Assembly (NCBI GenBank): GCA_017540265.1
Contig: JAFYBJ010000002.1
Coordinates: forward strand, 1-44,269
DNA length: 44,269 nt
Source of the DNA: Lachnospiraceae bacterium
Lineage (GTDB): Bacteria > Bacillota > Clostridia > Lachnospirales > Lachnospiraceae
Direction of reading: 5' to 3'
Made by a program: the position numbers and the translations under genes
Shown: piece after piece, positions 1 to 44,269 of the stretch
Layout of the letters: each line of letters begins with the position of its first letter
Position numbering within the stretch: the first letter of the stretch is position 1
Notes under the pieces: generated by a model
Database searches by the model: none
Told to the model about the DNA's origin: nothing
The model's input: only the letters and a program-made list of their open reading frames with translations

Positions 1-251
1 AGCTTTATCATAATCCGGTTCTGAAACTGAAAACGCATGAGATCAATATCATGCCGGGAGAAACGGTCGATCCTGCGGAATACGTTGAAAATATCGATGA
101 GATTGGAGACTGTCTTTCACTGCCGCCGCAGTTTTCGGGCGGAGATCCGGGAAATTATGTCCTGATCTATGCCGTGAACAGCCGAAATGGCACTTATTAT
201 GAAAAAATACTCATTCATGTGCTTTCGGGCAAAATGAAAACAGTTTCATGA
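1..251 (+). CDS. C-terminal fragment of an unidentified, probably surface-exposed protein (partial at left edge)
   Basis: An open frame runs in from the left edge (first complete codon at base 3) and stops with TGA at 249-251. About 82 residues are visible. The segment ending in GTYYEKILIHVLSG has the alternating pattern of the last strands of an extracellular Ig-like or DUF5011-like domain (seen in the sequence; the family is a guess). An internal ATG at 51 lacks a ribosome-binding site, so I do not read it as a start. No sortase signal or membrane anchor follows, so the protein would be secreted or held by domains further upstream. The true N-terminus and function are outside the window. 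Confidence 0.6.
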   Translation, partial: LYHNPVLKLKTHEINIMPGETVDPAEYVENIDEIGDCLSLPPQFSGGDPGNYVLIYAVNSRNGTYYEKILIHVLSGKMKTVS

Positions 252-271
252 AAATAATTTGAAAATGAGTA

Positions 272-277
272 TATAAT
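272..277 (+). promoter_or_regulatory. Candidate -10 box for serC
   Basis: A perfect TATAAT lies between the preceding stop codon and serC. No good -35 is seen at the right distance (TTGAAA at 259-264 is too close). Transcription would start near 284, leaving a leader of about 15 bases that holds little more than the GGAGG ribosome-binding site at 286-290. Confidence 0.4.
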
Positions 278-298
278 AGTGCAGTGGAGGATAGAAAT

Positions 299-1381
299 AT
301 GACTCGTGTTTTTAATTTTTCTGCCGGTCCGGCGGTGCTTCCGGAAGAAGTGCTTGAGACAGCCAAAGAAGATATGATGGATTACCGCGGATGCGGCATG
401 TCCGTTATGGAGATGAGCCATCGTTCCAAGGTTTATGATCAGATCATTAAAGAGGCAGAGGCGGATTTCCGTTCACTGCTCGGAGTTCCCGATAATTATA
501 AGGTCCTCTTTTTACAGGGCGGTGCACATCTTCAGTTTGCGCAGATCCCCATGAACCTTATGAAGAATAAGGTTGCCGATTATATCGTTACCGGCCAGTG
601 GGCAAAGAAGGCGTGGAACGAGGCAAAGCTTTACGGAACAGCAAATAAGATCGCATCCTCTGAGGATAAGATGTTCTCATATATCCCCGACTGCTCTGAT
701 CTTCCCATATCACCCGATGCGGATTATGTATATATCTGCGAGAACAATACGATATACGGAACAAAGTTCAAGACTCTTCCCAATACAAAGGGTAAGACAC
801 TTGTTTCCGATGTTTCCTCCTGTTTCTTATCTGAGCCCATGGATGTGACAAAATACGGCCTTGTATACGGCGGCGTTCAGAAGAATATCGGACCTGCAGG
901 CGTTGTTATCGTTGTTATAAGAGAGGATCTTGTGACTGATGATGTTCTTCCCGGAACTCCCACTATCATGAAGTATAAGACACAGGTTGATGCAGATTCC
1001 CTTTACAATACGCCTCCCTGCTACGGTATCTATATCTGCGGCAAGGTATTTAAGTGGATACAGAAGATGGGCGGACTTGAAGCAATGAAGGCTCACAACG
1101 AGGAGAAGGCAAAGATCCTTTATGACTATCTTGATGAGTCCTCCATGTTCAAGGGAACCGTAAGAAGAGAAGACAGATCCTTAATGAACGTTCCTTTTGT
1201 TACCGATTCCGAAGAGCTCAATGCAAAATTCATTGCGGAATCAAAGGCTGCAGGCTTTGAAAACCTTAAAGGCCACAGGAGCGTGGGCGGCATGAGAGCA
1301 TCTATCTACAATGCAATGCCCATAGAAGGCGTAAAGGCTCTCGTGGAATTCATGAAGAAGTTCGAAATGGAAAATAAATAA
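299..1381 (+). CDS. serC: Phosphoserine aminotransferase
   Basis: SerC is a PLP-dependent class V transaminase that converts 3-phosphohydroxypyruvate and glutamate to O-phosphoserine and 2-oxoglutarate, the second step of serine synthesis. The 360-residue product begins TRVFNFSAGPAVLPEEVL, the diagnostic SerC N-terminus. The lysine expected to bind PLP is K195 in the YGGVQKNIGPAG segment. The C-terminal GHRSVGGMRASIYNAMP matches the family phosphate-binding region. Length is normal. The frame is open from a GTG at 284, but GGAGG at 286-290 sits 8 bases before the ATG at 299, so 299 is the start. serA follows 14 bases later, so the two are co-transcribed. Confidence 0.97.
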   Translation: MTRVFNFSAGPAVLPEEVLETAKEDMMDYRGCGMSVMEMSHRSKVYDQIIKEAEADFRSLLGVPDNYKVLFLQGGAHLQFAQIPMNLMKNKVADYIVTGQWAKKAWNEAKLYGTANKIASSEDKMFSYIPDCSDLPISPDADYVYICENNTIYGTKFKTLPNTKGKTLVSDVSSCFLSEPMDVTKYGLVYGGVQKNIGPAGVVIVVIREDLVTDDVLPGTPTIMKYKTQVDADSLYNTPPCYGIYICGKVFKWIQKMGGLEAMKAHNEEKAKILYDYLDESSMFKGTVRREDRSLMNVPFVTDSEELNAKFIAESKAAGFENLKGHRSVGGMRASIYNAMPIEGVKALVEFMKKFEMENK

Positions 1382-1395
1382 GGAGATAAACAGAG

Positions 1396-2562
1396 ATGGC
1401 TTATAAATATCATTGCCTCAATCCGATAGCTGCGATCGGACTTGATAATTTTACTGCAGATTATGAGAAAACAGAGAATGCAGACGATGCGGATGCTATC
1501 CTTGTAAGAAGCGCTGTAATGCACGATATGGAGCTTTCCGAAAAGCTTTTGGCAGTTGCCAGAGCGGGTGCCGGTGTAAATAATATCCCTCTTGATAAGT
1601 GTGCGGAAAAGGGAATTGTTGTATTCAATACCCCCGGCGCAAATGCAAATGCGGTTAAGGAGCTTGTTATCGCAGGCATGCTCATCTCTTCCCGTGATAT
1701 TATCGGCGGCATTGAGTGGGTAAGATCCGATGCGGATGATGAGAATGTGGCAAAGGCCGCAGAGAAGGAGAAGAAGAAATTTGCCGGTACCGAGATTGCA
1801 GGAAAGAAGCTTGGTATCATAGGTCTTGGAGCAATAGGCGTAAAGGTTGCAAATGCAGCCATAGCTCTCGGAATGGAAGTATACGGCTACGATCCTTATC
1901 TCTCCGTAAAAGCTGCCTGGAATTTAAGCTCCGGAGTTCATCATGTAACTGATGTAAATGATATCTATAAGATCTGCGATTTCATCACCATACATGTACC
2001 TTTACTTGATTCCACAAAGGGCATGATCAACAGGGATGCCATCGCACAGATGAAGGAAGGCGTAATAATATTAAACTTCGCAAGGGATCTGCTTGCGGAT
2101 GAAGAAGCTGTCCTTGAAGGAATACAGTCCGGAAAGATCAGAAAGTATGTTTCTGATTTTGCTAATCCCACAACTGCGGGAAAAGAAGGCGTGATACTGC
2201 TGCCCCACCTTGGTGCTTCGACAGCCGAGGCAGAGGATAACTGCGCGGTTATGGCGGTAGATGAAGTGAAGAACTTCCTTGAGAACGGCAATATCATCAA
2301 TTCCGTGAATTATCCCAATGTGGATTCCGGCGTATGCCAGACTGCTGCCAGAATAACCATCTGCCATAAGAATCTTGCAAATATGATCACCAAATTTACC
2401 GCTATCTTCGGAGATCTGGGCATAAATATCTCCAACATGGTAAACAAATCAAAGGGTGATTATGCCTATACCATGATAGATGCGGATTCGGCTTCCACAG
2501 ATGATATCGTAAAGAAGCTTTCTGCAATCGATGATGTCATAAAGGTAAGAGTTATAAAATAA
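1396..2562 (+). CDS. serA: D-3-phosphoglycerate dehydrogenase with C-terminal ACT domain
   Basis: SerA oxidises 3-phosphoglycerate to 3-phosphohydroxypyruvate with NAD+, the committed step of serine synthesis, supplying SerC encoded just upstream. The 388-residue product has an N-terminal substrate domain, a Rossmann domain with the NAD motif GLGAIG at 143-148, and the catalytic histidine H271 in LPHLGAST. Residues from about 320 resemble an ACT domain (FGDLGINISNMVNKS), which in this family usually senses L-serine, so allosteric feedback is likely. The usual NxARG loop reads NFARD here. An AAGGAG ribosome-binding site at about 1380-1386 precedes the ATG. An intrinsic terminator follows. Confidence 0.96.
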   Translation: MAYKYHCLNPIAAIGLDNFTADYEKTENADDADAILVRSAVMHDMELSEKLLAVARAGAGVNNIPLDKCAEKGIVVFNTPGANANAVKELVIAGMLISSRDIIGGIEWVRSDADDENVAKAAEKEKKKFAGTEIAGKKLGIIGLGAIGVKVANAAIALGMEVYGYDPYLSVKAAWNLSSGVHHVTDVNDIYKICDFITIHVPLLDSTKGMINRDAIAQMKEGVIILNFARDLLADEEAVLEGIQSGKIRKYVSDFANPTTAGKEGVILLPHLGASTAEAEDNCAVMAVDEVKNFLENGNIINSVNYPNVDSGVCQTAARITICHKNLANMITKFTAIFGDLGINISNMVNKSKGDYAYTMIDADSASTDDIVKKLSAIDDVIKVRVIK

Positions 2563-2591
2563 TGGAAAATTTATAAAAAAGGAACAATGAT

Positions 2592-2620
2592 AAAAAGGAG
2601 CCTCAGGGTTCCTTTTTTTT
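2592..2620 (+). terminator. Intrinsic terminator of serC-serA
   Basis: A-tract, stem GGAGCC (2597-2602), loop TCAG, stem GGTTCC (2607-2612, one G-U pair), then eight T residues. It ends the serine operon. It also shows that the in-frame ATG at 2587 cannot be the start of the next gene. Confidence 0.85.
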
Positions 2621-2639
2621 GTCTGATTGCCGATATATA

Positions 2640-2668
2640 TTACAATATGTGTCATTTCGTGGTAAAAT
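2640..2668 (+). promoter_or_regulatory. Candidate promoter of the secreted repeat protein
   Basis: TAAAAT at 2663-2668 is preceded, 17 bases upstream, by a poor -35 (TTACAA, 2640-2645). The hexamer ends 8 bases before an ATG at 2677 and 14 before an ATG at 2683, so the transcript would have almost no leader. Confidence 0.4.
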
Positions 2669-2682
2669 TACGGGGTATGGAT

Positions 2683-5307
2683 ATGAATAGTCTGAAAAAA
2701 TATTTTGTTTATCTGCTTACGTTTATCCTTCTTTTTTCGGATATGTCTGTTTATGCGGGACAGATATCATTTTATGATGATACAACCGTCATATCTGAAT
2801 CATTTAGCGTGGACGCATCAGCCGATGCCACTTCAAATTATGTAAATCAGTATTATACCGTAATATTCAACCGTAACTGCACAACGCAGATCACCGGATC
2901 GCCGATGCTGCCGCAGAGCATAAAGACAGGCATGACTGTTGCCTTAAAGAAAAATACCATGGGAAGGAAGGGGTATGCCTTCTATGGCTGGAATACGGAA
3001 AAAGACGGCAGCGGCGTTATGTACGGCGATGAGGCTAAGGTCAGAAATCTTGCACCGTCAGGCAAAAGCATGATCCTTTACGCCCAGTGGATCTCAACAG
3101 ATATAAGCTTAAGCTTAAATACAGTGTCTTTAAATCTTGCGGAAGATGATGATCCGTTCCTTCTTACAGCATCCTATTTACCGGAACAGCCATCTAAAGA
3201 AGCTCCCGTATGGAATAATTCCAACGAAGCTGTTGTAACGCTTTCGGAAAACTCATCGGACGAGATGAGTGTTTATGTATGTCCGGTATCAGCCGGTGAG
3301 TCTAAGATCACATTTTCCATTTATGGGTTTTCCATATCCTGCAATGTTACGGTAAGAGAAACAGAGAAAAAAGATGAAGAGGAAGAAAAACCTTCGGAAT
3401 ATGATTATGAATCGGAGGATCTTTCTGATGCGCTTACCAAAAGAGATATAGCGCTTTATGCGGATGGAAAGGTTCCCGACGGGCTCTGGGTCGCAGGACT
3501 TGAGGAATCCTACCTTTATACGGGAAAGAAGATAAAGCCTGCCGTAAGGGTCTATAACAGGGACGAGAGACTGACCGAAAAAGTAGATTATAAGATTACT
3601 TATACCCGCAATACAAATGCAAGAAAAAAGACCGCGGAGTTCCCGCCTGCCATCATCCTTCGCATGAAGGGGGATTTTTCCGGAACCCAGTATATACCGT
3701 TTACCATAGAACCTGTAGATATGAAATTTACTGAAGCCTATGATCTTGTGCTCCAGCACAACAGAGATCTTAAATATTTAAGGCCTCTTATCGTATACAA
3801 CGGAAAGACATTAAAGAGGAATGTTGATTTTACCGTAGACAGCGAGCATGGCATGATGGCATCCACGTCCAAGGCCGGTGAGGCGGTGAAGATAGAAGGT
3901 ATGGGTAATTTTAAGAACAGCATAAGTATAAACGTGACCATTTACCCGGATATAATATCAATAAAAAAGGCACGTATAGTTGTTGAAGAAACGGATTATG
4001 ACGAGGCGGAAGTATTAAAATACGGGGGTGTGGTGCTTAATGATAATGAGCTGCGCGTCTTCTGCAACAGGAAACGTCTGACAAAAGACGTGGATTATGC
4101 AGTCACTTATGAAAATAATGATTCCGTAGGAATGGGTGTGGCCGTGATACACGGGATCGGTGATTATGCCGGTACCGTGAGAAAAAAATTCACAATAAAC
4201 GGAAATAAAAAATATAAGATCTTTAATGTTGATAATACAAGGATCCATCTCGATAAAGTGGCATATACGGAATATTTCCAGGTTCATTATTCCGGCCGCA
4301 GGGTAAGACCTGCGGTTACGGATCTTTATATCGGTGACGAGCTGCTTACCGAAGGAAAGGATTATGAGATCTCTTATGAGAACAATCTTAAGACCGGAAC
4401 GGCTTTTGTTGTTATCACCGGAAAGGGCAAATGCAGCGGCGAAAAAAAGCTGCCCTTTAAGATAATACCTGTTAATATCGAATTTACCGCAACAGCCGGA
4501 TTCACATCAGGGACGGAGCAGTACATATTCAAGAAGGGCGGAGTGAGGCCGAATGTTACGGTAAAGCTTATTGACAGCGGGAAAGTACTTGTCGAAGGCA
4601 GGGATTACAGGCTTAAATTTAAAAACAATAAAAGATGCGGAAATGCGGTTGTTACCGTTAAGGCCATAGGAAATTATATGGGCAGCTTAAAGCTCCAGTT
4701 TGATATCCTTAAAAGGACCGAAAACGGTACCGTGCTCATGACTGCCGTGCCGGAAACCTACAGCAGTAAAAAAGGCGACTGGAAGGCTGCACTGGCAGTA
4801 TACGATTTAAGAAGCGGAAAGCTTCTTACTCACGGTGTTGATTACAGAAATGTAAAATATACTCTTGCTGACGGCAGTATCATATCCGAAAATGCTGCCC
4901 TTCCAAACGGAACGGTGATAAAAATAAAGGCTGACGGAATCAGGGCTTTTGAAGGTTTAAGCTTTGAAGATGAATATACGATAGGCGAAAAGAATCTTTT
5001 ATCGGCTAAGGTTGAATTTGACGGAGACGGTGAGGGAGGAAGTTCTGCTCCGGAATTCATATACAGCGGGGATAATATAGTTCCCGCCGTTCAAAACGGA
5101 GAGATAAAAGTATATATGAACGGTGAGGAGCTTAAATACGGTACTGATTACACCGTCATATTTGATGCTTCATTACGCCGTGTTAATCATGGAATCTATC
5201 CCATATCCGTGATCGGCACAGGAGCATATTGCGGAATGAATACGGTTTACTATACCATTGCCCCCAGACCGGTGCGCCGGTACTGGTACGGCAATGCAGA
5301 AAAATAA
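2683..5307 (+). CDS. Secreted protein with InlB B-type repeat, Big2-like domain and about seven Ig-like repeats
   Basis: The 874-residue product begins with a signal peptide (LKKYFVYLLTFILLF, cleavage probably after VYAG). An InlB B / Listeria-Bacteroides repeat spans about 57-135 (GYAFYGWNTEKDGSG, ending LYAQW). A Big2-like Ig domain covers about 137-223, followed by an acidic linker. From about 270 to the end come roughly seven diverged copies of a unit with the pattern GxDYxVxYxNN, xGxAxVxIxGxGxYxG, a repeat common in clostridial surface proteins. There is no LPXTG motif, cell-wall-binding repeat or C-terminal membrane helix, so retention at the wall is unexplained. An ATG at 2677 is an alternative start; GGGG at 2672-2675 is better spaced for 2683. 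DUF1015 follows after 18 bases, so the two are probably co-transcribed. The ligand is unknown. Confidence 0.85.
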   Translation: MNSLKKYFVYLLTFILLFSDMSVYAGQISFYDDTTVISESFSVDASADATSNYVNQYYTVIFNRNCTTQITGSPMLPQSIKTGMTVALKKNTMGRKGYAFYGWNTEKDGSGVMYGDEAKVRNLAPSGKSMILYAQWISTDISLSLNTVSLNLAEDDDPFLLTASYLPEQPSKEAPVWNNSNEAVVTLSENSSDEMSVYVCPVSAGESKITFSIYGFSISCNVTVRETEKKDEEEEKPSEYDYESEDLSDALTKRDIALYADGKVPDGLWVAGLEESYLYTGKKIKPAVRVYNRDERLTEKVDYKITYTRNTNARKKTAEFPPAIILRMKGDFSGTQYIPFTIEPVDMKFTEAYDLVLQHNRDLKYLRPLIVYNGKTLKRNVDFTVDSEHGMMASTSKAGEAVKIEGMGNFKNSISINVTIYPDIISIKKARIVVEETDYDEAEVLKYGGVVLNDNELRVFCNRKRLTKDVDYAVTYENNDSVGMGVAVIHGIGDYAGTVRKKFTINGNKKYKIFNVDNTRIHLDKVAYTEYFQVHYSGRRVRPAVTDLYIGDELLTEGKDYEISYENNLKTGTAFVVITGKGKCSGEKKLPFKIIPVNIEFTATAGFTSGTEQYIFKKGGVRPNVTVKLIDSGKVLVEGRDYRLKFKNNKRCGNAVVTVKAIGNYMGSLKLQFDILKRTENGTVLMTAVPETYSSKKGDWKAALAVYDLRSGKLLTHGVDYRNVKYTLADGSIISENAALPNGTVIKIKADGIRAFEGLSFEDEYTIGEKNLLSAKVEFDGDGEGGSSAPEFIYSGDNIVPAVQNGEIKVYMNGEELKYGTDYTVIFDASLRRVNHGIYPISVIGTGAYCGMNTVYYTIAPRPVRRYWYGNAEK

Positions 5308-5325
5308 GATCAGGAGCGAAAGATT

Positions 5326-6561
5326 ATGGCAGTAATAAGACCTTTTAAAGCAGTAAGACCGGCAAGCGGTATGGAAGGGAAGATAGCAGCCCTTCCTTAT
5401 GACGTTTATTCAAGAGAAGAAGCTAAGGAAGTGGTTAAAGCAAATCCGGATTCCTTTCTTGCGATAGACAGGGCGGAGACTTCTTTTCCAGATGATGTGG
5501 ATACCTATGCCGATGAAGTATATGAAAGAGCCGCATCACTACTTAAGGAACGTATTGCAAAAGGTGATTTTATCACGGAAGAAAAGCCCTGTTATTATAT
5601 TTATGAGCTCACCATGGACGGGCGGACACAGACAGGCATCACTGCATGTGCATCAATAGATGATTATGAAAATGCCGTGATAAAAAAGCATGAGAATACA
5701 AGAGCCGATAAGGAAGTAGACAGGATAAGGCACGTGGATACCTGCTCGGCACAGACCGGTCCCATATTCCTGGCTTACAGGGAAGATGAAAGTATAAGTG
5801 CGGTTGTAAACCGCATAAAGCAGGGCAGCGCACTTTATGATATCACTTCCGATGATGGCATAAGGCACAGGGTGTTTATTGTCGATGATGAAAATGATAT
5901 CAATACCATTAAGGAACGTTTTGCATCGATAAATTCAATTTACATCGCTGACGGGCATCACCGTTGCGCTTCCGCCGTAAAGGTAGGCTTAAAGAGAAGA
6001 GAGGAAAATCCTGGATTTACGGGAGATGAGGAGTTTAATTATTTCCTTTCCGTTCTTTTCCCTGACAATGAACTGATGATCATGGATTACAACAGGGTTG
6101 TTCATGATCTGGGCGGCAATACAGCCGAAAGTTTTATTGAGAAGATAAAGAACAGGTTTGAAGTAAGCGCTCCGGCAGCCGGAGCCGTAAAACCCGGAAA
6201 AAAGGGCAGTTTCGGAATGTATCTTGACGGAAAGTGGTATAGCCTTGCAATAAAGGATGAGTATAAAAATGATGATCCCGTGGAAGGCCTTGATGTTTCT
6301 TTACTTCAGAAATATGTCCTGGATGAGATACTTGGTATATCCGATCCGAAGACCGATAAGAGAATAGAATTTACCGGCGGTATCAGAGGGCTTAAGGAGC
6401 TTGAAAAGAGAGCTGATCTTTTCGGTGGTGTGGCTTTTTCAATGTATCCTACTTCTATCGGCGAATTGTTTGATGTGGCAGATGCGGGAAGGCTGATGCC
6501 GCCCAAGTCCACTTGGTTCGAACCTAAATTAAGAAGCGGACTGTTCATACATTTGATATAA
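5326..6561 (+). CDS. DUF1015 family protein (COG4198) with DGHHR motif
   Basis: The 411-residue product is full length for DUF1015; its start AVIRPFKAVRP and the block YIADGHHRCASAV (D209-R213) are family signatures. The family is uncharacterised. Members often lie next to serC and serA in clostridia, and here the gene is one gene away. The DGHHR motif resembles the one in ParB/sulfiredoxin-fold proteins that include the archaeal free-serine kinase SerK; a role in serine or phosphoserine metabolism is therefore an inference, not a demonstration. An AGGAG site lies about 9 bases before the ATG. No signal peptide or membrane segment is seen, so it is cytosolic. Confidence 0.88.
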   Translation: MAVIRPFKAVRPASGMEGKIAALPYDVYSREEAKEVVKANPDSFLAIDRAETSFPDDVDTYADEVYERAASLLKERIAKGDFITEEKPCYYIYELTMDGRTQTGITACASIDDYENAVIKKHENTRADKEVDRIRHVDTCSAQTGPIFLAYREDESISAVVNRIKQGSALYDITSDDGIRHRVFIVDDENDINTIKERFASINSIYIADGHHRCASAVKVGLKRREENPGFTGDEEFNYFLSVLFPDNELMIMDYNRVVHDLGGNTAESFIEKIKNRFEVSAPAAGAVKPGKKGSFGMYLDGKWYSLAIKDEYKNDDPVEGLDVSLLQKYVLDEILGISDPKTDKRIEFTGGIRGLKELEKRADLFGGVAFSMYPTSIGELFDVADAGRLMPPKSTWFEPKLRSGLFIHLI

Positions 6562-6574
6562 ATACAATACCGGC

Positions 6575-6603
6575 TGTCATCCTTCGCTTCGCTCAGGATG
6601 ACA
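6575..6603. repeat. Intergenic palindrome of the dispersed TGTCATCCT...AGGATGACA type
   Basis: Perfect 9-base arms TGTCATCCT (6575-6583) and AGGATGACA (6595-6603) enclose an 11-base loop with the duplicated word TCGCT. Read on the minus strand the core is GAGCGAAGCGAAGG, a sequence I recall as a widespread intergenic repeat in many bacteria. There is no T-tract, so it is not a classic terminator. It lies wholly in the 81-base gap between DUF1015 and the branching-enzyme homologue. Only one copy is in this window. Confidence 0.75.
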
Positions 6604-6642
6604 GAAGATGATTTAATATTACATTACTACAGGAGTTTACAT

Positions 6643-9021
6643 ATGAATAAAAAATTATACAGACTTATGGACTGGGCAGCCATAGAAGAGGTTACTTACG
6701 GTGAATGCAGCAGACCATCGGAGATCCTTGGAGCTCATGCCATAGGAAGGCAGATGCTCGTACAGTGCTTTTTTCCGGGGGCTTTGAAAGTAAATCTTCA
6801 GCTGCTTGATAAAAAAGCTGCGAGGGGGAAGCTCGTTAAAGATGAGATCCCGATGGAACTTGCGGATGAAGCGGGCTTTTTTGCGGCACTCATATCCACG
6901 TCCGATGCAAAGGATTACAGATATCAGGTTGTATATGGAGACAGTGAAAAGATAATCCCCGAGCTCTACGGAAAGGGCAGGATACTTGAAGATGAAAAGG
7001 AAGAGGCCTTTATCTCGGGCTCGGATCTTAAAGCATATGAATATATGGGCGGGCACAAAAAGACAGTCCGCGGCATAAGAGGTTCCGTATTCAGGGTATA
7101 TGCACCCGGCGCCGTAAGCGTATCACTTCTTTGCCGGAGTTTTTCTTTTAACGGATTGCAGATGCCTATGGACAGGCTTCCCTCCGGTATTTATGAGCTT
7201 TTCGTACCCGGTATTGAAGCCGGAGAAGAATACTGTTTTGAAGTGGTAATGAAAGACGGTACACGTATAAGGAAAGCCGATCCTTTTGCCTTGTATTCTC
7301 CGGGGGCATCAGACGGCTTGAGCGTGATAGCTGATCTTTCCTCCTTTTCATGGAAGGATGCGGAGTGGATAAAGAAAAGAAACGGCGATAAGCTTAATAT
7401 TTATGAGATATCCCTGCCTTCCTGTATTTCGGATGACGGCTTTGACATAAAAGATCTTGCGGCTTCACTCGCTTTATATGCAAAAAATATGGGCTATACA
7501 CATGTGAGCTTAAGGCCTTTTATGGAATATGAAAAGGATGAGGAATGCGGATACGGTACGGTACAGTTTTTTGCTCCTTCTTCGCGTTTCGGCACGCCCG
7601 ATGATTACAGGGGGTTTGTAAATATACTTCATGAGAATGGTATAGGAGTTATCGCACAGTGGAATTTCAGGGAATTCTCAAATGTTTCCTACGGCCTGGC
7701 CGGCTTTGACGGAACAGCTCTTTATGAATATTCGGATCATAAAAGGGGCTTTGATAAGAAAAACGGAAGGCTTGTCTTCGACCTTTCCGATGACCGGATC
7801 ACAGGTTTCTTAAGTTCCGCACTCTTTTATCTGCTTGATGGTTTTCACTTTGACGGAATAGAATTCAAGGACGTGAGCGCTGCACTATATCTGGATTATT
7901 ATAAGGCACCGGATGAATGGACACCCAATATCTATGGCGGTGTGGAAGATCTGCAGACAATAGATTTCCTTAAAGCCGTTAATGCAATGATACATAAGAA
8001 TTTTAAGGGTGTATTTACGATAGCCGAAGAAAACAGCGGATATTCCACGGTTACCGGTACGGGTGATGAGTCTTTGGGCTTTGATCATAAATCAGATATA
8101 GCCCTGGTAAATACGATAGCTGATTATCTCTCACATGATCCCATAGACAGGAAATATCATCATAATGAGCTTACGGACAGCATGCTGTATCAGTTCTGTG
8201 AAGATTATATCTGTCCCGTAAGCGTCTGCCACCTTGATAATCTTCAGGGCGGAATGATAAACCGGATGCACGGAAATGATGCGGAAAAGAAAGAGAATCT
8301 GAAGCTCTTATATGCGTATATGGCTTTCCATACCGGAAGCATGTCTGTATTTATGGGCGAAGAAGCCGGTAATAAAGAATCTTTTGAGGCTATGCGCCGG
8401 ATAAGCATCACACCTTCGGAAGATATGAAGCTTTTCCGCGATTACATGAGGGCTTTAAACAACTTTAAGCTTGCGCATAACAGTGTGTTTTCCATCACAT
8501 CGGATTTTGAATGGATAAGCGAAAATGATGTTGAAAATAACGTATTATCCTTTGTGAGACGTTCCGCTAAAGAAGAGCTCTTCTTTGTATTTAATTTTTC
8601 GGGAAGCGAGCTTAAAAAATTTGAAACGGCTGTGCCCGCAGACGGCAAGTATGAGGAGATATTTGATTCCGCCGCAGAAGCTTACGGCGGCGAGGATAAT
8701 GAAGTACGTTTCTTCCTTGCAAGGGACAAGGCAGTCGGCGGCAGGGATGCATCCTTAGCCATCAGATTAAAGCCTCTTTCGGTTCTTGTATTTTCATATG
8801 TTCCGTATTCAAAAGAGGAAAAAGAGCTTATAGAAAAACGTAAAGCACTTAAGATAAAGAAAAAGGAAGAAGCAAGAAAGAAGCGCATTGAACTTGATAA
8901 AGCTAAGGAAGCAATAAGAAGCGATATAAGATCCGAGCTTGAAAGAAAGATATATGAGGCGGAGGAAGCTATAGCTGCCGGAAGTGAATATAAGAAGAAA
9001 AACGGGAGAAAACAGTCGTGA
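6643..9021 (+). CDS. Glycogen branching enzyme (GlgB/GH13) homologue, predicted inactive, with charged C-terminal helix
   Basis: The 792-residue product follows GlgB architecture: N-terminal domain (MNKKLYRLMDW), a CBM48-like domain at about 140-240, a GH13 barrel at about 250-610, and a beta domain. Family words survive (GLAGFDGTALYE, AALYLDY, EWTPNIYGG, LLYAYMAFHTG), but the catalytic motifs do not. DWVPxHF is QWNFREF (Q339); the nucleophile Asp of DGLRVDAV aligns with K409 in DGIEFKDV; the Asp after His in SHDE aligns with L531 in CHLDN. Only the acid Glu (E462 in TIAEEN) is kept. About 65 Lys/Glu-rich helical residues absent from GlgB end the protein. The frame is intact, so I read it as a pseudoenzyme, perhaps glycan-binding. 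AGGAG at 6631-6635 selects the ATG at 6643. It overlaps the MscS gene by 4 bases. Confidence 0.85.
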   Translation: MNKKLYRLMDWAAIEEVTYGECSRPSEILGAHAIGRQMLVQCFFPGALKVNLQLLDKKAARGKLVKDEIPMELADEAGFFAALISTSDAKDYRYQVVYGDSEKIIPELYGKGRILEDEKEEAFISGSDLKAYEYMGGHKKTVRGIRGSVFRVYAPGAVSVSLLCRSFSFNGLQMPMDRLPSGIYELFVPGIEAGEEYCFEVVMKDGTRIRKADPFALYSPGASDGLSVIADLSSFSWKDAEWIKKRNGDKLNIYEISLPSCISDDGFDIKDLAASLALYAKNMGYTHVSLRPFMEYEKDEECGYGTVQFFAPSSRFGTPDDYRGFVNILHENGIGVIAQWNFREFSNVSYGLAGFDGTALYEYSDHKRGFDKKNGRLVFDLSDDRITGFLSSALFYLLDGFHFDGIEFKDVSAALYLDYYKAPDEWTPNIYGGVEDLQTIDFLKAVNAMIHKNFKGVFTIAEENSGYSTVTGTGDESLGFDHKSDIALVNTIADYLSHDPIDRKYHHNELTDSMLYQFCEDYICPVSVCHLDNLQGGMINRMHGNDAEKKENLKLLYAYMAFHTGSMSVFMGEEAGNKESFEAMRRISITPSEDMKLFRDYMRALNNFKLAHNSVFSITSDFEWISENDVENNVLSFVRRSAKEELFFVFNFSGSELKKFETAVPADGKYEEIFDSAAEAYGGEDNEVRFFLARDKAVGGRDASLAIRLKPLSVLVFSYVPYSKEEKELIEKRKALKIKKKEEARKKRIELDKAKEAIRSDIRSELERKIYEAEEAIAAGSEYKKKNGRKQS

Positions 9022-9992
9022 TAAAACACTTCCTTTATGCAGCGGAAACACTTTCGGAGGGAACAGCCGTTTCGGAAGACAGTGTATCAGGGGCATCGGT
9101 TTCTTTTGCTGATATCCCGCAGTCGGTTTCGGTAGCGGCTGCAGAGAGCGTGGCACAGATAAGCGAGGATATAGATGCCTTCCAGGCTTATCTTGCGACC
9201 ATACCCTCGAAGTTTACGGTTTTTGCGATAAAATTCTTTTTCGCACTTGTAATCTTCATACTGGCATCATTTGCGATCAAATTCATAAGAAAAGTATTAA
9301 AAAAGGCAATGGAAAAGGCAAATGCCGATCTGAGCATCAGACACTTTGCCGATTCCCTTGTAAAGATCATTCTTTATGCAGTGCTTGTGATCGGTTTGGC
9401 TTCATATTTCGGAATAGAGACCACAAGCCTTATAGCTTTACTTGGTTCTGCCGGCGTGACGGTTGCTCTTGCCATACAGGGAAGCTTATCCAATGTGACG
9501 GGCGGTGTGCTCATCCTTCTTTTAAAACCTTTTAAGCTTGGTGACTATATACATGAGGATAATAAAGGCAATGAGGGAACCGTAAAAGAGATAGGGCTTT
9601 TTTATACAAAGCTGCATACCCTTGACGGACGTACCGTAGTCCTGCCAAACGGGCCTTTGGCCAATACCTCCCTTGTTAATGTAAATATGGCTCCCATGAG
9701 ACAGATAATCATGACAGTAGGGATAAGCTACGGGGCCGATATAGATAAGGCAAAGGCCGTGATAGAGAAGGTAATAACCAAAGAAGAGCTGATCCTTCAG
9801 AATATACCCATAAAGGTTTATGTGGAATCCCTCGACAGTTCGGCAGTTACAATAGGACTTCGTGCCTTTGTGAAAAATGAGGATTATTTCCCGGCTAAAT
9901 GGGCGCTTACGGAGAATATAAAGAAAGCCCTGGATGCCGAAGGTGTGGAGATCCCTTTTGACCAGCTGGATGTCCATATAAAAAATGAGTAG
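9018..9992 (+). CDS. Small-conductance mechanosensitive channel, MscS family
   Basis: The 324-residue membrane protein has a non-cytoplasmic-looking N-terminus of about 60 residues, then helices at about 65-90 and 116-133 and the pore helix at about 138-173 with the Gly/Ala-rich MscS signature (GSAGVTVALAIQGSLSN). The cytosolic vestibule (KPFKLGDYI onward) completes the family layout. MscS channels open under membrane tension and release solutes on hypo-osmotic shock. The start is GTG at 9018, overlapping the TGA of the upstream gene (GTGA), with GGGAG at 9004-9008. This implies translational coupling to the inactive branching-enzyme homologue, an unusual partnership. Confidence 0.94.
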   Translation: MIKHFLYAAETLSEGTAVSEDSVSGASVSFADIPQSVSVAAAESVAQISEDIDAFQAYLATIPSKFTVFAIKFFFALVIFILASFAIKFIRKVLKKAMEKANADLSIRHFADSLVKIILYAVLVIGLASYFGIETTSLIALLGSAGVTVALAIQGSLSNVTGGVLILLLKPFKLGDYIHEDNKGNEGTVKEIGLFYTKLHTLDGRTVVLPNGPLANTSLVNVNMAPMRQIIMTVGISYGADIDKAKAVIEKVITKEELILQNIPIKVYVESLDSSAVTIGLRAFVKNEDYFPAKWALTENIKKALDAEGVEIPFDQLDVHIKNE

Positions 9993-10015
9993 TTTGAGAG
10001 CATGAAATTTTCCCC

Positions 10016-10044
10016 TTGTAAATTGTTATATGCGCGGTTATAAT
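10016..10044 (+). promoter_or_regulatory. Promoter of tRNA-Thr
   Basis: TTGTAA (10016-10021), a 17-base spacer, and perfect TATAAT (10039-10044) lie 9 bases before the mature tRNA 5' end. Confidence 0.8.
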
Positions 10045-10053
10045 ATGGGGGTT

Positions 10054-10126
10054 GCTGAAATAGCTCAGTCGGTAGAGCACTTCACTCGTAATGAAGGGGT
10101 CGCGGGTTCAAGTCCCGCTTTCAGCT
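10054..10126 (+). tRNA. tRNA-Thr, anticodon CGT
   Basis: A complete cloverleaf can be drawn. The acceptor stem is GCTGAAA (10054-10060) with TTTCAGC (10119-10125), and U73 is the discriminator. The D arm is GCTC/GAGC. The anticodon stem CTTCA/TGAAG has loop CTCGTAA, giving anticodon CGT at 10087-10089, which reads ACG threonine codons. The T arm is GCGGG/CCCGC with loop TTCAAGT. The 3' CCA is not encoded and must be added after transcription. The gene stands alone with its own promoter and a terminator-like hairpin 23 bases downstream. Confidence 0.96.
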
Positions 10127-10148
10127 TTTAATAAAGACTTTCGGAAGA

Positions 10149-10190
10149 ATCCTTCAAACTCTTGTAAATTAAGGCTTTGAGGGATTTTTT
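10149..10190 (+). terminator. Terminator after tRNA-Thr, with an overlapping alternative stem
   Basis: ATCCTTCAAA (10149-10158) pairs with TTTGAGGGAT (10176-10185, one G-U pair) and is followed by a T-run to 10190. Part of its loop, ACTCTTGT (10158-10165), is fully complementary to ACAAGAGT at 10192-10199 beyond the T-run, so a second stem could compete with it or form a pseudoknot. alaS begins 37 bases after the T-run. Confidence 0.75.
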
Positions 10191-10226
10191 GACAAGAGTC
10201 GGATATCACTCTTTATGGAGGTTTAT

Positions 10227-12884
10227 ATGGAAAAGTATGGTGTTAACCAATTAAGAAAGATGTTTCTTGAATATTTTGAGGAGAAGGGGCATCTTAAGAT
10301 GAACAGTTTCTCCCTTGTTCCTCATAATGATAATTCTCTTTTGATCATCAATTCCGGAATGGCTCCCTTAAAGCCTTATTTTACAGGTCAGGAGATCCCT
10401 CCCAGAAAAAGAGTGACCACATGTCAGAAATGCGTGCGTACCGGAGATATCGATAATGTAGGTAAGACCGCGCGTCACGGCACCTTTTTTGAGATGTTAG
10501 GAAATTTTTCCTTCGGTGATTATTTTAAGAAGGAAGCAATCCCCTGGGCGTGGGAATTCCTTACGGAGACCGTAGGCCTTGATCCCGACAGGCTTTATCC
10601 TTCCGTGTATGTGGATGATGATGAAGCTTACAGGATATGGAACGAAGATATGAAGATACCGGCAGACCGTATCTTCAAATTCGGTAAGGAAGATAATTTC
10701 TGGGAGCATGGTTCCGGTCCCTGCGGTCCCTGTACCGAGATATATTATGACAGGGGAGAAAAATACGGATGCGGAAAGCCCGGGTGCACCGTAGGCTGTG
10801 ACTGTGACAGATATATGGAAGTCTGGAACGTGGTATTCTCACAGTTTGACAATGACGGTCACGGTAATTATTCGGATCTTGTCCAGAAAAATATTGATAC
10901 CGGAATGGGACTCGAAAGACTTGCCGTTGCAGTGCAGGATGTTGATTCCATATTCGACGTGGATACTTTAAAGAGCCTTCGCGATGCAGTATGCGGTATG
11001 TCGGGAAAGACCTATCATGCTTCGGATAGGGATGACGTTTCCATCAGGGTGATCACCGACCATATACGTTCCGCTACATTTATGATATCCGACGGCATCA
11101 TGCCTTCAAATACGGGACGCGGCTACGTATTAAGAAGGATAATACGACGCGCCTGCAGGCACGGAAAGCTTTTAGGCATAGACGGAGCTTTCCTTACAAA
11201 GCTTGCCGATGTAGTCATCGAGGGTTCAAAGGACGGATACCCCGAGCTTGAAGAAAAGAAATCATTCATAATGAATGTTATAAGCGAGGAAGAAGAGAAG
11301 TTTGAAAAGACCATAAATCAGGGTCTTGAGATACTTGACGGTATGATCAATTCTCTTTCAGGTAAAAAGGTGCTTTCGGGAGAAGACGGATTTAAGCTCT
11401 TTGATACTTTTGGTTTCCCTGTGGATCTCACAAAAGAGATACTTGAGGAAAAGGGCATAAGCCTTGATGAGGAAGGCTTTGAAAAGGCGGCAAAGGAGCA
11501 CAAGGAAAAAGCAAAGGGCTCATGGAAAAAGACAAATTATATGGGCGCTGCTTCAACCGTTTATGAGGAGCTTGATGCTGCACTTAATACTGAATTTACG
11601 GGTTATGACAGTCTTGAGGCTTCGGAAGAGATAGCAGCCCTCTGCCTGCTTCATCCTGAAGGAGATGAGGAGGATTCCGTATCCGAAGCTTTGTCGGAAG
11701 GTGAGCACGGAGCTGTTATCACGAGAAAGACTCCTTTCTACGGGACGATGGGCGGACAGGTCGGCGACACCGGCGTGATCAGCACTTCCGACGGTGAATT
11801 TAAAGTGACTGAGACGATTCATGTTGCAGGCTCCAAGATAGCTCATGTAGGTGTTGTTACAAAGGGAATGATAAAGAAAGGTGACAGAGCCGTCCTTAAG
11901 GTTAATGAAAAGGGCCGCATGGATACCTGCAGAAACCACTCTGCGACTCATCTTATGCAGAAAGCTTTAAGGGAAGTGCTTGGAAGCCATGTTGAACAGA
12001 AGGGCTCCTATCAGGATCCGGAAAAGACCAGGTTTGACTTCAGCCACTTTAAAGCAATGACTGCAGAAGAATTAAAGCAGGTTGAAGAAATAGTAAACGA
12101 AAAGATAGCTGCAGCGCTTTTGGTCGACACAAAGGAAATGAGTATCGAAGAGGCCAAGAAGACCGGCGCAATGGCGCTTTTTGGTGAAAAATACGGTGAC
12201 AGGGTAAGGGTTGTAAATATGGGCGACTGGTCCGTTGAATTATGCGGAGGTACACATGTAAAGAACACGAGCCAGATATCCCAGTTTAAGATTGTATCCG
12301 AAAGCGGCGTATCTGCCGGCGTCAGACGTATCGAAGCGATAAGCGGCGATAATGTAAGAAAGTATTATGAGAAGCTTGAGAGTCAGGCAGATGAGGCTGC
12401 GGCTTTACTTAAGACTACTCCTTCCGAGCTTGCCGAGCACATAAAGAAGCTTCAGGCTGAGCTTAAGGCTCTAAAGAGTGAAAATGAATCCTTAAAGAAC
12501 AAGGCAGCTTCCGGTCAGCTTGAAGGTGTTCTTGATAAGGTCCTTGATATTAACGGCGTGAAGTTCCTTGCTGCAAGCGTTGATAATGTGGATATGAACG
12601 GCTTAAGGGATCTCGGAGACAAGTTAAAGGATAAGCTCGGAGACGGAGTTATACTTCTTGTCTCATCAAAGGATGGTAAGGTAAATCTCGTATCCATGGT
12701 GACGGATGAATGCATAAAGAAGGGCGCGCATGCAGGAAATCTTATAAAAGGTGTAGCAGCTCTTGTAGGCGGTGGTGGTGGCGGAAGGCCCAATATGGCA
12801 CAGGCAGGCGGAAAGGATCCTTCGGGTATCCCTGCAGTTATAGAGAAGGCTCCGGAGATACTTAAGTCACAGCTTGAGGCGTAG
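10227..12884 (+). CDS. alaS: Alanine--tRNA ligase
   Basis: AlaRS charges tRNA-Ala and hydrolyses mischarged Ser/Gly-tRNA-Ala. The 885-residue protein has normal length and layout. The class II catalytic core begins with QLRKMFLEYFEEKGH and contains NSGMAPLKPYF. The editing domain carries the zinc-type ligands of HSATHLMQKAL and CGGTHVKNTSQ. A coiled coil follows (ELKALKSENESLKNKA), then a C-terminal DHHA1 domain with VGGGGGGRPNMAQAGG. GGAGG at 10217-10221 lies 5 bases before the ATG at 10227; the upstream in-frame ATG at 10215 overlaps that site and is rejected. I see no T-box (no AGGGTGGnACCGCG-like bulge) in the leader. A TTGACA at 10189-10194 has no convincing -10 partner. Confidence 0.98.
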   Translation: MEKYGVNQLRKMFLEYFEEKGHLKMNSFSLVPHNDNSLLIINSGMAPLKPYFTGQEIPPRKRVTTCQKCVRTGDIDNVGKTARHGTFFEMLGNFSFGDYFKKEAIPWAWEFLTETVGLDPDRLYPSVYVDDDEAYRIWNEDMKIPADRIFKFGKEDNFWEHGSGPCGPCTEIYYDRGEKYGCGKPGCTVGCDCDRYMEVWNVVFSQFDNDGHGNYSDLVQKNIDTGMGLERLAVAVQDVDSIFDVDTLKSLRDAVCGMSGKTYHASDRDDVSIRVITDHIRSATFMISDGIMPSNTGRGYVLRRIIRRACRHGKLLGIDGAFLTKLADVVIEGSKDGYPELEEKKSFIMNVISEEEEKFEKTINQGLEILDGMINSLSGKKVLSGEDGFKLFDTFGFPVDLTKEILEEKGISLDEEGFEKAAKEHKEKAKGSWKKTNYMGAASTVYEELDAALNTEFTGYDSLEASEEIAALCLLHPEGDEEDSVSEALSEGEHGAVITRKTPFYGTMGGQVGDTGVISTSDGEFKVTETIHVAGSKIAHVGVVTKGMIKKGDRAVLKVNEKGRMDTCRNHSATHLMQKALREVLGSHVEQKGSYQDPEKTRFDFSHFKAMTAEELKQVEEIVNEKIAAALLVDTKEMSIEEAKKTGAMALFGEKYGDRVRVVNMGDWSVELCGGTHVKNTSQISQFKIVSESGVSAGVRRIEAISGDNVRKYYEKLESQADEAAALLKTTPSELAEHIKKLQAELKALKSENESLKNKAASGQLEGVLDKVLDINGVKFLAASVDNVDMNGLRDLGDKLKDKLGDGVILLVSSKDGKVNLVSMVTDECIKKGAHAGNLIKGVAALVGGGGGGRPNMAQAGGKDPSGIPAVIEKAPEILKSQLEA

Positions 12885-12911
12885 AGATAGAGAAAAGTAA
12901 GGGGATTAAAG

Positions 12912-14009
12912 ATGGATAATAATTCAATGAACAATGATAATGGAAATCTGTTCGGAAATAATATGAACTCATCCGGTAATAATGACGCGTTCGGACAGAA
13001 CCTGTTTAATAACAGCTCGTATATGAATACGGGAAGCAATACTGATATGAATACGAACAATACCTACGGAAATACCGGAAACAATACGAACACTACGAAC
13101 AATACGAACAATACGAACAATACAAACAACACAAACAATACAAACAACACAAACAATACAAATAATACCTACCAGACTTCAAATAATACCGGATATCAGA
13201 CTGCGGCTAACGGATACCAGTCGTCCTACAACAACAGCTATCAGAGCAACGGATATCAGAACAATGCTTACCAGAGCAACGGATATCAGAACAACGCTTA
13301 CCAGAGCAACGGATATCAGAACAACGCCTACCAGAACAACGGTTATCATAACAACGCCTACCAGAACAATGGATATCAGAATAACGGATATCAGAACGGG
13401 TATAATAACGGCGCTCCCGCAGTAGAGCCTGCTGACGGCATGGCTACGGCGTCCCTTGTTTTAGGCGTTATGGGATTCTTCTTCGGTTTCCTGTTTTCAA
13501 TCATAGGCCTGATACTTGCCATTGTTGCCGGCAAGAAGGGAAATACCAGCGGAAAGAGGAAGGCCGGTTTTATCACCTCGCTTATTGGTCTTATCCTGGG
13601 GATCATTGTTATTATTATTTCCGTATTTTTTATAGCCGCCATAATCCCTAAGATAGAGGAATATGCCGAGAGGGATAATGACAGTGAATATTCTTCGTAC
13701 GATTATGATTATGATTTTGATTCCGATTATTCTTCTTCGGATGTGCAGGAATTAGAAAACGCTTTTACGGCTGCAATGCTTGATCCTGCCTCCATGGATG
13801 AGGAAGATGAGTATTCCGAGATCCCGGCTCTTGTGGAAGAAGGGATATATGTGTCCGAAACAGATCCTTCCGACAGCGATCTTATGGCAGCATTTTATGA
13901 ATTTGCAGGGGCTAAGGATGCAAAAGAACTTCTTGATAAGTACGGTGCTAACGAGATAGTGATATATTTCGACATGGAATTGTTTGAGGCTTACGTGGAA
14001 ATACAGTAA
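12912..14009 (+). CDS. Membrane protein with Asn/Thr/Gln/Tyr low-complexity N-terminus and DUF4190-like helices
   Basis: The 365-residue product starts with about 175 disordered residues. These contain an Asn-Asn-Thr tandem run (coding bases about 13090-13168) followed by a 10-residue unit of the form YQSNGYQNNA repeated about five times (about 13240-13400). Two hydrophobic helices follow at about 178-207 and 219-243, separated by a basic GKKGNTSGKRKAG loop, the pattern of DUF4190 proteins. An acidic Asp/Ser/Tyr stretch and a C-terminal domain of about 100 residues end it. With the short loop facing the cytosol, both the repeat region and the C-terminus would be outside (inference). AGGGGA precedes the ATG. 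It lies 27 bases after alaS and may share its transcript. Function unknown. Confidence 0.8.
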   Translation: MDNNSMNNDNGNLFGNNMNSSGNNDAFGQNLFNNSSYMNTGSNTDMNTNNTYGNTGNNTNTTNNTNNTNNTNNTNNTNNTNNTNNTYQTSNNTGYQTAANGYQSSYNNSYQSNGYQNNAYQSNGYQNNAYQSNGYQNNAYQNNGYHNNAYQNNGYQNNGYQNGYNNGAPAVEPADGMATASLVLGVMGFFFGFLFSIIGLILAIVAGKKGNTSGKRKAGFITSLIGLILGIIVIIISVFFIAAIIPKIEEYAERDNDSEYSSYDYDYDFDSDYSSSDVQELENAFTAAMLDPASMDEEDEYSEIPALVEEGIYVSETDPSDSDLMAAFYEFAGAKDAKELLDKYGANEIVIYFDMELFEAYVEIQ

Positions 14010-14026
14010 TTATTTAAAAGTTTTAC

Positions 14027-14056
14027 TTGACGGGGCAGTACCCGTTCTCTTATAAT
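14027..14056 (+). promoter_or_regulatory. Promoter of rpsU
   Basis: TTGACG (14027-14032), an 18-base spacer and perfect TATAAT (14051-14056). Transcription would begin at about 14063, exactly where the leader stem starts. Confidence 0.8.
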
Positions 14057-14062
14057 AATACG

Positions 14063-14126
14063 CGTGCATTAAAAAAAATCAGTCAGTGCACGATTATAAG
14101 GCTGAGAGGGAGGTTGAATCAGTCAT
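14063..14126 (+). promoter_or_regulatory. rpsU 5' leader with 5'-terminal hairpin and repeated AATCAGTCA
   Basis: CGTGCA (14063-14068) pairs with TGCACG (14087-14092) around an 18-base A-rich loop, at the predicted 5' end of the mRNA. The 9-mer AATCAGTCA occurs in that loop (14077-14085) and again directly before the start codon (14117-14125). The Shine-Dalgarno GGGAGG (14108-14113) is 13 bases from the ATG, longer than usual. This layout suggests translational control of S21, but it matches no leader I can name. Confidence 0.5.
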
Positions 14127-14303
14127 ATGGCAAAGGTTGAAGTTAAGCCCGGCGAGGATCTTGAGAGCGCACTCAGACGCTTCAAGAGGAGCTGCGCAAA
14201 GGCAGGCATCCAGCAGGAGATCCGCAAGCGCGAGCATTATGAGAAGCCCAGCGTAAGACGCAAGAAGAAGTCCGAGGCTGCCAGAAAGCGTAAATATAAC
14301 TGA
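14127..14303 (+). CDS. rpsU: Small ribosomal subunit protein S21
   Basis: A 58-residue basic protein beginning [19 protein letters not shown], with [19 protein letters not shown] near the C-terminus, is unmistakably S21. S21 sits near the 3' end of 16S rRNA on the 30S platform and affects translation initiation. Length is normal for Firmicutes. The gene is flanked by its own promoter and terminator, so it is a single-gene unit. Confidence 0.97.
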
Positions 14304-14318
14304 TCAGCAGATCACATA

Positions 14319-14348
14319 ATCCCGGAGGGCTCTTCTTCCGGGATTTTT
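14319..14348 (+). terminator. Intrinsic terminator of rpsU
   Basis: ATCCCGGA (14319-14326) pairs perfectly with TCCGGGAT (14337-14344) around a 10-base loop, followed by five T residues. Confidence 0.92.
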
Positions 14349-14369
14349 ATATCGATAACGGAGATCCAT

Positions 14370-15233
14370 ATGTTAATTCCTTTTGTATTTTCGGCTGCCT
14401 GCAGTTTTTTTACGGGAGTCATACTTCATGATATTAATAATTTTAAAATACGCCGGTACAGGCTGAAGGCAGGCGGGATCAAAAAAAACGTAAGATTTGT
14501 ACAGCTTTCCGATCTTCATGGTGTAAGCTTCGGCAAAGACAATGAAAGACTGGTTAAGGCTGTAAAGAAGCTTCATCCGGATTTTATAGTGATGACAGGG
14601 GATATGATGTCTGCAAAAGAATTCATTAAGAATGATATCCCCGCTACCGTAGATACGGCAGAAAGCCTTATAGCTTCTCTTTCAATGCATTTTAAGGTTT
14701 ATTACGGCATGGGAAATCATGAACAGCGTGTAAGCTGGTCTCCGGGATGCTACAGCTTCGGATATAAGGAAATGCTGGAGCGTTTTAAAAAAGCCGGCGC
14801 TGTCATACTTGATAATTCGTCCGTACTCAGGGAGGCAGAAGGAATAAGGATAAGCGGACTGTCCATGAGCCTTGCCAATTATCATAAAAAGCAGAAATGC
14901 AGCCTCACTCTTGATGATATGTATTCTTTTATCGGTAAGCCGGATGATGATCATTACGAGATACTCATTGCCCATGATCCGGAATATATTGATGTATATT
15001 CAAAATGGGGAGCGGATCTTACTTTAAGCGGTCATTATCATGGCGGGATCATGCAGTTTCCCGGCAGCTGCGGGGTCATATCACCGAGGCTTGAGCTTTA
15101 TCCCAAATATACGGGAGGTCATTATCATACCGGCGGTCATGACCAGATAGTAAGCAGGGGGCTCGGAACCCATACCATTCCTGTCCGTGTATTTAACCCG
15201 GGGGAAGTGGTGTGCGTGGATCTGATGGCATGA
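14370..15233 (+). CDS. Membrane-anchored metallophosphoesterase (calcineurin-like, YkuE/YaeI type)
   Basis: The 287-residue product begins with a hydrophobic segment (about 1-20) that is either an uncleaved anchor or a signal peptide. It then carries the full set of binuclear metallophosphoesterase motifs in order: LSDLHG, GDMM, GNHE, and GHYHGG near the C-terminus. Family relatives include UDP-diacylglucosamine hydrolase-like and YkuE-type phosphatases; the substrate cannot be told from sequence. GGAG at 14360-14363 fits the ATG. It is bracketed by two intrinsic terminators, so it is either monocistronic or reads through from rpsU. Confidence 0.9.
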   Translation: MLIPFVFSAACSFFTGVILHDINNFKIRRYRLKAGGIKKNVRFVQLSDLHGVSFGKDNERLVKAVKKLHPDFIVMTGDMMSAKEFIKNDIPATVDTAESLIASLSMHFKVYYGMGNHEQRVSWSPGCYSFGYKEMLERFKKAGAVILDNSSVLREAEGIRISGLSMSLANYHKKQKCSLTLDDMYSFIGKPDDDHYEILIAHDPEYIDVYSKWGADLTLSGHYHGGIMQFPGSCGVISPRLELYPKYTGGHYHTGGHDQIVSRGLGTHTIPVRVFNPGEVVCVDLMA

Positions 15234-15238
15234 TCATT

Positions 15239-15262
15239 AAGGAGGGGTATCCCTCCTTTTTT
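15239..15262. terminator. Intrinsic terminator after the phosphoesterase gene
   Basis: AAGGAGGG (15239-15246), loop GTAT, CCCTCCTT (15251-15258), then a T-run. The stem is perfect. The A-residues on the left arm would also permit function on the opposite strand. Confidence 0.92.
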
Positions 15263-15264
15263 GC

Positions 15265-15292
15265 TTTACAATTATCATGTCTGTGTTATAAT
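15265..15292 (+). promoter_or_regulatory. Promoter of the ABC transporter operon
   Basis: TTTACA (15265-15270), 16-base spacer, TATAAT (15287-15292) preceded by TGT, giving an extended -10. It begins three bases after the upstream terminator. Confidence 0.8.
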
Positions 15293-15326
15293 ATACATAA
15301 TATTTTGTTATGTAGACGGGTGTTTT

Positions 15327-16079
15327 ATGTCGGAGCATGCAATTGAGGTCAAAGACCTCTATAAAATCTACATGATTGGAACAAATAAAGTACGTGCCTT
15401 AAACGGAGTGGATTTTACTATCGAAAAAGGCGAATTTTGCTGTATAGTCGGCACCTCCGGCTCCGGCAAATCCACACTGCTCAATATGATGGCCGGTCTT
15501 GAGCCTCCCACAAAAGGGCAGATAATAATTGCAGGCGAACATATCGAAAAAAAGAATGAAGCAGGCCTTGTAATGTTCAGACAGGCCCATGTCGGCTTTA
15601 TTTTCCAGTCATACAATTTATTACCCAATCTGACAGCTATAGAAAATGTGGCCATGCCTCTTACTTTCAGGGGTGTGGATAAAGCTGTCCGCAACGCTAA
15701 AGCAATGAAGATGCTTGAGACCGTGGGGCTTAAGAAATATGCAAAGCACAGACCCGGACAGATGAGCGGCGGACAGCAGCAGAGAGTGGGTATAGCAAGG
15801 GCTCTGGTTGTTGATCCGGATATCATATTTGCGGATGAACCTACGGGAAACCTTGATTCCGCAACCACTTTGGAAGTCCTTAAACTGATTCAGTTTATAG
15901 TTCACGAAAAACACCAGACCGTGGTAATGGTCACACATGATAACAATCTGGCTTCTTACGGGGACAAGATAATACATATCAATGACGGAAAGGTTACCGG
16001 CATTGAAGATAACAGGGTACAGGCTGCCATAAATGCCAAGGCCGGTATAAGTGTAGGCGGTACACTTGCCGGTGTATGA
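15327..16079 (+). CDS. ABC transporter ATP-binding protein, MacB/LolD family
   Basis: This 250-residue protein powers the permease encoded two genes downstream. Walker A is GTSGSGKST at 42-50, the signature motif is MSGGQQQRVG from 146, and Walker B ends ADEPTGNLD (D170, E171). This set, with GEFCCIVG before Walker A, is typical of the MacB/LolD/FtsE branch, which works by mechanotransmission instead of classic transport. The frame is open from 15261, but that ATG lies in the terminator; the ATG at 15327 gives the family N-terminus. Its ribosome-binding site is weak (ACGGG). The stop overlaps a spurious ATG; the next gene starts 20 bases on. Confidence 0.95.
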   Translation: MSEHAIEVKDLYKIYMIGTNKVRALNGVDFTIEKGEFCCIVGTSGSGKSTLLNMMAGLEPPTKGQIIIAGEHIEKKNEAGLVMFRQAHVGFIFQSYNLLPNLTAIENVAMPLTFRGVDKAVRNAKAMKMLETVGLKKYAKHRPGQMSGGQQQRVGIARALVVDPDIIFADEPTGNLDSATTLEVLKLIQFIVHEKHQTVVMVTHDNNLASYGDKIIHINDGKVTGIEDNRVQAAINAKAGISVGGTLAGV

Positions 16080-16099
16080 TCTTTGGGAGGATTTGCAAG

Positions 16100-17866
16100 A
16101 TGAGTGATTTAAGGAAAAGGATATTAAAGGGTGTCGTTGCCGTTTTAGCCGGGGCGTTATTGTTTTTTAATATCCCGGAGGCCAAAACAAGGGTACATGC
16201 CGTGACCATCTCAATGAACGGTGATGATAACGGCATGATAAAAAATAAAGACAGGGAGGGAGCATATGTCATCCTTCTTGAAAATCTTAAAGCCCTTAAG
16301 AAAAAACAGCTTTCCGCCTCACAGATAAAACAGCTTGATGACATCATGTATGATGCCAATGTTTATATTGCAAATACCGAAATGACGGTTGAACAGCTGG
16401 AGTCTTATATCAGTACGGTTGAATCAAGATTCTCTGCCGTGGCATCGGGAAATGTTCCGGATGCATCAAAATTTCTTTTCGTTGCAAACAATACAATGAC
16501 AACAAGCGCGAAATATTCGCAGCCTGTGACTGTCACGCTTTCTGTTGTTAATTTAGACCAGGCGCCTGTAACCGATGTGGTGATCACGCCTTCCGTTGAT
16601 ACATCCATGTCAAAATGGCCTTTTGAGATCCTTACGGCATCCGATGCCCGCATGATAGATTCACTTCAGCCTGCAAAATCCATTGAACAGTCTGTGGGAC
16701 TTGCAAAACAGGTTACATGGAATTTTATGGTCTCTTCCGAAGCAAAGACCGGTGTATATCCTCTTACTTTCCATGCACAGTATTACAGGGGCAGTGCTGT
16801 GGAGGAATGTGATCTTAAGACTTATATAAAGATCACGGGAAAAAGCTCAAGCGGAAAGCTGCTTGAAGAGGAGCAGAAAGCGGATGATGCCGCAAAGAGC
16901 GCAACACCCAGGATAATCATCAAAGGATTTAAGACTTACCCCGAAGAGGTTTATGCGGGCGATACCTTCAGACTTACGATCACGGTTGAAAACACCTCAA
17001 CATCAACTGCCGTATCAAATATACAGTTTGATCTTAAAGCTGCGCAGGAAGGTGAGAAGCAGGAAAATTCCTATGAGGCTTTTCTTCCCACGTCAGGCTC
17101 GAATACGATTTATGTAAGCAGGATAGATGCCGGAGAAACAGCTGATCTTGAAATAGAGATGTTTGCACGTGCCGATCTTACGCAAAAGCCCTATGTGATA
17201 GACCTGAACATGGAATATGAAGACACAAAGCATAATCCCTACAAAGCATCAAACAGTGTTTCCATACCTGTCCGCCAGGCAGCCAGGGTTGATACCGGAG
17301 ATCTTGAGATCACACCTTCCGAAGCAAATGTAGGTGATCAGGTTAATGTCATGTTCCCTATATACAACAAGGGAAAGACCACACTCTATAATGTTTCCGT
17401 TTCCTTTGACTCTGCTTCCTTTGACGGCGGCAATGCATTTTTGGGACAGGTGGAACCGGGGGCTACCGGAAATGTGGATGTCATGTTAAATGCAGTGGCT
17501 GCCACTGAGGATGACGGAACTGTTGTCGCACATATCAGCTATGAAGATGAGGCCGGAAAGGTCACACTTATAGAAAAGCCCATGAACATATTTGTGACGG
17601 ATGCGTCTTTTTCCGAAGGGATGGGCGGAGAGATAGATGAAAACGGCGATGGCATCATGGACGGATTTGATTATGACGGCGACGGAGTGATAGACGAATA
17701 TTATGAACAGCAGGGAAGCAAGGCCCCGGGATGGCTCATTATACTTATAGCTGTTCTGGTGACAGCTGCCGTCATAGTCGTTATCATCATTATCGTAAAG
17801 AAGAATAAGAAGAAAAAAATGGAAGCCGCATTGGCAGAGCTTGCTGATGATGAAGACGGCATCTGA
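16100..17866 (+). CDS. Exported, C-terminally anchored protein with CARDB-like domains and Ca-binding-like Asp motif
   Basis: The 588-residue product has an N-terminal signal segment (GVVAVLAGALLFFNI), a helical region, and two or three extracellular beta domains of the CARDB / COG1361 type. Examples are the ITVENTSTSTAVSNIQ region and MFPIYNKGKTTLYNVS, each with the AxxGDxF/V opening. An Asp-rich segment at about 513-535 (DENGDGIMDGFDYDGDG) looks like an EF-hand-like calcium loop pair. A single C-terminal helix (about 544-566) and a basic tail follow. It lies between the ATPase and permease genes, where Gram-negative systems would have a MacA-type adaptor, so an extracellular partner of the permease is inferred. 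GGGAGG at 16085-16090 selects this start. Confidence 0.82.
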   Translation: MSDLRKRILKGVVAVLAGALLFFNIPEAKTRVHAVTISMNGDDNGMIKNKDREGAYVILLENLKALKKKQLSASQIKQLDDIMYDANVYIANTEMTVEQLESYISTVESRFSAVASGNVPDASKFLFVANNTMTTSAKYSQPVTVTLSVVNLDQAPVTDVVITPSVDTSMSKWPFEILTASDARMIDSLQPAKSIEQSVGLAKQVTWNFMVSSEAKTGVYPLTFHAQYYRGSAVEECDLKTYIKITGKSSSGKLLEEEQKADDAAKSATPRIIIKGFKTYPEEVYAGDTFRLTITVENTSTSTAVSNIQFDLKAAQEGEKQENSYEAFLPTSGSNTIYVSRIDAGETADLEIEMFARADLTQKPYVIDLNMEYEDTKHNPYKASNSVSIPVRQAARVDTGDLEITPSEANVGDQVNVMFPIYNKGKTTLYNVSVSFDSASFDGGNAFLGQVEPGATGNVDVMLNAVAATEDDGTVVAHISYEDEAGKVTLIEKPMNIFVTDASFSEGMGGEIDENGDGIMDGFDYDGDGVIDEYYEQQGSKAPGWLIILIAVLVTAAVIVVIIIIVKKNKKKKMEAALAELADDEDGI

Positions 17867-17886
17867 TATAACGGAGTAAGAATAAA

Positions 17887-19275
17887 TTGAAATTTTCGGA
17901 TCTGTTAACAATGAGCTTATCAAGCCTTTTTAAGAGAAAGGCCAGGACAATTCTTACCTGCCTCGGTGTTGTGGTAGGTACTGTTTCTATTGTTGTCATG
18001 ATAAGCCTGGGTATCGGGATGAAAAAGACGATGCTTGATGATGCCAGCTCCTACGGTTCTCTTACGGAGATCACGGTAAATCAGCCGGAAAGCTATACAA
18101 ACGACGGAAAAGAAAGGAGTGACAGGGAACTGGAAGCTCTTTATCTTTCGGATGAACGCATTGATGAATTCCTTGCCATGGATCATGTTACCGCCGTTTA
18201 TCCCGAGCTCAGTGTCAGCATACTCATAAAAACAGGTCCATACATAGGTTATACGGATCTTACGGGGATGACCTATGAAGCGATGAAAAATAATATGCAA
18301 CTGTCTTCCGGAAATATACCGGACGACAATGACCCGCTCTCCATTGTTTATGGAAATACAATACTGAGCAATTTTTCAAATGAAAAGACCGGCAGTTACG
18401 TATACTGGGATACGGGAAAAGTGCCTGACGTCGATCTTATGCATGATGCTGTTTTCATTATATTTGACCAGAATGCATATTTTTCCGCAAAAAGCGGAAG
18501 CAAGGATGAAAACGGAAATGCGGTAAGAATGCCTAAAAAATATGTGATACCCACAGCCGGAATGATAAAGGGAGAAATAAGCGACTACGGTGCCTACGGT
18601 TACGGAGCTTACTGCAATATCAATGCGCTGGAGGATATGTTAAAAAGAATCTACAGGAATAAGACGATACCCGGACAGCCTTCAAGAAAAAACGGTAAGC
18701 CTTTTAAAAGGATGTTTTATTCATCTCTTAAGGTCGAAGTTGACAATATGGAAAACGTATCTGCAGTGCAGAAACAGATCCAGGAGATGGGATACCGGAC
18801 TTACGCCGAAGCGGAATGGATCGAATCCGAAATGAAGGCCATGAATGTCATCCAGGCCGTGCTCGGAGGGATCGGCGCGGTATCGCTTCTGGTTGCGGCG
18901 ATCGGTATCACAAATACAATGATGATGTCTATTTACGAACGCACAAAAGAGATAGGCATCATGAAGGTCATAGGCTGCAGGATAAGAGATATACAGTCAC
19001 TTTTCCTTATAGAGGCTGCTTATATCGGATTTATAGGCGGTACAATGGGCGTGATCTTCAGTTATCTTCTGTCTGTGCTTATAAATCATGTGGTGACAAA
19101 TTCTGAGATCGGTGCCGAAATGGGTTTCCAGGCAGGCAGCGCTCTGTCCGTGATACCTGTATGGCTGGGGCCTGTGGCTGTCATTTTTGCCATACTGATA
19201 GCTATGGTCGCCGGTTTCTTCCCGTCGCTTCGTGCGATGAAGCTTTCTCCTTTAGCTGCCATCAGGGCAGAATGA
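17887..19275 (+). CDS. ABC transporter permease, MacB/FtsX family
   Basis: The 462-residue permease has the MacB topology. It shows the amphipathic N-terminus SLSSLFKRKARTILTCLG and TM1 at about 21-42, a large extracytoplasmic domain at about 45-310, and three C-terminal helices. The cytosolic coupling sequence YERTKEIGIMKVIGCR and the ending PSLRAMKLSPLAAIRAE are characteristic. The start is taken as TTG at 17887 because GGAG at 17873-17876 is 10 bases upstream and the residues MKFSDLL belong to the conserved amphipathic start; an ATG at 17911 is the alternative. The substrate is unknown; MacB relatives export peptides, antibiotics or lipoproteins. Confidence 0.93.
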   Translation: MKFSDLLTMSLSSLFKRKARTILTCLGVVVGTVSIVVMISLGIGMKKTMLDDASSYGSLTEITVNQPESYTNDGKERSDRELEALYLSDERIDEFLAMDHVTAVYPELSVSILIKTGPYIGYTDLTGMTYEAMKNNMQLSSGNIPDDNDPLSIVYGNTILSNFSNEKTGSYVYWDTGKVPDVDLMHDAVFIIFDQNAYFSAKSGSKDENGNAVRMPKKYVIPTAGMIKGEISDYGAYGYGAYCNINALEDMLKRIYRNKTIPGQPSRKNGKPFKRMFYSSLKVEVDNMENVSAVQKQIQEMGYRTYAEAEWIESEMKAMNVIQAVLGGIGAVSLLVAAIGITNTMMMSIYERTKEIGIMKVIGCRIRDIQSLFLIEAAYIGFIGGTMGVIFSYLLSVLINHVVTNSEIGAEMGFQAGSALSVIPVWLGPVAVIFAILIAMVAGFFPSLRAMKLSPLAAIRAE

Positions 19276-19311
19276 TCCAACTTATGTAATCTTTTTTTCT
19301 CCTACATCTTG

Positions 19312-19320
19312 TGCTATAAT
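19312..19320 (+). promoter_or_regulatory. Extended -10 promoter of scpA-scpB
   Basis: TGC directly before TATAAT (19315-19320) makes an extended -10; only a T-rich stretch stands in the -35 position. Confidence 0.65.
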
Positions 19321-19361
19321 CGGCGTATTGCGTCTAAATATAGCAAAAAGGAATGAGAAAA

Positions 19362-20147
19362 ATGGAGATCACACTTAAACTTGATGCATTTGAAGGTCCT
19401 CTTGACCTGCTTCTTCATCTTATCGAAAAGAATAAGGTTGATATTTACGATATCCCCATAGCAAAGATAACAGACCAGTATATGGAATATCTTCATGAAG
19501 CCGAAAAGAGCGACATGAATATCATGAGTGAATTCCTTGTTATGGCAGCCACTCTTATAGATATAAAATGCAAAATGCTTCTTCCGAAGGATGAAAACGA
19601 AGAAGAGGAAGAGGGCGATCCCAGAGAAGAGCTTGTTCAGAAGCTTCTTGAATATAAAATGTTCAAATATATGTCCGGAGAATTAAAAGACAGATTTGTT
19701 GATGCCGGAAGGAGCATGTATAAAGAGCCCACACTTCCTAAGGAAGTTGCGGAATACAGACCTCCTCTTGATTATGACGATCTTATGGAGGATCTTAATC
19801 TCAAGAAATTAAATGAGATCTTCAACGGGATAATGAAACGCGCTAAAGACCGCATAGATCCCATAAGAAGCCGCTTCGGAAATATCACAAGGGATGAGAT
19901 AAGCCTTGATTCAAAGTTTGCCGAGATCACGGCATATCTTAACGAACATGAATATTGCTCCTTTAAGGATCTTTTGGAAGAGCAGGGATCTAAGCTGGCG
20001 GTTATAGTTACTTTCCTCGTGGTGCTGGAGCTTATGAAGACAGGCATGATAGTGATAAGCCAGGATGGCCTTTTTGAGGATATCATGATCCGGAAGGCGC
20101 AGGATGCAGGCGAGATAAGACTTGATGAAGATTTCGCAATAATATAA
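19362..20147 (+). CDS. scpA: Segregation and condensation protein A
   Basis: ScpA is the kleisin of the bacterial SMC complex; it bridges SMC heads and binds ScpB. The 261-residue product begins with the diagnostic KLDAFEGPLDLLLHLIEKNK and has YLVMAATL-type helices (EFLVMAATLIDIKCKMLLP) and a C-terminal winged helix (VTFLVVLELMKTGMI). AAGGA at 19347-19351 is 10 bases from the ATG at 19362 but too near the ATG at 19353, so 19362 is chosen. scpB follows 25 bases downstream. Confidence 0.97.
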   Translation: MEITLKLDAFEGPLDLLLHLIEKNKVDIYDIPIAKITDQYMEYLHEAEKSDMNIMSEFLVMAATLIDIKCKMLLPKDENEEEEEGDPREELVQKLLEYKMFKYMSGELKDRFVDAGRSMYKEPTLPKEVAEYRPPLDYDDLMEDLNLKKLNEIFNGIMKRAKDRIDPIRSRFGNITRDEISLDSKFAEITAYLNEHEYCSFKDLLEEQGSKLAVIVTFLVVLELMKTGMIVISQDGLFEDIMIRKAQDAGEIRLDEDFAII

Positions 20148-20172
20148 GGGAATTATTTTTACAGAAGGTAAT

Positions 20173-20847
20173 ATGATGCAGGAAGAAGAGATAAAAGCAG
20201 GACAGGATACAGAAGAAATAACAGAGCAGGTAAAAGAAGCAAAGAAACCGGAGCATCCCGAGGCGGCTCTTGAAGCAATACTTTTTGCGTATGGTAATTC
20301 CGTCCAGAAAGACAGGCTTATGGAGACCCTTTCCCTTACTGAGGAAGAGCTTGAGGAAGCTGTAAAAAAGCTGGAAGAGGATTACGCATCCTCGGGAAGA
20401 GGCATAACGATAACACGTCTTGAGGATTCCTATCAGCTCGGCACAAAATCCGATTATTACGAACCCCTTATAAGGTTAGCGAAGAATCCGAGAAGGTATA
20501 CACTTACGGATACCGTGATAGAGACCCTTTCCATAATAGCTTACAAGCAGCCTGTCACAAAAGCCGAGATAGAAAAGATAAGGGGGGTAAGCTCCGATCA
20601 TGCGGTAAACAGACTTATCGAATATGATCTGATAGAAGAAGTGGGCAGGCTTGATGCCCCCGGGAAACCTCTTTTATTCGGCACTACGGAGCAGTTTTTA
20701 AGGGCTTTCGGAGTTTCGAGCATAAGCGACCTGCCGGAAATGAGTGAGGATCTTAAGGAAGAACTCAAGGAGCAGGCCATCATAGAAGCGTCCGAGGAAT
20801 TAGCCGTTAAAACGGGAGAAGATGAAAATATCACGGTAGAAGTGTGA
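20173..20847 (+). CDS. scpB: Segregation and condensation protein B
   Basis: ScpB dimers bind ScpA and complete the SMC-ScpAB condensin. The 224-residue product has two winged-helix domains; family words include EAALEAILFAYGN, the region TLSIIAYKQPVTKAEIEKIRG and LLFGTTEQFLRAFG. The N-terminal 25 residues and the C-terminal 35 are acidic and variable. Adjacent ATGs at 20173 and 20176 are both possible; GAAGG at 20164-20168 is better spaced for 20176. Co-transcribed with scpA. Confidence 0.96.
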   Translation: MMQEEEIKAGQDTEEITEQVKEAKKPEHPEAALEAILFAYGNSVQKDRLMETLSLTEEELEEAVKKLEEDYASSGRGITITRLEDSYQLGTKSDYYEPLIRLAKNPRRYTLTDTVIETLSIIAYKQPVTKAEIEKIRGVSSDHAVNRLIEYDLIEEVGRLDAPGKPLLFGTTEQFLRAFGVSSISDLPEMSEDLKEELKEQAIIEASEELAVKTGEDENITVEV

Positions 20848-20854
20848 TTTCAGG

Positions 20855-20884
20855 TTGTTTATATTGAACAGCTTGTGTTATAAT
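20855..20884 (+). promoter_or_regulatory. Promoter of the decarboxylase operon
   Basis: TTGTTT (20855-20860), 18-base spacer, TATAAT (20879-20884) with TGT in front (extended -10). A second TATAAT at 20927-20932, just before the ribosome-binding site, could act as a weaker proximal promoter. Confidence 0.65.
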
Positions 20885-20890
20885 CGCTCT

Positions 20891-20912
20891 TGTCTGCAAA
20901 GACACGTTTTTT
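20891..20912 (+). promoter_or_regulatory. 5'-terminal hairpin with GCAA tetraloop and T-run in the operon leader
   Basis: TGTCT (20891-20895), GNRA loop GCAA, AGACA (20900-20904), then CG and six T residues. The predicted transcription start (about 20891) falls at its first base. It could stabilise the mRNA 5' end or cause early termination; the 5-bp stem is short for a terminator. Confidence 0.45.
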
Positions 20913-20952
20913 GTTCTCTAAATATATATAATAAATCAGCGGAGGTAAAAAA

Positions 20953-22338
20953 ATGAGTAGTTCAACTGGCTCAGCGGGCGAACGTATAAATGCGTTGCTC
21001 GATGAAAAAAGTTTCGTTGAGATCGGAGCAAAGGTAACTGCCCGCGCTACGGATTTCAATCTGAAACAGAAGCAGACTCCTTCCGACGGAGTAGTGACAG
21101 GATACGGCAGCATAGGCGGCAAGCCCGTTTATGTTTACAGTGAAGATCCTGCTGTACTCGGCGGCAGCATAGGAGAGATGCACGCAAAGAAGATCGTAAA
21201 TATCTATGATCTTGCCATGAAGACGGGCACACCCGTTATCGGTATCATTGATTCAACAGGCCTTAGACTTGAAGAGTCAACAGATGCGCTCAATGCGCTT
21301 AGCGAGATCTATGCAAAGCAGGCTCTTGCAAAGGGACTTATACTTCAGATCAGCGCTGTTTTCGGTAATTGCGGCGGCGGTCTTTCTTTTATTCCTGCCA
21401 TCAGTGATTTTACCTTCATTGAAGAGAAGAACGGAAAGCTCTTCGTAAATTCTCCCGATGCCATAAAGGACAATTATACGGAAAAGTGTGATACATCCGC
21501 AGCTGATTTCCAGGCAGGCAAGGCCGGAAATGCTGATTTTTACGGTGATGCAGATTCCATTTATGCAGGCATCAGGGAACTTGTGGAAATGCTTCCTTCA
21601 AACAATGATGATCTTGCGGTAAGCGAGGGAAGTGATGATCTTAACAGAAAGACAGAAGGACTTGCTTCCTTCAAGGGAGATACGGCAGCGCTTCTTGCGA
21701 ATATAGCCGATGATTCCAATTTCATCGAGACAAAGGCTTCCTATGCGAAGGAAATGGTAACAGGTTTCCTTAAGCTTGACGGCATGACAGTAGGATGCAT
21801 AGCAAACAGGAGCGAGATCTTAGGCGATGACGGCAAGGCAAAGGAGAAGTTTGATACAAAACTTACTCCCGAAGGTCTTTCCAAGGCTGCAGATATGGTT
21901 TATTTCTGCGATTCATTCGGTATTCCCGTTCTCACGGTAACCAATGCAGACGGCTATAAGACAACTCTCTGTGCTGAAAAGCGTACGGCAAAGGCAGCTG
22001 CAGAGCTTATACATGCATTCGCAAATTGTGATGTGGCAAGAGTAAATCTTATCGTAGGCAAGGCTATCGGTTCCGCATATTCGGTTATGAATTCCAAGGG
22101 ACTTGGCTGTGATCTTACTTTCTGCTATCCCGATGCGGAGATAGGCCCCATGGAGGCAAAGCTTGCAGCAAAGCTTATCTGCGATGATGCATCAAAGGTT
22201 GATGAGACCGCAAAGCAGATAGCAGCGCTCCAGAACAGCGCTTCTTCCGCAGCCGGCCGTGGCTATGTTGATGCCGTTATAGAGCCGGATGATACAAGAA
22301 AGCATCTCATATACGCATTTGAAATGCTTTTTGCATGA
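20953..22338 (+). CDS. Biotin-dependent carboxyltransferase (methylmalonyl-CoA decarboxylase alpha / acyl-CoA carboxylase type)
   Basis: The 461-residue product belongs to the crotonase-fold acyl-CoA carboxyltransferases. Family blocks include SDGVVTGYGSIGGKPVYVYS, LGGSIGEMHAKKI, the oxyanion Gly block GNCGGGLSFIPA, FCDSFGIPVLTV and YSVMNSKGLGCDLTF. In MmdA-like proteins this subunit moves CO2 between an acyl-CoA and biotin. It is about 50 residues shorter than typical MmdA (about 510). The AGG(A/V)Y-like second oxyanion region reads GSAYSVM. It heads an operon with OadG-, biotin-carrier-, OadB- and OadA-like genes, so the biotin carrier is shared. GGAGG at 20941-20945 fits the ATG. The acyl-CoA substrate is not evident. 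Confidence 0.87.
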   Translation: MSSSTGSAGERINALLDEKSFVEIGAKVTARATDFNLKQKQTPSDGVVTGYGSIGGKPVYVYSEDPAVLGGSIGEMHAKKIVNIYDLAMKTGTPVIGIIDSTGLRLEESTDALNALSEIYAKQALAKGLILQISAVFGNCGGGLSFIPAISDFTFIEEKNGKLFVNSPDAIKDNYTEKCDTSAADFQAGKAGNADFYGDADSIYAGIRELVEMLPSNNDDLAVSEGSDDLNRKTEGLASFKGDTAALLANIADDSNFIETKASYAKEMVTGFLKLDGMTVGCIANRSEILGDDGKAKEKFDTKLTPEGLSKAADMVYFCDSFGIPVLTVTNADGYKTTLCAEKRTAKAAAELIHAFANCDVARVNLIVGKAIGSAYSVMNSKGLGCDLTFCYPDAEIGPMEAKLAAKLICDDASKVDETAKQIAALQNSASSAAGRGYVDAVIEPDDTRKHLIYAFEMLFA

Positions 22339-22363
22339 TTAATTTAAGGAGAGGTTTTCGGTT

Positions 22364-23176
22364 ATGAGAAAAAAGATCGGTTTATATCTCCTCACGCTGA
22401 TATGTCTCATGAGTCTTTCTGCCTGCGGTACGAAGGAACCCGCAAGGATACAGTCGGAGGAATCCGCAGCGCAGATAAAGAACGTCACTGAGAATATTGC
22501 GCTGATGCTCTCATCAGGTGATTTTGAGAGCCCCGAATATATCGCTACTCTGGATAATTCCACAGATTATGAATCAGAGACGATGGGAGAGAATTTCAGA
22601 AGATATACAGGTTTCTATCTTGACGCAAAGACATTATCCAAGGCAGTTCATTCGTATCAGGATTCCATCGCTGATATCGGTGATCCGGTTTTTGAAAACA
22701 ATGCTGACGGAAAAATGCGCATTGATATAAAAGCTGATGAGAAGGAAGCTATAGCAACAGTTTATATTGACGGTAGTATTCATGACGGAACCATAGAGCT
22801 TATCGTAGATGACAATTTTGTTATCAACAGTGTCACTACAAATGTTAAGCTTACACTTTCCGAATCCATGAAGAAGGCCGGAATGAATACAATGATCGGC
22901 ATGGGCACCGTGTTTGTAATGCTCATAGTGATATCCTTTGTTATCTCGGCAATGGGTATCATTCCCAAGCTTCAGAACAGTAAGAATAAGAAAAGCGAAG
23001 ATACCGAGAAATCGGTGGAGAAGACCATCGCTTCCATTGTTGAAAGAGAAGAGTCTTCAGTGCCCGAATCCGATGATACTGAGCTTGCGGCAGTTATAGC
23101 TGCTGCAGTAGCCGCATTTGAAGGTAGTGTAAACACTGACGGCTTTGTTGTAAGAAGCATACGCAGAATAAGATAA
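22364..23176 (+). CDS. OadG-family membrane subunit with N-terminal lipoprotein domain
   Basis: The 270-residue product begins with a lipoprotein signal, lipobox LSAC with Cys21. An extracytoplasmic domain (about 25-175, DUF3887-like in feel) follows. A single helix lies at about 178-201 (GMGTVFVMLIVISFVISAMG), then a cytosolic tail ending AAVIAAAVAAFEGS...GFVVRSIRRIR, the OadG C-terminal signature in Lachnospiraceae. OadG/MmdD subunits assemble the membrane decarboxylase and bind the carboxyltransferase. The topology (outside domain, one helix, cytosolic tail) agrees with that role. The extra lipoprotein domain makes it about three times longer than classical OadG (about 80 residues). AAGGAGAGG precedes the start. 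Confidence 0.85.
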   Translation: MRKKIGLYLLTLICLMSLSACGTKEPARIQSEESAAQIKNVTENIALMLSSGDFESPEYIATLDNSTDYESETMGENFRRYTGFYLDAKTLSKAVHSYQDSIADIGDPVFENNADGKMRIDIKADEKEAIATVYIDGSIHDGTIELIVDDNFVINSVTTNVKLTLSESMKKAGMNTMIGMGTVFVMLIVISFVISAMGIIPKLQNSKNKKSEDTEKSVEKTIASIVEREESSVPESDDTELAAVIAAAVAAFEGSVNTDGFVVRSIRRIR

Positions 23177-23200
23177 GATAATCCCAAGGAGGAAATTAAA

Positions 23201-23566
23201 ATGAAAAACTATACCATCACCGTAAACGGAAACGTATATGACGTTACAGTAGAAGAAGGCGCATCTTCAGGTGCTCCTGTTGCAAAGAGCGCACCCAAGG
23301 CAGCTCCCAAGGCTGCTCCCGCAGCACCCAAGGCAGCTTCAGGCGCAGCTGGATCCGTAAAGGTTGAAGCAGGCGCAGCAGGCAAGGTCCTTAAGATCGA
23401 GAAGAAGGTAGGGGAGGCCGTTAAGAAGGGTGACCCCGTTGTCGTAGTTGAAGCTATGAAGATGGAGATCAACTCCGTAGCTCCCGAGGATGGAACAGTT
23501 GCTTCCATCGATTGTGCTGTAGGAGATACTGTAGAGGCCGGTGCAGTTCTTGCAACGCTTAACTGA
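23201..23566 (+). CDS. Biotin carboxyl carrier subunit (biotinyl domain protein)
   Basis: The 121-residue protein has a short beta start (MKNYTITVNGNVYDVTVEE), a flexible Ala/Pro/Lys linker (about 27-55), and a biotinyl domain with the attachment motif VVEAMKMEI, the biotinylated lysine being K87. It carries CO2 between carboxyltransferase and the membrane beta subunit, equivalent to MmdC/GcdC or the 1.3S transcarboxylase subunit. AAGGAGG lies 10-16 bases before the ATG. It sits in the middle of the operon and is the only biotin domain in the window, so both carboxyltransferases must share it. Confidence 0.96.
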   Translation: MKNYTITVNGNVYDVTVEEGASSGAPVAKSAPKAAPKAAPAAPKAASGAAGSVKVEAGAAGKVLKIEKKVGEAVKKGDPVVVVEAMKMEINSVAPEDGTVASIDCAVGDTVEAGAVLATLN

Positions 23567-23603
23567 CAGTTAAGATAAAAGCTTTAGGAGGTTATCAGAA
23601 CCA

Positions 23604-24770
23604 ATGGGTGAGATACTTAACAATCTGCTGAACCAGATGGCTTTCATGAACCCGGATTTCACTTATAAGAATCTGATCATGATAGCGGTAGCTCTTATCT
23701 TCATGTATCTGGCTATCCATTTTGAATTCGAGCCGCTCTTACTTGTGCCTATTTCTTTCGGCATGCTGCTCGTAAATATTTATCCGGATATCATGTTAAG
23801 CTATGAGGATTCACCGAACGGCATAGGCGGATTACTTTATTATTTCTATAAACTTGATGAATGGGCTATACTTCCTTCACTTATATTCATGGGTGTCGGA
23901 GCAATGACCGACTTCGGTCCTCTTATAGCCAATCCTTCCAGCTTCCTTTTGGGAGCGGCTGCACAGTTCGGGATCTTTGCAGCTTACTTCGGAGCGCTTT
24001 TTGAAGGCGCGATGGGCTGGGCAGATTTCAATGACAAGGCTGCAGCTGCCATTTCGATCATAGGCGGTGCTGACGGTCCTACTTCCATCTTCCTTGCAGG
24101 AAAGCTCGGACAGACAAAATACTTAGGACCTATAGCTGTTGCGGCATATTCCTATATGTCACTTGTGCCTATCATACAGCCGCCCATCATGAAACTTCTT
24201 ACAACAAAGAAGGAAAGATCCATAAAGATGGGTCAGCTTCGTCCCGTTACAAAGCTTGAAAAGATCTTATTCCCCATCATAATCACCATCGTTGTATGTA
24301 TGGTCCTTCCTACTACGGCTCCTCTTGTAGGTATGCTGATGCTCGGAAATCTTTTCCGTGAATCCGGAGTTGTAAGACAGCTCACGGAAACAGCATCAAA
24401 TGCACTTATGTACATTGTCGTTATAGTCCTTGGTACTTCGGTTGGCGCTACAACAAGTGCCGAAGCCTTCCTTAACACGGATACGCTTTTCATCGTTGTG
24501 CTCGGACTTGTGGCATTTGCATTCGGAACCATGGCAGGTGTGCTTTTCGGAAAGCTCATGTGTTTGCTGACCCACGGAAGGGTAAATCCTCTTATCGGAT
24601 CGGCCGGAGTTTCCGCAGTGCCCATGGCTGCCAGAGTTTCCCAGAAAGTCGGCGCAGAAGCGGATCCCACAAACTTCCTGCTCATGCATGCGATGGGACC
24701 CAATGTGGCAGGTGTTATAGGAACTGCCGTTGCTGCCGGAACCTTTATGGCTATTTTCGGAGTATTCTGA
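23604..24770 (+). CDS. Sodium ion-translocating decarboxylase subunit beta (OadB/MmdB/GcdB family)
   Basis: The 388-residue polytopic membrane protein decarboxylates carboxybiotin and couples this to Na+ export. The sequence shows about nine hydrophobic helices and the family signature GGADGPTSIFLAGKLG around residue 155, with the Asp used in Na+ binding. MHAMGPNVAGVIGTAVAAG near the C-terminus is also typical. Length is close to the OadB norm. AGGAGG at 23586-23591 precedes the ATG by 12 bases. It could equally serve oxaloacetate or (methyl)malonyl-CoA decarboxylation; the beta subunits are nearly interchangeable by sequence. Confidence 0.95.
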   Translation: MGEILNNLLNQMAFMNPDFTYKNLIMIAVALIFMYLAIHFEFEPLLLVPISFGMLLVNIYPDIMLSYEDSPNGIGGLLYYFYKLDEWAILPSLIFMGVGAMTDFGPLIANPSSFLLGAAAQFGIFAAYFGALFEGAMGWADFNDKAAAAISIIGGADGPTSIFLAGKLGQTKYLGPIAVAAYSYMSLVPIIQPPIMKLLTTKKERSIKMGQLRPVTKLEKILFPIIITIVVCMVLPTTAPLVGMLMLGNLFRESGVVRQLTETASNALMYIVVIVLGTSVGATTSAEAFLNTDTLFIVVLGLVAFAFGTMAGVLFGKLMCLLTHGRVNPLIGSAGVSAVPMAARVSQKVGAEADPTNFLLMHAMGPNVAGVIGTAVAAGTFMAIFGVF

Positions 24771-24814
24771 TCCCGAAAACTTAATTTTAATCAATAATTC
24801 AGGAGGAAAATAAA

Positions 24815-26254
24815 ATGGCTGAAAATAATGAAAAGAAGCCTGTTCAGATCATGGAGACTGTCCTGCGTGATGCTCATCAGTCACTGATCGCGACCAGAAT
24901 GCCTACAGAGATAATGCTTCCCATCCTTGATAAGATGGATAAAGTGGGATACCGTGCCATAGAATGCTGGGGCGGTGCCACCTTCGATGCTTCACTGAGA
25001 TTCCTTAAGGAAGATCCCTGGGAGCGTTTAAGAAAGATACGCGACGGTTTAAAGAACACAAAGACACAGATGCTCTTCAGAGGTCAGAACATCTTAGGTT
25101 ATCGTCCTTATGCCGATGACGTGGTTTACAAGTTCGTTGAGAAGTCCATTGCAAACGGTATCGATGTGATCCGTATCTTCGACTGCTTAAATGACCTTCG
25201 TAACTTAAAGGCTGCCGTTGATGCCACAAACAAGATCAAGAAGCAGGAGGGCAGAGGAGAGTCACAGGTTGCTCTTTCATATACCCTTGGCGATGCGTAT
25301 ACGCTTGAATACTGGACAAAGATGGCAAAAGACATCGAGGAAATGGGTGCCGATTCCATATGTATAAAGGATATGGCAGGCCTCCTTGTTCCTTACAAGG
25401 CTTCCGAGCTTATAAAGGCTATGAAGGAAGTGACAAAGCTTCCCATCGAGCTTCATACACATTACACCTCGGGTGTGGCTTCAATGACTTATCTGAAGGC
25501 TGTTGAGGCAGGTGTTGATATCATCGACTGTGCTATAAGTCCTTTCGCTCTCGGCACCAGCCAGCCTGCAACAGAGGTTATGGTAGAGACCTTTAAGGGT
25601 ACACCGTATGATACCGGTATGGATCAGAATCTTTTAGCAGAGATAGCTGATTACTTTACTCCTTACAGGGATGAATGCTTAAAGAGCGGTCTTATGAGCA
25701 CGAAGGTGCTTGGCGTTAATATCAAGACCCTTCTTTATCAGGTTCCCGGCGGAATGCTTTCAAACATGGTATCCCAGCTTAAGGAACAGCATGCAGAAGA
25801 TAAATACCGTGCGGTTCTTGAGGAGATCCCCAGGGTTCGTAAGGACTGCGGTGAGCCGCCTCTGGTTACACCTTCCTCACAGATCGTTGGTACCCAGGCT
25901 ATCATGAACGTCCTTATGGGCGAGCGCTATAAGGTTGCTACCGACCAGTTCAAGGATCTCTTACGTGGAAATTACGGTCAGACCGTAAAGCCCATGAATC
26001 AGGATATCATAAACAAGGTTATCCCCGGAGAGAAGCGATCAACTGCCCGTTCCGCTGAAGCTACAGGACGTACCGAGCCCGAGCTTGAGTCCCTTGAGAA
26101 GGAAATGAAGCAGTATAAGGAGCAGGAGGAGGACGTACTTTCATACGCTCTTTTCCCTCAGGTTGCCACCGAATTCTTCAAGTACAGGGAAGCACAGAAG
26201 ACAGGTGTGGATGCGAAGAAGAACGATAAGGAAAACGGAGCATATCCTGTCTGA
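24815..26254 (+). CDS. Pyruvate/oxaloacetate carboxyltransferase subunit (OadA / 5S type, no biotin domain)
   Basis: The 479-residue product is a DRE-TIM carboxyltransferase. The start VQIMETVLRDAHQSLIATRM carries the metal Asp D19; the lysine block reads IKDMAGLLVP and the metal histidines are in LHTHYTSG. A conserved carboxylase C-terminal segment follows. It stops before any biotinyl domain, so it matches the 5S subunit of transcarboxylase or a split OadA that uses the separate carrier (23201-23566). It transfers CO2 between oxaloacetate/pyruvate and biotin. Last gene of the operon; a strong terminator follows. AGGAGG precedes the start. Confidence 0.94.
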   Translation: MAENNEKKPVQIMETVLRDAHQSLIATRMPTEIMLPILDKMDKVGYRAIECWGGATFDASLRFLKEDPWERLRKIRDGLKNTKTQMLFRGQNILGYRPYADDVVYKFVEKSIANGIDVIRIFDCLNDLRNLKAAVDATNKIKKQEGRGESQVALSYTLGDAYTLEYWTKMAKDIEEMGADSICIKDMAGLLVPYKASELIKAMKEVTKLPIELHTHYTSGVASMTYLKAVEAGVDIIDCAISPFALGTSQPATEVMVETFKGTPYDTGMDQNLLAEIADYFTPYRDECLKSGLMSTKVLGVNIKTLLYQVPGGMLSNMVSQLKEQHAEDKYRAVLEEIPRVRKDCGEPPLVTPSSQIVGTQAIMNVLMGERYKVATDQFKDLLRGNYGQTVKPMNQDIINKVIPGEKRSTARSAEATGRTEPELESLEKEMKQYKEQEEDVLSYALFPQVATEFFKYREAQKTGVDAKKNDKENGAYPV

Positions 26255-26282
26255 TATTCTTAAGGTTTTTAATGTTTATATC

Positions 26283-26310
26283 AAGGCGTGCTGTCAGGGC
26301 ACGCCTTTTT
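26283..26310. terminator. Intrinsic terminator of the decarboxylase operon
   Basis: AAGGCGTGC (26283-26291), 7-base loop, GCACGCCTT (26299-26307), then T residues. The nine-base stem is perfect. Confidence 0.93.
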
Positions 26311-26336
26311 ACTAAAAGTATTTCCGGAAGGTCGAG

Positions 26337-27200
26337 ATGATAGAAGAGATCAATGAAGCCTATAAAGGCATGAGCAAATCCCATAAAAGAATTGCCGATT
26401 ATATACTTGAACATACTGAAAATGCGGCATTTTTAACTGCTGCAAAGCTTGCGGACGAGTGTGATGTAAGTGAATCCACAGCAGTCCGTTTTGCCAATAT
26501 GATGGGATATGAAGGATATTCGGATTTTCAGAGAGCCTTAGCCGCCGAACTCCAGCGGAAGCTTATCAGTAAAAATACTTCAAGAACCGATCATTACCGT
26601 GAGAACAAAAATGATGTCTTAAAAAGCGTTCTTGTGACCGATGCGCAGAATATTGTGGATACCATTCATCTTGTGGATTCAGCCTCATATGATATGGCTC
26701 TTGAACTCATAGAAAAGGCAAAGCGCATATATGTGATCGGTATCAGGACCTGTTCGCCTCTTGCGGATTATCTTGGCTTTTATCTTAATATGATAAGGCC
26801 GGACGTAAAAGTGATCAACAGCATGAACATAAACGAGATATATGAGCAGCTTTACTGGCTGGATCATGATGATCTTGTGATAGGCATAAGCTTTCCCAGA
26901 TATTCCATCCGTACCCTTAAAGCCATGGAATATGCAAATGAAAAAAGGGCATCCATACTGGGGATCACGGATTGTGAGTATTCTCCCATGAATATGTATT
27001 GTTCATGCAGCCTCTGGGCAAAATCAGATATGATCACGATAGCGGATTCGCTTGTGGCGCCCATGAGCATGATCAATGCAATAGTCGTGGGGCTTTACAT
27101 ACGGAATGAAGAAAAAGTAAGAAAGAATCTCGGTAATATGGAAGATCTCTGGAATAATCTCGAAACCTACAGAGGAGATGAATTTACGGATGGTGTCTGA
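26337..27200 (+). CDS. RpiR/MurR-family transcriptional regulator (HTH plus SIS domain)
   Basis: The 287-residue protein has an N-terminal HTH_6 domain (SHKRIADYILEHTENAAF, SESTAVRFANMMGYEGYSDF) and a C-terminal SIS sugar-phosphate isomerase-type domain from about 110 (RIYVIGIRTCSPLADYLGF). Family members bind phosphosugars and repress or activate sugar catabolic genes. No sugar genes are adjacent, so the effector and targets are unknown. GGAAGG is 5 bases before the ATG. Its 3' end overlaps the next gene, indicating co-transcription with the flavoprotein. Confidence 0.93.
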   Translation: MIEEINEAYKGMSKSHKRIADYILEHTENAAFLTAAKLADECDVSESTAVRFANMMGYEGYSDFQRALAAELQRKLISKNTSRTDHYRENKNDVLKSVLVTDAQNIVDTIHLVDSASYDMALELIEKAKRIYVIGIRTCSPLADYLGFYLNMIRPDVKVINSMNINEIYEQLYWLDHDDLVIGISFPRYSIRTLKAMEYANEKRASILGITDCEYSPMNMYCSCSLWAKSDMITIADSLVAPMSMINAIVVGLYIRNEEKVRKNLGNMEDLWNNLETYRGDEFTDGV

Positions 27201-28554
27201 CATTGTGATCATAGGAGGCGGCGCTTCAGGTATAATGGCTGCCATCGCCGCATCAAAAAAGGGCGCTTTGGTGACTCTTATTGAAAAAGAAGAGCGCCTC
27301 GGAAGAAAGGTCTATATCACCGGGAAGGGCCGGTGTAATCTGACAAATGCCTGTGATACAGCGGACTATTTTGAAAACGTTCTTAAAAATCCCAGGTTCC
27401 TCTACAGCTCTGTATACGGTTTTTGTGCGGATGATATGATGAAAATGCTTGAGGAAAACGGATGCCCCGTAAAAATGGAACGCGGCGGCAGGGTTTTCCC
27501 CGTTTCCGACAGATCCCAGGATGTGCTCTCCTGCCTTGAAAGGATACTTAATAAAAATAAAGTTAAGATCCTGAAAAAAACAAAGGTATCCGGAATCTTA
27601 AGAAGAGCGCTTGATGATGATACATTTAAATATAAAGCTGAAGGTGTTTTTCTTGAAAACGGCGAAAAGATAAGCTCCGATGCCGTTATAGTATGCACCG
27701 GAGGAGTATCTTATGCCGCCACCGGTTCCGACGGAAATTTTTTTGGGCAGTTAAGCGGACTTGGGCACAGCATCATACCTCTTCATCCGGGACTTGTTCC
27801 TTTTGTCATAAAGGAAGAGTATCCCGCCAGGATGCAGGGCCTTTCTCTTAAAAATGTTTCGGTAAGCTTAAAATGCGGGAAAAAGAAATTTAAAGCAGGC
27901 CCCGGGGAAATGATATTTACGCATTTTGGTTTAAGCGGGCCGCTCATTCTTTCACTTTCTTCCGACTACAGCAGGAACTTCGGAGGGGTATCATCGCAGC
28001 TGGATACCGACAACAGCATAAAGAAGAATTATTATGATTCACTTAAAAAAGATAATGATTTCGGGCACCATGAAAGTGCTTATGTAAAAGGTGAGGAAGC
28101 CATACTTTGTATAGACTTAAAGCCTGCAGTAAGCGCCGGCGAGCTTGAAGAGAGGCTTTACAGGGAGATCGACGGGAATAAAAATAAAAGCTTTTCGAAT
28201 ATACTTTCACCCTTCCTTCCGGGACAGCTTAGGGAAGTATTTCCGGATATGGTAAATATAGCGGGGGATAAAAAAGCAAATTCCATAACAAAAGAAGAAC
28301 GCAAAAAGATCACGGAATATATGAAGGCACTTCCTTTCACGGTATGCGGCACCAGGGATTTCAATGAAGCCATCATCACCCTGGGCGGTATCAATGTTAA
28401 AGAGGTGGATCCGGGGTCCATGGGATCAAAGATAGTAAAGGGACTTTTCCTTGCGGGAGAACTTCTTGATATAGACGCATATACGGGCGGTTTCAATCTT
28501 CAGGCAGCCTGGTCGACCGGCTATGCTGCAGGCAGCGCCGCTGCGCAAATATAG
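27190..28554 (+). CDS. NAD(P)/FAD-dependent oxidoreductase, HI0933/BaiN-like family
   Basis: The 454-residue flavoprotein starts with a dinucleotide-binding fold (IVIIGGGASGIMAAIAASKK). It has the HI0933 family signature GRKVYITGKGRCNLTNAC, CTGGVSYAATGSDG, FTHFGLSGP in the middle domain, and ends FLAGELLDIDAYTGGFNLQ plus a Gly/Ala helix. The family reduces various substrates; BaiN-like members act on bile-acid intermediates, but the substrate here is not predictable. ATG at 27178 is directly against its GGAG, so I prefer the ATG at 27190 (12-base spacing), which overlaps the regulator gene by 11 bases. Confidence 0.9.
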   Translation: MVSDIVIIGGGASGIMAAIAASKKGALVTLIEKEERLGRKVYITGKGRCNLTNACDTADYFENVLKNPRFLYSSVYGFCADDMMKMLEENGCPVKMERGGRVFPVSDRSQDVLSCLERILNKNKVKILKKTKVSGILRRALDDDTFKYKAEGVFLENGEKISSDAVIVCTGGVSYAATGSDGNFFGQLSGLGHSIIPLHPGLVPFVIKEEYPARMQGLSLKNVSVSLKCGKKKFKAGPGEMIFTHFGLSGPLILSLSSDYSRNFGGVSSQLDTDNSIKKNYYDSLKKDNDFGHHESAYVKGEEAILCIDLKPAVSAGELEERLYREIDGNKNKSFSNILSPFLPGQLREVFPDMVNIAGDKKANSITKEERKKITEYMKALPFTVCGTRDFNEAIITLGGINVKEVDPGSMGSKIVKGLFLAGELLDIDAYTGGFNLQAAWSTGYAAGSAAAQI

Positions 28555-28579
28555 AGAAAGAGACAAAGGAGGTATAAAA

Positions 28580-29263
28580 ATGAATAACATTTTCGCGGTA
28601 GCGATCGACGGACCGGCAGGTGCCGGAAAAAGCACGATTGCCAGGGAGCTTTCAAAGAAACTTGGCGTGATATATGTGGATACCGGTGCTATGTACAGGG
28701 CTATGGCCCTTTATCTTATAAGGGAAGGAATATCTTCCGGGGACAGCGAAGGCATAAGCAAAAAATGCGAAACCGCTGATATCAGCATACGTTTTGAGAA
28801 CGGTGAACAGCAGGTGGTGCTTAACGGAGAAAATGTTAACGGGCTTATACGTACGGAAGAAGTCGGGCTTATGGCATCATTTTCAAGCCCTAATCCTGAT
28901 GTGAGAAAGAAGCTCGTTGAACTTCAGAGAAAGCTCGCTTCCGAAAAAAGCGTTGTTATGGACGGAAGGGATATAGGAACTGTCGTGCTTCCCGATGCAA
29001 AGGTAAAGATATATCTTACTGCATCATCAAAGGTCAGGGCTAAAAGACGCTTTGATGAGTTAAGCGCAAAGGGAGAGAAATGCGACATGGATCAGATCGA
29101 AGCGGATATCGTAAAAAGAGACGAGCAGGATATGAACAGAGCCATCTCTCCCTTAAAGCAGGCTGATGACGCGATACTTGTCGATACATCCGATATGACG
29201 ATAGATGAAGTTCAGAAAAAACTTATGGATATAGTAAGCGAAAAGACGGGAGTGAATGCCTGA
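28580..29263 (+). CDS. cmk: Cytidylate kinase
   Basis: Cmk phosphorylates CMP and dCMP to the diphosphates using ATP. The 227-residue product has the P-loop DGPAGAGKST near the N-terminus, DTGAMYRAMALY, MDGRDIGTVVLPDA and KRDEQDMNRAISPL, all diagnostic. AAGGAGG at 28566-28572 lies 7 bases before the ATG at 28580; the longer open frame from 28523 overlaps the previous gene and is rejected. Its stop overlaps the ispH start by one base (TGATG). The cmk-ispH-rpsA order is common in clostridia. Confidence 0.97.
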   Translation: MNNIFAVAIDGPAGAGKSTIARELSKKLGVIYVDTGAMYRAMALYLIREGISSGDSEGISKKCETADISIRFENGEQQVVLNGENVNGLIRTEEVGLMASFSSPNPDVRKKLVELQRKLASEKSVVMDGRDIGTVVLPDAKVKIYLTASSKVRAKRRFDELSAKGEKCDMDQIEADIVKRDEQDMNRAISPLKQADDAILVDTSDMTIDEVQKKLMDIVSEKTGVNA

Positions 29264-30111
29264 TGGCTGAGGTTATTACAGCAAAGACCGCCGGATTCTG
29301 TTTCGGCGTAAAACGAGCCGTGGACAAGGCATATGAACTGGCCGGAAACGGCGAAGGGATCTATTCCTTCGGGCCTGTGATACATAATGATGAAGTAGTA
29401 GGCGATCTTGAGTCAAAGGGTGTGAAGGTCCTGAATGATGAAGAAGAACTTATGGCGCTTGAGAAAGGTACCGTGATACTCCGTTCCCACGGAGTTACAA
29501 AGCATGTGATCGATATGCTTGAAAAAAAGGGGATAGGATATATTGATGTCACCTGTCCTTTTGTAAAACGCATACATGATATCGTTTATGAAGAGAGCAA
29601 TGAAAGAGACATACTTATTGTCGGGAATCCCGATCATCCCGAAGTTCAGGGTATAGTGGGCTGGTGCAGGGGAAAGGCGATCGTAATAAAAGATGCAACG
29701 GAAGCCGCGGATTTTAAGCCTGTTGCAGGCAGAGGGTACTGTCTGGTAAGTCAGACTACTTACAATTATAAGAAATTTGAAGAAATTGTTGAAATATTTA
29801 AGAAAAAATTGTATGATACTCATTATGTGAATACTATCTGTAATGCGACGGAGAAACATCAGACCGAAGCACGTGATATCGCATCAAAGGTTGATATGAT
29901 GATCGTGATAGGTGATGAGAAGAGTTCCAACAGCAGAAAGCTTTTTGAGATATGCAGCGAGCAATGTGAGCATACATATTTCATACAGACGCTTAAGGAT
30001 CTTAAACTTGCTGATGATCATCAGGTCGGTTCGGTAGGAATTACAGCGGGGGCTTCCACCCCGAAATATATTATTGAGGAGGTTCAAGATTATGTCCGAA
30101 ATGACATTTGA
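29263..30111 (+). CDS. ispH: 4-hydroxy-3-methylbut-2-enyl diphosphate reductase
   Basis: IspH (LytB) is the [4Fe-4S] enzyme for the last step of the MEP isoprenoid pathway, making IPP and DMAPP. The 282-residue product keeps the three cluster cysteines in AGFCFGVKRA, DVTCPFVKRIH and TICNATEKHQ, and the conserved LRSHGVTK and QTTYNYKKFEE blocks. In many clostridia IspH is fused to ribosomal protein S1; here they are separate but the genes overlap by 20 bases. Translation is probably coupled to cmk through TGATG. Confidence 0.97.
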   Translation: MAEVITAKTAGFCFGVKRAVDKAYELAGNGEGIYSFGPVIHNDEVVGDLESKGVKVLNDEEELMALEKGTVILRSHGVTKHVIDMLEKKGIGYIDVTCPFVKRIHDIVYEESNERDILIVGNPDHPEVQGIVGWCRGKAIVIKDATEAADFKPVAGRGYCLVSQTTYNYKKFEEIVEIFKKKLYDTHYVNTICNATEKHQTEARDIASKVDMMIVIGDEKSSNSRKLFEICSEQCEHTYFIQTLKDLKLADDHQVGSVGITAGASTPKYIIEEVQDYVRNDI

Positions 30112-31201
30112 ACAAATGCTGGAAGATTCATTTAAGAATATCCATACAGGGGATATCGTGGAAGGGACTGTAATTTCCGTTACACCGAGTGAGATCGCAG
30201 TTAACATCGGCTACAAATCAGATGGTATCGTTACAAAGAATGAGTATTCAAACGATCCTTCCGTTGAGCTGACAGAAGCAGTTAAGCCCGGAGATTCTAT
30301 TTCCGTAAAGGTGCTTAAGTTAAATGACGGAGACGGACAGGTAGTGCTTTCCCATAAGCGTATCGCATCCGAGAAGGTAAGCAAGGTGCTTGAGGATGCC
30401 TTCAATGATCATACAGTACTTAAGGCAAAGGTAAGCGAAGTTGTAAAGGGCGGACTTGTCGCTACAGTTGATGAGGTTCCCGTATTCATTCCCGCAAGCC
30501 TTGCTTCCGATACATTTACAAAGAACTTAAATGTATTTGCTGATAAAGAGATCGAATTCTACATGAGCGAATTCAATCCTGCAAAGCGCAGATACATCGG
30601 TGATTGCAAGACCCTCTTAAGAGAGCGCAGGGATGCTGCAAAGGAACAGGCTCTCTCTCATATCGCCGAGGGTGATGTTGTTGAAGGTACCATCAAGAAT
30701 GTAACAAGCTTCGGTGCTTTCGTTGATATAGGCGGCATAGACGGTCTCCTTCATATTTCCGAGATGAGCTGGGGCAGGATCGACTATCCCCAGAACGTAT
30801 TCAAGAAGGGCGATACCGTTAAGGTCATCATCAAAGAGATCAAGGGTGATAAGGTTGCTCTTTCCGCTAAGTTCGATGAGAACAATCCCTGGCTTGGCGT
30901 AGAGAATAAGTATCCTGTAGGAACTATAGTAAAAGGCAAGGTTGCAAGAATGACCGATTTCGGTGCATTCGTTCAGCTTGAGGAGGGTGTTGATGCGCTG
31001 CTCCATGTTTCGCAGATAAGCCGCAAGCGTATCGAGAAGCCTTCTGATGTTCTTTCCGTAGGCGATGAGATCGAGGCTAAGGTTGTTGATATAAATATCG
31101 ATGATCATAAGATCTCACTTTCCATGAAGGAGCTTATAGCAGAGGAAGAGGACAGCGCTGAGATCGCAGGCACTTCTGATGCCGAAGAAGTAAATGAATA
31201 A
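30092..31201 (+). CDS. rpsA: S1-domain RNA-binding protein (ribosomal protein S1-like)
   Basis: The 369-residue protein contains four S1 domains. The first two (about 18-85 and 105-165) are more diverged; domains three and four (about 190-260 and 275-345) carry the typical SFGAFVDIGGIDGLLHISEM and DFGAFVQLEEGVDALLHVSQ. An acidic tail follows. S1-like proteins help mRNA bind the 30S subunit; Firmicute versions are short and may be less essential. GAGGAGG at 30076-30082, inside the end of ispH, is 9 bases before the ATG at 30092. The TTG at 30074 precedes this site and is rejected. Confidence 0.94.
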   Translation: MSEMTFEQMLEDSFKNIHTGDIVEGTVISVTPSEIAVNIGYKSDGIVTKNEYSNDPSVELTEAVKPGDSISVKVLKLNDGDGQVVLSHKRIASEKVSKVLEDAFNDHTVLKAKVSEVVKGGLVATVDEVPVFIPASLASDTFTKNLNVFADKEIEFYMSEFNPAKRRYIGDCKTLLRERRDAAKEQALSHIAEGDVVEGTIKNVTSFGAFVDIGGIDGLLHISEMSWGRIDYPQNVFKKGDTVKVIIKEIKGDKVALSAKFDENNPWLGVENKYPVGTIVKGKVARMTDFGAFVQLEEGVDALLHVSQISRKRIEKPSDVLSVGDEIEAKVVDINIDDHKISLSMKELIAEEEDSAEIAGTSDAEEVNE

Positions 31202-31973
31202 CGATTATGAATATCTGAAAAAAAAGGTTTTTTCCATAACCGGCGTTGATCTTAATGCTTATAAAGAAAATCAGATGAAACGCCGCCTTGACACCCTGAT
31301 AAAAAAGAGGGGTGCAAAGGATTATGAAGAATATTCGAATCTTCTTAAAACAGATAAGGATATAAGGGAAGAATTCCTTGGATATATGACCATCAATGTT
31401 TCCGAATTTTACAGGAATCCGGATCAGTGGGAATATATGGACAAGGTTGTTATTCCGGAACTTATATCCAGGTTTGGAAAAAGCCTTAAGATATGGTCTG
31501 CAGCCTGTTCCACAGGGGATGAACCCTATTCCCTTGTGATGGCTCTTTCCAGGCATATACCTCTTAATATGATAAATATATATGCCACGGATATTGATAA
31601 TCAGATACTTGCACAGGCGAAGAACGGTATTTACGGAGAGAAATCCGTAAAGGGCGTACCGCAGGATTTTAAAGATAAGTATTTCGAGAAAGTGGGCTCC
31701 TCATATAAGATAAAGGATGAGATAAAATCCCGTGTTACCTTTAAACAGGCTAATCTTCTCGAAAAGAATTATCCGAAAGATTTTCATATGATAGTCTGCA
31801 GGAATGTGCTGATATATTTTACGGAAGAAGCCAAAGATGATGTATTCAGGCGTTTCCATGATTCACTGGTACATGAAGGGGTTCTTTTCATAGGAAGTAC
31901 CGAGCAGATCATCAATTACAGGGCAATAAATTATACGAGAAAGAATTCCTTTTTCTACGAGAGAGAGGATTAA
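31194..31973 (+). CDS. cheR: CheR-type protein-glutamate O-methyltransferase
   Basis: CheR uses S-adenosylmethionine to methylate glutamates of chemoreceptors. The 259-residue product has the N-terminal CheR helical domain (MKRRLDTLIKKRGAKDYEEY), TINVSEFYRNPDQW, the SAM-binding block IWSAACSTGDEPYSL, YATDIDNQIL, and CRNVLIYF. It overlaps rpsA by 8 bases (31194-31201). No other chemotaxis gene lies in the window, so this is an orphan locus within a housekeeping operon. A 14-base tandem duplication starts at its stop codon. Confidence 0.93.
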   Translation: MNNDYEYLKKKVFSITGVDLNAYKENQMKRRLDTLIKKRGAKDYEEYSNLLKTDKDIREEFLGYMTINVSEFYRNPDQWEYMDKVVIPELISRFGKSLKIWSAACSTGDEPYSLVMALSRHIPLNMINIYATDIDNQILAQAKNGIYGEKSVKGVPQDFKDKYFEKVGSSYKIKDEIKSRVTFKQANLLEKNYPKDFHMIVCRNVLIYFTEEAKDDVFRRFHDSLVHEGVLFIGSTEQIINYRAINYTRKNSFFYERED

Positions 31974-31998
31974 AAAGAAAGTATTAAAAAGAAAGTAT
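31971..31998. repeat. Tandem duplication of a 14-base unit at the cheR stop codon
   Basis: TAAAAAGAAAGTAT occurs at 31971-31984 and 31985-31998, with the first six bases again at 31999-32004. The first copy begins with the cheR stop TAA. It looks like a recent slippage duplication and leads into the terminator. Confidence 0.85.
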
Positions 31999-32000
31999 TA

Positions 32001-32038
32001 AAAAACTGTGAGTCCGGATAGTGACTCACAGTTTTTTT
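32001..32038. terminator. Bidirectional terminator between cheR and the exonuclease gene
   Basis: ACTGTGAGTC (32005-32014) pairs perfectly with GACTCACAGT (32023-32032), with an A-run on the left and a T-run on the right, so it works for cheR (+) and for the converging exonuclease gene (-). Confidence 0.94.
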
Positions 32039-32080
32039 ATCATTTTTTTGAAGTGAAGGATCTCTTGATCCGGTATATGT

Positions 32081-33199
32081 TTAAGCACCGTATTCAAGCA
32101 TGGCGGAAAGTACATGCTCTGCATACATATTGAAGCCTGAACGGCTCTTCTTAAACTCATCCGTAAGTTCGAAAAAGATCTCCCTTGATCTGTATTCTCT
32201 TTTATAGAATGGTGTAAATACCATATCCCATTCGGGAAGGAAAAGTGATTTTTTTCTTGTATAGCAGTCTGCTGCCACGGCCTGTTTTCTGTGATCCTTA
32301 TCCACAAAGCCGGCTATGGATTTATGGATAGCTATATCTTCAGCGGGAAGATAATAATAATCCTTAAAATTTGCATAAAAGTATTTCATTTCCTCATCAT
32401 AAAGAGGCACTTTCAAAGCCCCGTCAGTGCCGTCTCCGGAGAAATAGCAGCCAAGCCCCCTGAAGGAAAGAGGAACGGGAAGGGCAGCGCCAAAACGCAG
32501 CCTCATGATGATCTCCTGGGAACGTCTGCCGTCGGGAGCTTTAAAATAATTGGCTTTTACACCCATGACCCTTACAGGACGTAAGAACATATCCGGATAT
32601 GCGAGCATCTGTATCACTGAAAGCATACCCTTGATATCCTCACGGTTGTGGAGAATAAGCTCCGTAAGAAGCTTTTCATCACCGTAGCAGACATAATCAT
32701 GATACCTGCTTATCAGCTCTCCGCCGGAATAAACATCATCGCGATCTATCCCCAGGTATTCTTCAACTGTCTTCTGCTTCATATCGGGAAGGCCAAGAAG
32801 ATCCCTGTATCCTGCAATACGTCTGTATATATCCACGCCTCCGAAAGAAGAAATATCAAAATCAAGGGAAAAGTGTTCGCATTTTTTTGTCAGATAGGGA
32901 AGGTCGAAGCGGTTTCCGTTGTAATGGATAAAAAGCTTGAAATTCCGGGCAAAATCAGTAAATTCCTTCAGTATCTGATATTCTTCTTCGTATTTTTCAG
33001 CAAAAAACTGCCTGTAGCACCATATGCCGTCTTCGTTATAGACAACGCCTATCATGTAAAGATTTGAATTTGCGGGGCTTAGTCCCGTGGTTTCAATGTC
33101 AAGGAAGAGCAGATCCTTTAATTCCTGTCCCTCACCAAGCAGATTCTCTACGGGATACTTTACCTCTGTATCAGAAAATTCTCCGTTAAATATCTTCAT
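32081..33199 (-). CDS. RNase H-like exonuclease domain protein (YprB family)
   Basis: The 372-residue protein has a DEDD-type exonuclease fold of the YprB / RNase_H_2 group. The acidic motifs are FLDIETTGLSP (about residues 36-44), HYNGNRFDLPYL, and HNREDIKGM, spaced as expected. The C-terminal half (from about 205, FLRPVRVMGVKAN) is a family-specific region without a recognised motif. The biological substrate is unknown. On the minus strand GAGG lies 6 bases before the ATG at 33199; an earlier GTG four codons upstream is inside that site. It is transcribed divergently from the GH25-like gene. Confidence 0.88.
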   Translation of the reverse strand: MKIFNGEFSDTEVKYPVENLLGEGQELKDLLFLDIETTGLSPANSNLYMIGVVYNEDGIWCYRQFFAEKYEEEYQILKEFTDFARNFKLFIHYNGNRFDLPYLTKKCEHFSLDFDISSFGGVDIYRRIAGYRDLLGLPDMKQKTVEEYLGIDRDDVYSGGELISRYHDYVCYGDEKLLTELILHNREDIKGMLSVIQMLAYPDMFLRPVRVMGVKANYFKAPDGRRSQEIIMRLRFGAALPVPLSFRGLGCYFSGDGTDGALKVPLYDEEMKYFYANFKDYYYLPAEDIAIHKSIAGFVDKDHRKQAVAADCYTRKKSLFLPEWDMVFTPFYKREYRSREIFFELTDEFKKSRSGFNMYAEHVLSAMLEYGA

Positions 33200-33240
33200 A
33201 TAAAACCTCACTCCATGTGATTATGTTAACCATTCTCTTT

Positions 33241-33249
33241 ACTATATCA
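33241..33249 (-). promoter_or_regulatory. Extended -10 promoter of the exonuclease gene
   Basis: On the minus strand TGA directly precedes TATAGT (bases 33246-33241). The gene starts 41 bases downstream. It is divergent from the promoter at 33266-33274, with only 16 bases between the two elements. Confidence 0.6.
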
Positions 33250-33265
33250 CATTTAAGTCATCTTG

Positions 33266-33274
33266 TGTTATTAT
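33266..33274 (+). promoter_or_regulatory. Extended -10 promoter of the GH25-like gene, leaderless arrangement
   Basis: TGT followed by TATTAT (33269-33274), then exactly 7 bases to the ATG at 33282. The predicted first base of the mRNA is the start codon or its neighbour. No Shine-Dalgarno sequence is present. Confidence 0.65.
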
Positions 33275-33281
33275 TTAGATT

Positions 33282-34445
33282 ATGAAACTGAATGATGACG
33301 ATTACAATTCAACAGACGAAGATCTGCTCTTTGATGATGAGCGCAGGCTTAAGAAGGAAGCAGGGCTGCGCTCCATGCGTACGGGCGGTCTGCTGCTCAG
33401 TGTATTTCTCCTTGCCACACTTGGAGTGATCTATTTTACAAACGGCGGATTTAATAATACGTCTTCTTCTTCAAAGAAGTCCGGTACATCAAAGCCTTCT
33501 GCCGTAATGCAGCAAAAAGAAGCTGAAAAGATAGCAGCAGATGCGGATAAGATGATAGGCGGCAGCACTCTCACGGCATCGGATCTTGATTTCTGGGATG
33601 ATTTTCCCCCTAAGGAAGAGAAAGAAAAAAAGATCACACCGGAAGCTACGCCCACACCGTTACCTTCCGATCCTGCCACAGACGGAAAGCATACACTCAT
33701 AAAACATGATGACGGAACCGAAGAATGGGCAGAAATAAATCCCTATCTTCCGAAAAACAAATATGATAATTCCGGCTTCGTTTATAAAACTCCGCTCATG
33801 CGATATTATGAAAATAATACAAAGCACAGTTTTAACGGCGCAGATCTTTCAAAAAATGAGGAATATATTGATTTTACTGCGCTCAAAAATGCAGGGCTTG
33901 ATTTTGTGATGCTTCGAATGGGGCAGAGGGGCTATGCTTCAGGCGAGATATCCTTAGATGACAGTTTTCTTGAAAATATAAAAATGGCTGATGATGCCGG
34001 TCTTATGTGCGGCGTATACTTTATATCCTCGGCAATAAATACGGAAGAAGCTTTTGAAGAAGCACAGTTTGTATTAAATACCATAAGCAGCAATTCCTTA
34101 AACATAAGATATCCGGTTGCCGTATCACTTGAAAAAGAAGGCGAGGGAAAAGGCCGCACCGATGATCTGGGAAAGATACCGAGGACAAATACAGTGCTCA
34201 CTTTCTGCAGGGCAATAGAGGATGCGGGATATTACCCGATAGTTTACGGCACAAAGGAAACTCTTATACAGAAGCTCTCCCTCGGCTCCATGACAGGGAC
34301 GGAAATATGGTATTCCGAAGATTCGGATCTGCCCGATTTCCCTTATCCTTTTTCGATGTGGCAGTATGATCTCGACGGAAATATAAACGGTATCGCAGGA
34401 GGGGCGAGGCTTGATATCAGTTTTGAAGATTATTCAATGAGATGA
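33282..34445 (+). CDS. Membrane-anchored GH25-like (lysozyme-fold) protein with altered catalytic motif
   Basis: The 387-residue product has an acidic cytosolic N-terminus, one helix at about 36-53 (GGLLLSVFLLATLGVIYF), a Ser/Lys-rich and Pro/Thr-rich linker, and a GH25 domain from about 183. GH25 hallmarks are present: GADLSKN with D188, ALKNAGLDFVMLRMGQRGY, GVYFISSAIN, and a C-terminal FSMWQYDLDG. In active GH25 enzymes a D-x-E pair follows the beta strand; here the strand reads YPVAVSLEKEG, so the Asp position is S282 while E284 remains. Muramidase activity is doubtful. Its 3' end overlaps the converging AP2 gene by 29 bases. Confidence 0.85.
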   Translation: MKLNDDDYNSTDEDLLFDDERRLKKEAGLRSMRTGGLLLSVFLLATLGVIYFTNGGFNNTSSSSKKSGTSKPSAVMQQKEAEKIAADADKMIGGSTLTASDLDFWDDFPPKEEKEKKITPEATPTPLPSDPATDGKHTLIKHDDGTEEWAEINPYLPKNKYDNSGFVYKTPLMRYYENNTKHSFNGADLSKNEEYIDFTALKNAGLDFVMLRMGQRGYASGEISLDDSFLENIKMADDAGLMCGVYFISSAINTEEAFEEAQFVLNTISSNSLNIRYPVAVSLEKEGEGKGRTDDLGKIPRTNTVLTFCRAIEDAGYYPIVYGTKETLIQKLSLGSMTGTEIWYSEDSDLPDFPYPFSMWQYDLDGNINGIAGGARLDISFEDYSMR

Positions 34446-35241
34446 TCTTTTCGGATATCTTTACGGTATCATAGATCTGCTTTAGTTTTAGCTCATCGAT
34501 ATCCGCTATATCATTGTACTCCCAGGCTTTTGATATCCCGTTTTTCTTTAATATGTCCGCAGCTTTGTTATATGCAATGGCTGCCGTGATCTCATCTTCA
34601 TAATCACCGATGATAAAATTTCCCTTTATATGGATCACGGCTCTGTAGACGGTCTTTCCTTTTTTGTTTTTTTGGCTTACACCGTTATACCTGTTTACTA
34701 TTTCAATATTGGAACGTCTGAAATCGGTATTATCTCCGTTTATAAAATAATAATCCCTGTCCTTTACCGCGTAGTTCTTTATACCGAAACGGTTTAATAT
34801 ATTTACCTGCAGGCCGTAATCCGCTGCAAAATAATGCCCGCCGCGTTTCATGATCTTATGTGAAGAAAAATAAAAAAGATCATCCCTGTCAAATTTGAGC
34901 GTCTCTCCCGGACATAAATGATATTCAATAAAAGAACGCCTTATGTATATCGGATTAGGCGCATATATGCCGTTATCTTTAAAATTTAACAGGGAAATAA
35001 ATTTTTCATAGGGGAGGATGCGTAAGGAAGGATAGCTTAACATCAGACGTTCGTTTTCCTCACGGTTGCCGGATGAAAGCAGAGCACTGCCTTCCGTATA
35101 GGCTGCAGCCGCAGAAGCTTCCGTTTCAAAACTGCCAAGGGAAATATGCCTGCCCTTAAAGGTGAGGGAGGCTCTGTAATATACACTTCCGTTTTTTTTA
35201 ACGGCCTTAAATACGCCGGGGGCAGTCTTATTCTTTGTCAT
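34417..35241 (-). CDS. Protein with two AP2-type DNA-binding domains and a degenerate HNH segment
   Basis: The 274-residue basic protein has AP2-like domains at about 8-55 (YYRASLTFKGRHISLGSFET, then Ala-rich helix) and 186-232 (VYRAVIHIKGNFIIGDYED plus AAIAYNKAADIL). Between them is a unique region containing DDLFYFSSHKIMKRGGHYF. A segment at 163-184, YYFINGDNTDFRRSNIEIVN, aligns with the end of HNH homing nucleases (HHINGDKLDNRxENLxIV) but lacks the catalytic histidines. It is probably a DNA-binding protein derived from a homing-type nuclease. The start at 35241 gives the first AP2 domain intact; the open frame extends further upstream but crosses the promoter. No ribosome-binding site. Confidence 0.75.
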   Translation of the reverse strand: MTKNKTAPGVFKAVKKNGSVYYRASLTFKGRHISLGSFETEASAAAAYTEGSALLSSGNREENERLMLSYPSLRILPYEKFISLLNFKDNGIYAPNPIYIRRSFIEYHLCPGETLKFDRDDLFYFSSHKIMKRGGHYFAADYGLQVNILNRFGIKNYAVKDRDYYFINGDNTDFRRSNIEIVNRYNGVSQKNKKGKTVYRAVIHIKGNFIIGDYEDEITAAIAYNKAADILKKNGISKAWEYNDIADIDELKLKQIYDTVKISEKIISLNNLQN

Positions 35242-35248
35242 GCATAGT

Positions 35249-35257
35249 ATTTTAGCA
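35249..35257 (-). promoter_or_regulatory. Extended -10 promoter of the AP2 gene, leaderless arrangement
   Basis: On the minus strand TGC directly precedes TAAAAT (35254-35249), then 7 bases to the ATG at 35241. This is the same geometry as at 33266-33282. Confidence 0.6.
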
Positions 35258-35283
35258 CACGTATTTTGGTTTTTCCCTTTTTT

Positions 35284-35292
35284 TGTTATAAT
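35284..35292 (+). promoter_or_regulatory. Extended -10 promoter of thrC
   Basis: TGT followed by TATAAT (35287-35292). The -35 region is only T-rich (about 35264-35270). A 37-base leader with AGGAAGGA precedes the thrC start. Confidence 0.7.
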
Positions 35293-35329
35293 AACTCTGA
35301 TTTTGTATTTACAGGAAGGATTAAAGACT

Positions 35330-36859
35330 ATGAAGAATATAATGTACCACAGCACAAGGAATAATGAAGTCAGATTAAGTGCCTCTAAAGCCGTATTAAA
35401 GGGACTTGCAGATGACGGCGGATTATTTGTACCGGATGAACTTCCTAAGCTTGATATAAGCTTTGAAAAGCTCTCTGATATGGACTATAAGGGGGTTGCA
35501 TATGAAGTCATGAAGCTTTTTCTTACGGATTATACGGAAGATGAGCTTAAATACTGCATTGAACATGCTTATGATGCCAAATTTGATACCGAAGAGATAG
35601 CGCCGCTTACGTATGCTGACGGAGTTTATTATCTTGAACTCTTCCACGGAGCTACCATCGCCTTTAAGGATATGGCGCTTTCCATACTTCCGTATCTTAT
35701 GACCACAGCGGCAAAAAAGAACGATCTGAAGGAAGAGATAGTGATACTTACCGCCACCAGCGGTGATACAGGAAAAGCTGCACTTGCAGGCTTTGCGGAC
35801 GTGCCCGGGACAAGGATAGCTGTCTTTTATCCCAAGAACGGCGTATCTCCTGTTCAGGAAAAGCAGATGGTTACTCAAAAGGGGAAGAATGTAAAGGTAA
35901 TAGGCATAAAGGGAAATTTCGATGATGCCCAGACCGGCGTAAAGAAGATGTTCAATGACAGCGCCCTTAAAGATGAGCTTAAGGAAAAGGGTTTTGTTTT
36001 TTCATCTGCCAATTCAATAAATATCGGCCGTCTTGTGCCCCAGGTGGTATATTATGTTTATTCCTACACAAGGCTTTTAAAGAACGGAAAATTAAGTGAA
36101 AAGGATAAGATAAACTTTACTGTTCCCACAGGAAACTTTGGAAATATCCTTGCCGCATATTATGCAAAACAGCTTGGCGTTCCCGTAGGCAGACTTATCT
36201 GCGCTTCCAATTCAAACAGAGTGCTTACCGATTTCTTTATGACAGGCAGATATGACAGGACAAAGGAAATGGATCTTGCAAGCGGAAACTTTGAATCAGA
36301 GCGCAAGTTCATGTTAACGGAGTCTCCTTCCATGGATATACTTATATCAAGCAATCTTGAAAGACTTGTATATCTTGCCCTTGGTTCAGATGATAAGAAG
36401 GATGCGGCGCTTATGAAGGATCTTAATGAAAAAGGCTTTTATGAGCTTGATGATAACGCAAAGAGCTTCCTTAAGGATTTTGAATACGGCTTTGCAGATG
36501 AAGAAAAAACTTCAGCTAAGATAAAAGCACTTTATGAAGATACCGGCTATGTAATAGATACACATACCGCTGTGGCTTCAGCAGTATATGACGATTATAA
36601 AAAGCGCTCCGGAGATGAGACTGTCACAGTTATCGCTTCTACCGCAAGCCCCTATAAATTTGCAAAGAGCGTTATGTCTGCCATCGATGCGGCAAATAAG
36701 GACAGGGAAGATTTTGCTTTGATTGACGATCTTAAGGAAATCTCCGGCACAGAGCTTCCACAGGCGATAAAGGATATTAAAGAGGCAGATGTTCTTCACG
36801 ATACAGTCTGTGAGATATCGGAAATGCCTTCCGAAGTAAAAGCATTTTTGGGTGTATAA
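35330..36859 (+). CDS. thrC: Threonine synthase
   Basis: ThrC is a PLP fold-type II enzyme converting O-phosphohomoserine to threonine and phosphate. The 509-residue product begins MYHSTRNNEVRLSASKAV-like, followed by LADDGGLFVP. FHGATIAFKDMALS carries the PLP lysine. TATSGDTGKAALAGF and SANSINIGRLVPQVVYY are further family blocks. Length is normal for the long ThrC class. AGGAAGGA at 35313-35320 is 9 bases before the ATG at 35330. The next two genes follow with gaps of 3 and 2 bases, making a three-gene unit. Confidence 0.97.
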   Translation: MKNIMYHSTRNNEVRLSASKAVLKGLADDGGLFVPDELPKLDISFEKLSDMDYKGVAYEVMKLFLTDYTEDELKYCIEHAYDAKFDTEEIAPLTYADGVYYLELFHGATIAFKDMALSILPYLMTTAAKKNDLKEEIVILTATSGDTGKAALAGFADVPGTRIAVFYPKNGVSPVQEKQMVTQKGKNVKVIGIKGNFDDAQTGVKKMFNDSALKDELKEKGFVFSSANSINIGRLVPQVVYYVYSYTRLLKNGKLSEKDKINFTVPTGNFGNILAAYYAKQLGVPVGRLICASNSNRVLTDFFMTGRYDRTKEMDLASGNFESERKFMLTESPSMDILISSNLERLVYLALGSDDKKDAALMKDLNEKGFYELDDNAKSFLKDFEYGFADEEKTSAKIKALYEDTGYVIDTHTAVASAVYDDYKKRSGDETVTVIASTASPYKFAKSVMSAIDAANKDREDFALIDDLKEISGTELPQAIKDIKEADVLHDTVCEISEMPSEVKAFLGV

Positions 36860-36862
36860 ATC

Positions 36863-37747
36863 ATGAAACACATACTTATGGTGGATGACGTTACGACCAA
36901 TTTAAAAAGCGCTGCAGAGGTTCTGCAGCCTTTTTATCATCTTTCCATGGCAAAATCCGGCAGGCAGGCTTTAAATTTTCTTAAGAAAAACAGGCCGGAT
37001 CTGATACTTTTAGATATCATGATGCCGGAGATGGACGGTTACGAGACCATGGAGCAGATAAAATTAAATCCTCGTACCGCCAATATCCCCATTATCTTTC
37101 TTACTGCGGATACTGAAACAGCAAGTGAATTAAAAGGCATGAAGATGGGGGCCGTGGATTACATCACAAAGCCTTTTGAAGCGGATGCCATGCTGGGACG
37201 CATTGAAAAAGTGCTGCAGATGGAAGATATGAGGAAGAATATCTTAAGTTCAGCAAAAAGGGATCTGCTTACGGATCTCTGGAAACCTGAATATCTTGAA
37301 CCTGAGATAGATTCAAGATTAAAACATATACAGGAAGCCGGCGCCACCATGCTGCTTATTGATTTCGATGATTTCAAGCGTTTTGCGGCAGGGGGAAGAG
37401 GCAGCAATGCAGACGGTGTGATCATCAGGTTTTGCGAAAGCTTAAAAAAGATAGTTCCCGCAGACAGCCTTTTAGGCAGAACAGGGAGGGATGCTTTCCT
37501 TATCTTCATCCCTTACAGTTTAAATGAGATAGAACTTATGGGGCTGTGTTCCGATATAAGAGATGTATCTCTTACCGAAGCAAATGCAGCTTCGTCTACC
37601 GAAGAAAAGCTTACGGTTTCCATATCCATAACACTTTTTCCGCAGCACGGTATTGATTATGCCACACTGAAGTCAAAGCTTGATATGGCCATGTATTATA
37701 TTAAACAGACAGGTAAGGATCAGATACATATTTACAGAGGACACTGA
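36863..37747 (+). CDS. Response regulator with receiver domain and degenerate GGDEF domain
   Basis: The 294-residue protein has a CheY-like receiver at about 1-122, with phosphoacceptor D51 in LLLDIMMPEMDGYE, the acidic pair in MVDDV, and the lysine in YITKPF. A C-terminal domain with GGDEF fold follows (LLIDFDDFKRFAAGG, then the signature hairpin at 205-212). The catalytic GGDEF residues read GRDAF (R209, A211), so diguanylate cyclase activity is very unlikely; a GTP- or c-di-GMP-binding or protein-interaction role is possible. No sensor kinase is nearby. It is wedged between thrC (3-base gap) and an aminopeptidase gene (2-base gap). Confidence 0.88.
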   Translation: MKHILMVDDVTTNLKSAAEVLQPFYHLSMAKSGRQALNFLKKNRPDLILLDIMMPEMDGYETMEQIKLNPRTANIPIIFLTADTETASELKGMKMGAVDYITKPFEADAMLGRIEKVLQMEDMRKNILSSAKRDLLTDLWKPEYLEPEIDSRLKHIQEAGATMLLIDFDDFKRFAAGGRGSNADGVIIRFCESLKKIVPADSLLGRTGRDAFLIFIPYSLNEIELMGLCSDIRDVSLTEANAASSTEEKLTVSISITLFPQHGIDYATLKSKLDMAMYYIKQTGKDQIHIYRGH

Positions 37748-37749
37748 AG

Positions 37750-39543
37750 ATGGATACTGTTTTAGAAAGACTTAAAGCTCTACGAAAGAGGATGGATGAG
37801 GTTCAGGCTGATTATTATTTATGTGTTACCGGAGATCCCCATGGTTCGGAATATATAGCCGATCATTATAAGACAAGGGAATATCTTTCCGGTTTTACCG
37901 GTTCGAACGGTACGCTTCTTGTAGGGAAAAAGGATGCATATCTCTGGACGGACGGAAGATATTTCGTACAGGCGGAGAAGGAACTTGAAGGAAGCGGCAT
38001 AAAACTTATGCGTGACGGGGATGAAGGAGTGCCGAAACCTGCAGCATTTATTAAAGAGAAATTAAAAGCCGGCGACCATCTCCATACAGACGGCCGGGTG
38101 TTGTCTTCAGGTTTTGACATGGAGATCGCGGATGCCATAAAAAAGAAAAGAGTGATGTTTATCACAGATACCGATCTTGCAGGCGATATCTGGAAAAAAA
38201 GACCCGAAGACAGCGCAAGACCCATACGTATCCTTCCTGACAAACTTACAGGCAGAAATACCGAGGATAAGATACAAAAACTTTCAGTAAAGATAAAAGA
38301 TGCCGGTGCGGCGTCACATGTCATAACTTCACTTGAAGAGCAGATGTGGCTCTTTAATCTGAGAGGTGACGATATAAAATGCACTCCGGTTGCATATTCC
38401 TATACCGTCATAAACGGGAAGGATGTTTATCTTTATCTGAAAAAAGAAGCAATAAGCAAAAAGCTTCTTACATACCTTGAGCAGATGGAAATATGCGTAA
38501 AGCCCTATGAAATCTTTTACGAAGATCTGGAGCGTATGCAGCTTAAAGCTCCCATACTTATCGATCCGTCTTCATTAAATTTCAGGATATACCAGATACT
38601 TCGGATGAAGGGAAAGCTTACGGAAGCTGTAGGCCCCGTAACCAGGTTAAAATCCGTAAAAAACAGCATAGAGATAAAGCATCTTAAGGATATTTATATA
38701 AAAGATTCGCTGGTGCTCGCAAGATTTTTACGTTTTATCAAAGAAAATGCCGCAAAGAAAAAGATAAACGAATACGAGGCAGCTTTAATGCTTGACAGGA
38801 TGAGGGCAGGGATAAAAGGCTTTAACGGGCTTTCTTTCCCTACGATAAGTGCCTTTGGAGCAAATGCCGCCATGATGCATTACGAAGCTCCCAAAGAGGA
38901 TTCTGCAGTCATCAAAGAAGGTTCTCTTTATCTTGTTGACTCAGGGGGACAATATGACGGCGGCACCACGGATGCCACAAGAACTCTTTTTATAGGGGAT
39001 GTAAACCGTAAGCAAAAGAGACATTTTACAAGAGTGGTCATTGCCATGTTAAGGCTTCAGAATGCCATATTTCTAAAAGGCTGTACGGGAGAGAATCTCG
39101 ATGTTATCGCCAGGGAACCTATATGGCAGATGGGCATGGATTATAAATGCGGCACCGGCCACGGTGTGGGATATATGCTTGGTGTCCATGAAGGACCTGC
39201 CGCGATAAGATGGCGCATGAATGCAAAAAAAGCAGCCGAACCCATACTTCCCGGAATGACGCTTTCAAACGAGCCGGGCGTGTATGTCGCCGGAAGCCAC
39301 GGAATAAGGATAGAGAATATCGAGCTCTGTGAGGAGATAGAAACAAATGAAGACGGAACCTTCTTACATTTTGTTCCTCTTACGTATGTTCCCATAGATC
39401 TCGACGGTATACTCAAAGATGAGATGCAGCCTGCTGATATTGAAATGTTAAATAATTATCATGCGGCAGTCTGTGATAAACTGATGCCCTTTATGGAAGG
39501 GGATGATGTGATGTGGCTTAAGGAAGCTACAAAAGCCATTTAA
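37750..39543 (+). CDS. Aminopeptidase P family protein (Xaa-Pro aminopeptidase)
   Basis: The 597-residue product matches the long, three-domain aminopeptidase P class that removes N-terminal residues preceding proline. Two creatinase-like N-terminal domains (GFTGSNGTLLVG, LWTDGRYFVQAE) precede a pita-bread catalytic domain. Its metal ligands are visible: Asp in YLVDSGG, Asp in GGTTDATRT, His in GTGHGVGYMLGVHEGP, Glu in TLSNEPGVYV and Glu in IENIELCEE. It is cytosolic, with no signal peptide. The gene is the third of the thrC unit; no terminator is seen before rplU, which has its own promoter. Confidence 0.95.
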   Translation: MDTVLERLKALRKRMDEVQADYYLCVTGDPHGSEYIADHYKTREYLSGFTGSNGTLLVGKKDAYLWTDGRYFVQAEKELEGSGIKLMRDGDEGVPKPAAFIKEKLKAGDHLHTDGRVLSSGFDMEIADAIKKKRVMFITDTDLAGDIWKKRPEDSARPIRILPDKLTGRNTEDKIQKLSVKIKDAGAASHVITSLEEQMWLFNLRGDDIKCTPVAYSYTVINGKDVYLYLKKEAISKKLLTYLEQMEICVKPYEIFYEDLERMQLKAPILIDPSSLNFRIYQILRMKGKLTEAVGPVTRLKSVKNSIEIKHLKDIYIKDSLVLARFLRFIKENAAKKKINEYEAALMLDRMRAGIKGFNGLSFPTISAFGANAAMMHYEAPKEDSAVIKEGSLYLVDSGGQYDGGTTDATRTLFIGDVNRKQKRHFTRVVIAMLRLQNAIFLKGCTGENLDVIAREPIWQMGMDYKCGTGHGVGYMLGVHEGPAAIRWRMNAKKAAEPILPGMTLSNEPGVYVAGSHGIRIENIELCEEIETNEDGTFLHFVPLTYVPIDLDGILKDEMQPADIEMLNNYHAAVCDKLMPFMEGDDVMWLKEATKAI

Positions 39544-39567
39544 CTTTAAAATATAAACATTTTTTCC

Positions 39568-39596
39568 TTGACATGGGTTTTAACGGATGGTATTAT
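39568..39596 (+). promoter_or_regulatory. Promoter of rplU-prp-rpmA
   Basis: Consensus TTGACA (39568-39573), 17-base spacer, TATTAT (39591-39596). This is the best sigma-A type promoter in the window. Confidence 0.88.
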
Positions 39597-39602
39597 TGCA
39601 AG

Positions 39603-39679
39603 GTATGCCGCACGGCGAGGTATAAGTCTGTCTGTACAGACACCACAGCCGGCGAGTCTCTTAAGAAGGAGGTGTGTCT
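39603..39679 (+). ncRNA. Putative L21 leader RNA of rplU
   Basis: The 77-base leader folds into an outer pairing GCCG (39607-39610) with CGGC (39650-39653) and a perfect inner hairpin GTCTGT (39626-39631), loop CTGT, ACAGAC (39636-39641). Position upstream of rplU and this layout resemble the L21 autoregulatory leaders described in Firmicutes. AAGGAGG (39666-39672) lies just downstream of the structure, so L21 could repress its own operon by binding here. I assign the family by position and structure, not by alignment. Confidence 0.65.
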
Positions 39680-39985
39680 ATGTACGCTATAATAGCAACA
39701 GGCGGAAAGCAGTACAAGGTGTCCGAGGGCGATATCATAAAGGTTGAGAAGCTTGCAGGCAATGCCGGTGATACTGTAACTTTCGATGATGTCATTGCCG
39801 TATCCGACGGAAGCTTAAAGGTCGGCAAGGATGTTTCCGGTGCAAAGGTAAATGCTACAGTTCTTGCACAGGGAAGAGACCGTAAAGTCGTTGTCTATAA
39901 GTATAAGCCCAAGACCGGCTATCACAAGAAGAACGGTCACAGACAGTGCTTTACACAGGTTAAGATCGATTCTATCAACGCTTAA
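39680..39985 (+). CDS. rplU: Large ribosomal subunit protein L21
   Basis: The 101-residue product begins [18 protein letters not shown] and ends with [12 protein letters not shown], diagnostic of L21, which binds 23S rRNA near L20. AAGGAGG is 7 bases before the ATG at 39680; the in-frame GTG at 39674 is rejected. The stop overlaps the next start by one base (TAATG), coupling L21 to prp. Confidence 0.97.
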
Positions 39986-40308
39986 TGATCTGTGTGGTCA
40001 TCGAAAAAAGAGCGGATGGCGCTTATTCTTCCATTAAAACGAAGGGACATGCGCTGTTTGCGGATGCAGGAAAAGATGTGGTCTGCGCTGCGGCCTCGGT
40101 GCTTATCATTAATACCGTAAATGCCGTGGATGAGTTAACTTCCTGCAGGATAGAACTGCTGTCAGAGGATAAGGAAAAGGGGATCATAGAGGTCTCATTT
40201 CCGGAAGGAACCGATGAAAAGGGCACCCTGCTCATGGATGTGCTTGTTCAGGGACTTAAAGGGATAGCAAAAGACCACAGTGAAAACCTTGATCTTCGGA
40301 TCAGTTAG
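39985..40308 (+). CDS. prp: Ribosomal-processing cysteine protease Prp (YsxB family)
   Basis: Prp removes the N-terminal extension of L27 in Firmicutes and related bacteria. The 107-residue product has the catalytic pair H22 (in KTKGHALFADAGKD) and C34 (in DVVCAAASVL), the same numbering as reported for the Staphylococcus aureus enzyme. Its gene sits, as usual, between rplU and rpmA. It is coupled to rplU by a TAATG overlap. Its substrate is encoded 31 bases downstream and carries the matching cleavage motif. Confidence 0.95.
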   Translation: MICVVIEKRADGAYSSIKTKGHALFADAGKDVVCAAASVLIINTVNAVDELTSCRIELLSEDKEKGIIEVSFPEGTDEKGTLLMDVLVQGLKGIAKDHSENLDLRIS

Positions 40309-40339
40309 TATCAAAAACAGGGAATAGGAGGTATCGGAA

Positions 40340-40630
40340 ATGCTTATAAATTTAGACCTTCAGTTCTTTGCTCATAAGAAGGGTGTCGGCTCTACCAAAA
40401 ACGGCAGAGATTCCGAATCCAAAAGATTAGGAGCCAAAAGAGCAGACGGGCAGTTTGTAAAGGCCGGCAATATAATATACAGACAGCGCGGCACAAAGAT
40501 CCATCCGGGTCTTAATGTCGGCATCGGCGGAGATGATACTCTGTTCGCAAAAGCGGACGGCGTACTTCGTTTCGAAAGGCTTGGCCGTGACAGGAAACAG
40601 GCAAGCGTATATCCCAAGGCAGCTGAATAA
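40340..40630 (+). CDS. rpmA: Large ribosomal subunit protein L27 with cleavable N-terminal extension
   Basis: The 96-residue product starts [20 protein letters not shown]. The LQFF/A motif is the Prp cleavage site known from S. aureus; removal would leave AHKKG as the mature end that reaches the peptidyl-transferase centre. The body ([24 protein letters not shown]) is standard L27. A strong terminator follows at 40664-40710. Confidence 0.97.
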
Positions 40631-40657
40631 TCAGTGCGGGGATTAAAGAACTATTGA

Positions 40658-42055
<1,398 letters not shown>

Positions 42056-42089
42056 AGCAGCAACATGGTAAATGAATAAGGAGTTTATG

Positions 42090-42419
42090 ATGGAATTAAG
42101 CAGCAAACAGAGAGCTTATTTAAGGAGCCTGGCATCAAATCTGGATCCGCTTTTCTCGATAGGAAAAAACGGCCTTACTCCTGAGGTGACGGAGGCTGTT
42201 TCGGAAGCCTTTGCCAACAGGGAACTTATCAAATTAAACATTCAGAAGAACCTTGCCGAAAATGAAGATAAGGCGTCTTTAATGGCGATGGCGGATATGC
42301 TTGCAGAGCGTACAAAGAGTACGAATGTATGCCTTACCGGCAGGAAGCTTGTGCTCTATAAGCCTTTTTCAGGTGAAAAGGAGAAGAGGGATGATCGCAT
42401 CATTCTTCCGAAAAAATAA
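42090..42419 (+). CDS. yhbY: YhbY-family RNA-binding protein (CRM domain)
   Basis: The 109-residue product is a single CRM domain (SSKQRAYLRSLASNLDPLFS, IGKNGLTPEV, GRKLVLYKP), as in YhbY/YqeI, which associates with pre-50S ribosomal particles. AAGGAG at 42078-42083 is 6 bases before the ATG at 42090 and only 3 before that at 42087. Its last 29 bases overlap nadD. The obgE-yhbY-nadD-yqeK order recalls the yqeH-yqeI-nadD-yqeK group of Bacillus. Confidence 0.93.
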   Translation: MELSSKQRAYLRSLASNLDPLFSIGKNGLTPEVTEAVSEAFANRELIKLNIQKNLAENEDKASLMAMADMLAERTKSTNVCLTGRKLVLYKPFSGEKEKRDDRIILPKK

Positions 42420-43107
42420 AGAAAAAAAAGAAGCTGCAGTTGCGCCGCGTAAGATATGCCTTTTTGGAGGCACCTTTGACCCCATTCATCTGGGGCATTT
42501 AAGGATGGCAGAAAAGGCATGCATGATATTTTCATTAGATGAAATGATCTTCATGCCAAGCGGTGATCCGTACTTAAAAACAGGCGTAAGCCCTGATGAA
42601 GACAGGTTTGAGATCACAAAAAGATCCGTATCGGAATATATTCATGACGATAAAGCTCTCTGGAGCGTATCGGATATGGAGATAAAAAGAGAAGGTGAGA
42701 CCTATACCTTCGAGACCATAGCCGAATTAAAAACGATATATCCGGGGGAACAGCTGTATTTTCTTGTGGGTGAAGATTCACTTCGTTATATGGAACATTG
42801 GAAGGATCCACAGCTTATCTTTGCCGACTGCATAGTGATCGCGGCTGCCAGACCTTCGAGGAAATCCCAGCGTTTTGATGATAGCGGCCATGAAATAACG
42901 GGAAGCGGCGAAAGAAACGTTGAAAGGATAGAAGATCTCCAGGCAAGGCTTATGCGCATGTTCCCTGCAGAGATCCATATAATGGATTTTTCGGACAACA
43001 TTTCTTCTTCGGATATCAGAAATGCTATTCGCGAAGGCCGCGGTATTTCGGATTATGTCACAGCATCTGCTGAAGCTTATATAAAAGACAGAGGTATGTA
43101 TCAATGA
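42391..43107 (+). CDS. nadD: Nicotinate-nucleotide adenylyltransferase
   Basis: NadD adenylates nicotinic acid mononucleotide in NAD synthesis. The 238-residue product has ICLFGGTFDPIHLGHLRMAE with the nucleotidyltransferase HxGH motif, FMPSGDPYLK, YFLVGEDSLRYMEHWKD, and the C-terminal SSSDIRNAI motif. It has an extra basic N-terminal 20 residues (SFFRKNKEKKEA). An AAGGAGAAGAGGG purine run precedes the ATG at 42391, inside yhbY. A longer frame from 42301 lies entirely in yhbY and is rejected. An ATGA overlap couples it to yqeK. Confidence 0.95.
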   Translation: MIASFFRKNKEKKEAAVAPRKICLFGGTFDPIHLGHLRMAEKACMIFSLDEMIFMPSGDPYLKTGVSPDEDRFEITKRSVSEYIHDDKALWSVSDMEIKREGETYTFETIAELKTIYPGEQLYFLVGEDSLRYMEHWKDPQLIFADCIVIAAARPSRKSQRFDDSGHEITGSGERNVERIEDLQARLMRMFPAEIHIMDFSDNISSSDIRNAIREGRGISDYVTASAEAYIKDRGMYQ

Positions 43108-43787
43108 GTGATATCATTCTACCTACAAAGGAAAGCTACGGAAAGGATCCTCTTGCTCTTCCCGGAACAGATATTTTAAAGGATGCTCCGTCTTTAAACG
43201 ATTCCTACGATTTTGTAAAGATAAAAAAGAAGCTTGCCAAAAAGCTTGATGCAAAGCGCTATGAGCATTCCATGGGTGTGGCTTATACGGCTGCTGCTCT
43301 TGCCATGGCCCATGGCGGAGATATGATAAAAGCCTATACCGCAGGCGTGCTCCATGACTGTGCAAAATGCCTTGAGGATAAGGAACGGGATGAGCTTTGT
43401 AAAAAATATAATGTGGAGCTTACGAAAACAGAGATCGAGCATCCTTATCTGATCCACGCGAAGCTGGGTGCTGTTCTGGCAAAGGAAAAATACGGAGTCG
43501 ATGATGCGGAGATAGCTTCAGCGATCCGTTATCATACCACAGGGCGCCCGGACATGACCTTGCTTGAAAAGATCATCTTCTCCGCGGATTTCATCGAACC
43601 CGGAAGAAAGCCGCTTCTCTGCCTCCCTCTTATAAGAAGCATTATATTCACGGATCTTGACAGGGCGGTATATCTGATACTTAAGCAGACACTTATCCAT
43701 CTGGAACACAAGGGACAGACCATAGATGAGAATTCACAGTTCGCCTGTGATTTCTACAGACGATATGCAAAGGAAGAAGACCTGTAG
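43104..43787 (+). CDS. yqeK: YqeK-family HD-domain hydrolase (Ap4A hydrolase type)
   Basis: YqeK proteins are metal-dependent symmetric Ap4A hydrolases that split diadenosine tetraphosphate to two ADP. The 227-residue protein has an additional N-terminal stretch of about 35 residues, then the HD domain with YEHSMGVAYTAAALA, AGVLHDCAK, HAKLGAVLA, IRYHTTGRPDM and SADFIEPGRK, which hold all the expected His/Asp ligands. It overlaps nadD by 4 bases. No terminator is visible before the next gene. Confidence 0.93.
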   Translation: MSDIILPTKESYGKDPLALPGTDILKDAPSLNDSYDFVKIKKKLAKKLDAKRYEHSMGVAYTAAALAMAHGGDMIKAYTAGVLHDCAKCLEDKERDELCKKYNVELTKTEIEHPYLIHAKLGAVLAKEKYGVDDAEIASAIRYHTTGRPDMTLLEKIIFSADFIEPGRKPLLCLPLIRSIIFTDLDRAVYLILKQTLIHLEHKGQTIDENSQFACDFYRRYAKEEDL

Positions 43788-43858
43788 TTCTAATTCTTTT
43801 TATACTATGATGTGGTCATTTAATCAAAATAATATTACTATCATTAAAGGTACAAACT

Positions 43859-44269
43859 ATGAAAAATAACAAATTATTTACAAAAATTTTATCCATATTT
43901 CTTGCTTTCGTGCTCCTTATTGAGGATCCTGCGATTGCCTTTGCATCTTCAGAAATGGATTTTGTATATGATAATGAATCTTCTTTAAGTGCATCGGATC
44001 CCTTTGCAGATGCATCTGCTGACAACGTTGATACTGATGATATTTTTTATTTTGAGGATAAAACCCAGGCTGACAGTGATATTTCCGAAGCACAGGAGAT
44101 AATAAGCTTCAGGGATGAGAATATAAAGGCCTATGCAATGCCTGATCACAGCGTGAAGATATGCTATTATCCGGAGGCGGTAAATTTTAGAAATGATGAA
44201 GGCGGATGGGAAACCATAGACAACCGCCTTCATTTTTCTTCTGCGGATGCCTTTTCCGGATTTGATGGC
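43859..44269 (+). CDS. N-terminus of a large secreted protein (partial at right edge), Rhs/wall-associated type suspected
   Basis: An ATG at 43859, preceded by AAAGG, opens a frame that stays open for 137 codons to the end of the window. It starts with a signal peptide (KLFTKILSIFLAFVLLIED, cleavage near AFA-SS), then an acidic Ser/Asp region. Residues around 98-130 (AYAMPDHSVKICYYPEAVNF, then GGWETIDNRL) match the pattern seen at the start of clostridial Rhs-repeat, wall-associated or DNRLRE-containing proteins. This is a motif impression only. If right, the gene would run several kilobases further and could end in a polymorphic toxin. Base composition is more AT-rich at the start than in neighbours. 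Confidence 0.7.
   Translation, partial: MKNNKLFTKILSIFLAFVLLIEDPAIAFASSEMDFVYDNESSLSASDPFADASADNVDTDDIFYFEDKTQADSDISEAQEIISFRDENIKAYAMPDHSVKICYYPEAVNFRNDEGGWETIDNRLHFSSADAFSGFDG

Follow-up and report, generated by a model that had tools for sequence, protein, structure and literature searches.

Does the gene at 6643..9021 (+) encode a working glycogen branching enzyme (GlgB), or has a GlgB homologue here lost its active site and yet been kept? The gene lies in a window of 44,269 nucleotides, by which we mean the whole stretch of Lachnospiraceae DNA that was analyzed. Its frame is open from the ATG at 6643, with an SD-like GGAG shortly 5′ of it, to the stop at 9019-9021, and encodes 792 aa plus stop; an alternative, longer in-frame ATG at 6598 would give 807 aa. 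The product carries a GlgB_N (N1) domain at 6673..6951 (+; Pfam PF22019, 67.7 bits, over the cut-off), a CBM48 domain at 7072..7290 (+; PF02922, 56.9 bits), the former catalytic barrel (domain A) at 7309..8442 (+), whose approximate limits we set by hand from the AlphaFold secondary structure and the fold match, and an Alpha-amylase_C domain at 8512..8799 (+; PF02806, 68.6 bits) that begins with W624. AlphaFold adds a charged single-helix tail (residues 724-780; 8812..8982, +). Within the barrel, the match to the Pfam catalytic-domain model is confined to residues 294-352 of the 807-aa form. Domain architecture and the predicted GH13 fold place the protein with GlgB, the agreement of the fold being partly built in since the AlphaFold alignment included intact homologues. 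When compared with the GlgB enzymes of E. coli, Cyanothece, and V. vulnificus, which we take to be members of GH13_9, the window protein has the same N1-CBM48-barrel-C order and the same predicted fold, but it lacks the catalytic residues, carries the long charged helical tail, and falls under all NCBIfam GlgB equivalog cut-offs (486.7 versus 741, 472.5 versus 577, and 423.0 versus 463.95 bits).

To locate the active site, we used an alignment to which E. coli K-12 GlgB was added. The catalytic triad D405/E458/D526 of the E. coli enzyme reads K409, E462, and C529 in the window protein, with K409 (7867..7869, +) in place of the nucleophile Asp, C529 (8227..8229, +) in place of the stabilizer Asp, and the acid/base Glu kept as E462 (8026..8028, +). 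In motif I, Q339 (7657..7659, +) replaces D335 and E344 replaces H340. Further replacements are R403 by E407 and H525 by V528, while the Y300 equivalent is kept. A preliminary description had presented the protein as a full-length homologue, open over 792 codons, that evolved from GlgB; the reading frame, the N1-CBM48-barrel-C order, and the predicted fold all agree with this. Its further claims of a nucleophile lost at K409, a remaining acid at E462, and a destroyed motif I likewise hold in the alignment to E. coli GlgB, as does the wider loss of the GH13 machinery, given that the nucleophile, stabilizer, R403, D335, H340, and H525 equivalents are all replaced. The stabilizer, which had been placed at L531, needs correction by two residues, since both the alignment and a phmmer match to the GlgB of PDB 3k1d put C529 at this position. 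Catalysis by the nearby D410 (7870..7872, +) and D532, which had been named beforehand as the finding that would speak against loss of function, is rejected by the alignment because D410 lies one residue past the nucleophile site and D532 three past the stabilizer. We are highly confident that the window protein is no GH13 branching enzyme.

We next refer to a copy as dead when any of its D405, E458, or D526 equivalents is replaced. A long orthologue occurs in 33 of the 35 genomes of the window's genus, and the two genomes without one are 67% and 81% complete. The nucleophile and stabilizer are gone in all 33, so that the loss is fixed across species; the acid is also gone in 19 and is retained in 14. 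All 33 have full-length frames, and in one genome (G028) the match crosses a single stop right at its end. For 29 of the 33, an identical protein exists among Lachnospiraceae records, many of them from rumen samples, and the dead orthologue is present in the isolate genomes NK4A179, AB2028, XPB1003, and NC2008. A pseudogene or an assembly fault is ruled out by these 33 species, four isolate genomes among them. Several residues near the old motifs are fixed and specific to the genus, namely Y420 (33/33), Q517 and Y522 (32/33 each), and D371 and Q535 (30/33 each), and position 410 is D or E in 33/33 versus Ala in 90 of 100 intact relatives; all of these sites were chosen after seeing the alignment. 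In the dead lineages outside the genus, position 410 is S in 12 and D in 7 of 25 rows. The new residues around the former pocket suggest that in this genus it was probably rebuilt, and it may have been plugged or adapted to another ligand.

The same genome encodes a second GlgB homologue, paralogue B (locus L002 on G000:C22; 649 aa), which is 33% identical to the window protein. B differs from it in having all catalytic motifs and no tail, passes three GlgB cut-offs, and begins close to CBM48, apparently lacking the N1 domain. In the genus, B gives a long match in 30 of 33 genomes, pieces in two (G007 and G029), and none in G020, which is 72% complete. The residues D405, E458, and D526 are kept in 9/9 aligned B paralogues and in 20/20 further B copies of the genus. 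A third paralogue, C (∼630 aa), is also frequent in the genus, with the motifs kept in 8/8 copies read. GlgA is over its cut-off in 35/35 genus genomes and GlgC in the window's genome, which indicates that the glycogen pathway is present.

The dead gene sits in a conserved slot with the order DUF1015 - GlgB - MscS - AlaS, and DUF1015 or MscS is found beside GlgB across the family. In the window, the left side is the DUF1015 gene at 5326..6561 (+; Pfam PF06245, 398 bits) and the right side an MscS-type channel gene at 9018..9992 (+), which starts with GTG and shares 4 bases with the end of the GlgB gene; the gene at 10215..12884 (+) follows, which we take from its sequence to be AlaS. These assignments to the slot rest on synteny. 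DUF1015 proteins may have a role in serine synthesis, although none turned up in the literature searched. The slot is no glycogen operon. A downstream MscS gene on the GlgB strand was seen in 28 loci of the genus, 73 intact loci, and 23 further dead loci; in 16/28, 24/73, and 10/23 of these, respectively, its frame extends back across the GlgB stop. Genus loci L028-L032 have AlaS and no MscS within the stretch read (L032 being a short contig). Coupling to MscS is thus not universal among the loci compared, and we rejected it as a general rule.

To see how far the loss extends, we sampled 160 genomes, 158 of them from other genera with one genome each, and read 88 plus 14 more matches. A slot gene, recognized by tree position or context, was read in 89 genera; among the matches listed, it is broken by the D/E/D rule in 20, doubtful in one (L137), and intact in 68, and 69 of the 158 other-genus genomes have no slot gene among these matches. 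Replacements in the 25 other dead rows hit the nucleophile 17 times, the acid 11 times, and the stabilizer 20 times, with conservative nucleophile changes in L061 (Asn) and L193 (Glu). The doubtful L137 keeps D, E, and D with a damaged motif IV; it bears a dead label in the 165-row, 89-row, and host trees described below and is included, with seven rows from outside the slot clade, in the 100 intact rows of the alignment and conservation counts. The fragment L177 was excluded from trees and counts. A search of the order yielded a further dead genus, g160, whose three species (L290-L292) group with the window's genus, so the loss may predate the genus. The g160 copies have a differing residue set (DFRSDKHE) and share D at 410 (3/3), but they are without Y420, D371, Q517, and Q535. 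The best-matching 22 GlgB loci from other families of the order (L293, L294, and L296-L315) are all intact. In a rabbit-gut clade of seven loci, the stabilizer alone is lost (to His or Asn) and the nucleophile and acid are kept, which is perhaps an early stage of loss. This clade (L167, L170, L194, L196, L197, L199, and L201) stands beside the intact Hungatella copy (L086) on a long stem branch. Lastly, one genome (G182) has an intact slot GlgB and a dead N1-bearing GlgB elsewhere, without the slot neighbors, which shows that loss also occurs outside the slot. This copy, L376, is a 762-aa protein at G182:C51:24507-26393, and the genome showed no paralogue B.

We counted the losses on trees built after removal of the motif columns. 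A FastTree tree of 165 rows, which leaves out L105, L136, and paralogue C, has 7 changes of state. Mixture-model trees of two hand-chosen sets gave 11 changes each, at least 8 of which are forced by starred branches in the 73-row tree and at least 9 in the 89-row tree. On the assumption that an active site, once lost, does not return, the 89-row tree has 13 all-dead clades; the placement of L138 and L203, two long branches that join in it, is unsure. In the 73-row tree, forcing all 32 dead rows into one group cost 531.9 log-likelihood units (p-AU 0.00098). We also built a host tree from the second GlgB of 65 genomes, which is free of the fast evolution of the dead copies, and on it the slot state changes 13 times, at least 9 of them by starred branches. 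Two labels of this tree are weak, namely G069 and G021 (a genus label, the slot gene not having been found), and some of its second copies fall in a related clade with the N1 domain instead of in B proper. The motifs of the second GlgB were read in the g1 and dead genomes of this tree, as opposed to its 41 intact-slot genomes, and are intact there. The AU test and the host tree rule out one dead clade joined by long branches. Moreover, sister pairs of a dead beside an intact copy agree between the gene and host trees (G112/G086, G158/G051, and G094/G164), which points to vertical descent with separate losses. Taken together, the trees reject a single origin, and there seem to have been several separate losses at one slot in the family, with 7 to 13 state changes, a recurrence that the preliminary description had no means of seeing.

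What accompanies the loss is another GlgB. We found a second copy with all motifs in every dead genus tested, namely in 15/15 dead genomes (including the doubtful G069), 6/6 more (including G041 with its copy in two frames), and 3/3 of g160, with the rabbit-gut clade, L193, L195, L198, and L203 lying outside this search. The dead protein thus shares its cell with a paralogue that has intact motifs, as expected of an ISA2-like pseudoenzyme. Part of the second copies belong to the related clade with the N1 domain. Second copies were examined in 62 of the 68 intact-slot genera. Of 60 such genomes, 12 yielded no further GlgB at our threshold, and in another three the sole further copy is of the C kind; two further genomes are G068, with an intact second B-kind copy, and G182, without one. 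The difference between dead and intact genomes gives a Fisher p of 0.004 when the genus and g160 are counted once each, kinship is ignored, and G182 is counted as having no second intact copy. A branching-capable paralogue seems to permit the loss. In two genomes with a dead slot copy, we observed that the second GlgB is split in two frames (G041:C176:17156-19140 and G029:C88:5999-7706), which may be genuine or an artifact of assembly.

Is the dead gene merely present, or is it maintained? We obtained dN/dS from NG86 counts; dS is high in several sets, and 13/15, 3/6, and 10/15 pairs were usable in three sets. The mean dN/dS was 0.032, 0.073, 0.096, 0.062, 0.041, and 0.046 in six dead genus sets and 0.115 in the rabbit-gut set, and it was 0.050, 0.040, 0.053, 0.052, and 0.064 in five intact sets and 0.040 for paralogue B. 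In matched pairs within the genus with dS below 1.6 (19 of 378), the median was 0.082 for the slot gene versus 0.043 for B; the slot value was the higher one in 18 of 19 pairs and reached at most 0.183. The corresponding control in intact genera is a single usable pair of 325 (slot 0.195, B 0.130) and carries no weight. Protein divergence relative to B was 3.50 in the genus (378 pairs), 1.63 in the other dead genera (91 pairs), and 1.14 in intact genera (325 pairs), and the pairs behind these ratios and the dN/dS values are not independent. The faster divergence of dead copies, 3.5-fold and 1.6-fold relative to B as opposed to 1.14 for intact ones, implies that constraint is weaker. Nonetheless, the dead protein of the genus is under purifying selection (dN/dS 0.03-0.18), which implies that it is still used. 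The preliminary suggestion that the gene is maintained is upheld, now that orthologues have been collected, the losses are fixed in 33/33, and dN/dS is well below 1. As judged from these coding sequences, constraint on the dead copies is weaker but real, and their evolution is far from neutral.

We then asked which regions are retained, scoring positions that are at least 95% conserved in the 100 intact relatives. Average retention in the genus was 1.00 for N1 (8 positions), 0.87 for CBM48 (32), 0.82 for domain C (16), 0.72 for the barrel outside the motifs (80), and 0.53 for motifs I-IV (24); in the other dead copies it was 1.00, 0.96, 0.93, 0.83, and 0.66 in the same order. Twelve glucan sites of E. 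coli GlgB are listed in Table 1 of PMC10254366, and a passage of that paper describes sites I, II, and VII as conserved in enterobacteria only. Several of the E. coli sites are not conserved even in our intact relatives. The W628 site (glucan site VI; W624 in the window protein) is Trp in 33/33 genus, 25/25 other dead, 100/100 intact, and 9/9 B sequences. The W159 site is Trp in 28/33 genus and 24/25 other dead copies, and it is F169 (7147-7149, +) in the window. The genus has lost W586, and W544 and W595 are absent also from intact relatives. The kept W628 and W159 sites fit glucan binding, although W628 may be structural; the glycan-binding or regulatory role given in the preliminary description is a candidate role. 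Tails of at least 30 aa are found in 33/33 genus, 11/25 other dead, and 60/100 intact copies and in 0/9 of paralogue B. We considered whether the tail is common to another glycogen enzyme and rejected this, as its other matches in the genome are weak (E 0.0017 and 0.28); these matches are open frames of 1186 and 1008 aa.

Repeated loss together with selection on the dead gene suggests a second, catalysis-free job. We estimate an about even chance that the window protein is a GlgB-derived pseudoenzyme keeping a non-catalytic role, most likely alpha-glucan binding or scaffolding beside an active enzyme. The slot GlgB of Lachnospiraceae would have held this role before the losses, and once a paralogue covered branching, the active site would be free to go while the protein stayed. 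Binding would most likely occur via CBM48 and the C-terminal surfaces, and the bound protein could organize or tune the active branching enzyme or glycogen synthase, as ISA2 does for ISA1 in plants. Points that weigh against this role are the faster divergence of the dead copies, the missing glucan-site aromatics together with Phe at the CBM48 Trp site of the window protein, the position of the slot outside any glycogen operon, and the dead copy that G182 carries away from the slot. A bolder version, which we offer tentatively and would not expect to hold in full, is that the catalysis-free function predates the family's radiation, that about ten separate conversions to a structural or sensing protein followed, and that in the window's genus the pocket was remade to fit another ligand.

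One competing account is decay after redundancy, in which the second GlgB does the branching and a functionless dead copy is on its way out. The second GlgB in every dead genus tested and the faster divergence of dead copies would both be expected from decay; the gene can also be lost, as the 69 of 158 other-genus genomes without a slot gene among the matches listed indicate, and in G182, whose slot gene is intact, a dead copy lies elsewhere. Yet the 33/33 full-length frames, dN/dS well below 1, and fixed genus-specific residues make decay unlikely as a general explanation. It is disfavored for the window's genus and less so for lineages seen in one genome, where the dead copy may reflect a recent loss on the way to gene death. 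Those same fixed residues bear on a different idea, that the barrel pocket of the genus was remodeled to accommodate another ligand or a different reaction, D410 serving as its fixed acidic residue. D/E410 in 33/33, with Y420, D371, Q517, and Q535 fixed near the old motifs and D410 shared by g160, would suit it, but other dead lineages differ at 410 (S in 12 and D in 7 of 25), the R403 position is Glu in the window protein, and position +1 of strand beta-4 in GH13 proteins should face away from the pocket, so we regard this as improbable.

Two further proposals fare worse. GH13-derived proteins such as 4F2hc/rBAT serve transporters, and the dead GlgB could by the same token be a cytosolic partner of MscS that senses glucan or osmotic state for the membrane protein. 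The many loci with MscS downstream on the same strand (28 of the genus, 73 intact, and 23 further dead ones) and the 4-base overlap in the window invite this reading, to which we give little credence because L028-L032 have no MscS in the stretch read, the overlap is limited to 16/28, 24/73, and 10/23 loci, and synteny alone shows no contact. Least probable of all is a weak branching enzyme with an altered mechanism. Although the window protein retains the residues equivalent to E458 and Y300, the nucleophile, stabilizer, R403, D335, H340, and H525 are replaced and the acid itself is gone in 19/33 of the genus, and hence we hardly expect residual branching.

For a retained non-catalytic role, plant ISA2 is, by analogy, the closest precedent. 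As described in passages of PMC12510319, ISA2 is a non-catalytic GH13 debranching-enzyme paralogue that binds the active ISA1, diverged faster than its active paralogues, and traces to one ancestor. Like ISA2 as described there, the slot protein would be a storage-glucan GH13 pseudoenzyme kept by selection beside an active paralogue while diverging faster. ISA2, however, is eukaryotic, from another GH13 subfamily, and of one ancestor, whereas the present case concerns a bacterial GlgB with several separate losses and a partner that is still hypothetical. The nearest bacterial case we found is the chlamydial GlgA-GlgB fusion, whose branching domain is given as non-functional in passages of PMC7935935 and PMC11046441. 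There too a bacterial GlgB no longer branches, as we predict here, while another GlgB works (PMC7935935). In the passages of that paper, however, the inactivity is ascribed to fusion and read as pathway disappearance; here, residues are replaced and the gene is maintained. Several glgB homologues are reported in Blautia obeum and Dorea longicatena (PMC10395257), in passages that make no mention of lost active sites. We found no report of a GlgB pseudoenzyme in Lachnospiraceae in the open-access full-text literature, subscription papers being outside the scope of the search.

The slot thus offers several natural replicates of the passage from enzyme to pseudoenzyme with intact sister genes beside them, and such replicates let a non-catalytic function of a storage-glucan enzyme be tested by comparison. 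Should an old catalysis-free function be confirmed, the branching enzyme would be a bacterial counterpart of plant ISA2 that comes with natural replicates. The dead copies also carry a warning for annotation. In contrast to the window protein, three of the four other dead copies scanned (L010, L016, and L055) are over the cut-off of the branching-enzyme model TIGR01515, and L004 is under it. With 3 of 5 scanned dead copies passing, the branching capacity of rumen and gut genomes can be overestimated.

Around the slot, we observed further features in the window. The 906-aa protein encoded at 2587-5307 (+), between the 2-hydroxyacid dehydrogenase and DUF1015 genes, has a Listeria-Bacteroides repeat domain, and a match is also found upstream of the slot in L004. 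Beyond the presumed AlaS gene, the protein encoded at 12912-14009 (+) has a long repeat rich in Asn, Thr, and Tyr (NTNNT, YQNNGYQNNAY) followed, as judged by eye, by likely membrane helices, and a DUF4190 match just under the cut-off. Lastly, sodium-pumping decarboxylase-like genes (carboxyl transferase, OAD gamma, and OAD beta) follow ScpA/ScpB at 20953-24770 (+).
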